From the NCBI GenBank assembly GCA_021323945.1, contig JAJPKA010000002.1, positions 62,001 through 126,000 on the forward strand: DNA of 64,000 nucleotides. The letters run 5' to 3'. The stretch is from Pseudomonadota bacterium (GTDB lineage: Bacteria > Desulfobacterota > Binatia > Binatales > Binataceae). A program made the position numbers and the translations under genes. The notes under the pieces were generated by a model. The model ran no database searches. It worked only from the letters and a program-made list of their open reading frames with translations, and had not been told where the DNA came from. Shown here in pieces: positions 1 through 64,000 of the stretch; position 1 is the stretch's first letter; each line of letters starts with the position of its first letter.

Positions 1-388
1 TCGAATCTGAGAACGCCGGTTCCTGGATGGATTGCCTTCCGGTTAAGCATTCAGGGAGGCTATCAGTCATTGACGAGCGACCACTTCGGGGTCGAGCTCG
101 TTGTCGCCACTTTGCTAACCCTCGTCCCTGGTCTGGGCCCAATCCTTCCCTGTGGACGCATCGATGGTCTCGCCCTGCGTAGATCTGCTGCCTTTGCGCC
201 TCAAGCGACGAGTCGATCAATACCTCCGGCGGCTTTGCTATTTGAGGTGCTCTCCAGCTTTTAGGTCGGTCTTGCGATCATACCAGCTCGCCGGCGAAGG
301 TCGCAGCCATCGCTTCGGCATTTTTTCTGAGGTTCGTCTTGAAGCGGCAACCTCCTTTCAGTTCAAAAGCGACAGTTGTGCCGCCAAC
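1..388. other. no gene recognised at the left window edge
   Basis: I find no convincing gene in this stretch. The short open frames on both strands have no family resemblance and no well-placed ribosome binding site. On the minus strand there is an AGGAGG-like sequence near 352-359, but no start codon lies at a useful distance from it. The stretch is downstream of the minus-strand peroxiredoxin gene and probably holds its 3' untranslated region; no clear terminator hairpin was seen. Confidence 0.5.
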
Positions 389-949
389 TCATGAACGGCC
401 CCTCAGCGCGGCTAGCACTTCCTCCACATGGCCATTTACTTTCACTTTGGGAAACACTCGAGTGACGGTACCGTCTTTGTCGATAATGAAAGTAGTGCGT
501 TCGATGCCCATAAATTCCCGGCCGTAAAGAGATTTGCGCTTATAGACCCCATAGGCTTTTGCCACCTGGTTGTCCGAATCGCTCAGCAGCGGGAACGTCA
601 GCCCATATTTTTCGGCAAATTTCCGATGTGACGCGGCACTATCAGCACTTACTCCAACAACCTGAGCGCCCGCCGCCCTTATCTGGTCGAGTTGGTCGCG
701 AAAAGAACACGCTTCATTGGTGCATCCTGGTGTCATGTCTTTGGGATAAAAATAGAGTACCACGGAGCCGCGCTCACACAGCTTGGTCAACGAGGTGCTG
801 TTACCGTGCTGGTCGGGTAGGGTGAATTCTGGTGCTTTTTTTCCCAGCAAATCCGCTTCCTGGATCCTAAGTTTTTTGGGCCTAGTTTCGATGCGACGCT
901 TGGTCCCGGCTTCCTTTGCTCTTACAGATTGACGTGTGCCACCAGTCAT
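389..949 (-). CDS. bcp: peroxiredoxin, Bcp/PrxQ type
   Basis: Thiol peroxidase that reduces hydrogen peroxide and organic hydroperoxides with electrons from thioredoxin-like donors in the cytoplasm. The AhpC/TSA-fold core begins near residue 35 (GKKAPEFTLPDQHG). The peroxidatic Cys76 sits in TPGCTNEAC, with a resolving Cys81 five residues later, the spacing of atypical 2-Cys Bcp/PrxQ proteins; the conserved Arg151 is in GIERTTFIID. The start at 949 is preferred because GGAG lies 7 bases upstream; the frame could extend to 982. Either choice leaves a basic N-terminal extension of about 35 residues not usual for the 150-160-residue family. It is transcribed away from the homoserine-kinase-like gene, with a short divergent gap at 950-1134. 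Confidence 0.93.
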   Translation of the reverse strand: MTGGTRQSVRAKEAGTKRRIETRPKKLRIQEADLLGKKAPEFTLPDQHGNSTSLTKLCERGSVVLYFYPKDMTPGCTNEACSFRDQLDQIRAAGAQVVGVSADSAASHRKFAEKYGLTFPLLSDSDNQVAKAYGVYKRKSLYGREFMGIERTTFIIDKDGTVTRVFPKVKVNGHVEEVLAALRGRS

Positions 950-1134
950 GACCTGTCTCCGTTCCCTAGAGCTTCCAGGCAAAGTTCCGCTCGGGCGCGC
1001 TTCACACCGGCGGCTGCAGCCGCCGACTCGTAATTTATGCCACCATCTTTTGCGGTTTCGCGCCCTGCCCAGTTGACGAAATTGGCCTTAGGTTTTAGAC
1101 TTGCGCCGGGTAATTCATAACCTACCTTAAATTC

Positions 1135-2169
1135 ATGGCCGTTTATACCGAGCTCAAAAAATCCTTAATCGACGAGCTCGCTGACGACTATAACCTCGGC
1201 CGCATAAACAATGTAAGCCCGATCCGCGAAGGGTCTGTCAATTCGAATTACCTGATCGAAACCGCTAAGGCCCGAGTGGTTTTACGGATCGATGAAGTCA
1301 AGAGCGAGGCGGAGGTCAGACGCGAAATCGACCTGTTGGCCTTTTTGCGCAACCACGGGTTCCCTTGCCCGCACCCCTTGCAGGATCGCATGGGGCGCCT
1401 TTATCGTGAGTACGAAGGTAAATGTCTATCGCTGTTCCGCTACATTGAAGGCCGCGTCCTCGCTGAGTCGCGCCTGAGACTGGGCCATTTGGAGGAGGCG
1501 GGTCGAGCACTGGCGAAACTTCACATAATTGGCAAAGGGTACAAAAAAGGAATCGACAATCGCTTCAGTTTCGAACGAATCGCTGATTTGTACTTTGCCG
1601 TTCGCGGACGGCTCCCCAGCTATTTCCGCAAGGTTACCAGAACTCTCGAAGACGAGATCGAGTACCTGACGCGATATCTCGAGAGCAAATTGCCTAAGGG
1701 CATCATTCATGGCGATCTGTTTGCCGACAACCTGCTCTTTCGTGGCGAAAAGCTAACGGCGGTGCTCGACTTCGAAGCGGCATGCCGCGGAAAATTCATC
1801 TTCGACATCGCGACAGCGGTTAATGCCTTGTGTTTCATCGATGGCGGCTATTCGCTTGACCGGTTCCGACACTTAATGCGCGGCTACGAATCGGTGCGAA
1901 CCCTCTCGCTGGCAGAGTGGGACGCTTTTCCAAACGAATTGCGCTATTCTTCCCTGCGCTTTACGGTCACGCGGTTGCACGATTTCTTTTTGCGCCCCGT
2001 CAACGGCGCACAACGAGTCAATAAAGATTTTGATGAATTTTTCGAACGCCTGAGAGTCCTGCGCCGCGAACGAGAGGGCGGGATGGAAGCCCTGCTGATG
2101 GCGATGGCAACCGGCTACGATTATCGAAAGTACCAGAAGGTCAAGGCTGGAGAACGGCTCAAGGCATGA
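1135..2169 (+). CDS. homoserine kinase type II-like (APH/ThrB2 family) phosphotransferase
   Basis: Member of the aminoglycoside-phosphotransferase-fold kinases, most like type II homoserine kinases that phosphorylate homoserine in threonine synthesis. The glycine-loop region EGSVNSNYLI is near residues 32-41, the Brenner-type catalytic loop IHGDLFADNLLF is at 191-202 (Asp194, Asn199), and the metal-binding Asp212 is in VLDFEAA. Length (344 aa) is near the usual 310-330. The fold is certain; the substrate is not, because related kinases act on choline, methylthioribose and aminoglycosides. No strong ribosome binding site precedes the ATG. It heads a same-strand series with one-carbon and folate genes, which is compatible with an amino-acid role. 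Confidence 0.82.
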   Translation: MAVYTELKKSLIDELADDYNLGRINNVSPIREGSVNSNYLIETAKARVVLRIDEVKSEAEVRREIDLLAFLRNHGFPCPHPLQDRMGRLYREYEGKCLSLFRYIEGRVLAESRLRLGHLEEAGRALAKLHIIGKGYKKGIDNRFSFERIADLYFAVRGRLPSYFRKVTRTLEDEIEYLTRYLESKLPKGIIHGDLFADNLLFRGEKLTAVLDFEAACRGKFIFDIATAVNALCFIDGGYSLDRFRHLMRGYESVRTLSLAEWDAFPNELRYSSLRFTVTRLHDFFLRPVNGAQRVNKDFDEFFERLRVLRREREGGMEALLMAMATGYDYRKYQKVKAGERLKA

Positions 2170-2249
2170 GCTGGCCCCAACTTCTGTCGGCGAGCCAAAT
2201 CAACCGCTCGCCTCGTCACTGAAAACGAGGAGAATCTCAGCCTGCCCAC

Positions 2250-3152
2250 GTGAATCCGATTCTGGAAGCTCTAGACCGTCAGCGCCCGTCGCTGTGGCTT
2301 GAAATCGCGCCGCCGCGTGGCATTGCGACGGAATCCCTTCTAACCAAGCTCGCGAGCCTTCGCGGTCATGCTGATGTGATCAATCTGGCCGACAATGCTT
2401 TGGGCAGGGTCAAAATGTCTGGGCTGGTATTCGCCTCTATTGTCAAGCAGCGCCTGGGCATACCTATTGCTCTGAATCTCTCCTGCCGTGACCGCAACCG
2501 CTTCGCGCTCAAGTCTGATTTGCTTGGCGCCGGCGCTCTGGGTATCGAAGCGGTCGTCGCGTTGCGTGGCGATTCCCTGCCCAAGGATGGTAGCGGGGGT
2601 GCGCGACCAGTACATGATGTCGACACGTTTGGTCTCCTGCGAATAATCGCCGACCTCAACCGCGGTGACACAGGGGAGGGTAAAAGGCTTTTGAAAACCC
2701 TTCCCGCTTTGCTTCCGGGAGTAGTCGGCAATCCTAACCGCGACCCACTGGAACCTGAGATCGATCTTCTGCGCCGGAAAGCAGCGGCAGGCGCGCAATT
2801 CGTGGTCACACAGCCGGTGTTCGATCGGGCGACGGCATTGACCTTTGCCGAAGCTGCCCATCGTTTTGGGTTGCGGGTCGTCCTTGGCATCCTGCCGCTT
2901 AAGCGTGAATCGATGGCCGATTATATGAAGCAGAAAATCAAAGACTTGCGTCCCGCTGCCCATCATCTGGAGCGCTACACCGGACTTTCGGACGATGACG
3001 CGCGCCGGATGTCATTGGATTTCAACCTCTCACTGATGGACGGACTGGCCGCGGACGTGGCAGGCTTTAACATCATGAGCGGTGGAGGACCCTCACTTGC
3101 CATCGAACTCGCGCTCGCATGGAGTCGTCATGTCCGAGGACGTCGTCTCTGA
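2250..3152 (+). CDS. methylenetetrahydrofolate reductase-family protein
   Basis: MTHFR-like TIM barrel that would reduce 5,10-methylene-THF to 5-methyl-THF using FAD. The sequence has the N-terminal strand with the catalytic-type Glu18 (LEIAPPRG), NLSCRDRNR at 76-84 and VALRGD at 103-108, matching the folate and FAD face. It resembles the MTHFR half of the fused homocysteine methyltransferase/MTHFR proteins more than E. coli MetF. Start is GTG. Its 3' end overlaps the folE start by 23 bases, so the two are probably translationally coupled and both serve folate metabolism. Family is clear; the exact electron donor and substrate are inferred. Confidence 0.85.
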
Positions 3153-3741
3153 AGGTGCATCAGTAAGAAACCACGACCGGCGAACCGCAGAAGAGGCGGT
3201 ACGGAACATCCTTCGACACGTCGGCGAGGATCCGCACCGAGAAGGCCTTATCCGTACACCTCGCCGTGTCGTTGAGGCGTACGAGTATCTGACCAGCGGC
3301 TACGCTCAGGACCCCAAACAGGTGATTAATGGTGCGCTATTCACTGAAGAGCAGTACCAAGAGATCATCCTGTGCCGGGATGTCGACTTTTATTCGTTAT
3401 GTGAACACCATTTGCTGCCGTTCATCGGTAAAGCGCATGTGGCCTACCTACCGAACCGCCACATTGTCGGCTTGTCGAAAATCGCTCGGCTCGTTGAAAT
3501 CTATGCACGACGGCTGCAGATTCAAGAACGACTCACCACTCAGATCGCTCAAACTATCATGGACGAGATAAAGCCGCTTGGGGTGGCGGTCGTCCTTGAG
3601 GCCGAACATCTGTGCATGCGCATGCGAGGAGTCGAGAAGCAGAACTCATACGTCACCACCTCAGCGATGCTTGGACGTTTCCGTAGCCACTTTGAAACTC
3701 GCCAGGAGTTCATGAATCTGTTGCGCAACGGCAAAAGCTGA
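3130..3741 (+). CDS. folE: GTP cyclohydrolase I
   Basis: Catalyses the first step of tetrahydrofolate synthesis, GTP to 7,8-dihydroneopterin triphosphate and formate, as a zinc enzyme. The zinc ligands are visible: Cys91 and His94 in [10 protein letters not shown], and Cys162 in HLCMRMRGV. The HVAYLPNR and GLSKIAR segments are also typical. The frame is open back to 3082, but ATG 3130 gives the usual length (203 aa) and lies inside the end of the MTHFR-like gene. The neighbour supports a folate operon, followed after 8 bases by rpiA. Confidence 0.96.
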
Positions 3742-3749
3742 TCCGGCCA

Positions 3750-4472
3750 ATGGCAGTGCATCGCAATTTCGTTTCGCCGTTGCACGAGCCCGCGCCGGAA
3801 TTGCTCGCCGAGCTGGCCAACGCGGCACTGCGTTATGTCAAGTCAGGGCAGACGGTCGGGCTTGGCAGTGGCCGGGCTGCCAATGCGTTCGTCCGCGCCT
3901 TGGGAGAGGCGGGCATTAGTGTTCGAGCGGTGCCAACTTCGACGGCTACTGCCGAGCTTGCGCGTTCCTACAATATCGAGCTGGTCGATTTGGCTGCGGT
4001 CAAGCGACTGGACGCCGATTTCGACGGTGCCGACGAGGTTGACCCCAGGCTAAATATGATCAAGGGGCGCGGCGGTGCCATGGTCCGCGAAAAAGTGATT
4101 GCGACGGCGTCGCGACGGCGGATTTTTCTGATTTGGGATGGGAAGCTTGTGCAGCAGTTGGGTGAGCGCGGCAACTTGCCAATTGAGGTCGTTCCTTTCG
4201 CTGCGCCACTGGTCGTGCGCGAAATAGCCAAGCTTGGTCTAAAACCGAAGATCCGACGCGACCACGAGGGCCATGAGGTTTACAGCGACAACGGCAACCT
4301 AATCCTGGATTGTGGCGTAAGCCGCATGAGAAATCCCCGGCGGCTTGAATGCGATCTCCTGAGCATCCCAGGCGTGGTAGGTACAGGTCTGTTCCTCCAA
4401 ATGGCTGATGTGGTGTTGGTTTTGTCCGCCGGAGGCAAAATCAGCGCGCTACGCCGTTCTGCTCAGAGGTAA
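3750..4472 (+). CDS. rpiA: ribose-5-phosphate isomerase A
   Basis: Interconverts ribose 5-phosphate and ribulose 5-phosphate in the non-oxidative pentose phosphate pathway. Diagnostic segments are VGLGSGRAA (36-44), DGADEVDP (92-99, including the catalytic-site Asp residues) and IKGRGGAMVREK (104-115). Length (240 aa) is normal for the family (220-235). It follows folE by only 8 bases and is probably cotranscribed with it; ribose phosphate feeds GTP, the FolE substrate. Confidence 0.95.
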   Translation: MAVHRNFVSPLHEPAPELLAELANAALRYVKSGQTVGLGSGRAANAFVRALGEAGISVRAVPTSTATAELARSYNIELVDLAAVKRLDADFDGADEVDPRLNMIKGRGGAMVREKVIATASRRRIFLIWDGKLVQQLGERGNLPIEVVPFAAPLVVREIAKLGLKPKIRRDHEGHEVYSDNGNLILDCGVSRMRNPRRLECDLLSIPGVVGTGLFLQMADVVLVLSAGGKISALRRSAQR

Positions 4473-4522
4473 TGGCGGGTCGGCATGCTCCCCTTAAGAT
4501 TTAAGAGGACTACTCAAGCACG

Positions 4523-5335
4523 ATGAGAGAGAGCTTGGAGACGGATTTTTTTGACGCCCCGTCGCCCCGTATCATCGCACACCGCGGCGCCAGCGCTGAA
4601 TACCCCGAGAATACGCTGCCCGCGTTTCGCGCCGCCGCGGAGATACCGGTCGATTACATAGAACTCGACGTTCACTGCACACGCGACGGCGAGGTAGTGG
4701 TCATTCATGACGAAGGATTATCACGCATCGCCACTGACGATCGGCTGGTTGCCAATCTCACCCTGAGAGAGCTTGAGATGGTAGATGCGGCTTTTAATTT
4801 TTCGCCGGATGGCCTGCGATGGCCGTTCCGAGGTAAGGGTATCCAGGTGCCCAGACTTGAGCAGGTCCTGAGGTCGTGGCCCGATTTGCGATTTGTCATC
4901 GAGTTTAAACCTGCCGATCCGGTCATTGCCGACGCTACTCTTGATGTCGTCCGTGCCACCCGGATGGAACGCCGAGTGCTGTTTGCCAGCGAACATCTGG
5001 CGCCAATCGCACGCGCAAGAATACTGGCGCCACAAATACCGACCAATCTGCCCGCGAGCGAGATCCGTGCCTTTATTGAGGCTATATCGTCGGGAAACGC
5101 ACACTATAAAGTTCATGGCGACGCTTTGCAGGTTCCGCCAGACTATCATGGGGTGAAACTCGTAAGCGGCGAGACGGTAGCGGCGGCTCATCGCTGCGGC
5201 CTCGAGGTTCACGTTTGGACCATCAACGATCAGTCGCAGATGGAAGAACTGCTGGAGCTTGGCGTCGACGGCATCTTTACCGACTACCCAGCTCGCCTGA
5301 TCACGCTGCTGCGGTCACGTGAGTCGCGAGCGTGA
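4523..5335 (+). CDS. glycerophosphodiester phosphodiesterase
   Basis: GDPD-family TIM-barrel enzyme that hydrolyses glycerophosphodiesters to glycerol 3-phosphate and an alcohol. The catalytic His20-Arg21 pair is in IIAHRGASAEYPENT; the metal residues Glu47 and Asp49 are in YIELDVHCTRDG, followed by His62 in VIHDE. Late barrel strands FVIEFKP and VHVWTIND and the ending DGIFTDYP are typical. There is no signal peptide, so it is UgpQ-like and cytoplasmic rather than periplasmic GlpQ. AGAGGA lies 14-19 bases before the ATG. Confidence 0.93.
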   Translation: MRESLETDFFDAPSPRIIAHRGASAEYPENTLPAFRAAAEIPVDYIELDVHCTRDGEVVVIHDEGLSRIATDDRLVANLTLRELEMVDAAFNFSPDGLRWPFRGKGIQVPRLEQVLRSWPDLRFVIEFKPADPVIADATLDVVRATRMERRVLFASEHLAPIARARILAPQIPTNLPASEIRAFIEAISSGNAHYKVHGDALQVPPDYHGVKLVSGETVAAAHRCGLEVHVWTINDQSQMEELLELGVDGIFTDYPARLITLLRSRESRA

Positions 5336-5359
5336 TGCCTGAACGCAGGAGACGAACTG

Positions 5360-6376
5360 ATGAAACTCGACATTGGCATATCAACCCGCGAGCTAAGTGA
5401 AGTACCTTCGGAGGCTAAGCGGGCCGAAGAACTAGGATTCGATGCGCTCTGGTCTATGGAGGCCGGCAACGATGGCTTGCTGCCCTTGGCGCTGGCAGCG
5501 GAACATACGCGGCGAATTAAACTGGGTCCTGCGGTCGCAATAGCCTTTCCTCGCAGCCCTATGGCAATGGCCTATACCGCTTGGGATCTGGCTGCTCTTT
5601 CCCAAGGCCGTTTCATCCTTGGTCTGGGCACCCAGGTCAAGGGTCATATCGAGCGGCGGTACGGGATCAAATGGGAGGCGCCGGTGGCCAAGCTCCGTGA
5701 ATACATCTTGTCCCTCAAGACGATCTTTCAGTGCTGGGCGGACGGTGGTCGCAAACTCGCGTTTCAGGGCAAATACTACAACTTCTCCCTGATGACCCCA
5801 TTCTTCGCTCCGCGACCACATAATTATCGCATCCCCATTTACATTGCAGGTGTCAATGAACATATATTGAGGCTCGCGGGGGAGCACTGCGACGGATTGC
5901 ATGCGCATCCATTTACCTCGCCCAAGTACCTGCGCGAGTTCCTGATTCCGCATGTAGAAGAAGGGCTCACAAAGGCAGGGCGCAAGCGCCAGGATTTCAC
6001 CATTTCCACCACTGCGTTCGTAGTCGTCGGCCGTAATCAAGAAGAGCTCGAAAGAGCCAAAGCCGGTGTTCGCCAGCAGATTGCTTTTTACGCTTCGACT
6101 CGCACTTACCGGATCGTGCTCGAGATGCATGGATGGGGCGAAATCGCTGACCGCCTCAATCAAATGGCGGCGCAAGGTAATTGGGGGTCGATGGGAAACC
6201 TAATCAGCGACGAAATGCTAGACGTCTACGCGGTCAGCGGCACGTATGACAATATTGGCGAAAAAGTGCAGGAGCGCTTCAGCGGGCTGCTCGACAGGGT
6301 GGCGTTTTATCTGCCCTACAAGGCGGCTTTCGATGACGGCGTTTGGCGAAAACTCTGCAAGCAATTTAATGGCTGA
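5360..6376 (+). CDS. luciferase-like monooxygenase, probably F420/flavin-dependent
   Basis: LLM-superfamily TIM-barrel oxidoreductase of 338 aa. The N-terminal strand KLDIGIS, the EELGFDALW helix-strand, the KLGPAVAIAFPRSP segment and the LSQGRFILGLGTQVKGHIERRYG stretch (flavin/F420 phosphate region) are characteristic. It lacks the EHH motif present in the two LLM proteins near 56-59 kb and belongs to a different subgroup, resembling the TIGR03617-type F420-dependent group by eye. AGGAGACGAACTG ahead of the ATG is a good ribosome binding site. Substrate unknown. The gene is 24 bases after the phosphodiesterase gene and probably in its transcript. Confidence 0.85.
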   Translation: MKLDIGISTRELSEVPSEAKRAEELGFDALWSMEAGNDGLLPLALAAEHTRRIKLGPAVAIAFPRSPMAMAYTAWDLAALSQGRFILGLGTQVKGHIERRYGIKWEAPVAKLREYILSLKTIFQCWADGGRKLAFQGKYYNFSLMTPFFAPRPHNYRIPIYIAGVNEHILRLAGEHCDGLHAHPFTSPKYLREFLIPHVEEGLTKAGRKRQDFTISTTAFVVVGRNQEELERAKAGVRQQIAFYASTRTYRIVLEMHGWGEIADRLNQMAAQGNWGSMGNLISDEMLDVYAVSGTYDNIGEKVQERFSGLLDRVAFYLPYKAAFDDGVWRKLCKQFNG

Positions 6377-6422
6377 TCCTAACCCGCCCTCGATGTCAGG
6401 GGCCTGAATCCGCCTGAGAGCT

Positions 6423-7277
6423 ATGGCGATACACGCCCTATATGTCCTCTCCCCGCAGTGGAAGAGCGTTGGTGGCCTCCTCGATGAGTCGATCAACGGT
6501 CCCTACTTTCGCGCCGTCAAGAGCACGCGCCGCACTCTGGTGGGGAGCACGACCATTAACGGCATCGAAGTTTTCGTGAAACGCGTTAATAGCGACTCAT
6601 GGGTCAAAGGTTTGGTCGCGCGGGTGTGCGGCTCACATGCGCAAAGAACTATTCGTGGTGCCAGGTTGCTGGGAAGCGTGGGATGCAGCTTCCCGACGAT
6701 CCTTGCGGTTTTCGAGCGACGCCGCCACGCTTCCGTCGCAACCAGTTATATTGTGACCGAATACCTCCGTCGACCAAAAACGTTGAGTCGTTTTGCTCTT
6801 GCAGACGGGCGTGATTATGCGTGGCGACGGAGATTGTCCAAAGCGCTGGCTCAGGCGATTCGCACTTTGCACGACGCAGGTTGCTACACGCGCGACCTTC
6901 AGGAAACCAACTTGATGCTTGAGTCTCACGATGGCATGCCAAAGTTGTATTTTACTGACTTGGAAGACTTCCGATGGCTCCCAATCGTGCCTCAGTACCT
7001 GAAGTTGCGCAATCTTCTCCAGCTTGACCGCAGCATCGGAAGGTTTGTTTCTCGCACTGATCGCCTGCGCTTCCTTCACAACTATTTAGGGGACAACTTA
7101 AACCGAGCAAAACTGCACACAGTGGTTGCTCGTCTCTACCGAATGCGCCAACGGGCCGAACGAAGAAGGATCCGCCGCAAGCGATTAGACCCAATTATTA
7201 CGCCATGGTCAGCCCAACTGCGGGCCGCCGATATTTCGCGAAGCCGGATCAACTGCACCATCTCACCTACGGATTAG
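6423..7277 (+). CDS. Kdo/LPS kinase-like protein (WaaP/InaA fold)
   Basis: Small protein-kinase-fold protein of the kind that phosphorylates lipopolysaccharide core sugars. The nucleotide-binding lobe includes GIEVFVKRV (putative ATP Lys near residue 48). The catalytic loop reads YTRDLQETNLML near 154-165 and the metal-binding Asp is in YFTDLEDF. The loop keeps Asp and Asn but has Thr where the HRD-type loop has His. The C-terminus is rich in Arg (RMRQRAERRRIRRKR), plausible for peripheral membrane contact. LPS kinase is inferred from the fold and from Kdo genes elsewhere in the window; another small-molecule kinase remains possible. Confidence 0.7.
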   Translation: MAIHALYVLSPQWKSVGGLLDESINGPYFRAVKSTRRTLVGSTTINGIEVFVKRVNSDSWVKGLVARVCGSHAQRTIRGARLLGSVGCSFPTILAVFERRRHASVATSYIVTEYLRRPKTLSRFALADGRDYAWRRRLSKALAQAIRTLHDAGCYTRDLQETNLMLESHDGMPKLYFTDLEDFRWLPIVPQYLKLRNLLQLDRSIGRFVSRTDRLRFLHNYLGDNLNRAKLHTVVARLYRMRQRAERRRIRRKRLDPIITPWSAQLRAADISRSRINCTISPTD

Positions 7278-7301
7278 TTTTTATCGATTGCCACGCAGGC
7301 T

Positions 7302-8027
7302 ATGGCGCTGCAAGCATTCAGACGCGATTTCACCTATCACACCGAACGCATTCATTCAGTTGGTGGAGGAACCGTATTGCGTGACGCGATGCTGGGACTC
7401 AACGACGGCTTGGTGGCAGCGTTCGCGGTCACGTCCGGGGTAGCAGGTGCGTTCAATTCGAACGAAATTGTCATAATGGCCGGCTTGGCGGAAATGCTGG
7501 GGGGAGCGGTATCCATGGGTTTGGCCGCTTATGCCTCCGTTCGCGCTCATCAGGAGTTTTACAGAAGCGAAGAACAGCGGGAGCGCGAGGAAATTACCAA
7601 ATGGCCCGAACACGAACGTGACGAGATTCGTGCCATCTATCGTGACAAAGGGTTCAGTGGTCCACTCCTCGACCAAATAGTGGCACATATAACCGCGGAT
7701 CCAACTCGATGGCGTGGCGTGATGATGCGAGAAGAGCTGGGCTTTGGCGCCGAAGTTATGGAGCCCGCGAGCCGCTCGGCCTTGACGGTCGCTGCCGCAT
7801 ATCTGATCGGCGCCGCCGTGCCAATGTTGCCCTACCTATTCGCTGTCCCCGCATTCGGGGTATTGCTTTCGGCGCTCGCCACGATTAGCGCGCTGTTCAT
7901 GGTAGGTGTCGCTAAGACCGTACTGACGGGCCGACGCTGGTGGCAAAGCGGCATCGAGAGCGTAGCCATAGGTATAATTGCAGCCACCGTAACCTACAGC
8001 GTCGGTCGGGCATTCGGCACCAGGTGA
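7302..8027 (+). CDS. VIT1/CCC1-family membrane transporter
   Basis: Membrane protein of the vacuolar iron transporter family, which exports Fe2+ or Mn2+ from the cytosol in its characterised members. The signature LRDAMLGLNDGLVAAFAVTSG (TM1), AGLAEMLGGAVSMGLAAYASV (TM2) and a charged cytoplasmic segment rich in Glu/Arg (about 85-145, the metal-binding domain in VIT1) are followed by three more hydrophobic helices. Length (241 aa) matches the family. It is the last gene of the plus-strand run. Ion specificity cannot be read from the sequence. Confidence 0.88.
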   Translation: MALQAFRRDFTYHTERIHSVGGGTVLRDAMLGLNDGLVAAFAVTSGVAGAFNSNEIVIMAGLAEMLGGAVSMGLAAYASVRAHQEFYRSEEQREREEITKWPEHERDEIRAIYRDKGFSGPLLDQIVAHITADPTRWRGVMMREELGFGAEVMEPASRSALTVAAAYLIGAAVPMLPYLFAVPAFGVLLSALATISALFMVGVAKTVLTGRRWWQSGIESVAIGIIAATVTYSVGRAFGTR

Positions 8028-8044
8028 GTGCTACCATCCTGGTG
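8018..8044 (+). terminator. possible terminator hairpin at the end of the VIT gene
   Basis: Perfect 7-bp inverted repeat CACCAGG/CCTGGTG around a 13-base loop, overlapping the stop codon of the VIT-family gene. It lacks a U-run, so intrinsic termination is uncertain. It sits between two convergent genes. Confidence 0.3.
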
Positions 8045-8099
8045 AGCGTCTCGTATTTCATTCAATCAGGTTCGGCTGGAAGCGCTGTTTCTTAGCACT

Positions 8100-8642
8100 T
8101 CAAAGCACTGACCCCCTGAAAAGCTGGTCGCGCTGAGGTGGATGCTGGAGCAGGTTTACCGCCCATTTTCGTGCTACTCTTAATGCCTCTTCGGCTCGGT
8201 TAAAGAGCCGCTCACGATACATCGTCCCCCAAACATAGACGTCAACCGAGGGCTCATCCGTAAGCGTTACGTCAATCATCCAATCCTCAAGCTCGGGTCC
8301 GCATATCAAGAGTCTCAGCAAGCAGCCATGGTCCAACACAATTCCACGTGCTCGCTTAGGTAACCTGAACTCCTCTTTGATGCGTTTTACTAGTCTGGGC
8401 GGATAATGCTCCTCGGTCATCGGAACGTATGCCCAACTGCCTTCGGGTGGATCAGCCGCACGCGCTATACGCAAGTTGTTGTCAGTTAGATCCTCCTTCG
8501 CCCGCTCTTGCTGATAGTCCTTAGCTATCGAGTAAAAGGTCATTGAGACCGGCAACTGTGGTAGATCACTCTCGGCCTTGGTTCGCTGAGGTTTCTTGGT
8601 GCTGGTCTCGACCCACCAGCGATTTTCCACATTAGCTTTCAA
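8100..8642 (-). CDS. hypothetical protein paired with the metallopeptidase-like gene
   Basis: A 180-residue soluble protein that I do not recognise. The first 60 residues are polar and basic; the middle contains WAYVPMTEEHYPPRLVKRI; the C-terminal half has beta-like segments (LLRLLICG, MIDVTLT, SVDVYVWGTMYRERL) followed by a helix (AEEALRVARKWAVNLL). There is no signal peptide or membrane segment. It starts 21 bases after the end of the HExxH gene on the same strand and is probably cotranscribed. Protein-like composition supports a real gene. Confidence 0.65.
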   Translation of the reverse strand: MKANVENRWWVETSTKKPQRTKAESDLPQLPVSMTFYSIAKDYQQERAKEDLTDNNLRIARAADPPEGSWAYVPMTEEHYPPRLVKRIKEEFRLPKRARGIVLDHGCLLRLLICGPELEDWMIDVTLTDEPSVDVYVWGTMYRERLFNRAEEALRVARKWAVNLLQHPPQRDQLFRGSVL

Positions 8643-8663
8643 CGCAATCCCCGTTCTATCTGC

Positions 8664-9194
8664 CTATGCACTTTTTTTGCGCCGACTTGATTGTCGTCTG
8701 GCACCACGATTTCTCAGGCTGGCCGCGCGGCGGTTAAAACCGGCCCGGGAGGAATAGCATACGTGCAGGGATTTGATTCGGGATCGCGGAGACCTGGCTG
8801 ACACGAATCGAGTCCGCCGCATCCCCGTCCTCAAGCCTCGCACCATCCGGAAGGTGAAGGCATCCGCTTTGCGCTCGGCATCGCACCAAAACACATAATG
8901 GGCCAGCTCGTGATAGACTGTCTGCACCCACATTCGCTCGCTGCGGTAAACTCGGCCGCGCTTCCAATTTTCTGGATGTATGAGATGGATTCGACCATCC
9001 TCGAAGGTCCGGCCGGCCGTTCGACCCGAATCGATATACTCAAACCAGTGAATTTTGGGCCTTTTAACGCCGTAAAAGCGGCAAAAATCGGAAATAGCTT
9101 CTCGAAAAATTGATTCCCGATGAGTCTGGAAATATTCGGTGAGTTTGCGGTCAATCTCACGACGCTGCCCGAGAGGTGGAACCAGCATGCGCAC
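8664..9194 (-). CDS. putative zinc metallopeptidase with HExxH motif (SprT/M78-like)
   Basis: A 176-residue protein with a zincin motif VYHELAHYV (about residues 93-101), followed by AERKADAF, which supplies a downstream Glu as in gluzincins such as ImmA/IrrE (M78) or SprT-like proteins. An N-terminal helical segment and the strand GRIHLIHPENW precede it. The last 50 residues are strongly basic and Ser/Arg-rich (ending RRQSSRRKKSA), which could bind nucleic acid. Start may be GTG 9194 or ATG 9188; both follow a GAGGAGAGAGAAG purine run. The family assignment rests on the motif alone, and the substrate is unknown. Confidence 0.6.
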   Translation of the reverse strand: MRMLVPPLGQRREIDRKLTEYFQTHRESIFREAISDFCRFYGVKRPKIHWFEYIDSGRTAGRTFEDGRIHLIHPENWKRGRVYRSERMWVQTVYHELAHYVFWCDAERKADAFTFRMVRGLRTGMRRTRFVSARSPRSRIKSLHVCYSSRAGFNRRAASLRNRGARRQSSRRKKSA

Positions 9195-9521
9195 GGACTT
9201 CTCTCTCCTCGTCGAAATGATAGAAATACGATTGAATCATAGTCAAATGCACCATCGATATAGGTCAGAGCCGGCCCGTTTTAGGGAGTCGACGCAAGCT
9301 TCTGGCCGATTCTCACTCTCGACTCGGCCGATCCCCTTTAACTTTATCGCGATGAAGTCTAATTAATTTCGTACTAGTAGCGCTATTTTAATTACATTTG
9401 CTCTAGGGTCCTGGCTTGGCCCGAATGTTCGTGGAGTAATGGTAGCGAAACTGCAAACTGCAACAGGATCGATGCCTCAAAATCTTGAAACACTTAAGGG
9501 CTGTTAAGCTAAAAGCGACCA
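9195..9521. other. divergent intergenic region
   Basis: This AT-richer gap lies between the divergent metallopeptidase-like gene and ispG. It contains the minus-strand promoter listed separately. For ispG only a weak candidate is visible (TTGAAA at 9485-9490 with a poor -10), and no clear Shine-Dalgarno precedes its ATG. No gene or RNA was recognised. Confidence 0.5.
9217..9246 (-). promoter_or_regulatory. sigma-70-type promoter for the metallopeptidase-like gene
   Basis: On the minus strand TTGACT (9246-9241) and TATCAT (9222-9217) are separated by 18 bases, each matching five of six consensus positions. Transcription would start near 9210, about 16-20 bases before the start codon. Confidence 0.5.
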
Positions 9522-10664
9522 ATGGACAGTGCTAAACGTCATACGCGCAAAATCCGAGTCGGCACCTTGGAACTCGGTGGGGACGCCCCGATTGTGGTCC
9601 AGTCAATGTGTGCCACCCGAACCATCGATATCGACGCGACGGTTTCTCAAGCTCACCAATTGTCTCATGCGGGAGCCGGAATAGTCCGAGTTGCTGTCGA
9701 CAACGAAAGGGAAATCGAGGCACTCAAAGAAATTCGCCGTCAAACAAAAGGGATAAACCTCTCAGTCGATCTCCAGGAGAATTATCGGATAGCCGATAAA
9801 GTCGCCCCTTATGTCGACAAGATCCGTTACAATCCCGGTCATCTGCATCACATTGAAAGAGCGAAGCCAATCCCCCAAAAGGTAAAATGGCTGGTCGATG
9901 TAGCGCGAGATCACGATATCGCCATTAGGATCGGGGTCAATTGCGGCTCTGTTGCCCCTTCTTTTCTCCAAAAGTTCGCTGGTGACCAGCTCGCTGCCCT
10001 GGTTGAGTCTGCCGTATATCACTGCGAATTGATGGACGAATTCGGCTTTGACCGTTTTGCCGTTTCGCTCAAAGATTCAGACCCGGCCAAGGTTATTTCG
10101 GCGAATCTTCAGTTCAGTCGCCGACGACCCGAAGTCCCCCTCCACCTTGGTGTCACGGAGGCGGGATTGCCCCCTGACGGCATTATCAAGTCCCGTATTG
10201 CGTTCGAAAAACTTCTCTCGCAAGGCATCGGTGACACGATCCGCGTATCCCTGACTCTCCCAAATGAACGCAAACACGAAGAAGTTCAAGTTGGCCATCA
10301 AATTATCAGGGATGTGGCCGCCGGGCGCTTCATTTCAGTACCCGACTTCGGCTCAGGCTTGAACATCATTTCCTGCCCATCCTGTTCTCGGGTCGAGAAT
10401 GAACGGTTTGTCGAACTAGCCGAACAAGTCAAAGAAATAACCGCATACGCATCCAGGCACCGTATAACGATTGCGGTTATGGGTTGCCGGGTCAACGGAC
10501 CGGGCGAAACCGATGACGCTGACCTTGGTTTGTGGTGCGGCCCGACTACTGTCAACCTCAAGAAAAAAAGCCATAAGATTGGCACCTTTAGATACGAAGA
10601 GGTCCTCCCTCGCTTGAAGCTCGAAGTGGACAAACTGATCGCCGAACAGCAGGCATCAGGCTAA
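9522..10664 (+). CDS. ispG: 4-hydroxy-3-methylbut-2-enyl-diphosphate synthase
   Basis: Penultimate enzyme of the MEP isoprenoid pathway, converting MEcPP to HMBPP with a [4Fe-4S] cluster. The TIM-barrel half starts with [19 protein letters not shown], and the barrel carries YNPGH and GVNCGS. The C-terminal cluster domain has the paired cysteines in IISCPSC and the third in [12 protein letters not shown], followed by the ending segment of the family. Length (380 aa) is that of the short bacterial form. It sits alone between divergent and unrelated genes. It supplies isoprenyl chains for quinones and the undecaprenyl carrier, consistent with the menA-like gene at 34.6 kb. Confidence 0.96.
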
Positions 10665-10764
10665 TGAGCCAGCCCCTCAAGTGGGCGGCTTGCATTCTGT
10701 GTAGACGGATGCTCCCTAACGAGAACTAGATAGTCAGTGTAATTTCCTGTAAAAATCCTACGCA

Positions 10765-11106
10765 ATGACAGAAGCGCGGTCAGAAAGGTTACGCTGGCGC
10801 ACCCCAAGGCAAAGCTTGTCGTTTTCTTTGGCCGTGCTTCTCCTTGTAGTGCAATGCTTCGCGAGTGCCCACCTGCATCCAAGACAATGCCGATCAGTTT
10901 ACGGCTCAGCTGTCACGGATCTGACCGATGGTGGTTGGTGCGCGCTTTGTTCTTTCCATCAGTACTCTCCCGCACTCTCGCCCAATGCACCCATTCTGGC
11001 TGTGGGAGCGGTTATCGGTTCAGTTGAACTCTATGCCGCTCAATCTTGGCCCTTATACGCGTTCAATTCGTATCTCTCAGGGCGATCTCCCCCGCTTGCC
11101 GTCTAG
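10765..11106 (+). CDS. small secreted or membrane protein with CxxC, upstream of the TonB receptor
   Basis: A 113-residue protein with an N-terminal hydrophobic segment (about 16-34, SLSFSLAVLLLVVQCFASA) followed by HLHP and later WCALCSFHQ, a CxxC-x-x-His pattern. It resembles, loosely, the short DUF2946-like proteins often encoded just before outer-membrane metal or heme receptors; that comparison is from memory. It precedes the TonB receptor by 107 bases on the same strand. The Cys/His pattern suggests metal binding or thiol chemistry in the periplasm, but no function is known. Confidence 0.55.
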   Translation: MTEARSERLRWRTPRQSLSFSLAVLLLVVQCFASAHLHPRQCRSVYGSAVTDLTDGGWCALCSFHQYSPALSPNAPILAVGAVIGSVELYAAQSWPLYAFNSYLSGRSPPLAV

Positions 11107-11213
11107 CGCCGACCAGATCCAACAGAAGACTCGATTGATAGCGCTCACGGTTGCGCGCGGCGGGTTCTGATTCACCGCCGTCTTGGCGATCGTGACCGCG
11201 GGGAGGCCGTAGC

Positions 11214-13640
11214 ATGAGAAGATCGAGCCTGCTCCTTGCGCTTTGTGTAGCTCATCTTTTTCTTAGCACACCCGCAAGTTCTGTTAGTTATGGCTCGCAA
11301 AAGGTAAATGGACGCGTGACTGATGCTCTGGGGCGGCCCGTGAGTGGCGCGGAGTTGGTGCTCCAGTATGAAGATGGACGAATAATTGCGCGTACCCGGA
11401 GCGGACCAAATGGTCTTTTCGAGTTTGCACATGTCCGCCCCGGCACTTACGCCATAGTCGTCAACAAACCCGGTTTTGAGACCGCCACGTCGATCGTGAC
11501 TGTGACGCCGACCGGCGCCAAACCGGTCGAGATCCCGATGGAGGCGCAGACGGCGCTCAACTTGCGAGTCGTCGCCAAGCGTCTCGACGTGGCCCGCAAT
11601 GGCCTTAGCGCAGAGACGGGAGGAAGCGTCTATCGCTTCAATCAAAAAGCCATTCAACAATTGCCCCAGGGCTCCAACACTCAAATGACTGACGTTTTAC
11701 TACAGGCCCCTGGGGTAGCCCAGGATTCTTACGGTGCGGTCCACATCCGCGGAGAGCACGCCAATATTCAGTACCGAATCAACGGAATTGAGCTGCCTGA
11801 AGGCGTGTCTACGGGATTTTCCGAAACTTTTAGCCCTCGCTTCGCTAAAAGCATCTCTCTGCTAGAAGGAGCGTTACCTGCACAATACGGGTACCACACG
11901 GCCGGCGTAGTTCAGATCCAAACCAAAAGTGGGGAAAGCTTAAGTGGTGGCGATACTGAAATGTATGGCGGCCAACGCGGCACCTTGCAGCCAAGTTTTG
12001 AATTAGGCGGTTCGAAGGGCAATCTGAATTACTACGCGACTGGCTATTACCTTCAGAATAATCGAGGGCTGGAGCCACCCACGCCCGGCCCGGAAGCTAT
12101 TCACGACTTTGCCACTATCGGCAATGGCTTTGCTTATTTGTCATACCTTCCGACTGCGACCAGTCGCATCAGCTTGATCAGCGGGTTTAATCTTGCGAAT
12201 TATCAGATCCCGGCCAACCCTGACCAATGTCCTGCTTTCAACCTGGCAGGAGTACCGAATACCTTCTTTTCGCGATGTCCCGCGATCGGTCCCGGTGGAG
12301 TGCCCAATTTTCCTTCAGCCAATATCCGCGAGACACAACTCGAGCAAAACTACTTCGGTGTTTTCGCCCTCCAGGGCCTGTTGGGCAAGGCGTTGGATTA
12401 CCAGATAGCTGCGTTCAGCCGATATTCCACTCTCTCGTTTCATCCCGATCAGAGGGGCGACTTGATCTACAACGGCGAAGCTTCTCGTATCTTTCGCAGC
12501 GATTGGGCGAACGGGCTTCAAGGCGATTTCGCTTATCGGGCATTTCCGCGGCACACCCTGCGTGCCGGTTATTATTTTCAGGGTGAACATGCGGAAATTG
12601 ACAACCACGCGCTGGTCTTTCCCGGAGGACCTGGTCGTCAGCGTAGCGATCAGCCGCACTCAATCGTTGACGACACCGGCTTAACCGCCTGGCTCTACGG
12701 CATATACATACAGGATGAATGGAAACCGCTTGCCAGATTGACTATCGACTACGGCGCGCGATTCGATCTTTACGACGGCCTCACTCGTTCGGACCAGGTC
12801 AGTCCCCGCGTCGCAGCCATTTATCAACTGTTCGATACGACAGCGCTCCACGCGGCCTACGCGCGCTACTTTACGCCGCCACCCTTGGAAACAGTTTCTG
12901 CTGAGAGTGTGTACAGATTCGTCGGTACCTCGGCGCAACCGACGGTGCTCACAAATTCAAATATCTCACCCGAGCGCTCTCATTACTTTGACGCTGGAAT
13001 TACCCAAAGTCTTCCCCTGGGACTTAAGGTTGATGTGGATAGCTACTACAAGAAGTCGCGTGACTTGCTCGATGAAGGTCAGTTCGGTCCAGCTTTGATC
13101 TTTATTCCGTTCAACTATGACAAGGGTCGTCAATACGGCGTCGAATTCAGCGCCTCACTCACTCACGAAAGGCTGACCGTTTATACCAATTTTGCTTACG
13201 CGGTCGCTCAAGGTATTGACATCGTTTCAAGTCAATTTCTCTTCAATCCAGCTGAGTTGTCTTACATCAAGACTCATTATGTATTTCTCGATCATGATCA
13301 GACTTTCTCTGCCAGTTGGGGTATTGCTTATAATTATCGAGACTTCTTGTTTACGCTCGATGGCCTTTATGGCAGCGGCTTGCGCACTGGCTTGGCCAAC
13401 ACCGGTAATCAACCCTTCTATGTTCAGTTTGATGTTGGGATCGTTAAACGCGTGGTACTCCCGGAAGTAGGCCAACTGGAGGCGCGAATCGCCGTTATAA
13501 ATTTGGGGGACTGGATATATCAGCTTCGTAGCGGTTCCGGGATTGGGGTCTTTGCTCCGCAGTATGGACCGCGGCGGTCATTCCTGGGTGGAGTAAAGTG
13601 GTTCTTGCCATGGTCCAGATCCAGTGCCGTCACCCAATGA
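11214..13640 (+). CDS. TonB-dependent outer-membrane receptor with N-terminal carboxypeptidase-regulatory-like domain
   Basis: Outer-membrane receptor of 808 aa that would import a ligand using TonB energy. In order: signal peptide (about 1-27), a carboxypeptidase-regulatory-like beta-sandwich (about 30-105, NGRVTDALGRPVSGAELVL and RPGTYAIVV), a plug (about 140-240, LPQGSNTQMTDVLLQAPGV and the VHIRGEH strand), then a beta-barrel with alternating aromatic strands ending SFLGGVKWFLPW. GGGGAGGCCGTAGC precedes the ATG. The ligand is not evident; the extra domain is common in receptors for larger substrates. The three following genes encode a dedicated energising complex, so the four form one functional unit. 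Confidence 0.9.
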   Translation: MRRSSLLLALCVAHLFLSTPASSVSYGSQKVNGRVTDALGRPVSGAELVLQYEDGRIIARTRSGPNGLFEFAHVRPGTYAIVVNKPGFETATSIVTVTPTGAKPVEIPMEAQTALNLRVVAKRLDVARNGLSAETGGSVYRFNQKAIQQLPQGSNTQMTDVLLQAPGVAQDSYGAVHIRGEHANIQYRINGIELPEGVSTGFSETFSPRFAKSISLLEGALPAQYGYHTAGVVQIQTKSGESLSGGDTEMYGGQRGTLQPSFELGGSKGNLNYYATGYYLQNNRGLEPPTPGPEAIHDFATIGNGFAYLSYLPTATSRISLISGFNLANYQIPANPDQCPAFNLAGVPNTFFSRCPAIGPGGVPNFPSANIRETQLEQNYFGVFALQGLLGKALDYQIAAFSRYSTLSFHPDQRGDLIYNGEASRIFRSDWANGLQGDFAYRAFPRHTLRAGYYFQGEHAEIDNHALVFPGGPGRQRSDQPHSIVDDTGLTAWLYGIYIQDEWKPLARLTIDYGARFDLYDGLTRSDQVSPRVAAIYQLFDTTALHAAYARYFTPPPLETVSAESVYRFVGTSAQPTVLTNSNISPERSHYFDAGITQSLPLGLKVDVDSYYKKSRDLLDEGQFGPALIFIPFNYDKGRQYGVEFSASLTHERLTVYTNFAYAVAQGIDIVSSQFLFNPAELSYIKTHYVFLDHDQTFSASWGIAYNYRDFLFTLDGLYGSGLRTGLANTGNQPFYVQFDVGIVKRVVLPEVGQLEARIAVINLGDWIYQLRSGSGIGVFAPQYGPRRSFLGGVKWFLPWSRSSAVTQ

Positions 13641-13693
13641 TCGACTAATAATTCCAAAGTTCCGAAAATCGCACCTATCGAGGTTTTGAGGTT

Positions 13694-14371
13694 ATGCAGG
13701 AATTAACTGCAGCGTGGGTGGCACTCAAGCTGGGTGGCGCGATGGTGTACCCCCTCCTCATTGTTGGAGGACTAGCCTTGATCATCATTGTTGATCGCGC
13801 TGCCGTCTACATGTCGATCTTGCACTTGCCTAAAACTCTTACGAACCTGATCGAGGCACGCGACTTTTCATGGACCGAATTGGAAGCTGGAATGCTCAAA
13901 CTTCGCCCAAACAACGCCTATCGGCGCTTTCTAGGAGCCATTGCCCAAAATCGAAACCAACCGGCGTGGTGGGTGGAATCGCGTGCCGGTGATGAGGCGG
14001 CTTCGATTGAAGGAAGTCTCAACCGCGGGTTGTGGGTGCTCGAAACAGTGGTGACCGGTGCTCCGCTGATGGGGCTCCTGGGTACAATTACTGGAATGAT
14101 GCAGGCGTTTAGGGTAATCGGCGCCTCCAGCCTGGTCGCTCCCACTCAAGTCACCGCCGGCGTCGCGCAAGCTCTCATCGCAACTGCCCTCGGACTCTTA
14201 ATTGCAATTTTTGCCCTATTCGCATTTAACTTCTTTGCTCGGGCGCAGTCTCGAGCTCTCGACCGAATGGAGCGCCTGGGCTCACGACTAATCGACCATC
14301 TGAGGCTTGATCAACAAGGGTTAGAAGAAAAGCTCACGCGGATTAGTGTGGCCGTCGGGGGAGCCAGCTGA
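13694..14371 (+). CDS. exbB: ExbB/TolQ/MotA-family proton channel
   Basis: Inner-membrane proton channel subunit that energises TonB. Three membrane segments are visible: near 15-35 (YPLLIVGGLALIIIVDRA), near 115-140 (VVTGAPLMGLLGTITGMMQAF, the conserved family stretch) and near 155-185. Length 225 aa is normal. GAGGTT lies shortly before the ATG. It stands 53 bases after the TonB receptor and 3 bases before exbD. TolQ is the alternative, but the adjacent receptor and tonB favour ExbB. Confidence 0.9.
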   Translation: MQELTAAWVALKLGGAMVYPLLIVGGLALIIIVDRAAVYMSILHLPKTLTNLIEARDFSWTELEAGMLKLRPNNAYRRFLGAIAQNRNQPAWWVESRAGDEAASIEGSLNRGLWVLETVVTGAPLMGLLGTITGMMQAFRVIGASSLVAPTQVTAGVAQALIATALGLLIAIFALFAFNFFARAQSRALDRMERLGSRLIDHLRLDQQGLEEKLTRISVAVGGAS

Positions 14372-14374
14372 GAT

Positions 14375-14776
14375 ATGAAGTTACCTAGAGCTCGAGTTCA
14401 CAAACGGGGCCGCGTCGAAATTATTCCAATGATCGATGTGATGTTCTTCCTGCTGGTGACTTTCATGCTCGCGTCTCTGTCCATGCAAAGCCTGAACTCG
14501 ATCGCGGTTAACCTGCCCCAGGGCGACGCCCCCAATTTGGAACAGAAAGAACCAGTGACCCTCTCAGTCACGCGCGACGGAAAGATATTTCTGGACAAGA
14601 ACCCAACCACTCTGTCGGCAATTGCGTCTGCGCTGAGAACGATGCTCAATGAGCACGAATCCAGCGTTGTGGTTAATGCCGATAGTGCGGCTCCTGAAGG
14701 GGTGGTTGTCGAAGCGATGTTGCAGGCTCAACGCGCCGGAGTGAGCCATTTTCTCATCGCCGTAAAACGTGAGTAA
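14375..14776 (+). CDS. exbD: ExbD/TolR-family biopolymer transport protein
   Basis: Single-pass partner of ExbB. The membrane segment follows the basic start and reads IPMIDVMFFLLVTFMLASL, with the conserved protonatable Asp21. The periplasmic part (VTLSVTRDGKIFLDKNP and a C-terminal VEAMLQAQRAGVSHFLIAV) matches the ExbD/TolR fold. The gene starts three bases after exbB ends and is clearly in the same operon. Confidence 0.93.
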   Translation: MKLPRARVHKRGRVEIIPMIDVMFFLLVTFMLASLSMQSLNSIAVNLPQGDAPNLEQKEPVTLSVTRDGKIFLDKNPTTLSAIASALRTMLNEHESSVVVNADSAAPEGVVVEAMLQAQRAGVSHFLIAVKRE

Positions 14777-14787
14777 ACACTAGAGAC

Positions 14788-15525
14788 ATGACCTGGTCAT
14801 CTCATATTGACGATCCTCGATTGCGACTGGCCTGGGTCATTCCGTTCTCGCTGGTCTGTTGGCTGGTCATGCTGAATATCTTTGCCTGGATGCTGGCGAT
14901 CACCAAACCGCCACACCCGGCTGTAGCTCCGGCCGATGTACGTATTGTTGAGTTACCTATCAGCGCCGGACCGAGGCACGCTGCTACACCTCACGGCACT
15001 GCCTCCACCCTCAAGCCCAAGTTTCCGTCTCTTCGAGTCAAGCCGCGCCTCCGAAGTGAAAGACTACTGGCCCCTTTGAAGCCACACCCTTTGCGGTCAA
15101 AAACACAAAACGCCCCCACGCCGTCACCACTCCAACCGTCGCCATCCGAAACAGCCAGAGTTTCCAACGGACTTCATCCTCCGGCTGGAGATCGGTCCTC
15201 GCATCTCTCTGCAGGGTCTACGGGAACCACACAAGAACTCAGCGGCGTCGGTACCGGCAGCAGCGGTGCCCGCGCCATCTATGCTCCACAACCAGTAATT
15301 CCGGATAGTCTTCGCGAAGAGGCTTTCCAGACCGTCGCCGTCGCCAGATTCAAGGTCGGCTACGACGGTAGAGTCGAGGTCACGCTGGTAACGCCGACGG
15401 AAAGTGTTCAGCTGAATGAGATATTACTCGACACCCTCAAACGTTGGCGCTTTTTCCCGGCGATGAAGTCCGGGGTTGCTGTCGATTCCCAGTTCGATCT
15501 CCGGATCCCTATTTCGGTGGAATGA
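14788..15525 (+). CDS. tonB: TonB-like energy transducer
   Basis: Transmits the ExbB/ExbD proton-motive signal to the outer-membrane receptor. It has one membrane anchor (about 14-35), a Pro/Ser/Lys-rich periplasmic spacer (about 50-150) and a C-terminal TonB domain (about 165-245) with EAFQTVAVARFKVGYDGRVEV and the LKRWRFFPAMKSG strand typical of TonB C-domains. Length 245 aa is usual. It is the last gene of the receptor-exbB-exbD-tonB set and ends convergently with the arsC-like gene. Confidence 0.9.
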   Translation: MTWSSHIDDPRLRLAWVIPFSLVCWLVMLNIFAWMLAITKPPHPAVAPADVRIVELPISAGPRHAATPHGTASTLKPKFPSLRVKPRLRSERLLAPLKPHPLRSKTQNAPTPSPLQPSPSETARVSNGLHPPAGDRSSHLSAGSTGTTQELSGVGTGSSGARAIYAPQPVIPDSLREEAFQTVAVARFKVGYDGRVEVTLVTPTESVQLNEILLDTLKRWRFFPAMKSGVAVDSQFDLRIPISVE

Positions 15526-15531
15526 GTAGAT

Positions 15532-15556
15532 GCTCGTCCGTACTTCGAGTACGAGC
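15532..15556. terminator. hairpin between convergent tonB and arsC-like genes
   Basis: GTACT-TCG-AGTAC forms a tight hairpin, extended by GCTC/GAGC with an unpaired GTCC on one side. No U-run follows on either strand, so it may be a weak bidirectional terminator or an RNA-stabilising hairpin. Confidence 0.35.
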
Positions 15557-15591
15557 CAACCTCGCGTTAGATATTACGCCAAACCTCGCCG

Positions 15592-15951
15592 TTACCGATT
15601 TCCGCCGAAAAGTTCTCGTAGTTGTTCGCGATTGAAACCAGCGATCACTCTGCGGCCTGCAATGATTAACGGGCGCTTGATGAGGTTGGGTTCCTGCGCC
15701 ATGAGCTTTAACGCCTGCTCATGGCTCAATTTCTTCCCTTGCAACTTCATGTTCTTAAAGGCAGGACTCTTGGGATTGATATACTCACGCGCGTCTGCCC
15801 CTTTAAAGAGCTCTTCGAGTTCCGCCAGGGAAAGGGGCTGTTTAGCGTAATCACGCTCCTCCAGCTCGACTCCCAATTCGTTACGCAGGAAACCTCTTGC
15901 GTTGCGACAAGTAGTTCAGGTGGATTTCCACAGAAAGCGCGCTTTCTTCAT
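15592..15951 (-). CDS. ArsC/Spx-family thiol oxidoreductase with in-frame UGA at the catalytic Cys (candidate selenoprotein)
   Basis: Read from ATG 15951 the gene encodes a full-length 119-residue ArsC-family protein (COG1393 type) if the UGA at 15918-15916 (codon 12) is decoded: FLWKST[U]TTCRNARGFL. Family members have Cys at this exact place (CxxC in Spx-like proteins, Cys12 in E. coli ArsC), so the UGA replaces the nucleophile and leaves a UxxC motif. The rest is intact, with NLIKRPLIIAGRRVIAGFNREQL near the end. Without decoding, only a fragment from TTG 15876 could be made. A SECIS-like hairpin follows the UGA. A nonsense-mutated pseudogene (TGC or TGT to TGA) is the alternative. No Shine-Dalgarno is visible before the ATG. 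No selA, selB, selC or selD is in the window. Substrate could be arsenate or a protein thiol. Confidence 0.7.
15878..15907 (-). promoter_or_regulatory. candidate bacterial SECIS element
   Basis: Within the arsC-like reading frame, downstream of the UGA, the RNA can form a stem-loop. The outer part pairs UCG with CGA, then a 2x2 internal loop, then ACGCA with UGCGU, one A/C mismatch, GA with UC, and a GGUU apical loop at 15894-15891. The loop starts 22 nt after the UGA and has G in its first two positions. From general knowledge, bacterial SECIS hairpins have such a G and place their loop about 16-37 nt from the UGA. Found by hand folding; energy not computed. Confidence 0.55.
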
Positions 15952-15966
15952 ACTGTAATATAACGC

Positions 15967-15978
15967 TCCGACGTCGGA
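15967..15978. promoter_or_regulatory. 12-bp perfect palindrome upstream of the arsC-like gene
   Basis: TCCGACGTCGGA is perfectly self-complementary and lies 16 bases before the arsC-like start codon. Immediately downstream on the minus strand is TATATT (15962-15957), a possible -10 box, which would place transcription start almost at the ATG (leaderless). The palindrome would overlap the promoter and could be an operator; no regulator is identified. Confidence 0.35.
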
Positions 15979-16060
15979 TTTCCCTAAATATTCGACTTTG
16001 GCTCGTTAGAGCCACAAACGATAAGGCATTCGCCCCCGATCCCAGAGGGCCTCGCTCGCA

Positions 16061-16744
16061 CTACTCTATGCTCGTATCGGTTAACCAGGACTTCTTTGGC
16101 GAGCTTACTTGGGAATCACTATTGTAACTGTAACCGCCATCTTTGGCCGAGCCTTGCGATGACTTTCCCGAAGGGCTCTTTCTTACGAATCCAGTACCGG
16201 GGTCCATTGGACGGACAGCGCTGGAATTGTCCACGCTCCCGGCACCTGCTGCCGGCACCACATCCGCAGAGGTAGTTAGCTTTGAAGAGGAAGCCCCGAT
16301 GCCATTCGACGTATCGTTCGACGCCTGCCACGCGCCGGTTTGCGCACCGGGTGACTGTATCGGAGTGCTCGGACCGCTAAAATAGATTGGCTTCTTCCCG
16401 GTTATCATATCAGGCGTGAGAACATAGTCACCGCCAAGCGAACTTCGCCAAATGCTGTTAGCCACCTGGGTATTGCCACCTGTCAGCGCGTAGCCCGCGG
16501 CGCCGCCCAACCCTCCGAGAATGCCATAAGCAAGCTTCACCGGGACGTAGATCAGATTACCTACGACTGCGCCGGCACCGAGCCCAACTCCCTTCCAATT
16601 GACACCACCATCGGGAGGCTGGACCACCTGTGACTGATTCGCTGTTGATGAATTATTCAGGTCCTGCGCCGCGGCACTATTACCCACCAGCAAAGTAGCC
16701 AGCAGCGCACCCATTAGCCAAGGTCTTTTGTTATTCGCGCTCAT
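16061..16744 (-). CDS. secreted Gly/Ser-rich protein of unknown function
   Basis: A signal peptide (about residues 1-26, ending NSAAAQ) is followed by a mature protein with a Gly-rich, weakly hydrophobic stretch (GVGLGAGAVVGNLIYVPVKLAYGILGGLGGAAGYALTGG split over about 50-95) that could form a membrane hairpin, then SLGGDYVLTPDMITGKKPIYF, then a low-complexity Ser/Gly/Pro tail. GGAGG lies 4 bases before ATG 16744; GTG 16765 is an alternative start. I have the impression that the central segment recurs in deltaproteobacteria-like genomes, but no characterised family comes to mind. Probably periplasmic or envelope-attached. Confidence 0.65.
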   Translation of the reverse strand: MSANNKRPWLMGALLATLLVGNSAAAQDLNNSSTANQSQVVQPPDGGVNWKGVGLGAGAVVGNLIYVPVKLAYGILGGLGGAAGYALTGGNTQVANSIWRSSLGGDYVLTPDMITGKKPIYFSGPSTPIQSPGAQTGAWQASNDTSNGIGASSSKLTTSADVVPAAGAGSVDNSSAVRPMDPGTGFVRKSPSGKSSQGSAKDGGYSYNSDSQVSSPKKSWLTDTSIE

Positions 16745-16829
16745 CATGCCTCCTGCATCCACCACCGTTTTGCGCTCCGCGAGCGCGCCTTCAAAACCCC
16801 TTTATTCTGTCAAACACCGGTAGCTCGCG

Positions 16830-17558
16830 CTACTCGACCCGTACCACCATGTCGCGTGGTAGCAGTTGGATCAGATGGTCAAAAGCTCGCTCGACGTATT
16901 CACGATCCTTCGATTCGAGTGTAAGCTTCACCCGATATTCCGGGTCACCGAGACGCGGATAGGATCCGAGCAGCAATGCCGGGTATGTCTCGAGACAAGC
17001 CTTCAAGTATTCGGCGATAGTGCCTTCGCCTGCACTGGTATAGATCGTCCGAATGTAATACGGATCGGTCGCAAACCTGCCAAGTAAGGCTGACAACTTC
17101 GCCTCAAAGATTTGCGGGATCCCCGGTAGAATATAAACGTTTTCCAGTTGCACTGTTGGAAATCGCAGGTCACCGGCCGCATTTAACGTTGCACCCTCGG
17201 GCACCTCGGCCATCTTCATACCCGTGGCCAGACGCTCCGTGAAATAATCTCGAATCATTCGCTCGAGTTCAGGATGGACCACCAGACGTCGCCCAAACGC
17301 CCGGGCAACGGCCTCCATTGTTATATCGTCGTGAGTCGGACCCACGCCGCCCGAGGTGATCACGAACTCAAATCGGCGAGCGCAGTAATTGACCTCCTCA
17401 GCAACGGGTTCAAGTTCATCCGGCACGACTGCGATGCGCTTGAGGGCAACGCCCACCTTGCGCAATTCGCGTGCGGCAAAATAAGAATTGGAATCATGCA
17501 CCTTACCGGAAAGAATCTCGTTTCCGACCACCACCATCCCGCAATCACGTTCCTGCAT
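16830..17558 (-). CDS. CinA-like competence/damage-inducible (MoCF-domain) protein
   Basis: Molybdopterin-binding-fold (MoCF_biosynth) protein. The N-terminal VVVGNEILSGKVHDSNSYF (9-27) and the TSGGVGPTHDDITMEA loop (about 67-82) are the hallmark of the CinA N-terminal domain; ILPGIPQIFEAKL is also conserved. At 242 aa it lacks the C-terminal nicotinamide-nucleotide amidase domain of full CinA (about 410 aa) and is like the short single-domain versions. The link to competence is historical; the activity of this short type is not established. It lies downstream of the sigma-factor gene on the same strand. Confidence 0.85.
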   Translation of the reverse strand: MQERDCGMVVVGNEILSGKVHDSNSYFAARELRKVGVALKRIAVVPDELEPVAEEVNYCARRFEFVITSGGVGPTHDDITMEAVARAFGRRLVVHPELERMIRDYFTERLATGMKMAEVPEGATLNAAGDLRFPTVQLENVYILPGIPQIFEAKLSALLGRFATDPYYIRTIYTSAGEGTIAEYLKACLETYPALLLGSYPRLGDPEYRVKLTLESKDREYVERAFDHLIQLLPRDMVVRVE

Positions 17559-17666
17559 TGGCGGTTAACCTTGGCTAATTTTAGAGTAGTCGGTCCTCAA
17601 AGCCCACAGACAGCTCATCAGTCCTCGGCTCATCCGGCAACCAGTGCTCCAGATGCTCAGTAGAGG

Positions 17667-18800
17667 CTATCTCGACGCCTGCTCAATATCGGCAGCTTGC
17701 TGCATTAGAAAATCCTTTAGTCGTCGCTTAAGACGTGATTCAATCTGGCGTACACGCTCGCGACTGATACCAAAGCGGGCGCCGACCTCCTGCAGCGTCG
17801 GAGGATCTTCGGACAGCAAGCGGCTTCGAAAGATCTCGAGCTCCTTGTCTTTCAGCGTCGCGGCGAATTGCTCGACCTTGTCCCGGGCAAAATTCCGCCA
17901 TTCTTCCTGCGCAGTTGCTTCCTCAGGGTTCCATTCTGTATCGGGGATTACATCGCCCAACCGGGTATCTTCCTCGGGACCCGCCGGCGCATCAAGCGAC
18001 ACTTCACTTTGCGCCATCCGTTCCTGCATTTCACGGACTTCGCTTTCCTTTACCCCCATCCGCTGGGCGAGGAGTTTAGGCTGCGGGGTAAACCCTTCCG
18101 CTTCGAGGCGTTCACTTTCTTTACGTAGGTTGAAGAAAAGCTTGCGCTGGGCTTGGGTCGTACCAATCTTGACGAGTCGCCAGTTGTTGATCAGATAGCG
18201 ATAAATGTAGGCGCGCACCCACCAAACGGCATACGACGGGAACCGAATTCCGCGGTACGGATCAAAGTTCTTAACGGCCTCCATGAGGCCCACGTTGCCT
18301 TCTTGTATTAGATCCAACAGGTTGCGCGATGCTCGTGCGAACTCGTTCGCAATCTTTACCACCAAGCGAAGATTGGCAGTGACCAGGCGATACGCATCTT
18401 CAGGATTGCGGTACTTGTAGTAGCGTCGCGCAATCTCGGCCTCTTGCTCGCGGCTAAGCACCGGGAACCGCCTGAGCTCGGCCAGATAGCGGCTAAGCGG
18501 GTCGACCGGAACAAGCTGCCCGCCGACAGTTGGATCGCCGCTCGCCCGACTCTCATCGTCCGATTCGCCTATCGGAGGCTCAGCTGTTGCATCGAAAGGC
18601 GTCAGAGACGCGTCAACCAGCTCTTCAACAAGCTCCCCGTCGTGTTCCGGTTCGACCGTCGCCAAGTCATCACTTTCGACGATCTCCGGCTCTAGAAGCC
18701 GTTCGTGTGCAGGTATGGGCTCCGGCTCGGCTTGGCGCGGAGGGCTTGAGATCCTTTTGCGAGCCTTTTTGCGCGGAGCCTGAACTGATTTGCGAGGCAC
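17667..18800 (-). CDS. rpoH: RpoH-type (sigma-32-like) sigma factor with long acidic N-terminus
   Basis: Alternative sigma factor directing RNA polymerase. Region 1.2/2.1 starts at PLSRYLAELRRFPVLS (101-116), region 2.3/2.4 includes DLIQEGNVGLMEAVKNFDP and FPSYAVWWVRAYI (187-199), the RpoH box QAQRKLFFNLR is at 217-226, and region 4.2 (TLQEVGARFGISRERVRQIE) is at 335-354. The RpoH box separates this from RpoD and points to a heat-shock type factor. An extra N-terminal segment of about 95 residues, basic then strongly acidic, is unusual since RpoH is normally about 285 aa; it may be regulatory. Start is GTG with AAGG about 9 bases upstream. Confidence 0.88.
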   Translation of the reverse strand: MPRKSVQAPRKKARKRISSPPRQAEPEPIPAHERLLEPEIVESDDLATVEPEHDGELVEELVDASLTPFDATAEPPIGESDDESRASGDPTVGGQLVPVDPLSRYLAELRRFPVLSREQEAEIARRYYKYRNPEDAYRLVTANLRLVVKIANEFARASRNLLDLIQEGNVGLMEAVKNFDPYRGIRFPSYAVWWVRAYIYRYLINNWRLVKIGTTQAQRKLFFNLRKESERLEAEGFTPQPKLLAQRMGVKESEVREMQERMAQSEVSLDAPAGPEEDTRLGDVIPDTEWNPEEATAQEEWRNFARDKVEQFAATLKDKELEIFRSRLLSEDPPTLQEVGARFGISRERVRQIESRLKRRLKDFLMQQAADIEQASR

Positions 18801-18965
18801 AGACAGCCTTCTTTTAAAGCAATTTAATCGTCAATTTGCTGACGACCCGCGAAGTTAACGAGCAGATTCCGCTTTTTGGTTTACGCCGCCGATTTTACTA
18901 CCAATTGCTCGACGGTAGAAGAAACGACAGCAATTGCGTCACCGGCCCATCCGAAATCCCACCGG

Positions 18966-19163
18966 TCACCCTTCTTCGGGTTCTACCACTCGGACCTTGC
19001 CGGCGGCAATCTCCCGCAATGCGGTTACAACTTCCTTATTGTCGGATTCGACCAGCGGACGCGCCCCTTTGAGCAGTTGTTTGGCGCGCCGAGCTGCGAC
19101 AAGCACTAGCTCAAAACGATTCGGGATGACTTCCAGGCAGTCTTCAACGGTTATTCGCGCCAT
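18966..19163 (-). CDS. rpoZ: RNA polymerase omega subunit
   Basis: Small core RNA polymerase subunit that chaperones beta-prime assembly. [29 protein letters not shown] is the conserved N-terminal helix region (2-30 here, shown in pieces: [24 protein letters not shown]), followed by [16 protein letters not shown]. At 65 aa it is at the short end of the family. It lies upstream of the sigma-factor gene on the same strand with a 165-base gap that holds no other gene. Confidence 0.93.
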
Positions 19164-19241
19164 ACCTTTATTGTCCGGCTCAGCCGGGACCGTGTCAAAT
19201 CAGCTCCCATTCGCCAACCGATTAAATCAGCTCGAATCCGC

Positions 19242-20018
19242 TCAGGTCTCGACCGGTAGGCCCGCCTGTGACCACTCTGCGAAAGAGCCATCGAAAAGGC
19301 GAACATTGATGCCCAATTGATTCAATGCGACATAGCCAAGAGCCGCCCGGCTTCCACTGCGGCAATAGGCCACGACATTGTCGCCGCGCTCGAGTCCGAC
19401 CGATTTCGCGATGCGAGCTAATTCTGACGCGGGTTTAAGCAAATGGTGCGGAACATCGCTTAAGTCGCGCCAGACGATATTTACCGCCCCCGGAATGTGG
19501 CCTGCGGCATCATCACCGACCTTGGTAATTCCCCGATATTCTTCGAAGGTGCGAAAGTCCACAAGTCGGAAAGCCCCTAAATCGCGTACGTCGTCAAGAG
19601 TTGCACGGATCCAAGGCTTTAAGCTTGTCGTGAAGCTTCGGTTCCCACCGCCCGACGGCCGGTATCGAATCTCTCGTCCGCTCGCCTTCCATGCCTCAAA
19701 AAAACGGTCCATCAGGCTGACGTTGCGGCAGCCGAGATATTCCAAAACCCAGGCAATCAGCGCCGCATCTCGTCCGTCCGGGGAATCATAGATGATCGGT
19801 GTCAAGTCATCTCCCAGACCGGCATCAGCCACCAGCCGCGCTAGTGCTGTGGAATCGAGCAAGCGTCCATCCGAAGAGAAGACCTTGTGAGCTGGGATGT
19901 TGATAGCGCCCGGAAGATGGCCTGAAAGATACTTCACAGGGCGGCGCGCATCGACCGCTATGCACCCCGGTTGCTCGAGATGCTCTGCAACCCAATCGAT
20001 CGAGACCAGAGTTGGCAT
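19242..20018 (-). CDS. two-domain rhodanese-like sulfurtransferase
   Basis: Transfers sulfane sulfur, for example from thiosulfate or 3-mercaptopyruvate to a thiophile. There are two rhodanese domains: an inactive N-terminal one (about 3-120, with Asp78 at the cysteine position in IIYDSPDGRDA) and an active C-terminal one (about 135-256) with Cys219 in the loop CRSGSR. GHLPGAINIP and GHIPGAVNIVW are the paired conserved segments. The CRSGSR loop is closer to TST/SseA-like bacterial enzymes; substrate not determinable. It ends close to the next minus-strand gene, rpoZ, and follows the OsmC gene by 25 bases, so the two redox/sulfur genes may be cotranscribed. Confidence 0.9.
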   Translation of the reverse strand: MPTLVSIDWVAEHLEQPGCIAVDARRPVKYLSGHLPGAINIPAHKVFSSDGRLLDSTALARLVADAGLGDDLTPIIYDSPDGRDAALIAWVLEYLGCRNVSLMDRFFEAWKASGREIRYRPSGGGNRSFTTSLKPWIRATLDDVRDLGAFRLVDFRTFEEYRGITKVGDDAAGHIPGAVNIVWRDLSDVPHHLLKPASELARIAKSVGLERGDNVVAYCRSGSRAALGYVALNQLGINVRLFDGSFAEWSQAGLPVET

Positions 20019-20043
20019 GAACTAAAGTTGCACCGCCGCCTTC

Positions 20044-20577
20044 TTAGATTTTCTCGAACTCGGTGATTATCTCAGTCGGACGTGCGACGGTCTGGGTCAC
20101 TGGCGAGCCGTCGACCGCCGCCTGCCAGATTTCGCGAAGGGTTTTTTCGTCGGCGTCGGCTCGCACAAAACATTTGGCCTTGATTGACGGATAGCCCGGA
20201 TTGCCTGATTGACTGTGACCAGCCCATTTGAGGATATTTTCGAATTTGCCCTCCAGCGCTATTTCGAGATCATGGATCTTGACCCCCCGCCGTGTGGCGT
20301 TGAGAACGTAACCGACCGTCAAGCAGCTACCGACGGCCGAGAGCAATTGCTCATGGGCGCTGGCAGCCGAATCCGCTGCATCGAGTCCTTCGGGTTCGTC
20401 CAGTTCGACCGTGTGTTTGCGCATGTAGGCTTTTGCTTTAAACCCGCCTTGCCACACTACCCGTGATTTCCACGGACCGGTAACTGCGCCCAAAAACTCC
20501 TTGTCATCTCGCATCGCATTGAGGATCGAGTTGATCTTCTCTACGCGCAGACCGTTCAGGACTTTTTCGTCAGCCAT
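20044..20577 (-). CDS. OsmC-family peroxidase-like protein
   Basis: OsmC/Ohr-fold protein that reduces organic hydroperoxides in characterised members. The two redox cysteines are visible: Cys85 in LLSAVGSCLTVGYVLNA and Cys136 in SIKAKCFVRADA. Length 177 aa with an extra N-terminal helix compared with the 140-residue core. GGAGACCCAGATG before the start gives a usable ribosome binding site. Cotranscription with the rhodanese gene downstream is likely. Confidence 0.9.
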   Translation of the reverse strand: MADEKVLNGLRVEKINSILNAMRDDKEFLGAVTGPWKSRVVWQGGFKAKAYMRKHTVELDEPEGLDAADSAASAHEQLLSAVGSCLTVGYVLNATRRGVKIHDLEIALEGKFENILKWAGHSQSGNPGYPSIKAKCFVRADADEKTLREIWQAAVDGSPVTQTVARPTEIITEFEKI

Positions 20578-20653
20578 CTGGGTCTCCTATTCTTAAAGCG
20601 CCTCCCTCATCCTAACAAGCGAGGCGTGCGCTTGCCGGCTGGCTTCTCGACCG

Positions 20654-21820
20654 TCAGCTATACTCGCGACGGAGCATGTCAGCCGCCTCGGCGATCGACT
20701 GCAATTTTCGGTAGGCCGTCTGCGAGTTGTTTACACATCGTTCGGCGAATGTCCCAAAACCGCAATCCGGATTAAGGTAAATCTTCTCCGGATCGAAGTA
20801 TTTAAGTATATCTTTGACCCGTCGAACAATCCGAATGGGATCCTCCACCTCGTCGGTACGCGGATTAGCCACCCCCAAGCCGATCTCTTTCTCATTGCCA
20901 TATTCCTTGAATACATCAATCTCGCCCGCTCGTGGCGTGGCCATTTCCAGAACCAGCTGACTGACGTTCATTCGCATCAGCCATGGGAGGAGCGGTCCGT
21001 AATTCCCAGACAGAAGCACGTTCTCCTTGCGACTCCAATTGCCCCGGCAGACATGCACGCCAAATTTGATGCCGTCGATGCCGGCAACCGTCTCATTGAC
21101 TAACCGCACGGCGAAGTCCAACTCGTCCGCCGGGTCAGATCGAGAGCCGAGTGCAGCGCACATGAACGTCTGCTCCGCTTCATCGCCGTATACCACTTGC
21201 GACAGCGACGGCTCATCGAGTTGAATAAAATCGACGCCCGCCGACTTTAGGGCCTCGCATTCGCGCCTCAGAATGCGCACGATATCTCGCGCCAGCTCCT
21301 CCCGGGTTGGATAGGCTTGGTCCGACAGCCCCTCGAACCAACTGGAGCGGGTAAGCAGATAAGGTCCGGGAATCGGGACTTTGATTTGGCGTTTGGTGTG
21401 AGCTCGTAAAAATCTGGCTTCGTCAAGCGCTATCCCGGCCTCGGTTTCGTGCACCTTGTCCACCGCGATCGGACTTTTGATGGCAAAGGCGGGGACGTCG
21501 AGCGCGCGGAGAATCTCTTCAAAACTTGCACGGTCCTTCATATAATCAAGCAGCTCGCTCAATTTCATGAATCGCATGCCAGAGATCTTATCAACCACGA
21601 ACGAATAAAAATTGTCACGCCGCATCTCACCGTCACTAACGATATCGACGCCCGCGTCTTCTTGATACTTGATTGCTGCCAACACGGCATCGTCGGCGAT
21701 GCGATTGAACTCTTCGGCCGAGATCTCGCCGGCTTGACGTCGCCGCAGGGCCTGAATCAGCCAATCGGGCCGCGTCCAAGATCCAACAACGGTAACTGGA
21801 AAAAGAGTCTGTTGTGACAT
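20654..21820 (-). CDS. cobalamin-independent methionine synthase-like (MetE C-terminal family) protein
   Basis: UROD/MetE-like TIM barrel of 388 aa, equivalent to the C-terminal catalytic half of MetE. The zinc ligands His256 and Cys258 are in FGVHVCRGNW and Cys353 in LNPDCGFGTF; FIQLDEPSLSQ (198-208) is the substrate Asp loop. Stand-alone versions like this use simple methyl donors or act on other thiols (some are epoxyalkane:CoM transferase relatives), so methionine synthesis is plausible but not proven. It has no immediate operon partner; the MFS gene is upstream on the same strand 117 bases away. Confidence 0.85.
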   Translation of the reverse strand: MSQQTLFPVTVVGSWTRPDWLIQALRRRQAGEISAEEFNRIADDAVLAAIKYQEDAGVDIVSDGEMRRDNFYSFVVDKISGMRFMKLSELLDYMKDRASFEEILRALDVPAFAIKSPIAVDKVHETEAGIALDEARFLRAHTKRQIKVPIPGPYLLTRSSWFEGLSDQAYPTREELARDIVRILRRECEALKSAGVDFIQLDEPSLSQVVYGDEAEQTFMCAALGSRSDPADELDFAVRLVNETVAGIDGIKFGVHVCRGNWSRKENVLLSGNYGPLLPWLMRMNVSQLVLEMATPRAGEIDVFKEYGNEKEIGLGVANPRTDEVEDPIRIVRRVKDILKYFDPEKIYLNPDCGFGTFAERCVNNSQTAYRKLQSIAEAADMLRREYS

Positions 21821-21937
21821 TATGATTGTTCCTCACCGTGCACGCGAGCTCACCTGGCCAGTGGTGAAGGGGGTGAACCAGGCAGCCACGATGTTACCCG
21901 CATCTGCTCCTGGTTTATTTCAATTGAGTTGCCAAAT

Positions 21938-23407
21938 CTACTTAGCTGCTGAGAGGGGCGCCGCAATCTCCTCGAGGCTCACGCCTTCGGCGGCGACACC
22001 TAGCCAGAGCTCGACCCCGGCTGCACCCAGCATCAAACCTGCCGCAATCAAATACCCTAGATAAAGCGCACCGCGCTCACCCATATCGATCAGCATGCCA
22101 AAGAACCACGGTGCCACTATTCCCCCAACGGCCGTACCAACTGAGTAAAAGATCGCTATTGCCAGTGCGCGGACTTCCAGGGGAAAGATCTCGCTCACTG
22201 TCAAGTAGGCAGAACTTGCCGCTGACGACGCGAAAAAGAACATAAGCGTCCAAAGGGCCGTCTGACTGCTCGCGCTCAGCGCGCCAGCCTTGAACAGATA
22301 GCCGGTTACTACCAGGATCACTGCGGCGATAGCAAAGGTGGATGCGATCATCGGCCGCCGGCCAATTGTATCGAATAAGTGACCCATACACATAGGCCCC
22401 AGAAAGTTCCCAAGCGCGAATGGCATCAAATACAACCCCGTCGCCCCGGCAGGAACGTTGTAATAACGATTCAGCACCAAGGCGTAGGTGAAGAAAATCG
22501 CATTATACAGAAACGCCTGGGCTGCCATTAACGTAAGTCCCAGTATACTCCGCGCCCGAAACTCGGTTACCAGTGGTCGGAGAAGCGCTTCAAGTCCGAA
22601 CTGGTGGCGCACCATTATCCTGAGCGGGTGATGGTCACTCTGCGCTGCCAGCGGTTCAGTGATGCCCGCTTCTTCCTCGAACCCGCGCACAACTATTTCC
22701 GCCTCTTGGCGTTGACCATGCGTAAACAGCCATCGTGGACTTTCAGGAATAAAACGGCGCAAGTACAGAATCACTAGTCCGATTACAGCGCCAACTCCGA
22801 ATCCAAATCGCCACCCGACGTTGGCCGAAAAAATCTTCGGATTCAGGATGAGCGCAGTGGAGGCCGAGCCAACCAGCGCACCTAGCCAAAAACTACCGTT
22901 AATCATTAAGTCAATCCGACCCCGAAAACGGGCGGGGATTAGTTCGTCGATAGCAGCATTGACCGCCGAGTATTCACCTCCAATGCCCGCACCAGTCAGA
23001 AAACGGAAAGCGGCAAAGCTCGCAAGATCCCATGACAGCGCCGACAGGGCCACTCCGATTAGATAAGTCGACAGACTTACGAAAAAAAATGTGCGACGAC
23101 CGTGGCGATCGGTGAGATGGCCGAACACCAGGCTTCCGACAACTGCGCCCGCCAGATAGGCTGAGCTGATCAATCCGATTTGTGCGGCGCTAAAGCCGAG
23201 TACGTCGCGTCGTTGTAGGACCGCGCTGATTGCCCCCATCAGCGTTACCTCGAGTCCATCTAGGATCCAGGTAATTCCCAGCCCAACCACCAGCAGCGAG
23301 TGGAAACGGCTCCAGGGTAAACGATCGAGCCGCGCCGGGATCATGGTCTCGAACGTTTCAGTGGACTCGACGCTCATCGGCATCAGGCTGAACTCTACTT
23401 TAGGCAC
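21938..23407 (-). CDS. MFS transporter (sugar/metabolite porter-like)
   Basis: Twelve-helix major facilitator protein of 489 aa. Signatures: GHLTDRHGRRTFFFVS between TM2 and TM3, RFLTGAGIGGEYSAVNAAIDELIPARFRG (split: FLTGAGIGGEYSA, IPARFRGR) near TM4-5, PESPRWLFTHGQ before the central loop, and GHLFDTIGRRPMI between TM8 and TM9. The PESPRWL and E-x6-R pattern is that of the sugar porter/AAHS-like group. N-terminal start may be M1 or M11. Substrate unknown. Confidence 0.88.
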   Translation of the reverse strand: MPKVEFSLMPMSVESTETFETMIPARLDRLPWSRFHSLLVVGLGITWILDGLEVTLMGAISAVLQRRDVLGFSAAQIGLISSAYLAGAVVGSLVFGHLTDRHGRRTFFFVSLSTYLIGVALSALSWDLASFAAFRFLTGAGIGGEYSAVNAAIDELIPARFRGRIDLMINGSFWLGALVGSASTALILNPKIFSANVGWRFGFGVGAVIGLVILYLRRFIPESPRWLFTHGQRQEAEIVVRGFEEEAGITEPLAAQSDHHPLRIMVRHQFGLEALLRPLVTEFRARSILGLTLMAAQAFLYNAIFFTYALVLNRYYNVPAGATGLYLMPFALGNFLGPMCMGHLFDTIGRRPMIASTFAIAAVILVVTGYLFKAGALSASSQTALWTLMFFFASSAASSAYLTVSEIFPLEVRALAIAIFYSVGTAVGGIVAPWFFGMLIDMGERGALYLGYLIAAGLMLGAAGVELWLGVAAEGVSLEEIAAPLSAAK

Positions 23408-23472
23408 CTCAGAGGTTGAGCGTGCCCATGGTGCGATTCAGAGCAGAGCCTTGAAGAGATATCCGTGGCGCG

Positions 23473-24342
23473 TCAGGACTCGAGGCTCGCAGCGACCTTT
23501 CTCAGCGTCCGCACCACTTCAACCGGTCCGGCGAGGCGATAACGCGCGGCGCTGGGCCGGGGATCTCCGACCAGTACCGAAACGCCGCGTGAAGTCATTA
23601 CGGTGAATGCATCCTCATCAGTCAGATCGTCGCCAAAATAAACAGGCTCGAACTCATCGCCCACCCGCTCCCGCAATATTTGTAATGCATTTGCTTTGCT
23701 GGCAATCTTGGGCAGTGCTTCAATGACCATCTTTCCGTGCCGGGCTTGTAACGATCTTGTGCAGTCGGTTATGAATTTCTCGAAAGCCTCCCGCACGTAA
23801 CCGGCAATTGGCGGGGCGACCTGCCGATAGTGCAGCGCGATCGCGACACCCTTATTCTCGATCAGAAAGCCCGCACCCGCTGGCAGATTATGTTCGAGCC
23901 ATGCTCGTACACTTTCCAGATCCTCACGGCAATCCCTTATACCTGGTGGCACTTCAATCTTGCCGTCGGCGTCGAGCAACTGCAGTCCATGTACGCCCGC
24001 CAGTGCGATTCCTGGCGGCGTTGGCAGCATGCTACGCAAGTCCCGCAGAGCTCGCCCGCTGACTATTGCCGTGGCTACGCGGTCACGATGACTTGCAAAA
24101 AACCGCAGGACTTCAAGTACGCCCTCCACCGGTCGTGCCAGCCTGGGCTCACGCGCGATTTCGGAGATCGTCCCATCGTAATCGAGACAAAGCAAGATTG
24201 GACTTCTTCGTACAAGGTCAGGAAGCAGATTTTCCGGAAGCCGGGGCGGTCCCGGTTCAGACCGGAACAGCTTCCGAAGTACCTTGGCCAAAGCCCCTGT
24301 CCGGCGACAGTTCGGCGAGAAAACTTTCAGACCAGCGCTCAA
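23473..24342 (-). CDS. otsB: trehalose-6-phosphate phosphatase
   Basis: HAD-family phosphatase that removes phosphate from trehalose 6-phosphate. HAD motif I is LCLDYDGTISEI (nucleophile Asp), motif II is AIVSGRALRDL, and motif III/IV is YFGDDLTDEDAF. RP.AARYRLAGP near the end is typical. The frame starts 86 bases inside the 3' end of otsA in another phase; a GTG near 24285 is an alternative start, still within otsA. Such an overlap implies translational coupling with otsA. Confidence 0.93.
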   Translation of the reverse strand: MSAGLKVFSPNCRRTGALAKVLRKLFRSEPGPPRLPENLLPDLVRRSPILLCLDYDGTISEIAREPRLARPVEGVLEVLRFFASHRDRVATAIVSGRALRDLRSMLPTPPGIALAGVHGLQLLDADGKIEVPPGIRDCREDLESVRAWLEHNLPAGAGFLIENKGVAIALHYRQVAPPIAGYVREAFEKFITDCTRSLQARHGKMVIEALPKIASKANALQILRERVGDEFEPVYFGDDLTDEDAFTVMTSRGVSVLVGDPRPSAARYRLAGPVEVVRTLRKVAASLES

Positions 24343-25756
24343 GGTTGTTAGCTTGAACCTTGCCGCGCATTGCGCTCATGCGCGATGACTGCTCGGCGCG
24401 GCTCATCTCAACCGCTTGTCTCAATCGTTCGGCTATCTGATCGGCGTCGTAGGGATTCACCAACAACGCTTCTGTCAGCTCTTCCGCTGCGCCGGCAAAC
24501 TCGCTCAGAATCAGAACCCCATCATCACTCACGCGCGAAGCGACGAACTCCTTTGCTACCAGGTTCATCCCATCCCGCAATGGCGTAAGCAGTGCGATGT
24601 CGGCGGCGCGGTAGTATGCCACCAGCTCCTCGGCCCCGAACTGCGTGTATAAGTAACGCAGCGGCACCCATCCCTCGGAAGAAAAGCGACCGACCACGTG
24701 TCCGACTAGTTCATCCAGCTCCCGCTTCAGCTCGGCATAGTCGCTGACTTTGGTGCGTGACGGTACCGCTATAAGCACCAGGGTCACCCGTCGGTGCCAG
24801 GACGGGTTCTGTTCGAGAAACCGCTCAAAACCGAGCAGTCGCTCCAAAATTCCCTTCGTGTAATCCAGCCGATCAACCCCCAAAACCATCAGCTGAGTGC
24901 CAAGGCTCCGACGAATCCGTTGCGCTCGGCTCGCTACGCGAGGCGAGGCCGCGAGGCTGGCAAAAAAATCGGCCGGAATTCCCAGTGGAAAGGCTCCAGC
25001 CCGCACGCGCCGATTGTCTACCATTACCTCGCCGCGTTCATGAGAAACCTCGAGGCTCAGTATTCGCTGGCAGCAATTCAAAAAATGGGTGGCGTACGAC
25101 TGGGTATGGAATCCTATGACATCGGCGCCCAGCATTCCTTGCAAAAATTCCTCGCGCCAAGGCAGGATTCGCATTAGCTGTTCGGGCGGGAAAGGCACAT
25201 GCCAGAAAATCCCGATCGGGAGATCGTTACGTTGCTGGCGTACAGCGCGCGGCACCAGCGCTAGGTGAAAATCCTGTACCCATAGCGTGTCGCCGGGCTG
25301 GGCTTCATCGCAGACAATCCGCGCAAAAATCTGGTTGACCCGGAGATAACGGTTCCACTGATGCGTCGAAAAGTGGCACTTGGGTGTCATGAAGTGCATC
25401 AGAGGCCACAGACCCCGGTTACACATCCCATGATAGTATTCAGAAATGTCCTGTTCGCCCAGAGGCGCGAATATCATTTTGAACCGCGGTTCGACGGGCG
25501 GCATCAATTTTGGCGGTGGAGTCTTTTGTCCGCCCGACCACGCGATCCAGAGCCCTCCATTCCTTTCTAATAGCCGTAAAAAAGTGCTGCCGACTCCGCC
25601 TACAGTCGGCTCGATCCTTTCTTCGCGACCCTCCCGAATTATCCGTATCGGGGCCCGATTCGACATCACGATTAATCTGCCATTGCGCGAGTTCGGCCTG
25701 CCGTTGCGATTATCGATAAGATGGATTCGGGCCAGATCTCCGTTAGGTTCGTTCAT
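24257..25756 (-). CDS. otsA: alpha,alpha-trehalose-phosphate synthase (UDP-forming)
   Basis: GT20 glycosyltransferase that makes trehalose 6-phosphate from UDP-glucose and glucose 6-phosphate. Conserved segments: [11 protein letters not shown], the VGGVGST loop, [31 protein letters not shown], and [18 protein letters not shown] near the C-terminus. Start is taken as ATG 25756; a TTG three codons upstream is possible. It is upstream of and overlapping otsB, making a complete OtsAB osmoprotectant pathway. Confidence 0.96.
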
Positions 25757-26064
25757 GGCAACCAACCCCGAGGACTTAATAGTTGCGATCCCAGACGGTG
25801 GCCTGTTGCCGCTGGCCGAAGTCTATTCATCTACCTTTGCTTTGATAAGCAGATCGTACTAACGAAAGCTGAAATTAAAATAATTCGTTGCCTGGGACGG
25901 GGGCAAGAAAATACTTTCCACACAATGCGTCGACCACAGCCCAACCGCGCAATACTAATCGACAGCTAGCAATAAAGCGCGATAGGACCGCAAGACTGCC
26001 TTACGTGGCTTGATTCGAGATGAACGTTCATTTGCTCAAGCCGCCCCTGTCCTATCGCCAGGGT
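25757..26064. other. intergenic region upstream of otsA
   Basis: No gene was recognised. An AT-rich patch near 25860-25930 probably holds the otsAB promoter on the minus strand, but no box pair is good enough to name. The crotonase gene ends at the right side, also on the minus strand. Confidence 0.45.
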
Positions 26065-26859
26065 TCAGCTCGGATTACGTTGGCGCTTCTCCATGAACGC
26101 TGAAACGTATTCTTTGTGTTCACGACTCGTGTAGCATTGCTCCAGCGCAAACGCTTCGAATTCCAACGCATTCTCCAGTGTCCCCATAATGCCATTGTGG
26201 ATCGCGCGGCGGGTTAGCCTGATCGAAGTTGGGGATCCTTGCATAATCTCGCGCGCAATTTCGCGTGCGCGACTCTGCAGCCGTTCTGGGGCGACAACCT
26301 CAGTTACCACCCCAATTTTCAGGCACTCCTGAGCGGAGTACTGGCGCCCGGTCAAAAGCATCTCGGTCGCTCGAGAGACGCCGATCAGCCTTGGTAAAAA
26401 GTAGGACGATCCGAGTTCGGTCATGAGTCCCACACGAGTGAAGATAAACCCCATAGTGGCACCATCGGCCATAATCCTGATATCGCATGGCAGTGTCATG
26501 GTCGCTCCCACGCCTAAAGCGAAACCATTGATGGCGACGATAGAAGGCTTGCTCATAGTCCGCATCAAGCTGGGATAGTCGGCCATCGCCTCACGGCCAG
26601 CAGATGAATTCGGCTGCCCACCCGCCTCGCGCGTGCGGATGTTCCGGTCGAACATGCTGATGTCGGCACCGGCACAAAAGGCACGCCCGGCTCCGGTCAG
26701 AATGATCACCCTAACCTCAGGGTCGGCATCGGCTTGCCGCATCGCCTCGACAATCTCGTGACCCATCTGAGGCGTATAGGCATTCAGTTTAGCCGGTCGA
26801 TTCAACGTAATGGTGGCTATTTGGTCTGCAACCTGATAGAGCAGCGTGTCAAAGGTCAT
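26065..26859 (-). CDS. enoyl-CoA hydratase/isomerase (crotonase) family protein
   Basis: Crotonase-fold acyl-CoA enzyme. The oxyanion-hole and CoA segments AFCAGADISMFD and INGFALGVGATMTLPCDIRI are clear. The second motif has GVGAT, not GGGCE, so the first hydratase Glu is absent, whereas VGLMTELGSSYFLPRLIG supplies the Glu used by delta3,delta2-enoyl-CoA isomerases. Isomerase or a single-Glu crotonase is therefore more likely than classical hydratase. ATG 26859 with AAGGGAACC upstream is preferred over the longer frame from 26934. Confidence 0.85.
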   Translation of the reverse strand: MTFDTLLYQVADQIATITLNRPAKLNAYTPQMGHEIVEAMRQADADPEVRVIILTGAGRAFCAGADISMFDRNIRTREAGGQPNSSAGREAMADYPSLMRTMSKPSIVAINGFALGVGATMTLPCDIRIMADGATMGFIFTRVGLMTELGSSYFLPRLIGVSRATEMLLTGRQYSAQECLKIGVVTEVVAPERLQSRAREIAREIMQGSPTSIRLTRRAIHNGIMGTLENALEFEAFALEQCYTSREHKEYVSAFMEKRQRNPS

Positions 26860-26926
26860 GACTGGTTCCCTTGTCTGTCTCGTTCGGGCGATCAAGGGTG
26901 TATGAAGCTCAGCTTGCGCCGAGGCT

Positions 26927-27034
26927 TCACGCACGCCGTTTTTTGGCTCCCCGAGCCTCGCGAATCCGAGCTTTAAGTCGTTTCTCGCGGCGCTTGCGCC
27001 TGCGCCTGATTTCTCGCTGACGTTCCGTCGCCAT
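26927..27034 (-). CDS. very small, highly basic protein (35 aa)
   Basis: A 35-residue frame starts ATG at 27034 and ends TGA at 26927. Composition is extreme, about half Arg/Lys: MATERQREIRRRRKRREKR, then a short helix-like LKARIREARG and a KKRR tail. It recalls the short DUF6800-type and ribosome-associated basic proteins seen in Planctomycetes and other phyla, from memory. A purine run GAAGAG lies about 9 bases upstream. Alternative: chance open frame in Arg-rich codons; the regular RERR pattern argues mildly against that. Confidence 0.45.
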   Translation of the reverse strand: MATERQREIRRRRKRREKRLKARIREARGAKKRRA

Positions 27035-27138
27035 TTATCTTGCTCTTCTGCGGGTACCGATGCTTTATGTTAAAGATCCAATTCTGCTCGATAATCTCTT
27101 AACTATCGGAACCTGCTCGCTACTCAACTCGAAGCGAG

Positions 27139-28317
27139 CTACGCCCGACCTTCCGAAACAAGTGCCAGAACGCCGGAATATTGCAATAGTCCCGTGCCGT
27201 CGCCCAGAGGTCCGAACTCGAAACCTGTGAAGAATCCGGCAATGGGAACTTGCTCGAAAAACTGGCCGATGTAGGCGGCGTCGTGGTCGGGAATGTTGTA
27301 AAGACCTGCCCCGCGCGAAACGCAGTCGAAATACAATCCGAATCCCGGCGCCTTCGCGCTGACTTTCAATGATTCCAACATAGCCTTGAGCTCCTTGCGA
27401 GAGCCCTCACCGTCACGCAGCACGAAACCGACTGTATCACCTAACTGCGGCCGATGTGCCACCGCGATGGCACCATGCTCCGGACTCGCGCCAATGACGT
27501 TTCTGACGTAAAAGTTTCCCCGCCGGAGACGTTCTCCACCATTCTCAAGTGGAATGCCTAAAAAAACAAAGCCCAGTGCCCGGCGCAGATCGGTGATCAG
27601 TGGACCTGCTGCTTCTGAAAAAACGTCGTACGCTCTGCGGCCGTCCAGGGCCAAAATGGTGTTGCCTTGGACTGAGGTAACTGTGTGGGTACGTCCTAAG
27701 GGCGCGCAGGCCAACGCTGCTCCTGTATCGATCTGGAAATCACCGCTAAGCATCATGCCTGCTACCGAATTTGAACTCACGACGTCTCCACAGAACTGGA
27801 AGGTTTCGCCGACGGAGCCATCCTCCGTAGCACCACCGCCGACGATTGCAACCGATGGTAGTTGGGATACAAGCGTGTTCATAAACGGTTCGGCTTCGAA
27901 GTTGTACGTGTCCGGAAACAGACACAGCAAATTCGTTGGGCCTAATTTTGGCCGAACGAAGCTCAACAATTCTTCCGCAGCCTCGCGTCCACGGCCCCGC
28001 AGTTGCGGAACGAACACACGATGGGCTTCTACCATATCGCTGCTCCAGAGCAGCACAGCCAGTGATGGTCTATGTTCGAACTCTCGGCCGTTGGCAATTA
28101 CTCCAATGGAGCCGCACCCGGCAATGTTTGTCGTACCCGCGGCTTCAGCAACCGTTCGCACAATTGCGGGGAAAGCACCTCCGAGCGCGCTGCTGGCAAA
28201 GCACAAAGCCGCGTCGGCCACCCGCAAGCCGGCTTGCTTCAGCGCAGACTGGGTGGCTTCTAACGCGGCCGCACGGGGGTTCGACTGAATCGAGAAACCA
28301 GCTCCTGCACGCAGCAT
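27139..28317 (-). CDS. FIST-domain sensory protein
   Basis: Contains FIST_N (about 1-200) and FIST_C (about 215-380), domains proposed to sense small ligands such as amino acids. Indicators are AGCGSIGVIANGREFE, VAIVGGGATEDG, and near the end FGLYFDCVSRGAGLY and VPIAGFFTGFEFGPLG with LLQYSGVLALV. Here it is a stand-alone 392-residue protein, without an attached GGDEF, kinase or methyl-accepting domain in the same frame. Partner is unknown. Confidence 0.9.
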   Translation of the reverse strand: MLRAGAGFSIQSNPRAAALEATQSALKQAGLRVADAALCFASSALGGAFPAIVRTVAEAAGTTNIAGCGSIGVIANGREFEHRPSLAVLLWSSDMVEAHRVFVPQLRGRGREAAEELLSFVRPKLGPTNLLCLFPDTYNFEAEPFMNTLVSQLPSVAIVGGGATEDGSVGETFQFCGDVVSSNSVAGMMLSGDFQIDTGAALACAPLGRTHTVTSVQGNTILALDGRRAYDVFSEAAGPLITDLRRALGFVFLGIPLENGGERLRRGNFYVRNVIGASPEHGAIAVAHRPQLGDTVGFVLRDGEGSRKELKAMLESLKVSAKAPGFGLYFDCVSRGAGLYNIPDHDAAYIGQFFEQVPIAGFFTGFEFGPLGDGTGLLQYSGVLALVSEGRA

Positions 28318-28400
28318 ATTTGATTCTCCTTGAAATCAGCCCTGAGCAACGCAATTCCGCTCCGCTTTTCCTTTAAGCGATGGTGGGTGCCCACGGGTCG

Positions 28401-29870
28401 TCAACGGCCACCGATATACCGCAGCAACTGGACCATGCGCCGAATACTTGCACCCAACTCCTTAATCGGGATCCGTTCGTTGGTGCCACCAAGGCTCTGT
28501 TCCTCGGCCGAGGTAAGTTCGATAGGTACGAAGCCATAGCAAATAAGGCCTTTTTGACGAAAATAATGGCTATCTGTAAAGCTGAGGCCCATGGTTGGCA
28601 CCACGCGGGCGTCTTCGCTTTGCGCCAGTTTTTCAATGGCATTCATGAGCAGCGAATTACGCGTTGAAGATGCCGAAGGGAAATTAAGGATCGTCTCCAA
28701 CTTAATGTTTTTGTCGTCGAGTACTTTGCTTATATCACGCGTTGCTTGCTGAGGGTTTTCTGCCGGCAGCAACTGGACATTCAGCTGGGCTTGTGCAGTC
28801 GCCGGAATTGAGTTGACCGCGTCGCTGGCAGCAAGCTGGGTCGGAGTAAGCGTATTGCGCACAAATGCATTGTTTCGGGGATCCGAGAGAAATTTTTTTG
28901 CAAATTCCGGATCGTTGTGTAGGGCTTTGGCCAGATCAGCATATTCTGGTGGGCCACCTTCGAGTTGGCCGATTGCCTGAAAGTAGTCGCGCACCGGATC
29001 AATGATTCTGATCGGCGGCTGATAGGCAAGTAACCGATCGAGGGCCCGAATCAAGCGGGTTACGGCGGTATCTTCCGGTGGGGTCGCCACTCGCGCGAGC
29101 GGACCACGCGCGGTAAGCCGCAGCCAGAGCGGCGTTTTCTCCGTCAGCGACACGGTAAAATAGCGGCGGCCGTTGGTCGTTTCTTTGATGCAACCACCCA
29201 GGTTGAGAAGATAACCAGCATCTCTAAATAAGTTCGCCTGGTGATTTATGACCCATCCAGCCCCGTTCTTGCCACCCTGCTCGGCGTCGGCAGTGGCCAA
29301 GAAAATGACGTCGCGGTTCAAGAGGATTCCTGACCGCTTCACCGCAAGCATCGCCATTAACTCAACGACGCCTGAGCCCTTATTGCTTAGCGCGCCACGC
29401 CCCCATACGGCGCCATCTTTAACTTCGCCCGAAAACGGTGGTACCTGCCATTGGCGCGGGTTTGTGCCGATAACATCAAGATGATTCAGGAGGACCAGCG
29501 CTTTGCCATGACGCGCAGCACCGTGTAACCGAGCCGCCACGATTCCGCGACCGGGTGCCGGCTCCCACACGGTTGCTGGTATGCCATCTTCAAGGAACTT
29601 CTGCCTCAGTAATTTTGCTGCCGGTAGTTCGTTGCCCGGCGGGTTTGTAGTGTCTATCTGGATGTATTTTGAGAGTAATTCGGTAGCCTCTTGGGTTAAC
29701 TTGCCGTAGTCCAAGGGCCTGGGGGCTGGCGCTCGTTGGATGATTGGCGAATCGTTGCGCGTTTCTTGGCGGCTTTCCTCAAAACTGTGAGCATATGATG
29801 TGGTGCTCATGGCTGACCAAACTATCAACGCCAAGGTCACTCGCTTCAAACTCTTGCCGAAGGCCTTCAT
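28401..29870 (-). CDS. secreted M20-family peptidase-like protein with altered active site
   Basis: M20/CPS-like fold with a signal peptide (about 1-28, MKAFGKSLKRV then a hydrophobic core, STTSYAHS). The first metal His is present in LNHLDVIG. Other expected residues are changed: GRGALSNKG has Ser where the bridging Asp stands, ATADAEQGG has Ala where the catalytic base Glu stands (the next Glu remains), and LGGTNER has Gly where the last metal His (HGxNE) is usual. It may therefore be inactive or use different chemistry. Start ATG 29870 gives a proper signal peptide; the frame continues to 29912. It is downstream of the E2 gene. Confidence 0.8.
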   Translation of the reverse strand: MKAFGKSLKRVTLALIVWSAMSTTSYAHSFEESRQETRNDSPIIQRAPAPRPLDYGKLTQEATELLSKYIQIDTTNPPGNELPAAKLLRQKFLEDGIPATVWEPAPGRGIVAARLHGAARHGKALVLLNHLDVIGTNPRQWQVPPFSGEVKDGAVWGRGALSNKGSGVVELMAMLAVKRSGILLNRDVIFLATADAEQGGKNGAGWVINHQANLFRDAGYLLNLGGCIKETTNGRRYFTVSLTEKTPLWLRLTARGPLARVATPPEDTAVTRLIRALDRLLAYQPPIRIIDPVRDYFQAIGQLEGGPPEYADLAKALHNDPEFAKKFLSDPRNNAFVRNTLTPTQLAASDAVNSIPATAQAQLNVQLLPAENPQQATRDISKVLDDKNIKLETILNFPSASSTRNSLLMNAIEKLAQSEDARVVPTMGLSFTDSHYFRQKGLICYGFVPIELTSAEEQSLGGTNERIPIKELGASIRRMVQLLRYIGGR

Positions 29871-30045
29871 TTCACCAGCAAATGTCAGAACCGATAGAAT
29901 GTTAACGAGCAACTTCCGAGTGGACAGCTATAGGGAAAGGACAGAAGAAGCCTGTCGCCTGAACCCGCGCGACACCGGATTTAATTATCTAACCTCGCGC
30001 ACAGATCAGCCGCTGTTGTCTACCCGACAGCCACGGCTCTTCAAT

Positions 30046-31302
30046 TCATCGATCACCGTAGTTAAGTATGTCGATCACCGTCTGCAGAAACGCCGCTGCG
30101 GGTACTCCATCAATTACGCGATGGTCGAAAGTGAGCGACAGTGTTAGCATCGAGCGCCCAGTTATCTCACCACGATAGACCGCGGGCTTCTCTGTGATGC
30201 GACCAATCCCGAGAATACCAGTTTCGCCAACGTTCAGGATCGGCGTGAAAACGTCGATGCCCCAGGTTCCGAGGTTCGTAACCGTGAACGTCCCCCCGCT
30301 CACGTCGTCGAGCGTGAGCTGACCCTTGCGAGCACGTTCGGCAATTTCTTTGGTCTCTGCTGCGATCTGTTTCAACCCCTTGCGCGAAGCGTCATGGATC
30401 ACCGGGACAATCAAACCTTCTTCGAGAGCCACCGCCATGCCCACGTGCGCTTCGCTGAAGCAGGTGATCCCGTCTGCGTTTAACCGGGAGTTCATTCGCG
30501 GATGGCGCAGCAGAGCCCGCGAGACGGCATGAATGATGAGGTCAGTGTAGGTGAAATCAAATTCTCGCCTTAGCCGTGCATGCAGCTCGGTTGCCGGTGT
30601 TATGTCCGCTTCGCAGCTGATCGTGAGTTGGGCCGTTTCCCGCAGACTCTGCTGCATCCGGTTGGCGATAGTTCGCCGAATTCCGCGAAACGGCATCGGT
30701 TGATTGAAGGCCGATGGAGACCCGCTCGGTCTCACCTCGACGCGAGCCCCAGTGTCTCGAGCGGGCGTTGGCGAGGCCGATACAGCCCCTGGCTTACGCG
30801 CTGCACGCTCGACATCTTCGCGAGTCACTCGCCCACCAGGACCGGTGCCGACCACGTTAGCCAGCTCAATACCCATCTCGGCTGCCAGCTTGCGGGCGAT
30901 CGGGCTTACCGCCCGCCGGCCGACAGAAGCCTGGCTGATTGATTGCTCCGCTGGATTTGTCGGCGACGCAGCCGAAATTCGCGCTTCTGTTTGATTCCCA
31001 GCGGTCCCTGTAAACTCTTCTGCGCGAGCTGAAAACTCCCTCTGCACAGAGGCCAGGTCTTCATCAGGTCGCGCAATGACGGCTACCAGCCCGCCGCATT
31101 TAACGGTTGCGCCTTGCTCGTGAAGCCAGGCCGCCAAGGTACCCGACTCTGGAGCTTCAACGACATACAGAACCTTTTCGGTCTCCACCTCGTAGAGAGG
31201 CTCACCGGCGCGCACGCTCTCGCCCACGGCCTTGAAATAACGCTGCAGCGTTCCTTCCTGCATCGTCAGGCCGAACTTTGGCATGGTGACTTCGACTGGC
31301 AT
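30046..31302 (-). CDS. dihydrolipoamide acyltransferase (E2) of a 2-oxoacid dehydrogenase complex
   Basis: E2 core of 418 aa that passes the acyl group from lipoate to CoA. One lipoyl domain (about 1-80, with lipoyl-Lys in VETEKVLYVVEAPE), an Ala/Ser-rich linker, a peripheral-subunit-binding domain (about 130-170, SPIARKLAAEMGI and GTGPGGRVTREDV), then the catalytic domain (about 190-418) ending FDHRVIDGVPAAAF with the catalytic His. It is the third gene of an E1alpha-E1beta-E2 set. Pyruvate, acetoin or a branched-chain oxoacid are possible substrates. No E3 gene is adjacent. Confidence 0.93.
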   Translation of the reverse strand: MPVEVTMPKFGLTMQEGTLQRYFKAVGESVRAGEPLYEVETEKVLYVVEAPESGTLAAWLHEQGATVKCGGLVAVIARPDEDLASVQREFSARAEEFTGTAGNQTEARISAASPTNPAEQSISQASVGRRAVSPIARKLAAEMGIELANVVGTGPGGRVTREDVERAARKPGAVSASPTPARDTGARVEVRPSGSPSAFNQPMPFRGIRRTIANRMQQSLRETAQLTISCEADITPATELHARLRREFDFTYTDLIIHAVSRALLRHPRMNSRLNADGITCFSEAHVGMAVALEEGLIVPVIHDASRKGLKQIAAETKEIAERARKGQLTLDDVSGGTFTVTNLGTWGIDVFTPILNVGETGILGIGRITEKPAVYRGEITGRSMLTLSLTFDHRVIDGVPAAAFLQTVIDILNYGDR

Positions 31303-31400
31303 AAGAGGACGTTTAGCAAGCAGCTTTCAATTTGTATTTGTGGCGATTGGCTGCCGCCACTCTGAGATACGAGCTCAGGCCCGTGAGCAGGATCGATTAA

Positions 31401-32372
31401 TTATGCGCCGAGCGCCTCGCGGATTGCCGCTTCAATCCGTCCTTCATCTGCGATCGTTGCTTTCTCCAGTGGCGGACTGAACGGAATGGGCACGTCGAGA
31501 GACGTGACACGCTTAACCGGTCCGTCGAGGAAATCAAATCCTTTCTCGGCAATCATGGCCGCGATATCGCTCGCGGCGCCACCACGCAAATGCCCTTCAT
31601 CAACCACAATAGCGCGATTAGTCTTCTCGACTGAGCGGAGAATGGCCTCCTCGTCAAGAGGTACCAGCGTGCGCGGATCCAGCACCTCGACACTTATATT
31701 TTCTCCAGCGAGTTTTTCGGCGACTCTCAGTGCCTTGGGAACCATTGCACCAATCGCGATGACAGTGATGTTATCGCCGGGTCGTTTGATCGCAGCCTTG
31801 CCCAAGGGTACCAAATGCTCGCCCGGAGGGATTTCCTCGCGTTGCCGTCCTAGTGCCCCGTGTTCGAAAACGATTACCGGGTTATCATCGCGAATTGCGG
31901 ACTTTAATAAACCCTTGACGTCGCTGGGGCTGGAGGGAACCACAATTTTCAGTCCTGGCACGCTGAGAAACTGAGCATAGACTGTCTCTGAATGCTGAGC
32001 AGCCGCGCCTCCCATCGCCCCGTACACGCATCTGAACGTAATTGGAAGCTTGGCTTGGCCACCCGACATGTAGCGTAGCTTGGCAGCCTGATTACACACC
32101 TGGTCGAATGCGCAGTAAAAGAAGCTTGCGAATTCGACCTCGCAAATAGGCCTCGTGCCTGCCATGGCGGCGCCAACCGCGGCACCGACAAAGCCCGCCT
32201 CGGCGATAGGCGTATTTCGCACCCGCTCGGGTCCGAATCGATCGACCAGCCCTTTGGTTGCGCCGAACGCGCTTAAGACCACATCTTCACCCATTACAAA
32301 GGTTAGAGGATCGCGTTCCATCTCCTCGCGCAGGGCTTCGTTGATCGCCTGAACGTACGTTGTCATTGCCAT
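31401..32372 (-). CDS. 2-oxoacid dehydrogenase E1 component, beta subunit
   Basis: Beta chain of the thiamine-diphosphate E1, which forms the second half of the active site. Transketolase-like domain (about 1-180, MGEDVVLSAFGATKGL, EVEFASFFYCAFDQ, RCVYGAMGG) and transketolase C-domain (about 190-323, AIGAMVPKALRVAEKL and IVVDEGHLRGG). Length 323 aa is normal. It lies between the E1alpha and E2 genes with gaps of about 100 bases, on the same strand. Confidence 0.94.
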   Translation of the reverse strand: MAMTTYVQAINEALREEMERDPLTFVMGEDVVLSAFGATKGLVDRFGPERVRNTPIAEAGFVGAAVGAAMAGTRPICEVEFASFFYCAFDQVCNQAAKLRYMSGGQAKLPITFRCVYGAMGGAAAQHSETVYAQFLSVPGLKIVVPSSPSDVKGLLKSAIRDDNPVIVFEHGALGRQREEIPPGEHLVPLGKAAIKRPGDNITVIAIGAMVPKALRVAEKLAGENISVEVLDPRTLVPLDEEAILRSVEKTNRAIVVDEGHLRGGAASDIAAMIAEKGFDFLDGPVKRVTSLDVPIPFSPPLEKATIADEGRIEAAIREALGA

Positions 32373-32472
32373 GTTGGTTCACCCACGGTAGTTAGATCGA
32401 TCGGCCTTCGGTCAGCTTCCTCCTGGCCCTCTAGCGATTCTCGGCCACGCTCGTGCTGGCGATCCGAGCAGT

Positions 32473-33447
32473 TCAAACATAGACGTCCTCAGCCACTTCC
32501 GAGGGAGCGGGCAGGGGACTCTCGCGGGCAAATTTGACCGCTGCATCAAGTTCAGCCGCGGTCTCCTCCTCGATTCGTTTTAGTTCCGCCGCGTCGATCT
32601 TACCACTTTCAGCGGCAAACTTTTGAAACCTCACCAATGGGCAACGCGCTTTCCATTCGTTGATCTCCTGTTCCGTGCGATAGGCACCGCTTCCCAGAAA
32701 TGCCTGTTCGCCGACCACGTGTCCTTCCCATCGGTAGGTCTTGCATTCGAGCAAGGTTGGTCCTTCTCCCGCCCGCGCGCGTGCCACCGCCTCGCTCGCG
32801 TACCGGTAGACCTCCAGTACGTCATTGCCGTCGACGACGTAGCCGGGAATTCCATATGCTTGCGCACGCACCGCGATGTCTTTGACCGAAGTAACCGTTT
32901 GCATCGGGGTGAATTCGCCGAAGCCGTTGTTCTCGCACACATACACGACTGGCAGCTTCCAAATCGCCGCGAGGTTCAAGGACTCATGAAAAGTGCCTTC
33001 GTTGGAAGCGCCGTCACCAAAGAAACAAACGGTTACATCATCCCGTTTGGCGATCACCGCCGCCAGCGCCGAGCCTGTTGCTATTGGCAAGCCTGCGCCA
33101 ACAATGCCGTTAGCCCCCAGGATTCCCAGGTTGAAGTCCACAATATGCATCGAGCCGCCCTTGCCTTTGCAATAACCGGTCCTCTTGCCGTAGATCTCCG
33201 CCATCATCTCCGCCAATCTGCCACCCTTGGCGATTAAATGGCCGTGGCCACGATGAGTGGAAGTGATGCGATCGGTTTTACGCAGTGCCGCGCACACGCC
33301 CGCGGCACTGGCCTCTTCCCCAATGGAGACGTGGACGAATCCCGGAATTTCATTGGCGGTAGCAAGATCGCGAACTTTGCCTTCGAACAGCCGAATCCTA
33401 ACCATCGCGCGGTACATCTCTAGCAGGAGGTCTTTCCCGATATCCAT
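32473..33447 (-). CDS. 2-oxoacid dehydrogenase E1 component, alpha subunit
   Basis: Thiamine-diphosphate-binding chain that decarboxylates the oxoacid. The TPP motif is intact, GDGASNEG through NLAAIWKLPVVYVCENN (about 168-200), preceded by HRGHGHLIAKGG. Length 324 aa resembles the E1alpha of Gram-positive pyruvate and of acetoin dehydrogenases. First gene of the set; GGAGGAAG lies about 14 bases before its ATG. Divergent from the CitE-like gene. Confidence 0.94.
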   Translation of the reverse strand: MDIGKDLLLEMYRAMVRIRLFEGKVRDLATANEIPGFVHVSIGEEASAAGVCAALRKTDRITSTHRGHGHLIAKGGRLAEMMAEIYGKRTGYCKGKGGSMHIVDFNLGILGANGIVGAGLPIATGSALAAVIAKRDDVTVCFFGDGASNEGTFHESLNLAAIWKLPVVYVCENNGFGEFTPMQTVTSVKDIAVRAQAYGIPGYVVDGNDVLEVYRYASEAVARARAGEGPTLLECKTYRWEGHVVGEQAFLGSGAYRTEQEINEWKARCPLVRFQKFAAESGKIDAAELKRIEEETAAELDAAVKFARESPLPAPSEVAEDVYV

Positions 33448-33641
33448 AATTACTTACTTCCTCCGTTCACTGTATACTGCAAAATCAGCCGGCCTTGGGG
33501 ATTTCTTCGAACGCCTGCTATACCCGACTTTTCGAAGTCCCGAGCGCCGTCCCGGCTCACGCCCGATCACACACCACTCGCCACGCCGTAATTTGCTCTC
33601 AACTTTGCAGTAGCGTCAACAACACAGCGACCGTCTCGGCG

Positions 33642-33671
33642 TTGTCGATTTCGTTGTCAGAGGAGTATACG
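33642..33671 (+). promoter_or_regulatory. candidate promoter for the CitE-like lyase gene
   Basis: TTGTCG (33642-33647) and TATACG (33666-33671) are 18 bases apart. It is followed by an unusually strong ribosome binding site, AGGAGGAGGAGA, ending at the ATG 33720. The boxes match consensus only moderately. Confidence 0.3.
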
Positions 33672-33719
33672 GTACCAGACAAAGGTGCCTCACCGGCTTA
33701 AACCAGCAGGAGGAGGAGA

Positions 33720-34619
33720 ATGCGTCTGCGGCGGTGCGAACTATCAACCCCTGGCAGCAATGAGAGGATGATCGAGAAAGCTCTCGGCACTAACGCCGAC
33801 CTTGTCTTTCTTGATCTCGAAGATTCAGTTGCCCCCAATCAGAAAGTCGAAGCGCGTGCAAAGGTCATCGAGGCTCTGCGTACGTTGGATTGGGGTAAGA
33901 AAACCCGAGCCGTGCGCATCAACAGCATTGAATCGGAATATGCCTACCAGGACGTGATCGAGCTGGTCGAGCGCGCCGGCCAGTATCTCGATATCATAAT
34001 CATTCCCAAGGTGAAATCGGGCCGCGACGTTTTCTGGGTCGATACCCTCTTAACCCAGATCGAGACTCGCCTTCGACTCGAGCGCCGAATCGGCCTCGAG
34101 GTGTTGATTGAAGAGGTACAGGCATTGATTAACGTCGAAGAGATTACGCGGTCGTCCCCGCGGCTCGAGGCGATCATTTTCGGTCCGGGTGATTTCAGTG
34201 CCTCGCAGGGGGTCCGCATGAATACCATTGGCGGCGGTATATCGAGCTACCCGGGCGATATCTGGCACTATGCACGGAGCAAAATCGTGGTCGCCGCTCG
34301 TGCCGCCGGAATTGACGCAGTCGACGGTCCTTATGCTGACTTTCGCAATTCGGAGGGGTACCGCGAAGAGGCGATGCGTTCCGCGACTATGGGTTTCGTG
34401 GGCAAATGGGCGATTCACCCGAGCCAAATCGACCTGGCCAACGAGATCTATTCGCCCACCCGAGATGAAGTCGAGCGCGCCCGTCGCCTCGAAGCTGCTT
34501 ATGCTAGGGCTGAGGCCGAAGGACTTGGCGCAGTTACCTTTGAAGGCGTCATGATCGACGCGGCATCCGTGCGTATCATCCGCAACATTATAGAGAAGGC
34601 CAAGCTCATTGGAATGTGA
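33720..34619 (+). CDS. HpcH/HpaI aldolase / CitE-like acyl-CoA lyase
   Basis: TIM-barrel C-C lyase of the citrate-lyase-beta/malyl-CoA-lyase family (299 aa). Diagnostic: RRCELSTPGSNERMIEKAL, FLDLEDSVAPNQK (metal-site Glu and Asp), VLIEEVQALINVEEI and IFGPGDFSASQG. It best fits the L-malyl-CoA / beta-methylmalyl-CoA lyase group, splitting beta-hydroxyacyl-CoA into acetyl- or propionyl-CoA and glyoxylate. It is isolated; its stop is only four bases from the stop of the convergent menA-like gene. Substrate unproven. Confidence 0.88.
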   Translation: MRLRRCELSTPGSNERMIEKALGTNADLVFLDLEDSVAPNQKVEARAKVIEALRTLDWGKKTRAVRINSIESEYAYQDVIELVERAGQYLDIIIIPKVKSGRDVFWVDTLLTQIETRLRLERRIGLEVLIEEVQALINVEEITRSSPRLEAIIFGPGDFSASQGVRMNTIGGGISSYPGDIWHYARSKIVVAARAAGIDAVDGPYADFRNSEGYREEAMRSATMGFVGKWAIHPSQIDLANEIYSPTRDEVERARRLEAAYARAEAEGLGAVTFEGVMIDAASVRIIRNIIEKAKLIGM

Positions 34620-34623
34620 TTTG

Positions 34624-35580
34624 TTACCAGCCGAAGGATCGAGCCAGTACGAGCGCAATCACCAGGACCAGACCAAACTCAAATTGTAACTGGCCGGAGC
34701 GATTCATGGCTCGATTGTGACTTTCGGCGTCCGCATTGCCGGAAACCAACCGAATCTGGTCAATTGCTCTGGGAGCCGTAACGATAACCGCCAATGCCAG
34801 CCACGGCAGAACCTTGGCAATCACCCCCGCAATCACTGCCAGGTACGCGCCCAGATCGGAGCTTATCAACTCGATTATTGCCGCCCGCCGCCCAATCAGC
34901 ACCGCGAACGTACGCTTTCCGTGTGCTCGGTCGTTCTCGATGTCGCGAAGATTGTTGGCTTGCAGCACACCTGAACATAGAAAACCCATCGGCAGCGACG
35001 CAACCAGCGCCGAAGTTGAGAATTTGAGGGCTTGGACATAATACGCACCAAGCACGTACCCGGGACCCATCAGTGTAAAGACCATGAGATCGCCCAGGCC
35101 GTGGTAGGCGAGCTGCAGGGGCGACCCGGTATAAAAGTATGCACCTGCTACACCCACGAGCCCTAAGGCCAACACCGGCCACCCGCATTCGGCGACCAAC
35201 AGAAGACCAAATATCGAACCCACGACGAGCGCCACAATTCCACCCCACCAAACCTGCTCCGGACGTAACAACCCGCGCTGGATGACGAGCCCTGGACCAA
35301 AGTTTTCGGGAGCATTCCAATCGGCCGAATCCGTGCCGTTGATAAAGTCGTAGTAGTCATTGACCATGTTGGCTCCTGCCTGCAGAGCGACCGCCCCCAG
35401 AGCGGCAGCCAGGTAGGTCAACGGCGAAAAGAACTTATCTCGAAAGGCGGCTGCGGTCCCAACCGATACGCTCATGAATGGCATCGCCAAGGTCCATGCG
35501 CGGCTCGCCTGCAGCCATATGGCTATGAGGCCGGGCCGCGAGACCCCATGCTGGAGCGATACACTTGTGGATTCATTCAT
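34624..35580 (-). CDS. menA: UbiA-family prenyltransferase, MenA-like
   Basis: Polytopic membrane prenyltransferase of 318 aa. The two Asp-rich motifs are NMVNDYYDF (about 75-83) and NNLRDIENDRAHGKRT (about 206-221), as in 1,4-dihydroxy-2-naphthoate prenyltransferases; about nine hydrophobic segments are visible. The RTFAVLIGRR segment after the second motif is characteristic of MenA. Product would be demethylmenaquinone. Other men genes are not in the window, so a related UbiA function is possible. Confidence 0.83.
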   Translation of the reverse strand: MNESTSVSLQHGVSRPGLIAIWLQASRAWTLAMPFMSVSVGTAAAFRDKFFSPLTYLAAALGAVALQAGANMVNDYYDFINGTDSADWNAPENFGPGLVIQRGLLRPEQVWWGGIVALVVGSIFGLLLVAECGWPVLALGLVGVAGAYFYTGSPLQLAYHGLGDLMVFTLMGPGYVLGAYYVQALKFSTSALVASLPMGFLCSGVLQANNLRDIENDRAHGKRTFAVLIGRRAAIIELISSDLGAYLAVIAGVIAKVLPWLALAVIVTAPRAIDQIRLVSGNADAESHNRAMNRSGQLQFEFGLVLVIALVLARSFGW

Positions 35581-35624
35581 ATGGTAAGACTCCGAGCGCC
35601 ATCTGAGCCGTACACAAATGCCGG

Positions 35625-37160
35625 CTAGAGCGTGAACGTAAACGCGTAAATACGGTCATCGGCAGGTACAAACAGCCGATCCCTGCTTGCCACAATTGGT
35701 GCGAAGTGTCGCAAACCCTCCAGTACAGATTCCACGGTGACGATCGGTTTACCATTGTCGCCCTCGAACCCATGCAAGCGATTATCACCCTCAGCTCCGA
35801 CGATCCACACGATAGGGTTTGAGCGACCATCAGTTGTTGTGACAATAGGCGTCCCGCTTCCGTCCAACGGGGAGCACCAACGAAGTGAGATCTCAGGTCG
35901 CGGGATCGCGCGGATCTCGAGTGCGCCAATCGCCGGCCCGGGTGCAGCAGCCGGACACGATAATGCCGATGCGGGAAATACTACGAGCTCACCATCGTCT
36001 GGTGCCGGAAAAACCGCTGGCGCTGATATAATCCGGCTGGCCGAGACCTCGATGACCATCAACTCTCCGCCGACCCCGCCAAGATTATCGCGGTTGAGCA
36101 AGTAGGCCTTGCCATTCTTGCCGAGTGCAACCATCAGCCGAGCGAGACCCGCCGCTCCCTTCAGATTTATTGGCACTGGGGCCGTTCCGCCTAGGTCGGC
36201 ATCGCGTCGATCAAGCTTTCTCCAATCCGATGGAGCGAAATAGTCGCGAGTGCTTTGCACCGGTCCCAGTTGGAAGGCGAACCTGATGACCGCTTCTCCG
36301 CCGCCCCATTGCGATGCGTCAAAGGTATTACCTGTGGCTACGAACAAGGACTGTCCGTCCGATACCACCCCACCTGGCGCCCAAATACCACCACCCGTCA
36401 ATTTTGTGGCCCAGGCTGTGACGCGGTGGTCATCATTGAGACCGACGCCGACTACCCATCCGTGATACTCCCCGCAATCGCCGAAATGACCGCCATAAGG
36501 GATGTACACCTGGTTGTGCGTGACCAGAAGGGCGCCCCTCTGATTCTGGTAACGGGGTACGAAGTTAAATCCCAGCGGGGTGAGAGCTCGAGCGACGTTG
36601 ACTGGGAAACCTGGCTCGAGTTGCCCATTTTCCAGCGACAAGCCGAAGACCAGGTGTTGTGGGCCGCTGCTGGTTGCGACCATGGCGTCCAGGTAGACGG
36701 CCTCTCTTGAGTCATCGATCGCAGGTGTTCCCGTTATGCCGACCGGATCGATATTGCCGCAAGGCAGCATCGATGCCGTGACTGGTGGTCCCAGCACCTT
36801 CCGCCACACGGTCTTCCCCGTGACGCCGTCCAACGCCTCAACCACGTTGCTTTCCGTCGCGACGATCAGAACTTCGCGGCCCGCAATCGCGGTCAATAAC
36901 GGTTGAGCATAAATATGACCGTCAACTCGCCCGTCGAACCCCCTATCCAGGTGAATCGAATGTGCGCGCTGCCAGGTCATTCCGGGAATCGTGTAGTGGC
37001 CCGCGCGGTCGGGCGACAAATGATATTCGGGCACCGATTGAGCCCCCGGCATCGGCTCTGCCGCCAGCAGCGCCACGACGACGGTCGGTCGAATGATGAG
37101 GATTAGAAAGATCGCACCGAGATACGCCGTGATCCTTCTCATGAAGATTGACCAACTCAC
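35625..37160 (-). CDS. secreted PQQ-like beta-propeller protein
   Basis: A 511-residue protein with an N-terminal hydrophobic signal (about 8-32) and repeated propeller blades, for example VLIVATESNVVEALDGVTGKTVW (shown in part: ALDGVTGKTVW), LVFGLSLENG and a late IYAFTFTL closing strand. There are no visible heme c motifs or obvious PQQ-dehydrogenase catalytic residues, so it is probably a binding or scaffolding protein in the periplasm. Its ATG overlaps the stop of the upstream CaiB gene by four bases (ATGA), so the two are translationally coupled despite having no obvious shared pathway. Confidence 0.8.
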   Translation of the reverse strand: MSWSIFMRRITAYLGAIFLILIIRPTVVVALLAAEPMPGAQSVPEYHLSPDRAGHYTIPGMTWQRAHSIHLDRGFDGRVDGHIYAQPLLTAIAGREVLIVATESNVVEALDGVTGKTVWRKVLGPPVTASMLPCGNIDPVGITGTPAIDDSREAVYLDAMVATSSGPQHLVFGLSLENGQLEPGFPVNVARALTPLGFNFVPRYQNQRGALLVTHNQVYIPYGGHFGDCGEYHGWVVGVGLNDDHRVTAWATKLTGGGIWAPGGVVSDGQSLFVATGNTFDASQWGGGEAVIRFAFQLGPVQSTRDYFAPSDWRKLDRRDADLGGTAPVPINLKGAAGLARLMVALGKNGKAYLLNRDNLGGVGGELMVIEVSASRIISAPAVFPAPDDGELVVFPASALSCPAAAPGPAIGALEIRAIPRPEISLRWCSPLDGSGTPIVTTTDGRSNPIVWIVGAEGDNRLHGFEGDNGKPIVTVESVLEGLRHFAPIVASRDRLFVPADDRIYAFTFTL

Positions 37161-38425
37161 GCCCCAACAGGGTTCGGGCCGATGGTAGGATCGCGCACAA
37201 GTATCCCGTCCAAATACAGTTGTCGGATCTCACCGTCAGTCATGCTTAAGTAATCGCGGAGGACCCGTTCGTTGTCTTCGCCAAGCCGTGCGGCTCGAAC
37301 TTCGAGCCGATCGGGCCAGGCAGAGAACTTGACCGGCACCGCCGGGATCGCGACCTTGCCAAGCAGAGGATCATTGATCCACCTTACGGTTTTCCGCTCA
37401 TTGAGGTGTGGATGCTGCACCGCTTCGTTAACCGTCAATACGGGGGCACAAGGCACACGCTCCTTGTCCAGCGCAGCGATCGCCTCATCGCGTGTGCTGA
37501 AAGTCGCGAGCCAATCCTCAATTATTCTCTGCAATTCGGCATTGTTGTCTCGCCGCCCACGCGCCGTTTTGAACCGTGGATCGTTTGCGAGTTCCGGCTT
37601 GCCCATCGCCCGTGTGAGCTGGATCCACTGATGTCCGGTAGGCACGCAAAGGTAAATGTATTGCCGGCCGCGGAAATGATAGATGCCGGTAGGACCGCCG
37701 CTCGGATGTTGAGACCCGCCACGGGTCGGCTGGTACTTGTCGCCTCTCAACGCGACCCGCGGTACCGTGTCTTCGTGCATATGGAAATAAGTATCTATCA
37801 GTGACGCATCCAAATACTGACCCTCGCCGGTGCGTTCACGATGAAGCAGCGCGAAACCTATCGCCATCGCGGAGGCCACCCCCGCTGAGACGTCCCCAAT
37901 TGCCATAGTCGTTACCGCCGGTGCCCGATCGGGTTCTCCGATACCATCGGTAATTCCCGCGTAGGCCTGGCCGATATAGTCGTAGCCGGCCTTATTCGAC
38001 AGCGGTCCAGTTTGTCCAGCCATTGAGATTGAACACATGATTATCCTGGGATTGAGCGCTTTTACATCCTCGTAGCCAAAGCCCATGCGCTTGATTACGC
38101 CCGGTGCAAAGTTTTCGACCAAAACATCAAACTTGGGAATCATCGCGCGCACCAGTTCGCGAGCACGGTCTTTCTTCATATCGATCGCGAAGCTGAGCTT
38201 GCTATGGTCGTGCTGCAAGTAATAGGTGCTGATTGTGGTGTTCCTGTGTTCGGGCTGAAGCGGTTTGAGTCCTCCAGCGCGCACACGGTCACCCTCAGGA
38301 GCCAGCTCCAGCTTGACCACTTCGGCACCCATCTCACCCAGCAACCTTGTGCAGGTTGGTCCCGCAACGAACTGAGTGAAGTCTAGTACTCGATAACCCT
38401 CCAGCATCCGTGGCATGCTCGACAT
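37157..38425 (-). CDS. CaiB/BaiF-family CoA transferase
   Basis: Class III CoA transferase of 422 aa that moves CoA between carboxylic acids. N-terminal VLDFTQFVAGPTCTRLLGEMGAEVVKLE (in part: GPTCTRLLGEMGAEVVK), LVENFAPGVIKRMG, and the catalytic Asp near 178 in MAIGDVSAGVASA. It would activate or exchange a carboxylate for degradation. Followed, with a four-base overlap, by the PQQ-like propeller gene. Confidence 0.92.
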   Translation of the reverse strand: MSSMPRMLEGYRVLDFTQFVAGPTCTRLLGEMGAEVVKLELAPEGDRVRAGGLKPLQPEHRNTTISTYYLQHDHSKLSFAIDMKKDRARELVRAMIPKFDVLVENFAPGVIKRMGFGYEDVKALNPRIIMCSISMAGQTGPLSNKAGYDYIGQAYAGITDGIGEPDRAPAVTTMAIGDVSAGVASAMAIGFALLHRERTGEGQYLDASLIDTYFHMHEDTVPRVALRGDKYQPTRGGSQHPSGGPTGIYHFRGRQYIYLCVPTGHQWIQLTRAMGKPELANDPRFKTARGRRDNNAELQRIIEDWLATFSTRDEAIAALDKERVPCAPVLTVNEAVQHPHLNERKTVRWINDPLLGKVAIPAVPVKFSAWPDRLEVRAARLGEDNERVLRDYLSMTDGEIRQLYLDGILVRDPTIGPNPVGA

Positions 38426-38953
38426 TAATCACCTCCGGCAGGCGCATCGCTGGCGCACTAGTCATCGCCAACGAAAAGTATAAAAGCGGAATTCCTCCTG
38501 TCCAATCTAGGCCTTCACGCACACCTCTGACCGCTGCACGCAGTGGCAGCCTTATAGCACCGGGCGCAGCGCTTGGGAAATCTAGGAGGACTAGTTTCGG
38601 CGCCTGGCAGGCGTGTTTTAGTCTTGGCTGGAGAGAAATTGCTGGCTCGTGCAGAAGCCCAAAATGGTGAACACTTCTTGGTAGCTTGGACTGTTGGCCC
38701 TTCTTTCAGGCCCTCGTTCTGGGTAAGCCAGATGGTGCTAGGTGCATCCCCCTGCGCCTCGTAGTTGGAGCTGGTTGTTCTTGTTAACGTCATGTACCCA
38801 GTAGGACAAAAACCTCGACGAGTCATCGAATGGCACATTCCAACTGAACGGAGAGCTCAGTCGGTCTGGTCTGTAACGTCGCAATGTTTCGTCAATCGAG
38901 GAAGGCCTGCTGGTCTCGCTTCCACCCCATGGCTTCGCTAAACATATAGCCTA
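38426..38953. other. divergent intergenic region between CaiB and aminotransferase
   Basis: This 528-base gap separates divergent genes. Open frames on both strands are short, Cys/Ser/Arg-rich and without family resemblance, and I do not accept them as genes. A TGGCAC at about 38831 is not followed by a sigma-54 GC element. It probably carries the two promoters; nothing else was recognised. Confidence 0.4.
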
Positions 38954-40153
38954 ATGATTAAACTCAACCGCAGGATAGCCGCTATCAAACACTCCGCCAC
39001 CCTTGCCGCAGATGCGCGTGCCAGTGAAATGAGGGCTGCGGGAATCAACGTAATGCCCTTGGCTGCCGGAGAGCCTGATTTTGACACGCCCGAACGGATT
39101 AAGGAAGCAGCTCGGCGCGCCCTGGCCGAGGGGCGCACTCATTACACACCCGTGGCCGGTATTCCGGAATTGAAGGCGGCCATTCGCTTTAAGCTGAAAA
39201 GGGACAACGGTCTTGACTATCAGCTCAATGAGATTCTGGTGTCGGCCGGTGGCAAGCAGGCCGAGGCCAATGTAATTAACGCATTGTTTGACGAAGGTGA
39301 CGAAGTCATAATTCCGACCCCGGCCTGGGTCAGCTTCTTCGCGATGGTCAGTTTGTCCGGCGCTTCCCCGATTCCAGTCAGATGTCCGGAGGAGCAGGGG
39401 TTCTTACTTGATCCTGACCAGTTGCAGAGGGCAATTACGCCGCGGACGCGAGGGATAATCTTGGTCTCGCCAGCCAATCCGACTGGAGCGGTTTATTCTG
39501 CCGCTCATCTTTCCGAGCTCGCTAAAGTTCTCGTGGAGAATGACCTGTGGGTAATGTCCGATGATGTGTATGAACACATAGTGTATGACGGCGCAGTGCC
39601 GCACCTGTTTAAGATTGAACCGCGGCTTAAGCAACGTGGGGTCGTTTTCAACTCGTTGTCCAAAGCATATGCGATGACCGGTTGGCGACTCGGCTTTGCT
39701 GCCGGACCGAGCGAAGTGATTGCGGCGGCTGCTCGACTGCAGAGCCAAAACAGCGGAAATCCCAATTCGATCACGCAGTTTGCCGCGGTCGAAGCATTAA
39801 CCGGACCGCAGGACGAACTTGCCAGAATGGTCGACGAGTTCCGGGCGCGTCGCGAACTGGTGGTTGATCGGGTGCGCAGGGTCCCCGGCTTTCACTTGCC
39901 TCACAAACCGTCCGGCGCCTTTTACGTTTTCCCCAGTATCCGCGCTCTGCTCGGGACGAGATTTGCCGATAAACGGATCAACGACGGCGACACGTTTGCA
40001 GACATCCTGCTGAACGAAGCACACGTCGCGCTGGTCGGTGGCAACGACTTTGGCGCGCCCGAGCACGTCCGCATAAGCTACGCTACCTCTCGGGAAAACC
40101 TGAACGAGGCGTTCGATCGTCTCGAGCGCTTTGTTGCACGACTGGTACGCTAG
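38954..40153 (+). CDS. PLP-dependent aminotransferase, class I/II
   Basis: Aspartate-aminotransferase-fold enzyme of 399 aa. LPLAAGEPDFDTPE, YTPVAGIPELK, VSPANPTGAVY (substrate Asn), and the PLP-Lys region FNSLSKAYAMTGWRLGFAAG are all present; Arg in the C-terminal VRISYATSRENL binds the substrate carboxylate. It resembles the Thermus-type aspartate/prephenate aminotransferases. Substrate cannot be fixed from sequence. It is not in an obvious operon. Confidence 0.92.
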   Translation: MIKLNRRIAAIKHSATLAADARASEMRAAGINVMPLAAGEPDFDTPERIKEAARRALAEGRTHYTPVAGIPELKAAIRFKLKRDNGLDYQLNEILVSAGGKQAEANVINALFDEGDEVIIPTPAWVSFFAMVSLSGASPIPVRCPEEQGFLLDPDQLQRAITPRTRGIILVSPANPTGAVYSAAHLSELAKVLVENDLWVMSDDVYEHIVYDGAVPHLFKIEPRLKQRGVVFNSLSKAYAMTGWRLGFAAGPSEVIAAAARLQSQNSGNPNSITQFAAVEALTGPQDELARMVDEFRARRELVVDRVRRVPGFHLPHKPSGAFYVFPSIRALLGTRFADKRINDGDTFADILLNEAHVALVGGNDFGAPEHVRISYATSRENLNEAFDRLERFVARLVR

Positions 40154-40230
40154 ATTAAGAGCTCGCTTTGGCAGCCTCGTGGGCTTTGGGCCTCAGTCAA
40201 TGACTGCCTAGTCGAGAAGGGGTAGGAATG

Positions 40231-40521
40231 TCAGTTATCTGCGGCCGGCCAAATCTCTTCGATTTCCCGCGCAATCGACCGCATCGGCGATCTAACCGAC
40301 CATTGACTGGCCGGTACGAGTTTTTCCAGGAGTTGACGAAAAAAGCCGGCTTTCAAGCGGTCGCTCCGATGAGCTCGATCCATGTCGAGCTCATGTTCAA
40401 CAATCCGTAGCAGGGAATTGGCACTCTTCGTCGGCCAAACCTCGCGCTTCACCACCGCCACTTGCCCGTCCTCCCGGTTCTGAATGACTTCTTGAATACT
40501 ACACTTTCTGCGGCGAATCAA
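40231..40521 (-). CDS. hypothetical protein (96 aa)
   Basis: A weakly supported frame starting TTG with no ribosome binding site. The sequence looks protein-like, mainly helical with alternating charge (AGFFRQLLEKLVPAS, RSIAREIEEIW), which is why it is listed. The opposite-strand frame overlapping it is less protein-like. Unrecognised family; may be spurious. Confidence 0.3.
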   Translation of the reverse strand: MIRRRKCSIQEVIQNREDGQVAVVKREVWPTKSANSLLRIVEHELDMDRAHRSDRLKAGFFRQLLEKLVPASQWSVRSPMRSIAREIEEIWPAADN

Positions 40522-40631
40522 AATTGTCTATGGTCAGTGCAAGCGAGTAGCTACTGGATTGCCTGCTAAACGCATTGCGAAAAGCCGATCAACAAGGATT
40601 TAAGCTTGTGACGCTTGCTTGAGTAGATCGG

Positions 40632-40659
40632 TTGACTGAAGTAATGTGCGAAGTATTCC
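40632..40659 (+). promoter_or_regulatory. candidate sigma-70 promoter for the small lipoprotein
   Basis: TTGACT (40632-40637) and TATTCC (40654-40659) are 16 bases apart. The -35 is good and the -10 is poor. The resulting leader would be about 30 bases, containing the strong AAGGAGGAGG ribosome binding site that ends three bases before the ATG. Confidence 0.4.
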
Positions 40660-40697
40660 GAATTCGCGCACGGGCCAGCGCGATCTAAGGAGGAGGT

Positions 40698-40889
40698 ATG
40701 CGCAAAGTCCTGATTCTGGCTTTCATCTCGATGTTCTTTGCGGCTACAGCTTGTAACAAACAGCAAAATGCGTCAGCGCCCGAGGCATCGCCGTCCGAAG
40801 CGGCGAGTCCCGGAGGGGAGGCGAGCCCGGCCGGTGGGATGGCGAGTCCCTCCGGGGCAGAGGCAAGCCCGGCTGCTTCGCCCTCCTGA
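40698..40889 (+). CDS. small lipoprotein with Ala-Ser-Pro repeats
   Basis: A 63-residue lipoprotein precursor: basic start, hydrophobic core and lipobox FAATAC with Cys19 as the lipidation site. The mature part is low complexity, with ASP triplets recurring about every 4-9 residues (EASP, AASP, MASP), interspersed with Gly/Glu. AAGGAGGAGG is one of the best ribosome binding sites in the window, implying high expression. Function unknown; an abundant envelope spacer or surface protein is a guess. Confidence 0.75.
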   Translation: MRKVLILAFISMFFAATACNKQQNASAPEASPSEAASPGGEASPAGGMASPSGAEASPAASPS

Positions 40890-40902
40890 CCAATAGCACT
40901 GA

Positions 40903-40941
40903 GCTGCCGCTTAGGCCATTTTCGTAGCGCGCAGCGGCAGC
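40903..40941 (+). terminator. inverted repeat after the lipoprotein gene
   Basis: Perfect 9-bp arms GCTGCCGCT and AGCGGCAGC enclose 21 bases, starting 14 bases after the lipoprotein stop. There is no U-run. It could terminate or protect an abundant short mRNA. Confidence 0.4.
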
Positions 40942-41066
40942 GTCTCCCTCCTGCTGGGTGCATGGTCCGGCTTGGCAGCTGTCGACTGCAGGTTTGACAG
41001 TCCTCCTGCGCGGCGGTTAGTTTGGATCGTGCCCCTTCTGTTTTTCTTTTCTGGACAAGGCTCGCG

Positions 41067-43549
<2,483 letters not shown>

Positions 43550-43550
43550 C

Positions 43551-44396
43551 GTGATAAAAGTCGCCACAGTTCAGGTCGGAAGGGTCATGTTTGGCGGCCC
43601 CAGCCTGGTCGTGATTGCCGGACCGTGTGTAATTGAGAGTGCTGATTCATCTTTACGGCACGCGGAGCGGCTTGCGAAAATATCACACGAAACGGGGGTG
43701 GGATTAGTCTTCAAATCGTCGTTCGATAAGGCGAATCGAACCAGCCATACCTCGTTTCGAGGACCAGGGCTCGAAGCGGGAATCCGAGTGCTCGAACGAG
43801 TCAAGCGAGAGACCGGACTGCCAGTGCTTACTGACATTCACGAGCCAGATCAGGCGACCATGGTGGCTGAGGTTGCGGATATCCTGCAGATCCCGGCATT
43901 GCTCTCGCGCCAGACAGATCTGGTCGCTGCTGCCGCTCGGACGGGTCGGGTCGTGAATATCAAAAAAGGCCAGTTCCTCGCTCCTTGGGAAATGAAACCC
44001 GTAATCGCCAAGGCTGAGGCTTGCGGTAATAGGCGAATCCTCGTGACCGAGCGAGGCTTCTCCTTTGGCTATAACAACCTAGTCAGCGACATGCGTTCCC
44101 TCATAATAATGCGGCGATTTGGCTATCCGGTGATATTCGACGCAACCCACTCAGTGCAGCTTCCCGGCAGCGCGGGAGACCGGTCTGGGGGACAGCGCGA
44201 ATTTGTCGCCCCGCTGGCGCGCGCTGCGGCCGCAGTTGGTGTCGATGCAGTATTCATGGAGGTCCACGAAGACCCTGACCGAGCGCTGAGTGATGGGCCT
44301 AATTCATACCCGTTGGACCGCCTTGCCGGCCTCATGCGCGACTTACAACGAATCGACGAGCTTACCCGTAAGGCCGAATCGAATGTAACAGAGTAA
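43551..44396 (+). CDS. kdsA: 3-deoxy-8-phosphooctulonate synthase, metal-dependent type
   Basis: Condenses PEP with arabinose 5-phosphate to Kdo 8-phosphate. [10 protein letters not shown] carries the Cys that, from family knowledge, marks the metal-dependent class II enzymes (E. coli-type has Asn there); the other ligands are visible in [11 protein letters not shown] and [26 protein letters not shown] and GQFLAPWEM are also conserved. GTG start, one base after the pyrG stop. The following gene is LptC; kdsD and kdsC are not in between. Confidence 0.95.
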
Positions 44397-44521
44397 ATCC
44401 CTAGCCTCTGCGATCAGCGCGCCTGCCGGTCGATGCTCAGGCATCGCCCGGTTCCTCGCAGTTCCAGCCCACAATTTACAGTAAGGGCATTGGTTGTTAG
44501 CCTTTGTCTGAGGTTTCACTG

Positions 44522-45124
44522 ATGGGTCCGCGACGCATCGCTCGACTTCTGGCTCTCCTTGGAACTCTCGCTTTGGCAATCATCATGGTGGTGACCGTCG
44601 TCGTTGTGCGGCGTCGTTCGGCAGAACAAAATTTACGAACCGTTGCCGCTATCGTGCCGGGGACAATTTTACATGCCCACAACTTTAACTGGACGCAAAT
44701 GCGTGGAAATCGCCGCGAGTGGGTACTCAAAGCTAGTGACGCCAGCTACTCAAATGATAAGACCAGCATTCTTTTGTTTAAGCAACACCTCACAATGACC
44801 GTGCAAAATGGCAAGAAGTTTTCGCTGAGCGCTGTGCGCGCCGTACTCAAGGTGAGCGGCAACCATATTAACCAAGCCGAGATGAGCGGCGGCCTGGAGG
44901 CCGATTACGGTGATTTTGTTGTCATTACGCAGGCAGCGACCTTTTTGCCCGATAGCGACGAGCTCAAGGCTCCTGGTCCTGTTAGGATCAAGGGCCCCGG
45001 TCTCGATGTCGTCGGAATCGGGCTCACTGGACATCCGAAGGCGCAGACTTTTCAGCTGCTCAAAGACGTCAAAACCATCGTCCAACAACAAAAGCAACAC
45101 TTGGCCGCGCCACAAGAATCTTGA
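44522..45124 (+). CDS. lptC: LptC-like LPS export protein
   Basis: Single-pass membrane protein with a periplasmic OstA-like beta-jellyroll, which hands LPS from the inner-membrane LptBFG transporter to LptA. N-terminal membrane helix about 5-27; the periplasmic part has WVLKASDASYSNDKTSILL and a LKAPGPVRIKGPGLDVVGIGL stretch (in parts), typical of the LptC fold. ATG 44522 follows GAGG by 8 bases and is preferred over the in-frame TTG at 44504. Overlaps the lptA start by four bases. Confidence 0.85.
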   Translation: MGPRRIARLLALLGTLALAIIMVVTVVVVRRRSAEQNLRTVAAIVPGTILHAHNFNWTQMRGNRREWVLKASDASYSNDKTSILLFKQHLTMTVQNGKKFSLSAVRAVLKVSGNHINQAEMSGGLEADYGDFVVITQAATFLPDSDELKAPGPVRIKGPGLDVVGIGLTGHPKAQTFQLLKDVKTIVQQQKQHLAAPQES

Positions 45125-45936
45125 GGATCGCAACAGGCCTGTTTCTGGTTGGAAGAGTTCGCCGTTACGAGCGATGGGCGAGGACCGACTCCTTGAATGA
45201 GACTGTCGCAGGTGCGCAATCACGTGCCGGATCGTGCCGCAATCGCTGCAGAGCGGCCCGATTCGCTGTAATAATCCTTCTGGTGTCGTTTTGCGCCAAG
45301 TATAGCAACGCGCAAACCAAGACGGCGAACCAGACAGTGGGACCAGGCGCCAATCGGATCGCCGCCCAAGAAACGATCACAAAACCTAGAGCAGGAAGCG
45401 ACGCCCTTGCTCCGCCCGAACGGTCCTCCCAACAGCCCAACCCCGACAAATCCGCTGCTAACCAATCGAAAGACACCAACAGCGATTCGCCGTTCGGCTC
45501 GCTGACTGGCAGTAACCGAGGACCTATCAGTATACAATCAGACACGTTAGCCCTTGATTATAAGCAGAACGCGGTGCTCTTTACCGGGCATGTGCACGCT
45601 ACTCAAGCGGATGCGGCGCTCACGACGCAGAGGCTTTGGGTCAAGTACGGCAAGGATTTCCACGAAGTGCAACACATGACCGCGGATGGCAATGTGAAGA
45701 TTAGCCAGGGAGTGCGCTGGTGCACTAGTGAGCATGCCGTTATGGACCAGCAACAGCATACCGTGGTTCTGAGCGGCAGTCCGATTTGCCACGACGCCAA
45801 AGACCAGGTCACCGGCACCAAAATCACGGTCCATCTCGACACGGGTAGAAGTGACGTCGAAGCGGCTAAGGCTGTGATCTTCCCTCAGCAGTCCAAAACT
45901 CGCGATAATGGAGCATTGGCTGTTAAGACGAAGTGA
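45121..45936 (+). CDS. lptA: LptA-like (OstA-domain) LPS transport protein
   Basis: Periplasmic bridge protein for LPS transport. OstA domain: ISIQSDTLALDYKQNAVLFTG (in part: SDTLALDYKQNAVLFTG) through VSVDLDTGRSDVEA-like ending VHLDTGRSDVEAAKAVIFP. The N-terminal signal-like hydrophobic segment (RFAVIILLVSFCAKYSNAQ) lies about 45 residues into the frame, so the real start may be the in-frame TTG at 45193. TTG 45121 overlaps the lptC stop (TTGA). The usual next gene, lptB, is missing; rpoN follows directly. Confidence 0.83.
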   Translation: MRIATGLFLVGRVRRYERWARTDSLNETVAGAQSRAGSCRNRCRAARFAVIILLVSFCAKYSNAQTKTANQTVGPGANRIAAQETITKPRAGSDALAPPERSSQQPNPDKSAANQSKDTNSDSPFGSLTGSNRGPISIQSDTLALDYKQNAVLFTGHVHATQADAALTTQRLWVKYGKDFHEVQHMTADGNVKISQGVRWCTSEHAVMDQQQHTVVLSGSPICHDAKDQVTGTKITVHLDTGRSDVEAAKAVIFPQQSKTRDNGALAVKTK

Positions 45937-45951
45937 GTGCGACAGAAAGCG

Positions 45952-47505
45952 ATGGCTCTGGAAGTAAAACTCGGACACGACCTCAGATTGCGGCAACAGC
46001 TCGTGATGACGCCGCAACTTCAGCAGGCAATTAAGATTCTCCAACTCTCCTTGCCCGAGCTTGAAGCCGTAGTACAGAGCGAGCTGGACGCCAACCCGGT
46101 GCTGGAACCATTGGATCAGAGCGTCGCCGAAACTGCCGCAAACTCCGATCAATCGGAGGACATGACGCTTGCGGCTGACGGCGAGCCGTTACCGCCGGAA
46201 CCAGATTCAGTCAGTTCTGACTCCGAATCAGGCTGGGAGGACATAGTCGATAGCGTTCCGGCACATGCGGTGGCGACTGAAGGCGCTGATGCTGCAGTCG
46301 AAATTCGCGATCCAAGCTTGGAGAAGTTAGATTGGCGAGAATACCTGGAAACCTACTCTAACAACTGGCAGGACGGCGAACCTCCGGGCGAGGATGATGA
46401 GCGTCGCCAGGCTTTGGAAAACACCCTCACGCGCAAGGCTTCGCTCGAAGATCACTTGATTTGGCAACTGCGGCTCTCCAGCCTTGACCGCGACCAGCAA
46501 CGGATCGGCGCAACAATCATCTACAACCTTAACGACGACGGTTATCTGGAGACTCCTGTCGAAGAGTTGGCCAATCAACTGGCAACCAGTGTCGAATCCG
46601 TCGAAGCTGTCCTCAAGCGGATTCAGCGCTTCGATCCGCCCGGCGTGGCTGCTCGCGACTTGCGCGAATGTCTTCTGGCGCAGCTGCAAAATCTGGGAAT
46701 GGAGGAATCGCTCGCAGCCCGCATTGTAAGTAACCACCTCGACCTCCTGGAGAAGCATCGTTATGGCGAAATTGCCAAGATAATGGGGGTGGGACTGGAT
46801 ATGGTGGCCGAGGCAGCTCGCAGTATCGCGTCGCTGGAACCCAAACCCGGTCGCGATTATGGCGGTGCAGAGCCCACTTACATCGTGCCAGATGTCTATA
46901 TCCAGAAAGTCGGTGATGACTTTGTCGTTACGCTTAATGAATCCGCAGTGCCGCGGTTGCGGTTGGCTAATTATTATCAACGCGTTTTAAACGACAGTGC
47001 CGTCGAAGCGGACACCAAGGAATATCTCCAGGAGCGACTGCGCTCGGCGCGCTGGCTCGTTAAATCAATTTACCAGCGATTGCAGACCATCTTTAAAGTG
47101 GCAAATTCGATCGTTAAGTTTCAGCGACCCTTTTTCGAGCACGGAATCAGTCACTTGAGACCTCTTGTCCTTAAAGACGTCGCTGAGGACATCGGGATGC
47201 ATGAGTCGACAATTAGCCGTGCGACCGCCAATAAGTACGCGCATACGCCGCAAGGAATTTTTGAACTGAAGTTCTTTTTCACTTCAGGTGTTAAGGCCGC
47301 CGACGGCGAGGATGTCAGTGCGGAGACCGTCAAGGAGAAGATCAGGAGCCTGGTAGCTGGCGAAGGTCAAGACAATCCACTCTCCGACCAGGCAATTGCC
47401 GATATTCTGCACAAGGATCAAATCAATATCGCGCGTCGCACGGTAGCCAAGTACCGACAGGCTCTTGGCATTTTGCCCTCTAGTCGCCGCAAGAAGTTGG
47501 CATGA
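45952..47505 (+). CDS. rpoN: RNA polymerase sigma-54 factor
   Basis: Sigma-54 that works with AAA+ activators. Region I is the Gln-rich LRLRQQLVMTPQLQQAIKILQLS segment (in part: QQLVMTPQLQQAIKILQLS); an acidic region II follows (about 60-100), then the core-binding and HTH domains, and the C-terminal RpoN box ARRTVAKYR near residue 505. 517 aa from ATG 45952; GTG 45937 gives five more residues. It begins 16 bases after lptA. Target TGGCAC-type promoters were not found in the window. Confidence 0.95.
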   Translation: MALEVKLGHDLRLRQQLVMTPQLQQAIKILQLSLPELEAVVQSELDANPVLEPLDQSVAETAANSDQSEDMTLAADGEPLPPEPDSVSSDSESGWEDIVDSVPAHAVATEGADAAVEIRDPSLEKLDWREYLETYSNNWQDGEPPGEDDERRQALENTLTRKASLEDHLIWQLRLSSLDRDQQRIGATIIYNLNDDGYLETPVEELANQLATSVESVEAVLKRIQRFDPPGVAARDLRECLLAQLQNLGMEESLAARIVSNHLDLLEKHRYGEIAKIMGVGLDMVAEAARSIASLEPKPGRDYGGAEPTYIVPDVYIQKVGDDFVVTLNESAVPRLRLANYYQRVLNDSAVEADTKEYLQERLRSARWLVKSIYQRLQTIFKVANSIVKFQRPFFEHGISHLRPLVLKDVAEDIGMHESTISRATANKYAHTPQGIFELKFFFTSGVKAADGEDVSAETVKEKIRSLVAGEGQDNPLSDQAIADILHKDQINIARRTVAKYRQALGILPSSRRKKLA

Positions 47506-47629
47506 ATGAGACTTGAGTTGATCGTCCACGTTAAGCGATGTTCCGCCTGGGGCTGGCAAAACCGCGCCACGATATCCCGCTGCAGGTTAAAGTCGGCGTG
47601 GCAAAAGAAGTAATCAGAAAGGTCGTGCT

Positions 47630-48070
47630 ATGCGAAGCAAAGCCAGTTTAGGTAAGAGAAGCCGAGCTGTCGCCCGACGTACGCAACGTTCAGCCTCGAA
47701 GGCGCGCATTCCAGTTCCTGAAGTTACGGTGACATTTCGCCATATCCAGCCCACCGAAGCGATTCGAACCTATGCTGTGCGTAAGCTATCTCATCCCGCC
47801 AAGTTCCTTAAGCGCCCTTGCCAGGTCCATTTAATCCTGACCGTCGACAAATATCGGCATCGCGGAGAAGTTACGGTAAAATCAGGACATATCACCGTCG
47901 CTGCACAGGAGGAGACCAAAGACCTTTATTCGGTCATCGATCTCCTCGCTGATAAGGTCGAGAGACAGTTAAAGAGCCAACGAGGAAAGAACGCTGCCAA
48001 GAAGCTTCGCGCACCTTCTGCTGGCGAGTTGATGGGCAGTGAGGAAACGGCGCCAGAATCGAACAGTTAG
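47630..48070 (+). CDS. hpf: ribosome hibernation-promoting factor, short form
   Basis: HPF/YfiA-family protein that binds the 30S decoding region in stationary phase and inactivates ribosomes. The beta-alpha-beta core is PEVTVTFRHIQPTEAIRTYA to VIDLLADKVERQLKSQRGK (shown in part), with the basic tail. A 30-residue basic N-terminal extension is unusual for HPF. It has the standard place after rpoN, before ptsN. The long-form dimerisation domain is absent. Confidence 0.9.
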   Translation: MRSKASLGKRSRAVARRTQRSASKARIPVPEVTVTFRHIQPTEAIRTYAVRKLSHPAKFLKRPCQVHLILTVDKYRHRGEVTVKSGHITVAAQEETKDLYSVIDLLADKVERQLKSQRGKNAAKKLRAPSAGELMGSEETAPESNS

Positions 48071-48082
48071 CGCCTGCAAACT

Positions 48083-48544
48083 ATGAAGATCACCGAGATC
48101 CTGACCGCTGATATGGTGGTGCCGGACATGAGTGGTACCACAAAGTCTCAGGTATTGCGTGAGCTGGCTCAGCCGCTTGCTAATGGGCACCGCGAGCTGG
48201 ACCTTGCGACGATTACCGCGGTCTTGGCCGAACGCGAGCGCCTAGGTTCCACTGCTATCGGAGATGGTATTGCCATACCACATGGCAAAATGCCGGGTGT
48301 TAAGCAGATTCTCGGAACCTTTGGGCGCCATCGCAAAGGTGTTGACTTCGAGTCGCTGGATGGCAAACCAACTCACCTGTTCTTTGCGCTAATTGCGCCC
48401 GAGGACTCTACCAGCCTGCACCTGAAGGCCCTTGCCCGTGTTTCTCGCCTATTCAAAGACAGCACCTTTCGTGATCGCCTGATGGCGGCCCGCGATGCTC
48501 AGGAAATTTACGGCCTCATCGTCGCAGAGGATGCTCGTTACTAG
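48083..48544 (+). CDS. ptsN: nitrogen-PTS EIIA-like protein
   Basis: PTS IIA-fold regulatory protein; the phosphorylatable His67 is in IGDGIAIPHGKMPG. 153 aa is normal. It usually receives phosphate from NPr, but no ptsP or ptsO gene lies in the window. The gene follows hpf by 12 bases and precedes rapZ, the canonical arrangement. Confidence 0.94.
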   Translation: MKITEILTADMVVPDMSGTTKSQVLRELAQPLANGHRELDLATITAVLAERERLGSTAIGDGIAIPHGKMPGVKQILGTFGRHRKGVDFESLDGKPTHLFFALIAPEDSTSLHLKALARVSRLFKDSTFRDRLMAARDAQEIYGLIVAEDARY

Positions 48545-48590
48545 CTACGACTGATTGCCATCGGCAACGTGCAAGTTGCTAAATATCCCG

Positions 48591-49490
48591 ATGACAATTT
48601 CGGGCTCCTCAGCTGATTTAGGGTTTCATCTGTTTATTGTGACCGGAGTGTCTGGCTCGGGCCGCGGATCCGCAATGCGGGTGCTGGAAGACCTTGGGTT
48701 CTATTGCGTGGATAATCTTCCAGTCGCGTTAGCTCGCTCGGTAGTCCATTTGGTGCGCCAGCATGATGCTACTATCCCGGGTGTCGCGCTCGGAATTGAC
48801 GCCAGAGAGCGTCTGTTTTTCCCTCAGTGGCCACAGGCGTTTGCGGAACTTGAGCGAGACGGCTTCAAGCCCCAGGTCATCTTTCTCAACGCTTCGGACG
48901 ACGTGTTGGCACGTCGCTATTCGGAAAGCCGACGCCCCCATCCTTTGGCGGAGGGCGGTATGAGTGTGGTCGAGAGTATCCGGCGCGAGCGGCTCGCCTT
49001 GGCGGAAATCCGCGAGCGGGCGAGCCTGGTGATCGACACCACCACCACCACTATTCATCAGCTGCGTGAAATCATCACCGCCGCTGTGCTTGGTACACGG
49101 ACCGGCAGCAATATGACGGTCTCGTTGGTCTCATTCGGGTACAAATATGGACACCCAGTGGGGCTCGACCTGGTTTTTGACGTCCGCTTTCTACCCAATC
49201 CTTTCTTTGTGCCGGAACTGCGCGAACTTACAGGAACCGATGCCCGTGTCCGCGATTTTGTAATGTCGCAACCAGAAGCGCGCCATTTTGTCGAGGAGGT
49301 CACTCGTTTACTTGGGTTTCTCATCCCTCTCTATCGACGCGAAGGCAAGAGCTATCTCTCAATCGGTTTGGGATGTACCGGGGGACGACATCGCTCACCC
49401 GTAGTGGTTCGGGCTTTGCGCGACTCATTAGCTCACGAAGGATTCGAGGTCGAGATCCGCGACCACGACCTGGAACGAGATGCCCAGTGA
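48591..49490 (+). CDS. rapZ: RapZ-like RNase adapter with altered P-loop
   Basis: RapZ-family protein; in E. coli it senses glucosamine 6-phosphate and guides sRNA cleavage by RNase E. The N-terminal P-loop domain begins VTGVSGSGRGSAMRVLE, where the Walker A Lys-Ser of GSGKS is Arg-Gly. The next segment, DLGFYCVDNLPVAL, is standard, as is the C-terminal GLGCTGGRHRSP. ATG 48591 is preferred over TTG 48555. Ends the sigma-54 cluster; no PTS gene follows. Confidence 0.88.
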   Translation: MTISGSSADLGFHLFIVTGVSGSGRGSAMRVLEDLGFYCVDNLPVALARSVVHLVRQHDATIPGVALGIDARERLFFPQWPQAFAELERDGFKPQVIFLNASDDVLARRYSESRRPHPLAEGGMSVVESIRRERLALAEIRERASLVIDTTTTTIHQLREIITAAVLGTRTGSNMTVSLVSFGYKYGHPVGLDLVFDVRFLPNPFFVPELRELTGTDARVRDFVMSQPEARHFVEEVTRLLGFLIPLYRREGKSYLSIGLGCTGGRHRSPVVVRALRDSLAHEGFEVEIRDHDLERDAQ

Positions 49491-49647
49491 AAGGTTTTGC
49501 TCTTGAATGACTACTCCTCGGATCGCCACTTCCTACCAAGGGCGGACGCTACCTCGTGCCGAAGCCAAGAGCTGTGCCTGCTCCAAGTGCTGAGCCCTTT
49601 TCCGTCGATCCTCAATTAGCACTTATGACAGGTAGCCGAGTGGTTAC

Positions 49648-50385
49648 ATGTCCGCGCTTAATGCGCCTGTTGTCTTTGGTGCGCTGATGTTGGCCATCAG
49701 CTCATTTCGAAGCGGCCCCAAGGTGCCAGATATCAGGCGAAACCCTATCAATAGCCTCCGGCTAGCTGGTTTGGTGGCTTTGTTCGGCTTATCGGCATAT
49801 CTTCTGACCACTCACCGCCAACTGTTCGAGAATCCTAATGTCCTCAGGAATGAGGTTCTGTCGTGGGGACCCTGGGCCCCTATCGTCTACATGCTGATGT
49901 ATGCGATCGGCCCATCTTTTTTGGTCCCGGGAGCTGTTATGACCATAGCAGCCGGACTTGCCTTTGGTGCTTGGTGGGGTTCGATATGGTCGATAGTGGG
50001 AGCGGATGTGGGTGCGATGGTCGCCTTTGGGGCAGGACGATTTCTCGGCAGAGCGTTCGTCGAACGAAAGATGGGATCCCGACTTCGCCCAATACTCGGC
50101 GGGCTCGAGCGCAATGGCTTTTATCTAACCCTGTATTTACGTCTGGTACCGCTTATTCCTTACAATGCATTCAACCTGATCGCAGGTGCATCGCCTATTA
50201 GGTTCAAGGACTATTTCTGGGCCAGTATCATCGGAATGATTCCAGGTACAGTACTATTTGCCCTGCTCGGTGACTCACTCTGGAAGCCCGGGTCGCCCCG
50301 CTTCTTCATCGCCTTGGGCTTGATCGCCTGTTGCTTCGCCGCAGTTGAAATATACCGGCGAAGAACAACAGATCCGATTATCTAG
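49648..50385 (+). CDS. TVP38/TMEM64-family (VTT-domain) membrane protein
   Basis: Polytopic membrane protein of 245 aa with the VTT/DedA-like core: PSFLVPGAVMTIAAGLAFG, GADVGAMVAFGAGRFLGR and, after a short charged loop, LRLVPLIPYNAFNLIAGASPI. Several hydrophobic segments flank the core. DedA/VTT proteins have been linked to lipid carrier recycling and membrane homeostasis; the role here is unknown. Not clearly in an operon with rapZ (157-base gap). Confidence 0.88.
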   Translation: MSALNAPVVFGALMLAISSFRSGPKVPDIRRNPINSLRLAGLVALFGLSAYLLTTHRQLFENPNVLRNEVLSWGPWAPIVYMLMYAIGPSFLVPGAVMTIAAGLAFGAWWGSIWSIVGADVGAMVAFGAGRFLGRAFVERKMGSRLRPILGGLERNGFYLTLYLRLVPLIPYNAFNLIAGASPIRFKDYFWASIIGMIPGTVLFALLGDSLWKPGSPRFFIALGLIACCFAAVEIYRRRTTDPII

Positions 50386-50479
50386 ACCGCGCTCGGTATT
50401 CGATGGCGATATAGCCGGGCGACAACATTTGGACGGCAAACTAACCCCGCCAGCTGCTCGGTTTTGACAGTTGTGAGCG

Positions 50480-51640
50480 TTAACGCCGAGAACTCGTTAT
50501 AAGATCGCGCACGACCTCGATAACATCGAATACGTCGCCTTCGCTCATGGATGGATAGATGGGCAATGAGACCAGGCTCTCGTACGCCGATAGTGCGTTC
50601 GGAAAGTCTTGCCGGCTGTATCGATATTGCTCTCGATAAAACGGATGGAGATGAAGAGGGATAAAATGCACGCTGGTCCCGATATTGCGCTCGCGCATCA
50701 TCTCAATAAACTGGCCACGAGTGACGCGCAGACTCTCCAACCGCAAGCGTATCGGATACAGGTGCCATGAATGTTCGACCTCTGCCCGCTCGACTGGTAG
50801 GACGATGTCTTCAATGTCGCGCAGTCCTGCACAGTAAAGTTCCGCGATGCGCTTTCGTGCTTTCCACATCCGGTCGCACTTGGCGAGCTGCACAAGGCCC
50901 ATCGCTGCGGCGATGTCGGTCATATTGTACTTGAATCCGGGCTTCGATATTTCGTAATACCATGACCCTTCAGCAGTGTATCTCCTCCATGCGTCCTTAC
51001 TGATGCCATGCAGGCTCATGATGCGAACGTTGTCGGCGTATTCACTGTTCGCCGTAGTCGCCATGCCCCCTTTGCCGGTGCAGAGGGTTTTGGTCGCGTA
51101 GAAGGAGAAGCACGCCAGGTCGCCGAAGTTGCCCACCCGCCTTCCATTAAACGATGCAGGAAGTGCGTGGGCTGCATCTTCGATTAGCTTTACTTGATGC
51201 AGTCGTGAGATCTCGAGAATCCGAGCTAAATCACACGGATGTCCTGCGTAATGGACCGCGATGATGGCACGAGTTCGCGGTGTAATGGCCTTTTCAACCC
51301 CTAGCGGATCGATGTTCAGCGTGTCGGGTTCACAATCAACCAGTACCGGGTGAGCTTTGAAATAGTGGACGACTTCGGCCGTCGCCGCAAAGGTCATGGT
51401 CGGAACTAAAACCTCGTCACCTTCTGCCAGACCGATGCTGTCTAGCGCGAGGTGAAGCGCAGCGGTACACGAATTCAGTGCGACCGCATGCGGGACGTCG
51501 ATATATCTGGCGAAAGCCTCCTCGAAGGCGCGTACCTGCGGTCCCGTTGTCAACCATCCCGATCGCAGAACTTTAACGACCTCAGCAACTTCTTCATCGC
51601 CGACGCAAGGAACATGAAAAGGTAGAAAATTGCTTCTCAT
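50480..51640 (-). CDS. DegT/DnrJ/EryC1/StrS-family sugar aminotransferase
   Basis: PLP enzyme that usually aminates a nucleotide-linked keto sugar for surface polysaccharide or LPS. Conserved: LNSCTAALHLAL (54-65), VPTMTFAATAE, VHYAGHPCDL, EDAAHALPASF (Asp155) and the PLP-Lys184 in FYATKTLCTGKGG. 386 aa is normal. It stands alone on the minus strand, so the sugar is unknown. Confidence 0.92.
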   Translation of the reverse strand: MRSNFLPFHVPCVGDEEVAEVVKVLRSGWLTTGPQVRAFEEAFARYIDVPHAVALNSCTAALHLALDSIGLAEGDEVLVPTMTFAATAEVVHYFKAHPVLVDCEPDTLNIDPLGVEKAITPRTRAIIAVHYAGHPCDLARILEISRLHQVKLIEDAAHALPASFNGRRVGNFGDLACFSFYATKTLCTGKGGMATTANSEYADNVRIMSLHGISKDAWRRYTAEGSWYYEISKPGFKYNMTDIAAAMGLVQLAKCDRMWKARKRIAELYCAGLRDIEDIVLPVERAEVEHSWHLYPIRLRLESLRVTRGQFIEMMRERNIGTSVHFIPLHLHPFYREQYRYSRQDFPNALSAYESLVSLPIYPSMSEGDVFDVIEVVRDLITSSRR

Positions 51641-51721
51641 CCGAATCGCCCGCAGGAGCTCTTTAAGTCTTACTATTGCCGTATCATCTTTACGACCAGC
51701 TTCCGGATTACCGGGGTCTTG

Positions 51722-52660
51722 TCAAACTTCGACCTCACACATTATGAAGTCGTGGTCGGAAAAGCGTCGGCCAAGCGCCGAGCTTCTCGCAGGTACAACC
51801 AGCGCTGAACCGGCTATTGGCTTGAGGCCCCGAAGAGCCAACCAGTCCAGCTTGGGACGAATGAACGGTGGCACCAGCCGGCTCGGGGTAAAAGTGGGTG
51901 CTCCCCTGACATTGGCACCCGTCGTGTCAAAGCCCGCCTCTCGCAGACGATGGAATAACGGTTCCCATTTTTGCGGATGCCGAAATCTCGCAGGCCAAAG
52001 CGCCATTAATCCCATCACTGGGATGAACGAGACCGGATGACTTAAACTGACCGTGGTGGTATTAAAATCGCCACCTATAATTGCCGGAATTCCCGGCGGC
52101 ATTTGCCGCAGGAATTGGCTCATTTGCAAGTCACGTCCCGCCGGGTCCCAGCGACTATTGAGGTGGGCGACGCCCAGCACGATCGTGCGCCGATTGACTA
52201 CGATTGTTCCCGTCAGTCCGGCAGGTGCTCCCACGAGCCGGTGATCCCGGCTCCGTAACAGAGCCCGCGACAAAGGCAGCACACGCACGTCCGCCAATGG
52301 CCAGGCACTTAGTATCGCATTGCCGATGAACGAAACGGGCGGCCCGCTCCTGCGGCTGATGCCAAATTCCCCGATGTATGCAAAGCTCATATCCAAGGCA
52401 GCCGCAAGCTCGGCCGCAGTCTCGCGCCATCCCGATCTTCGCACGTGCCAGTCCATCTCGGACAAAAGAATGATTTGGGGATGATTTAGCGGTGGGCGTT
52501 TCAGGCGTTGCAACATCTTGTCAATAGCCCGGCCGCTGCGCGCATTAAAGGCGACAACCTTAAGATGTCGCGGATCAGGCGACGCGGAGCGATTAACGAT
52601 GATGGGCCCCCAGGGATGGGGATTACTCGCGGCGCCCACTGTCGCCGCCGCAGTCCTCAT
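51722..52660 (-). CDS. endonuclease/exonuclease/phosphatase-family protein
   Basis: EEP-fold hydrolase. The catalytic elements are all present: VVAFNARSG, ILLSEMDWHV (metal Glu), GVAHLNSR, IGGDFNTT (Asp/Asn), LDWLALRG and the terminal SDHDFIMCEV (Asp-His). 312 aa. No signal peptide. Substrate could be DNA, a phospholipid or an inositol phosphate and cannot be told apart. The DegT gene lies downstream on the same strand. Confidence 0.88.
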   Translation of the reverse strand: MRTAAATVGAASNPHPWGPIIVNRSASPDPRHLKVVAFNARSGRAIDKMLQRLKRPPLNHPQIILLSEMDWHVRRSGWRETAAELAAALDMSFAYIGEFGISRRSGPPVSFIGNAILSAWPLADVRVLPLSRALLRSRDHRLVGAPAGLTGTIVVNRRTIVLGVAHLNSRWDPAGRDLQMSQFLRQMPPGIPAIIGGDFNTTTVSLSHPVSFIPVMGLMALWPARFRHPQKWEPLFHRLREAGFDTTGANVRGAPTFTPSRLVPPFIRPKLDWLALRGLKPIAGSALVVPARSSALGRRFSDHDFIMCEVEV

Positions 52661-52704
52661 CAGCTCGTCCTGTGTGCTCGGGCATTCTGGCTATCGCATC
52701 AATC

Positions 52705-54789
52705 TTACACAGCCTGCAAGGTAGCCTTAAATTCTTCTAAAGAGGTGATCGGCGCTGAGCACGTGTGCTCCCGACAGACGAACGCTGTGATGCGGCCGCC
52801 AACTTGCTTCTTTCCAGCGACAATTGCGGGCATCAACGGATCGGCATTGCTATGGGGCTCCACGGTAATTATGGCCCGATTAGGAACGTAAAGCTGTCCA
52901 AGACAATTCAGCCATTCGCGCTTTTGGCGGTCGTTAGCTTCAGCAACAATGACGACCTCAGTGGCGCCTCGTTCGAATAGATCGACTGCCTCTAACATGT
53001 GGCTAAATGCGAACGGTTGCTTCTCCATGAAGGGAGCGAACAGGCGAAGCGTCTTTTCAGCTTCGCTCATGTATCGCTCGTCGTGTGCATACCAATACAA
53101 CCGAAGGAGGGCCATCGCCGCCGCGCTGTTGCCCGAGGGCGTGGAACCGTCAAAGGCAGACTTGACTCGGGTTATCAGCTGCTCGTGATCGTCCGACGTA
53201 AAGAAAAATCCCCCGTTTTCTCGGTCGACGAAGCGCTGGATAAGCACTTCTGCGAGTTCGCGTGCGAATCCCAGGTACTCCCGCTCCATTGACGCTTCGT
53301 ACAGGTCTATCAGGGCGCTAACCATCAGCGCATAGTCTTCAACGTAGGCATTAAACCGAGCAACACCGTCTTTGTAGACTCGGCGCAATGACTTTCCATC
53401 CCAAAGTCGCGTCCTTACAAACTCCACTGCACGCGTAGCAGAACGCAGAAACCGCTCGTCTCCAAGGGTGCGGTAGCCTTGGGCGAAGGCGCTGATCATC
53501 ATCGCATTCCAAGCTGCGATAATTTTCTCGTCCCTGCCAGGCTTTACCCGGCCCTCTCGAGCCTGAAACAGCAATCTGCGCGCTGCCTCCAGGGACAAAT
53601 TGAACTCTTCAGGCGACTTGTTGAAAAGCCGAGCGGCATCGGCGGGATCAATAGTCCGATGGAGAACGTTGCGCCCCTCGAAATTTCCCTCCTCAGTCAC
53701 ATCAAAAAAGCGCATGACCAAAGGAGTGAGCTCCGGTCCCAGCACGCTCAGCAAATCACTGGGCGTCCAGAGAAAAAACCGACCTTCCTCGCCTTCGCTA
53801 TCCGCATCCTGGCTTGAAAAGAAGCCTCCCTCCTCGCTGCTCATCTCGCGGATAACATAGTCCAGCGTCTCGCGACCAATACGGATGAACTCGGGTTCGT
53901 TTAATGCGCAACCGGCTTCAAGGTAAAGACGAGCAAGTAGCGCATTGTCGTACAACATCTTCTCGAAATGCGGCACCAGCCAGCGCTCATCGACGCTATA
54001 GCGATGGAAACCACCCCCGAGCTGGTCGTAAATGCCGCCTCGCGCCATCTTGAGCAAGGTATCCCTCACCATCTCGGCGAATGACGGTTCCCTTTCCGCC
54101 ACGTACACCCGCAGGAACAAAGAGAACGCAAACGCATTGGGGAATTTGGGAGCCCGCCCAATACCGCCGTTGACCCAATCATAGCTTCTCGCCAACGCCT
54201 TCGCCCCCGCCAGCGCTAGCCCACGCTTCATTTCACCGTCTTGGACCTTATAATTCCCAAGTGCGGCGATAGCCTGGGTGAGTCGCTCGACGTTTTGTTG
54301 CACGTCCGGCTGGCGATTATGGTAGGCATCAGCTATCGCTTTCAGCACTCGCGGAAAGCCGATCATGCCTCGGCGATCCTCCGGGGGAAAGTAGGTGCCA
54401 CCGAAAAATGGCTTGCAATCGGGAGTGAGAAAAACGGTCAGTGGCCATCCACCGTGCCCCGTAAGCATTTGAACCGCATCCATGTAAATCTGATCCAGAT
54501 CAGGTCGCTCCTCGCGGTCGACCTTGATCGGGACAAAATTTTCGTTAATCAGGCGCGCAATTGCCTCGTCCTCAAACGACTCCCGTTCCATCACGTGACA
54601 CCAGTGGCACGCCGAGTAACCGATTGACAGCAATATCGGCTTGTTTTCCGCTCGGGCCACCTCGAGCGCTTCCGGACCCCAGGGGTACCAATCCACCGGG
54701 TTGTAGGCATGTTGGCGCAGGTAGGGGCTGTTTTCCTTGACTAGACGGTTCGGCTTGCGCTCGGGATGCAAGTTTGCTTGCTCACTCAT
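52705..54789 (-). CDS. thioredoxin-domain/glycosidase-fold protein of the YyaL/SPATA20 family
   Basis: A 694-residue protein with an N-terminal thioredoxin-like DUF255 domain carrying CHWC at 61-64 ([17 protein letters not shown]), then a six-hairpin (alpha/alpha) toroid domain, for example [20 protein letters not shown]. The family is widespread and its biochemical role is unresolved. It is likely cytoplasmic. Ends near the EEP gene on the same strand. Confidence 0.92.
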
Positions 54790-55084
54790 TGTTTAGCTCG
54801 ACTCTAAGAACTGATGTAACGGGCAGGATCTTTGTAAACCTTGTTACCTCAAGGCTATCACTTCAATGCCGGCTCTGCTATCATTGCGCGTTCCCGCGCG
54901 ATTGCCCGCCATTCATGCTACTTTCCCCGCTATTGTCCGCATCGGCAAAGGGCCTGAACCGAGCGATACCTCCGGTTTCAAGGGGTAGCCTGGGTGCTTG
55001 CCGCAACGGATTAAGGCTGCATATAGTCAGCTCGTCAGCTGGACCCGGTGGTTCAACCGTGATTTCTTTTTCAAGGAAGCATAA

Positions 55085-55864
55085 GTGACAGCCGTTGAAA
55101 GTTTCGTCGAGGTTGCCGGCGGCAAAGTTCAAATGATGCAGGGAGGGAGCGGCCGCCCCCTGTTGATCCTCCACCACGACGTCGGAAACCCTGGATGGTT
55201 GCCCTTTTACGATACTCTCGCCACAGATTGTTTGGTTTACGTGCCCTCCCATCCGGGTTTCGGAAAGTCTGAGCGTCCCGAATGGATGCGCACGATTCGT
55301 GATATGGCGATCGTTTATGAATGGCTGCTCAACGTGCTAAACGTCGGCCCCTGTCCGATAATCGGTCTCGGTCTGGGCGGATGGATAGCCGCTGAGATGG
55401 CGATGATGTGTCGTCATACTCTTTCACATCTGGTGCTGGTTAATGCTGCAGGGTTACAGCCGCGAGAGGGGGAAATTCTCGACCAGTTCCTGATCAACAC
55501 GATCGACTATTTGCGATCAGGATTCGAAAATCAGGATAAATACGTTGAACTTTACACCGCTGAGCCGTCACTGGATCAGCTCGAACAATGGGAAATCAAT
55601 CGCGAAATGACCAGCCGCATTGCCTACAAACCGTATATGTATGACCCGACCCTCCCGCATCTTATTCGGGGCATCAGCACCCCTACGTTGATCGTTTGGG
55701 GAGCGCAAAATCGTATCGTACCCCGGATTTGCGGCGAGCAGTATCGCGAGGCAATCCGCGGCGCTCGACTCGAGATCGTTGCGGGGGCCGGTCATTTCTT
55801 GGAAGTAGAGAAGCCTGCCGAACTGGCCACGATGGTCAAGGATTTTGTGTCTCGAGACTCATAA
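55085..55864 (+). CDS. alpha/beta-hydrolase-fold protein lacking the nucleophile
   Basis: Alpha/beta-hydrolase fold of 259 aa. The nucleophile elbow, normally GxSxG, reads GLGLG at 94-98, with Gly96 at the Ser position. The acid-loop Asp is Asn209 in WGAQNRIVP; His237 remains in GAGHFLEVEKP. Hydrolysis by the usual triad is therefore unlikely; the protein could be a lyase-like or binding variant. Start is GTG. The luciferase-like gene begins 57 bases downstream, and the pair is mirrored by the genes at 57.3-59.4 kb. Confidence 0.85.
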   Translation: MTAVESFVEVAGGKVQMMQGGSGRPLLILHHDVGNPGWLPFYDTLATDCLVYVPSHPGFGKSERPEWMRTIRDMAIVYEWLLNVLNVGPCPIIGLGLGGWIAAEMAMMCRHTLSHLVLVNAAGLQPREGEILDQFLINTIDYLRSGFENQDKYVELYTAEPSLDQLEQWEINREMTSRIAYKPYMYDPTLPHLIRGISTPTLIVWGAQNRIVPRICGEQYREAIRGARLEIVAGAGHFLEVEKPAELATMVKDFVSRDS

Positions 55865-55921
55865 CGCGGCCCGGCAGCGCGCTCGCCGGCTCGGAGGGTT
55901 CACGGTGCAGGAGGTACCGAA

Positions 55922-57160
55922 ATGCATCTAATGTATTTCACTGAGCAACCGATGTCGTCGTATCCGGAAGAGGAGGGACGCAAATTCGGATACACCGCGC
56001 TGCTGTTCTCCAATAGACACTTCGATCCAGTTGAAGGCGCTCGTTTGTACGAACAACGGATCATCGAGTACCAGCTTGTTGAAGAAGTCGGCTTTGATGG
56101 GATCATGCTCAACGAGCACCACAATGCGCCATTCTGCATGCAGGCCAAGTGCAACGTAATGGCGTCGGTATTGGCGGGGCTTACAAAGCGCGTGAAGCTG
56201 GTTTTGCTCGGCAATCCTCTTCCGATCGCTGAAAATCCGATCAGGCTCGCGGAAGAACTCGCAATGATCGATATGATCTCGAAGGGTCGGCTGGTTTCGG
56301 GCTTTGTTCGGGGCGGCGGGGTGGAATCCCTTGCAACCAATACCAATCCCGCCTACAACCGTGAGCGCTTCGAGGAGGCTCACGATCTGATCATCAAGAC
56401 TTGGACGGTTCCCGGCCCCTGGCGCTGGGAAGGACGTCATTACCAGTTTCGTGTGGTTAATCCATGGGTGTTACCTCTCCAAAAACCTCATCCCCGCATC
56501 TGGATCCCGGGTGTTTCGAGTCGCGAGACCATAGTTTGGGCAGCTCAGCACCGGTATCCCTATATTGCGCTGAACACCTCGATCGAAGACAGCAAAAAAA
56601 TCTGGCAGTATTACGATGAAGCTGCCCAAAAGGCTGGCTATCAAAGTGGTCCCGAGCAGCGCGGTTACCTGATACGTTGTCATGTCCAAGATACCGAGGA
56701 GAAGGCGCTCCGAAATGCTCGGGAGTTTATGTGGATGCAGGGTGAGTTTACCGGCCTGATGCATCCGGTTTGGGCAGCCCCGTCGGGTTATTTAGGCCCC
56801 TGGGCCCGCAGAGCGTTGGCCGAAGTTCATGTCGGCCGTAGGCCGAATCCTGCGGCCGGACTGCCATTTGAAAAACAAATCCAGCGCATGCTGATAATTG
56901 CTGGTACGCCAGATCAAGTCGTTGCAAAGCTGCGCATCATTTTGGAAGAAACTCGTCCGTCCATTCTGGCCTTGTGGGGAAATGACGGCAAGATATCCCA
57001 TGAGGACAGTAAGAACTGCATCAGGTTGCTTGGAACAGAAGTGCTGCCACGTCTGCGGGAGATTGCCAAAGAGCTGAACCTGGCGAGTCCCTTTGAGTTA
57101 AATAGCCCGGTAAGTTTGGCAGAAAGCCCCCTCGCTCAGCAGAGTGCCGCCGCAAGCTAA
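55922..57160 (+). CDS. luciferase-like flavin-dependent monooxygenase
   Basis: LLM-family TIM barrel of 412 aa. The barrel starts MHLMYFTEQP and includes VGFDGIMLNEHHNAPFC (the EHH group typical of bacterial-luciferase-like members), LAEELAMIDMISKGRLVSGF and RPSILALWGND near the end. Members oxidise organosulfur, alkane, ketone or related substrates with reduced flavin. The substrate is not known. It follows the nucleophile-less hydrolase and ends at a strong hairpin. Confidence 0.88.
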   Translation: MHLMYFTEQPMSSYPEEEGRKFGYTALLFSNRHFDPVEGARLYEQRIIEYQLVEEVGFDGIMLNEHHNAPFCMQAKCNVMASVLAGLTKRVKLVLLGNPLPIAENPIRLAEELAMIDMISKGRLVSGFVRGGGVESLATNTNPAYNRERFEEAHDLIIKTWTVPGPWRWEGRHYQFRVVNPWVLPLQKPHPRIWIPGVSSRETIVWAAQHRYPYIALNTSIEDSKKIWQYYDEAAQKAGYQSGPEQRGYLIRCHVQDTEEKALRNAREFMWMQGEFTGLMHPVWAAPSGYLGPWARRALAEVHVGRRPNPAAGLPFEKQIQRMLIIAGTPDQVVAKLRIILEETRPSILALWGNDGKISHEDSKNCIRLLGTEVLPRLREIAKELNLASPFELNSPVSLAESPLAQQSAAAS

Positions 57161-57215
57161 AACCTCCTGACGCCGGATCCACCCGGCGCCAATTGCGCTT
57201 GTTGGCTTCAGCCGG

Positions 57216-57256
57216 TTCAATACCACCGCCGCCGACCGAGCGGCGGTGGTGTTGAA
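57216..57256. terminator. strong bidirectional hairpin between convergent LLM/hydrolase units
   Basis: Arms TTCAATACCACCGCCGC and GCGGCGGTGGTGTTGAA pair over 17 bp, with a single T/G pair on one strand, around a 7-base loop CGACCGA. It lies midway between two convergent units. There is no long U-run, but the stability should stop or stall both transcripts. Confidence 0.6.
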
Positions 57257-57282
57257 GACAGCGACATCGGCGACTTCGCTAC

Positions 57283-58068
57283 TTAACCTTTCAAGAAATC
57301 ACGTACGAGCTTGCTTACTGCAGCAGGCTGCTCGAACGGTGCCATGTGCGCCGCATTGCTCACGAATTCGATGCGGGCGCCCCGGATCAATTTACCGAAC
57401 TCTTCAGCGTAGACGGGCTTAACCAACCCGTCATACTGACCCCAAATGATGAGAGTAGGAGCAGAGATTCGATGGATGCGCTTGCGCAACCCTTTGTCTG
57501 GAATCGGCCAGATAAATTTGCCCGTGCAAGCAAGTGCCCAGGTAACCCTAATAATAGAATCCGGTTCCTCAGGATTCATGAACACCAGCTTGCGCGCCGG
57601 ATGACTAGTATCGTGGAAGAAGAGCCCATCCAGCTCGCTCTGCGGTGTAACCATGTAGTTCTTAATCGGCGTGTCGTCACGCCATAACCCAAGGGAGTCG
57701 ATCAGAACCAGTTTGCTTACTCGCGCCGGGTTGGTAGCCGCCAGCTCGGCAGCGACCATCCCGCCAAAAGAATGCCCTACGACTGGCGGCGCTTCGAGTC
57801 CCAGCTGATCGAACATCTCGTAGTAATACAAGACGAGATCCCAGAGATTGTCGAGGTGAGAAATCGCATCCGGATCTCCCTCGCTTGTGCCAGGATGTTC
57901 CGGCGCATAGACCGTGAAATGGTTGGCTAGCTGATCCAGACTCTCCTCCCAGATCAATCCATAGCCGCTATGCAGATAAACCAAGGCGGGGCCTTGGCCG
58001 GCCACTTTGACTCGAGCCTTAATCTTACCGTCCCAGAGGTTAAGCGTACGTTCCGCAGCAACGGGCAT
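57283..58068 (-). CDS. alpha/beta hydrolase
   Basis: Alpha/beta hydrolase of 261 aa with a complete triad: Ser100 in VVGHSFGGMVAAEL, Asp213 in WGQYDGLVKP and His241 in AAHMAPFEQP. The oxyanion region is YLHSGYG. Substrate may be an ester, lactone or meta-cleavage product. It is downstream of, and probably cotranscribed with, the LLM gene at 58.2-59.4 kb. Confidence 0.9.
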   Translation of the reverse strand: MPVAAERTLNLWDGKIKARVKVAGQGPALVYLHSGYGLIWEESLDQLANHFTVYAPEHPGTSEGDPDAISHLDNLWDLVLYYYEMFDQLGLEAPPVVGHSFGGMVAAELAATNPARVSKLVLIDSLGLWRDDTPIKNYMVTPQSELDGLFFHDTSHPARKLVFMNPEEPDSIIRVTWALACTGKFIWPIPDKGLRKRIHRISAPTLIIWGQYDGLVKPVYAEEFGKLIRGARIEFVSNAAHMAPFEQPAAVSKLVRDFLKG

Positions 58069-58163
58069 TCGTAATCCCTTTGTTCGAGCTGGAGTTACCG
58101 CGCCGAAGCGGCGACACAGAGGCGCGTGAGTTTAGGATGACCTTTAGAATCAAAAGCAATTAT

Positions 58164-59429
58164 TCAGTGGCTAGCTGAGCTCGCGTTGGCTCCAGCTGAC
58201 TTCTGGCTGGTGTTCTTGATTCGTGCCGGCCACCATCGGTTATCCCAGCCCTCGTCGTCCCAGACGTCGCGGAAATAAGGTTTTACCTCTCGGGCAAACA
58301 GATCTATATTCTTCAGTGTCAACTCGTGCGGCATCGAACCGATATGCAAGAGCACCATCAGGTTCCCGACCCTCAGCTTTTTGACCGCCTGCATCAACTG
58401 ATCTCTAACTGAGGCCGGCGACCCCGCGATGACGAACTGGTTTTCCACGAAATCCTTGTACTTCCAGCTCGAGACCGCATTTAACAATTCCAGTTGCATC
58501 GGCAGCAGGTTGCGGACGCTATTGACTAGGCTTCGATGGTCCTGATCGCCTGGGATAAACATGTATTCGTTGAGAATGTGCAGGCATTTGTCGTAGAAAT
58601 AACGAATATGAGGGTAGTACTCCTTCTCTGCCTGCGCGTCGGTTTCAGACACTGCAACCAACTGTAAAAAACCCGCCCTATATGGGTTGGGATCGATTCC
58701 GTTCTTGTCAACAAACTCCCAGAAGCCGTCCATCACTCGCTTACCCAAGTTATTGCCGTAATAGCTGAGGAAGCAGTAGCAATGATCGTGCTTCGCTGAG
58801 AAATCCCACGTGCTCAGGCTACCCGAGCCCGGAATCCAAACCGGAGGATAGGGAGTTTGAATCGGCCGTGGCCATAAATTAACCATCGGCAGCTGGAAGT
58901 ACTTGCCATTCCAAGCGAAAATCTCGCGTGACTGCCAAGCCTTTAGAATCAGGTCGTGTGCCTCGTAATAGCGATCTCGATGCTCAATCGGTGTGATACC
59001 GTAGCAAAGATCTGCGTCCATCGCCGTGCCCAGCGGCATGCCCGCGACCAGCCTTCCACCGCTGATGCAATCCAACATCGCATACTCTTCCGCGACTCGA
59101 ATTGGTGGGATAGTAGTGGGCAACGTGGCCCCCATTTGGACCAAAGCGACGTCCAAGCCGTTGGTCGCACGTGCTAAAGCTGAACCCATCAGATTAGGGC
59201 TCGGCATGAACCCGTAGGCGTTTTGATGATGCTCGTTAACGCAAATCCCATCCATCCCGGCCTTGGCTGCATAAACCAGCTCGTCCAAGGTCCAATTGTA
59301 ATATTGGCCAACGCGATCAGGATCGGCCAATTCCCAAAAGGGAGGATCGACCCACACCGAGTGGTATTTCGACTCGAAATCTGCCGGTAGTTCGCGATGG
59401 GGCATCAGATGGAACATGGAAATCTTCAT
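58164..59429 (-). CDS. luciferase-like flavin-dependent monooxygenase
   Basis: LLM-family protein of 421 aa, the minus-strand counterpart of the 55.9-57.2 kb gene. It carries MDGICVNEHHQNAYGF (EHH motif), VAEEYAMLDCISGGRLVAG and VFAWNGKYFQLPMVN-like FAWNGKYFQLPMVN segments, then NLMVLLHIGSMPHEL near the end. Oxidation of an organic substrate with reduced flavin is expected. First gene of a two-gene unit with the intact hydrolase. Confidence 0.88.
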   Translation of the reverse strand: MKISMFHLMPHRELPADFESKYHSVWVDPPFWELADPDRVGQYYNWTLDELVYAAKAGMDGICVNEHHQNAYGFMPSPNLMGSALARATNGLDVALVQMGATLPTTIPPIRVAEEYAMLDCISGGRLVAGMPLGTAMDADLCYGITPIEHRDRYYEAHDLILKAWQSREIFAWNGKYFQLPMVNLWPRPIQTPYPPVWIPGSGSLSTWDFSAKHDHCYCFLSYYGNNLGKRVMDGFWEFVDKNGIDPNPYRAGFLQLVAVSETDAQAEKEYYPHIRYFYDKCLHILNEYMFIPGDQDHRSLVNSVRNLLPMQLELLNAVSSWKYKDFVENQFVIAGSPASVRDQLMQAVKKLRVGNLMVLLHIGSMPHELTLKNIDLFAREVKPYFRDVWDDEGWDNRWWPARIKNTSQKSAGANASSASH

Positions 59430-59551
59430 CTCGCCACTCCAAAAGCATCGATTAGCCCAAGCAATATCACGCGCAACGAATCCTCGACAACCCTCGTGCC
59501 CCGACGCACGACCACAACCTCCTCTGGCATGGACGAGTTAGGCTGGCGTTT

Positions 59552-60595
59552 TTAATCATCCTGGTCGAATTGCCAATGGTCTCGAAGAAAATAGCGGGCG
59601 CGCTCGACTATCGGCAGGGCCCGCTCGCCCTCATCTACCGCTCCCGGCTCAGCAGACGGTTCTCTTCCCAATTCCTCGATGACGGTGCGGCTGGAGTTGG
59701 CTAGTGCTCGCAAATCATAGCCACCCTCTAGGGCTGCGACTATCTTTCCATTGCAGCATTCATCGGCAACTAATTGAAGTCGTCGGGTCATAGCCAGAAA
59801 CCCTTTTTCGGTTAGGCGCATGCCGCCCAACGGGTCGCGAAAGTGCGCGTCAAAGCCGGCTGAGATCAGCACGAACTCCGGTTTGAACTGACGAGCGACC
59901 GGTAGGAATAGTCGGTCAAAGACTTGCAGGTATTCAGCGTCGCCGAAGCTCGCGGGCATCGGGGCATTGACCGTGAAGCCAACACCCGAACCCGTGCCTA
60001 TCTCATCGAGCCAACCCGTACCGGGATAAAAAGGGTACTGGTGAATTGACATATAGAGGACGTTCGGAGAATCGTAGAAAATCTCCTGAGTCCCGTTTCC
60101 GTGATGCACATCCCAATCAAGGATCAGAATTCGGTGTTTCCCCCGAACTTTGATCAGCCAATTCGCGGCTATTGCCACGTTGTTCAGAAAACAAAAACCC
60201 ATGGCACGGCCGGGTAGGGCATGGTGCCCGGGTGGGCGAACCATCGCAAACGCGTTGTTTGCCTCACCGTCAAGCACTGCCTCGACTGCGGTAAGTACTC
60301 CGCCGGCGGCCAAACGCGACGTACTCCACGTACGCGCGCACGCGTGAGTGTCGGGATCGAAGTCGGTGCGCTCGCGCGTTGCGCTCCGTTCGATCGTGAG
60401 CAGATAGCCGTCGCTATGACAAAGGGCAAGTTCCTCCAGCGTTGCCTCCCGTGGCGCGCAGATCTTCAGGTCGGATCGCTTCAGCTCAGTGCTCATTTCG
60501 ATCATCGTGCCTATCCGCGCCGGTCGTTCGGGATGCACCTGGCCCGCAAAATGGTCCATGTAGCGCCGGTCAATCACCAGCAAGGTTTTACGCAT
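59552..60595 (-). CDS. histone-deacetylase-fold amidohydrolase (AcuC/HDAC-like)
   Basis: Zinc amidohydrolase of the arginase/deacetylase fold. HPERPARI at the start, RPPGHHALP (His124/His125), ILDWDVHHGNGTQEIFY with zinc ligands Asp162 and His164, SIHQYPFYPGTG, ISAGFDAHFRDPLGG with zinc Asp249, and ALEGGYDL are all intact. 347 aa from ATG 60595. Substrates in bacteria include acetylated polyamines, acetoin-related enzymes or acetyl-lysine proteins; not resolvable here. Divergent from tatB with about 60 bases in between. Confidence 0.93.
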   Translation of the reverse strand: MRKTLLVIDRRYMDHFAGQVHPERPARIGTMIEMSTELKRSDLKICAPREATLEELALCHSDGYLLTIERSATRERTDFDPDTHACARTWSTSRLAAGGVLTAVEAVLDGEANNAFAMVRPPGHHALPGRAMGFCFLNNVAIAANWLIKVRGKHRILILDWDVHHGNGTQEIFYDSPNVLYMSIHQYPFYPGTGWLDEIGTGSGVGFTVNAPMPASFGDAEYLQVFDRLFLPVARQFKPEFVLISAGFDAHFRDPLGGMRLTEKGFLAMTRRLQLVADECCNGKIVAALEGGYDLRALANSSRTVIEELGREPSAEPGAVDEGERALPIVERARYFLRDHWQFDQDD

Positions 60596-60653
60596 CGTTG
60601 ACACCCCGGGATAGGTTGATGATCATTGTACACTGCCTCGCAGGGGAACGTTT

Positions 60654-60926
60654 TTGGGTATCATTGAAATCTTGATTGTACTGATCGTCGCCCTGATCGT
60701 GATTCCGCCCGAACGCCTGCCGGAAGTCATGCAGGCCGTCGGCAAGATCCTGCGAGAATTGCGACTGGCCAGTAACACAATTTTGCGCGAACTGAGCGCG
60801 GCGGTTGAAGAGCCCGGCAATACTGAGCAACTCCCAAACAATCCGATTGTGGCGCAATGGTCGAGCCGTCGGGATACAGCATCTACCACCGACCAAACGG
60901 CCGGTCAGACCAACCGTCCAAGTTAA
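60654..60926 (+). CDS. tatB: TatB/TatA-like twin-arginine translocase subunit
   Basis: Membrane-anchored Tat component of 90 aa. One short N-terminal helix (about 2-18, IIEILIVLIVALIVI), then the Pro hinge IPPERLPEV and an amphipathic helix (MQAVGKILRELRLASNTILREL), ending in a polar tail. The PERLPEV hinge is more TatB-like than TatA (FGxxKLP). Start is TTG. TatC follows immediately, so both are one operon; no second tatA is adjacent. Confidence 0.85.
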   Translation: MGIIEILIVLIVALIVIPPERLPEVMQAVGKILRELRLASNTILRELSAAVEEPGNTEQLPNNPIVAQWSSRRDTASTTDQTAGQTNRPS

Positions 60927-60963
60927 ACTTCACACCGTGCCGGTCTACGCACAAAAGGGCTCG

Positions 60964-61731
60964 GTGAATCGCACTCCCGAAGGCGATGAGTTGCGCATGC
61001 CCCTGCTCGAACATCTGTCCGAGCTGCGGACTCGGCTGATTCGTGCACTCATCGCCATCGCTGTCGGCTTTTTAATCGCATACGGAATTGCTGACTGGCT
61101 GTTCAACGCCCTGACCTATCCGCTCCGCGTTGCATCACACGGTCGCATCTTGTTGATCGGAACGGGTGTCGCTGAAGCGTTTTTCACCAAGCTGAAGGTG
61201 GCACTCATCGCCGGGTTTTTCATTGCCAGTCCTGCCGTGTTTTTCGAAATTTGGAAATTCATTGCTCCGGGATTGTTCGAGTCCGAACGGCGCCTGGCCA
61301 AACCGTTCGTTCTCGCTGCGACAATCTTCTTCTTCGCAGGCGGCTATTTTTGCTGGGCGGTCGTGTTCAAGATCGGTTATTCGTTTTTCCTGAAACAATA
61401 CGCAAGTATTGGTGTAACTCCTACGATTCGCATCAGTGAGTATTTGGCGTTTTCCGCTAAATTACTGCTCGCGTTCGGCATCACGTTCGAAATGCCGATA
61501 TTTGCCTTTTTCCTGACGAAACTAGGGCTCATCGACCACAGCTTGATGATCCGTTATTTTCGCTATGCGGTGCTGGCGATTTTCGTGGTGGCCGTCGCCC
61601 TCACGCCGCCGGACATGATCTCACCGTTCCTGTTGGCGATCCCGCTGCTGGCGCTTTATGGTGTCAGCATCGGGGTTTCCTATTGCTTCCGCAATACCAG
61701 CCCGGTCGCTCAGATTGCGACCGAACACTGA
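60964..61731 (+). CDS. tatC: Sec-independent translocase protein TatC
   Basis: Six-helix core of the Tat translocase that binds twin-arginine signal peptides. LLEHLSELRTRLIRALIAI is the conserved first segment; the remaining helices include KPFVLAATIFFFAGGYFCWAV (in part) and AVALTPPDMISPFLLAIPLLALYG (in part). The frame is open from 60805, but GTG 60964, preceded by AAGGG and giving 255 aa, fits the family length. It terminates at the strong hairpin 61748-61777. Confidence 0.93.
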   Translation: MNRTPEGDELRMPLLEHLSELRTRLIRALIAIAVGFLIAYGIADWLFNALTYPLRVASHGRILLIGTGVAEAFFTKLKVALIAGFFIASPAVFFEIWKFIAPGLFESERRLAKPFVLAATIFFFAGGYFCWAVVFKIGYSFFLKQYASIGVTPTIRISEYLAFSAKLLLAFGITFEMPIFAFFLTKLGLIDHSLMIRYFRYAVLAIFVVAVALTPPDMISPFLLAIPLLALYGVSIGVSYCFRNTSPVAQIATEH

Positions 61732-61747
61732 CAAGAGTTTCGGCAAT

Positions 61748-61777
61748 AAAAGGGGCCGGCACTTACCGACCCCTTTT
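61748..61777. terminator. bidirectional rho-independent terminator between tatC and the thiolase
   Basis: AAAAGGGG and CCCCTTTT pair, extended inside by CGG/CCG around a six-base loop, with A and T tracts on opposite sides. This is the classic layout for terminating convergent transcripts in both directions. Confidence 0.8.
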
Positions 61778-61812
61778 GTCATTGATCCGTGCCGGCTACT
61801 TGATCTGGTCGC

Positions 61813-62997
61813 CTAGCCGATTTCGCTGCCAACAACCGAGACAAAGCTGACGCAACGGCCGGGCTGCCCGCCCAAATTGTGAGTGAGGCCGATCTTTGGA
61901 TTCTTGATTTGCCGAGCTCCCGCCTCCCCCCGCAGCTGTAGCCACATTTCGTACATCATTCGTAAACCCGAGGCCCCGATGGGGTGCCCGAATGATTTGA
62001 GCCCGCCGTCGGGATTGACGGGCAAGGGCCCATCCAGATCGAAAAAGCCCTCGAGCACGTCTTGCCATGCGGTTCCTCGGGGGCTGAAGCCGAGGTCCTC
62101 ATATAAAACAAGTTCAGTCGGCGTGAAGCAGTCATGCACCTCGGCCAAACTCACCTGTTCGCGCGGATTGGTTATGCCAGCCTGTGCATAAGCGTCGCGA
62201 GCGGTCGCGACAACTTCGGGGAAGGTCGTGAAATCATAATCCTGTGAAAGTGGACCCTCGGCCGGACCGGCGACAAACGATAGTGCTTTGATGTATATCG
62301 GATTTTTACAATACTTGTGTGCATCTTCGGCGCGGACCACAATTGCGGCCGCGGCGCCATCGGAAACTCCTGAGCAATCCATAATGCAGAGCGGATCGGC
62401 GATCTTCGGGGAATTTTTAATCGCCTCAATAGGAACTTCCTTTTGGAACTGAGCTTTGGGATTGCGAGCGCCGTTTTTGTGGTTCTTCCATGCTATGCGT
62501 GCCAGGACATCGCGGCCTTTTTCCGGATCAAGCCCGTATTTTTTAAAATAAGCTGGCGCCAGCAAAGAGAACAGCGCTGGCGGCGTCATATTGGCCGGAG
62601 TTCCATCGTTAGGTGGGTTGGTCACCACCAATCCAGAAAAGCCCGAATCTTTGAGCTTTTCCACCCCAATTGCCATAACACAGTCAAAGGCGCCCGAAGC
62701 CACCGCATAGCAAGCTTGGCGCAGTGACTCTGAGCCGGTCGCGCACATATTTTCGACTCTTGTGACGGGCTTGTATTGAATCTTGAGTGGTTCGCTGAGA
62801 GTTAGGCCCGAAATTCCCGAGCCCATCGTGCCCAGCCAGTACGCATCAACGTCGTCCGGCTCGACGCCAGCCGATTCGTAGGCGTCGTATGCGGCTTCGA
62901 CCAGCAAGTCCTCGGCGCTTTTGTCCCAATGCTCGCCGAACCTGGTGCAGCCCATCCCGATTATTGCAACACGGTCTTTGATCCCTCTGCTGGCCAT
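61813..62997 (-). CDS. thiolase-family acyl-CoA acetyltransferase (SCP2-type)
   Basis: Thiolase-fold protein of 394 aa with catalytic Cys85 in VENMCATGSESL, the VHDCFTPTE segment and the C-terminal GHPIGASG His. The VHDCF and MCATGSE forms are those of SCP2-thiolase-like proteins, which in catabolic operons partner with DUF35 proteins. It would act in thiolytic cleavage or retro-Claisen steps of a CoA-bound substrate. Follows the DUF35 fusion gene by 17 bases on the same strand. Confidence 0.9.
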   Translation of the reverse strand: MASRGIKDRVAIIGMGCTRFGEHWDKSAEDLLVEAAYDAYESAGVEPDDVDAYWLGTMGSGISGLTLSEPLKIQYKPVTRVENMCATGSESLRQACYAVASGAFDCVMAIGVEKLKDSGFSGLVVTNPPNDGTPANMTPPALFSLLAPAYFKKYGLDPEKGRDVLARIAWKNHKNGARNPKAQFQKEVPIEAIKNSPKIADPLCIMDCSGVSDGAAAAIVVRAEDAHKYCKNPIYIKALSFVAGPAEGPLSQDYDFTTFPEVVATARDAYAQAGITNPREQVSLAEVHDCFTPTELVLYEDLGFSPRGTAWQDVLEGFFDLDGPLPVNPDGGLKSFGHPIGASGLRMMYEMWLQLRGEAGARQIKNPKIGLTHNLGGQPGRCVSFVSVVGSEIG

Positions 62998-63014
62998 CCT
63001 TTCCTCCTCGGCAG

Positions 63015-64000
63015 TTAGCGTTTGGGGCGTGCCTTCCAGAAGTAATTATGAATCCCGTCAGCGGTAAATAGGCGGCGAAAGGTCATCTCGACCTCGTCGC
63101 CAATCGCGACTCTTTCGGGTTCACAATCGGTCATTTCGCATAGAAACCGCCCGCCCCCAACGAAATCTACGACCACGTTTATGACAGGTGGGTTGAGCGA
63201 ATAGGCCAATCGGTCAAACGCATACGTGGCAATGCGTCCCGCACGATCGGCAAACTCGTACGGCTCCATTTTGTCGCGCACGCGGCATTTCACGCACACC
63301 CGTTGTGGTGGCAGCTGAGGCGTGCCGCACGCCGTGCATCGCGAACCGATAAGACCGTACTTCCATTTCTCGGCCCGAAGCATTGGCGGGGCCGCGGGTC
63401 GTTCGGGATCCGGTCGACGTGGGGGCTCGGTTGGCAGGATCTCGCGCCATTTCAGATAATTCGCGTAGGAAACATCGCCCTTGGACTCGATCATACTCCC
63501 GGTTGAATGGATCGGTCGGAAACCGGCAGCAGCCTCGGTGATTCTCAGCACTAAAGCCTCGGCCCCGTCAGCAACCGACGCGAGCAGAATGCGGTCACCG
63601 GGTCTGGCTGACTGCAAGGCCCCAGCCAGCATCAGACCCGGATGTGCTGCGCCGGTCTGGCCGACTGTGAGCGCGAAGTTGTCGCTCATTTGAGCAGGGT
63701 TTAATTTGATTGCGCGCGCAAACTCGTCTACCGCGCGCGGATTGGGAGCGTCCAGAATTACCCGGGTGAAATCTCCTGGGCGCGTGCCAGACTTCTCGCA
63801 GATAGCCGATACCGCCCTCTGAAACAGAGGCAGATATGCTTGAGTTAGCGCGAAGCGTTCTTCCCATGAGTGAGCAAACCGCTCACCTGGCGCACGCCAT
63901 GTATCAAGAAATTCGCGGGTAAAAGAGGCCGTTGCCTCGACCTCGGCGATAACTCCCTGATTACCCACAATAAACGCCGCCGCCCCATCCCCCGTCTGTT
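63015..64000 (-). CDS. HMG-CoA-synthase-like protein fused to DUF35 zinc-ribbon/OB domain (5' end outside window)
   Basis: The frame is open through the right window edge: codons before GTG 63968 read TGDGAAAFIV, the conserved strand of HMG-CoA-synthase-like thiolase-fold enzymes, so at least the N-terminal half is missing here. The visible part has the rest of that fold (about 1-180 of the visible part: LTVGQTGAAHPGLMLAGAL, ILLASVADGAEALVLRI), then a DUF35 domain with CxxC-x10-CxxC in SRCTACGTPQ and VCVKCRVRD, and an OB fold (GRIATYAF, INVVVDFVGGGRFLCEM). DUF35 partners of thiolases deliver or bind acyl-CoA. Likely cotranscribed with the SCP2-type thiolase. Confidence 0.88.
   Translation of the reverse strand, partial: QTGDGAAAFIVGNQGVIAEVEATASFTREFLDTWRAPGERFAHSWEERFALTQAYLPLFQRAVSAICEKSGTRPGDFTRVILDAPNPRAVDEFARAIKLNPAQMSDNFALTVGQTGAAHPGLMLAGALQSARPGDRILLASVADGAEALVLRITEAAAGFRPIHSTGSMIESKGDVSYANYLKWREILPTEPPRRPDPERPAAPPMLRAEKWKYGLIGSRCTACGTPQLPPQRVCVKCRVRDKMEPYEFADRAGRIATYAFDRLAYSLNPPVINVVVDFVGGGRFLCEMTDCEPERVAIGDEVEMTFRRLFTADGIHNYFWKARPKR

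What the first reader, a model, noticed from the sequence alone, without database searches (positions are those of the whole stretch)
15592..15951. Candidate selenocysteine in an ArsC/Spx-like oxidoreductase
The only reading that gives a complete, uninterrupted 119-residue ArsC-family protein passes a UGA at codon 12, exactly the position of the catalytic Cys (Cys12 in E. coli ArsC, first Cys of CxxC in Spx-like proteins), leaving UxxC. The codons on both sides match the family. From memory, arsenate reductase appears among selenoprotein families reported from marine metagenomes, so this may be a rarely annotated member. Automatic annotation would truncate it to a fragment starting at TTG 15876 and lose the active site.
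Basis: partly seen in the sequence, partly recalled or inferred. Interest (0 to 1): 0.88.

Follow-up and report, generated by a model that had tools for sequence, protein, structure and literature searches.

The report
Hidden selenium protein in uncultured bacteria
A small redox protein of an uncultured bacterium, which standard gene annotation would cut short, very probably carries the rare amino acid selenocysteine at its active site, as do most of its close relatives; it belongs to a kind of selenium protein that was already known, but to a branch that I did not find described.

Summary
Confirmed. On the minus strand, 15951..15592 is a 119-codon ArsC-superfamily gene with UGA at codon 12 (15918-15916), giving UxxC. 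Of 41 Binataceae genomes, 40 have it: 28 with UGA there, 12 with TGC/TGT. UGA also stands in 5 of 6 other class members and 18 of 20 distant loci; the other three have Cys. The genome has tRNA-Sec, selA, selB and a selD with its own in-frame UGA. A SECIS-type hairpin follows: a G[G/U] loop in 50 of 51 Sec and 1 of 15 Cys forms, kept by unusual synonymous codons. The window's own hairpin is the weakest of its family. The Sec reading holds; arsenate reduction is doubtful: UxxC, closest folds YffB/Spx, and a separate CxxS ArsC in the genome. Most likely a selenol/thiol-disulfide oxidoreductase. ArsC-like selenoproteins, UxxC ones included, are in print; this one scores 26.6 bits on the UxxC model (cut-off 85). 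New member of a known kind.

The parts
15592..15951 (-). Coding sequence, 119 residues with Sec12 (UxxC), stop TAA
15916..15918 (-). In-frame UGA, codon 12, read as selenocysteine
   Evidence: UGA in 28 and TGC/TGT in 12 of 40 Binataceae orthologues
15907..15909 (-). Codon 15, second Cys of UxxC
   Evidence: invariant in 34 of 34 aligned rows
15879..15906 (-). SECIS-type hairpin; core stem about 15902-15883: five pairs, an A.C mismatch, two pairs
   Evidence: MFE -7.8 kcal/mol in the 32-nt stretch; weak in the window's own copy, strong in most relatives
15891..15894 (-). Apical loop GGUU, beginning 21 nt after the UGA
   Evidence: bSECIS model read in PMC13188914 (passages)
15592..15876 (-). 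94-aa fragment (TTG start) that the standard code gives; lacks the active site
16061..16765 (-). Conserved neighbour of unknown function, upstream and co-directional
   Evidence: found in 28 of 31 Binataceae loci; no NCBIfam or Pfam hit at E <= 0.001
16830..17558 (-). Conserved neighbour, MoCF (CinA N-terminal-like) with FLAD1_M domain
   Evidence: 27 of 31 Binataceae loci
17667..18800 (-). Conserved neighbour, sigma-32 (RpoH) type sigma factor
   Evidence: 17 of 31 Binataceae loci, many cut short by the 4-kb flank or the contig end; NF005143 273 bits over cut-off 241, TIGR02392 279.5 under its cut-off 323

Best explanation
A genuine selenoprotein gene. UGA at codon 12 is decoded as selenocysteine by SelB and tRNA-Sec with the help of a hairpin whose G-U apical loop begins 21 nt downstream. 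The product is a thioredoxin-fold protein of the ArsC superfamily (YffB/Spx side) in which Sec12 and Cys15 sit at the start of the first helix as a UxxC pair. Most likely it reduces a disulfide or another oxidised substrate through a selenenyl-sulfide between U12 and C15, reset by thioredoxin or glutathione. Shown here: the frame, its conservation, the Sec/Cys exchange, the hairpin and its decay in Cys forms, the Sec machinery, the predicted fold. Inferred: that Sec is really inserted, the chemistry, the substrate. I give about 0.95 to Sec insertion, about 0.6 to a thiol/selenol oxidoreductase role, about 0.15 to an Spx-like regulator and about 0.1 to arsenate reduction; the confidence below is for the selenoprotein gene, not for the chemistry.
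For: Sec/Cys pairing: UGA in 28 and TGC/TGT in 12 of 40 Binataceae orthologues; UGA in 5 of 6 other class members and 18 of 20 distant loci, Cys in the other three. Machinery in the same genome: tRNA-Sec with anticodon tca, 74.2 bits (over the cut-off in 5 of 14 control genomes); selA 572 bits (1 of 14 controls); selB 360 bits (2 of 14); selD 379 bits with one in-frame UGA (2 of 14). Two genomes, 97% and 96% complete, that lack both SelB over cut-off and tRNA-Sec at 66 bits or more (G026, G032) have Cys. Hairpin: G[G/U] loop in 50 of 51 Sec and 1 of 15 Cys forms. Against synonymous recodings drawn from the window's codon usage, energy p <= 0.05 in 27 of 28 Binataceae Sec forms, 1 of 12 Cys forms, 5 of 5 class and 16 of 18 distant Sec forms, 0 of 3 other Cys forms. 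Codons in the hairpin of Binataceae Sec forms: Ser20 AGT in 17 of 17 that have Ser (12% usage), Gly20 GGT in 7 of 7 (23%), Arg19 AGA/AGG in 24 of 28 (12%); Cys forms have AGA at Arg19 in 1 of 12 (whose printed labels are one too high). The helix register moves (centres 51, 52, 53, 54) while the loop keeps G-U. No code change: 20 of 38 long ORFs of the window end in TGA. Fold: pLDDT 90.5; YffB Z 16.7, Spx Z 16.4.
Against: The window's own hairpin is the weakest of the Binataceae Sec forms: an A.C mismatch splits the stem, p 0.184 against synonymous recodings, 20 of 200 shuffles as stable, and in 59 nt another fold wins and 174 of 200 shuffles fold at least as well. Four of the 28 Sec genomes show no tRNA-Sec at 66 bits or more (G001, G005, G011, G033) and two no SelB over cut-off (G005, G040); I ascribe this to incomplete assemblies, untested. 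The AGT codon also stands in 3 of 4 Binataceae Cys forms that have Ser20, which may be a relic of the hairpin. Ten of 15 Cys forms also fold at -7.5 kcal/mol or lower, so the energy limit alone does not separate the two. Phylogenetically independent Sec/Cys pairs are too few for significance: 4 on supported branches, the hairpin going the same way in 3.3 on average, never the other way, median p 0.25. The synonymous null uses one genome's codon usage for all species. No expression data.
Confidence: 0.93

Rival explanations
1. Pseudogene: the UGA is a real stop and the rest is a relic or a short fragment translated from TTG 15876.
For: The standard code gives only the 94-aa fragment; the window's own hairpin is weak.
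Against: Same UGA in 28 of 40 family orthologues and in other phyla, alternating with Cys codons; low pN on both sides of the UGA; codons 1-11 conserved in sequence.
Confidence: 0.03
2. UGA is read as another amino acid because the organism uses an altered genetic code or a suppressor.
For: None beyond the open frame.
Against: 20 of 38 long ORFs in the window end in TGA; the other residue seen at this place in 15 relatives is Cys; tRNA-Sec, SelA, SelB and SelD are present.
Confidence: 0.01
3. The selenoprotein is a Spx-like redox regulator of RNA polymerase, its U12-C15 bond acting as a selenium-dependent switch; it lies near a sigma-32 gene.
For: Best sequence and Foldseek matches are Spx; UxxC matches Spx C10-C13; sigma-32 type gene upstream in 17 of 31 Binataceae loci; K61 stands at Spx R60 and R93 at Spx R92.
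Against: The pairwise alignment leaves Spx D51-G52 without a partner, and 33 of 34 family rows are two residues shorter there than the remaining row (Spx itself was not in that alignment); G52 is needed for binding the alpha subunit (PMC2801614, passages). YffB fits as well as Spx. TIGR01617 is just missed (73 against 75.05). The neighbours were found in none of 20 non-Binataceae loci, some with short upstream flanks.
Confidence: 0.15
4. It is a Sec-containing arsenate reductase.
For: ArsC superfamily by Pfam; E. coli ArsC is among the fold matches (1i9d Z 13.3).
Against: TIGR00014 49.4 bits against cut-off 106.05; UxxC/CxxC and not CxxS; separate CxxS ArsC in the genome; no arsenic gene among seven neighbouring proteins scanned.
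Confidence: 0.1

Closest known systems
Arsenate reductase-like UxxC selenoprotein (GOS 'Arsenate reductase 2', cd03032; NCBIfam NF041106 ArsC_rel_Se_1)
   Same: ArsC superfamily, Sec at the first position of UxxC (PMC2398784 and PMC13188914, passages)
   Different: NF041106 gives 26.6 bits against a cut-off of 85 for the window protein; of ten relatives tried, four are listed at E <= 1e-5, the best at 34.5 bits. The GOS samples are mostly marine. Whether the 42 GOS sequences include this branch could not be tested.
Arsenate reductase UxxS selenoprotein (Sargasso Sea; GOS ArsC 1)
   Same: ArsC superfamily, Sec at the same place (PMC1088965 and PMC2398784, passages)
   Different: Fourth residue of the motif is Ser there; a paralogue of that kind exists in some Binataceae
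YffB (PDB 1rw1)
   Same: Whole-length fold match, Z 16.7, 2.2 A over 113 residues
   Different: 22-23% identity; the motif of the solved protein was not examined
Spx (PDB 1z3e, 7f75)
   Same: Best sequence matches, CxxC at the UxxC place; Z 16.4 for 1z3e
   Different: No partner for Spx D51-G52; Sec instead of Cys

Membership tests
Bacterial selenoprotein | In-frame UGA aligned with a Cys of homologues | tested here: met
Bacterial selenoprotein | bSECIS in the relatives: 3-9 nt loop with G[G/U] in the first positions, 16-37 nt spacing, MFE <= -7.5 (model in PMC13188914, passages) | tested here: met
   Loop in 50 of 51 Sec and 1 of 15 Cys forms; loop and energy in 44 of 51 and 1 of 15 (stem length was not part of that test)
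Bacterial selenoprotein | bSECIS in the window's own gene, with an upper stem of 4-16 pairs | tested here: inconclusive
   GGUU, 21 nt, -7.8 kcal/mol in 32 nt, narrowly met; the stem is five pairs, a mismatch and two pairs, and a longer stretch folds otherwise
Bacterial selenoprotein | tRNA-Sec, SelA, SelB, SelD in the genome | tested here: met
Bacterial selenoprotein | Selenium present in the protein | not testable with these tools
   needs 75Se labelling or mass spectrometry
NF041106 ArsC_rel_Se_1 | Score over the curated cut-off of 85 bits | tested here: not met
   26.6 bits
TIGR01617 Spx/MgsR | Score over the curated cut-off of 75.05 bits | tested here: not met
   73 bits, narrowly; 2 of 10 relatives pass: L045 81.8, L117 87.7
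Spx regulator | Gly52 for binding the RNA polymerase alpha subunit (PMC2801614, passages) | tested here: not met
   no partner for D51-G52 in the alignment with 7f75_G, 6ghb_A and 1z3e_A
TIGR00014 arsenate reductase (glutaredoxin) | Score over the curated cut-off of 106.05 bits | tested here: not met
   49.4 bits
ArsC superfamily (PF03960) | Score over the gathering cut-off of 24 bits | tested here: met
   64.4 bits

The most novel reading that the evidence does not exclude
A separate, undescribed selenoprotein branch on the Spx/YffB side of the ArsC superfamily, found here chiefly in Binatota and Acidobacteria, in which a UxxC pair serves as a selenium-dependent redox sensor coupled to a neighbouring sigma-32 type stress factor. 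With little selenium, translation would stop after 11 residues, so the protein would report both redox state and selenium supply.
Probability: 0.1. Interest if true: 0.65.

Novelty: new member of a known kind. Interest (0 to 1): 0.42.

Why it matters
The standard code cuts this gene to a fragment without its active site, so a selenium-using redox protein carried by 40 of 41 genomes of an uncultured family is easily missed. The family is a good natural experiment: at least four changes between Sec and Cys forced by supported branches (nine on the best tree), with the hairpin usually following, in related genomes with and, apparently, without the Sec machinery. That makes it directly testable what Sec buys over Cys in one protein.

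Tried and rejected
A mechanical scan of the window for other read-through UGA frames gave no case that convinced me; none was tested by homology. Rfam on the window: no match at gathering score. The 20-kb stretch around tRNA-Sec (L067) was only listed for ORFs. Folding 59 nt after the UGA gave another fold and no support by shuffling; the local 32-nt fold and the comparative test are reported beside it. The fragment from TTG 15876 was rejected as the product. One pair (L022/L035) is misaligned by a deletion and is disregarded. Rows dropped: L050-L053, weak matches at E 1e-11 to 1e-9, read as canonical ArsC (HNPxC) and were left out of the Sec/Cys counts, as was L061, a fragment; weaker matches that I did not fetch are uncounted. 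The tree and hairpin counts use 66 rows (40 Binataceae, 6 class, 20 distant). The 31 Binataceae loci (L068-L098) were used for neighbours only, not counted again. The genome-contig scan used patterns from alignment A1, ten rows, five from Sec and five from Cys members, so it reaches near relatives only and is no census. The tRNA-Sec threshold of 66 bits is mine: below it the listed matches drop to 57 bits and less. Literature: the listings show no title on Binatota selenoproteins, but those (20 of 44 papers; 15 of 3,355; 12 of 112) are capped; the one paper with 'Binatota' and 'selenium' was seen only in the listing. Papers were seen as passages found by term: PMC1088965, PMC2398784, PMC1794560, PMC13188914, PMC9312934, PMC12013277, PMC2801614; in PMC5029168 the terms had no hit. 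That ArsC uses CxxS and that YffB is a thiol reductase-like protein is recalled, apart from the UxxS entries.

Full report
WHAT IS THERE. The gene lies on the minus strand, 15951 to 15592. Its translation is 119 residues with one internal stop, TGA at codon 12 (15918-15916), then TAA. Pfam ArsC covers residues 9-113 (64.4 bits). In this frame the standard code leaves one ORF of at least 80 aa, a 94-aa fragment from TTG 15876. The residues on both sides of the UGA match the family.

WHERE IT COMES FROM. The window is part of a 3.74-Mb assembly. The genome of the same genus, G001, has its copy on a contig of the same length (38,941) and place as a record titled Candidatus Binataceae bacterium; NCBI puts that family in Candidatus Binatota. 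The naming rests on this inference.

SEC OR CYS. Of 96 genomes searched, 75 gave some match; those of the weaker matches that I translated are canonical ArsC proteins. Of the 41 genomes of the family, 40 have the orthologue; the exception, G010, gave only a weak match. Codon 12 is TGA in 28 and TGC/TGT in 12. Among six further class members with strong matches, five have TGA and one TGC. Among 20 distant loci found by a pattern scan (16 Acidobacteria including Blastocatellia, 2 Syntrophaceae, 1 Chloroflexi, 1 Puniceicoccaceae by record title), 18 have TGA and 2 have Cys. C15 is invariant in the 34 rows aligned, out of 66. A tree of the 66 rows, with residue 12 masked, needs nine changes between Sec and Cys, four of them forced by well-supported branches; few columns, many open forks, some long branches.

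MACHINERY. The same genome has tRNA-Sec with anticodon tca (74.2 bits), selA (572 bits), selB (360 bits) and selD (379 bits), the last with an in-frame UGA of its own. Of the 14 control genomes, 5, 1, 2 and 2 pass the same cut-offs for tRNA-Sec, selA, selB and selD. In the family, SelB is over the cut-off in 37 of 41 genomes and tRNA-Sec at 66 bits or more in 34 of 41. G026 and G032, 97% and 96% complete, lack both and both have Cys. Against a simple picture: nine of 12 Cys genomes keep tRNA-Sec, four of 28 Sec genomes show none (G001, G005, G011, G033), and two show no SelB over the cut-off (G005, G040); of the Sec genomes only G005, 53% complete, lacks both.

THE HAIRPIN. In 21 of 28 Sec forms of the family the codons read GCA AGA AGT (or GGT) TTC TTG, which makes a stem of seven or eight pairs with a loop AGUU or GGUU. 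In most distant forms the pairing is shifted by one with a loop GUU or GGU; in another group, and in Syntrophaceae, by two and three. In 50 of 51 Sec forms the loop begins 21 to 23 nt after the UGA and holds G-U while the pairing partners move, which speaks for selection on the structure; the exception is L116. Codons there are unusual in the family's Sec forms: Ser20 is AGT in 17 of 17 with Ser, Gly20 GGT in 7 of 7, Arg19 AGA or AGG in 24 of 28; window usage is 12%, 23% and 12% (its printed labels are one too high). Cys forms: Arg19 AGA in 1 of 12, but Ser20 AGT in 3 of 4 with Ser. These are related sequences, so I give no probability. Against 1000 synonymous recodings each, by the window's codon usage, the hairpin is unusually stable (p <= 0.05) in 27 of 28 Binataceae Sec forms and 1 of 12 Cys forms, in 5 of 5 class and 16 of 18 distant Sec forms and 0 of 3 other Cys forms; one-sided Mann-Whitney within Binataceae p 1.9e-6, not corrected for kinship. 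A G[G/U] loop is found in 50 of 51 Sec and 1 of 15 Cys forms; with the energy limit of the published model, 44 of 51 and 1 of 15; the energy limit alone is met by 45 of 51 and 10 of 15. On four phylogenetically independent pairs the hairpin follows the state in 3.3 on average and never opposes it, too few for significance. The one Binataceae exception is the window's own copy: CTG instead of TTG puts an A.C mismatch into the stem. Its local fold still meets loop, spacing and energy (GGUU, 21 nt, -7.8 kcal/mol), but narrowly, and a longer stretch folds otherwise. So the case for Sec in this very gene rests on the comparison more than on its own hairpin.

SELECTION AND CODE. Against the nearest relative pN/pS is 0.057/0.69 before and 0.158/0.69 after the UGA. 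Twenty of 38 long ORFs in the window end in TGA, so the code is not changed.

WHAT IT DOES. The predicted fold (pLDDT 90.5) matches YffB, Spx and ArsC-related proteins over its whole length. Three lines speak against plain arsenate reduction: UxxC in place of CxxS, a score far under the arsenate reductase cut-off, and a separate CxxS ArsC in the genome. Against Spx speaks that Spx D51-G52 have no partner in the alignment; 33 of 34 family rows share the shorter loop, and G52 is needed to bind the alpha subunit (PMC2801614, passages). I therefore favour a small selenol/thiol-disulfide oxidoreductase; this is inference. The neighbours, a sigma-32 type factor, a MoCF/CinA-like protein and an unknown protein, are found in 17, 27 and 28 of 31 Binataceae loci but in none of 20 distant loci, some of them short, so they say little about an ancestral role.

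KNOWN OR NEW. ArsC selenoproteins with UxxS (Sargasso Sea) and with UxxC (GOS 'Arsenate reductase 2'; NF041106 in the 2026 review) are in print, and ArsC-like ones in Deltaproteobacteria. The window protein scores 26.6 bits on NF041106 (cut-off 85); of ten relatives the best scores 34.5. So it is a branch that this model does not catch, of a kind that is known. I could not place the GOS sequences.

Noticed in passing
L056, L057, L058, L059, L063 (Binataceae genomes G022, G033, G013, G031, G035): The canonical ArsC paralogue (HNPxUxxS) also has an in-frame UGA at the Cys place there; it is Cys in L054, L055, L060, L064, L065 and in the window's own genome (L062). In G035 this paralogue is Sec while the gene studied here is Cys.
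   Followed up: partly
L122 (G000:C1:158949-159872): SelD of the window's genome carries an in-frame UGA near its N-terminus, so it is itself a likely selenoprotein.
   Followed up: partly
window 16061-16765, minus strand: Protein of unknown function, no NCBIfam or Pfam hit, yet found upstream in 28 of 31 Binataceae loci.
   Followed up: no
genomes G012 and G035: G012 has two strong tRNA-Sec and two SelB matches, G035 two strong tRNA-Sec matches; duplication or assembly mixture.
   Followed up: no
window 40962-41801, plus strand: Read-through UGA frame with a 6-pair hairpin by a simple scan; no homology tested, probably chance.
   Followed up: no
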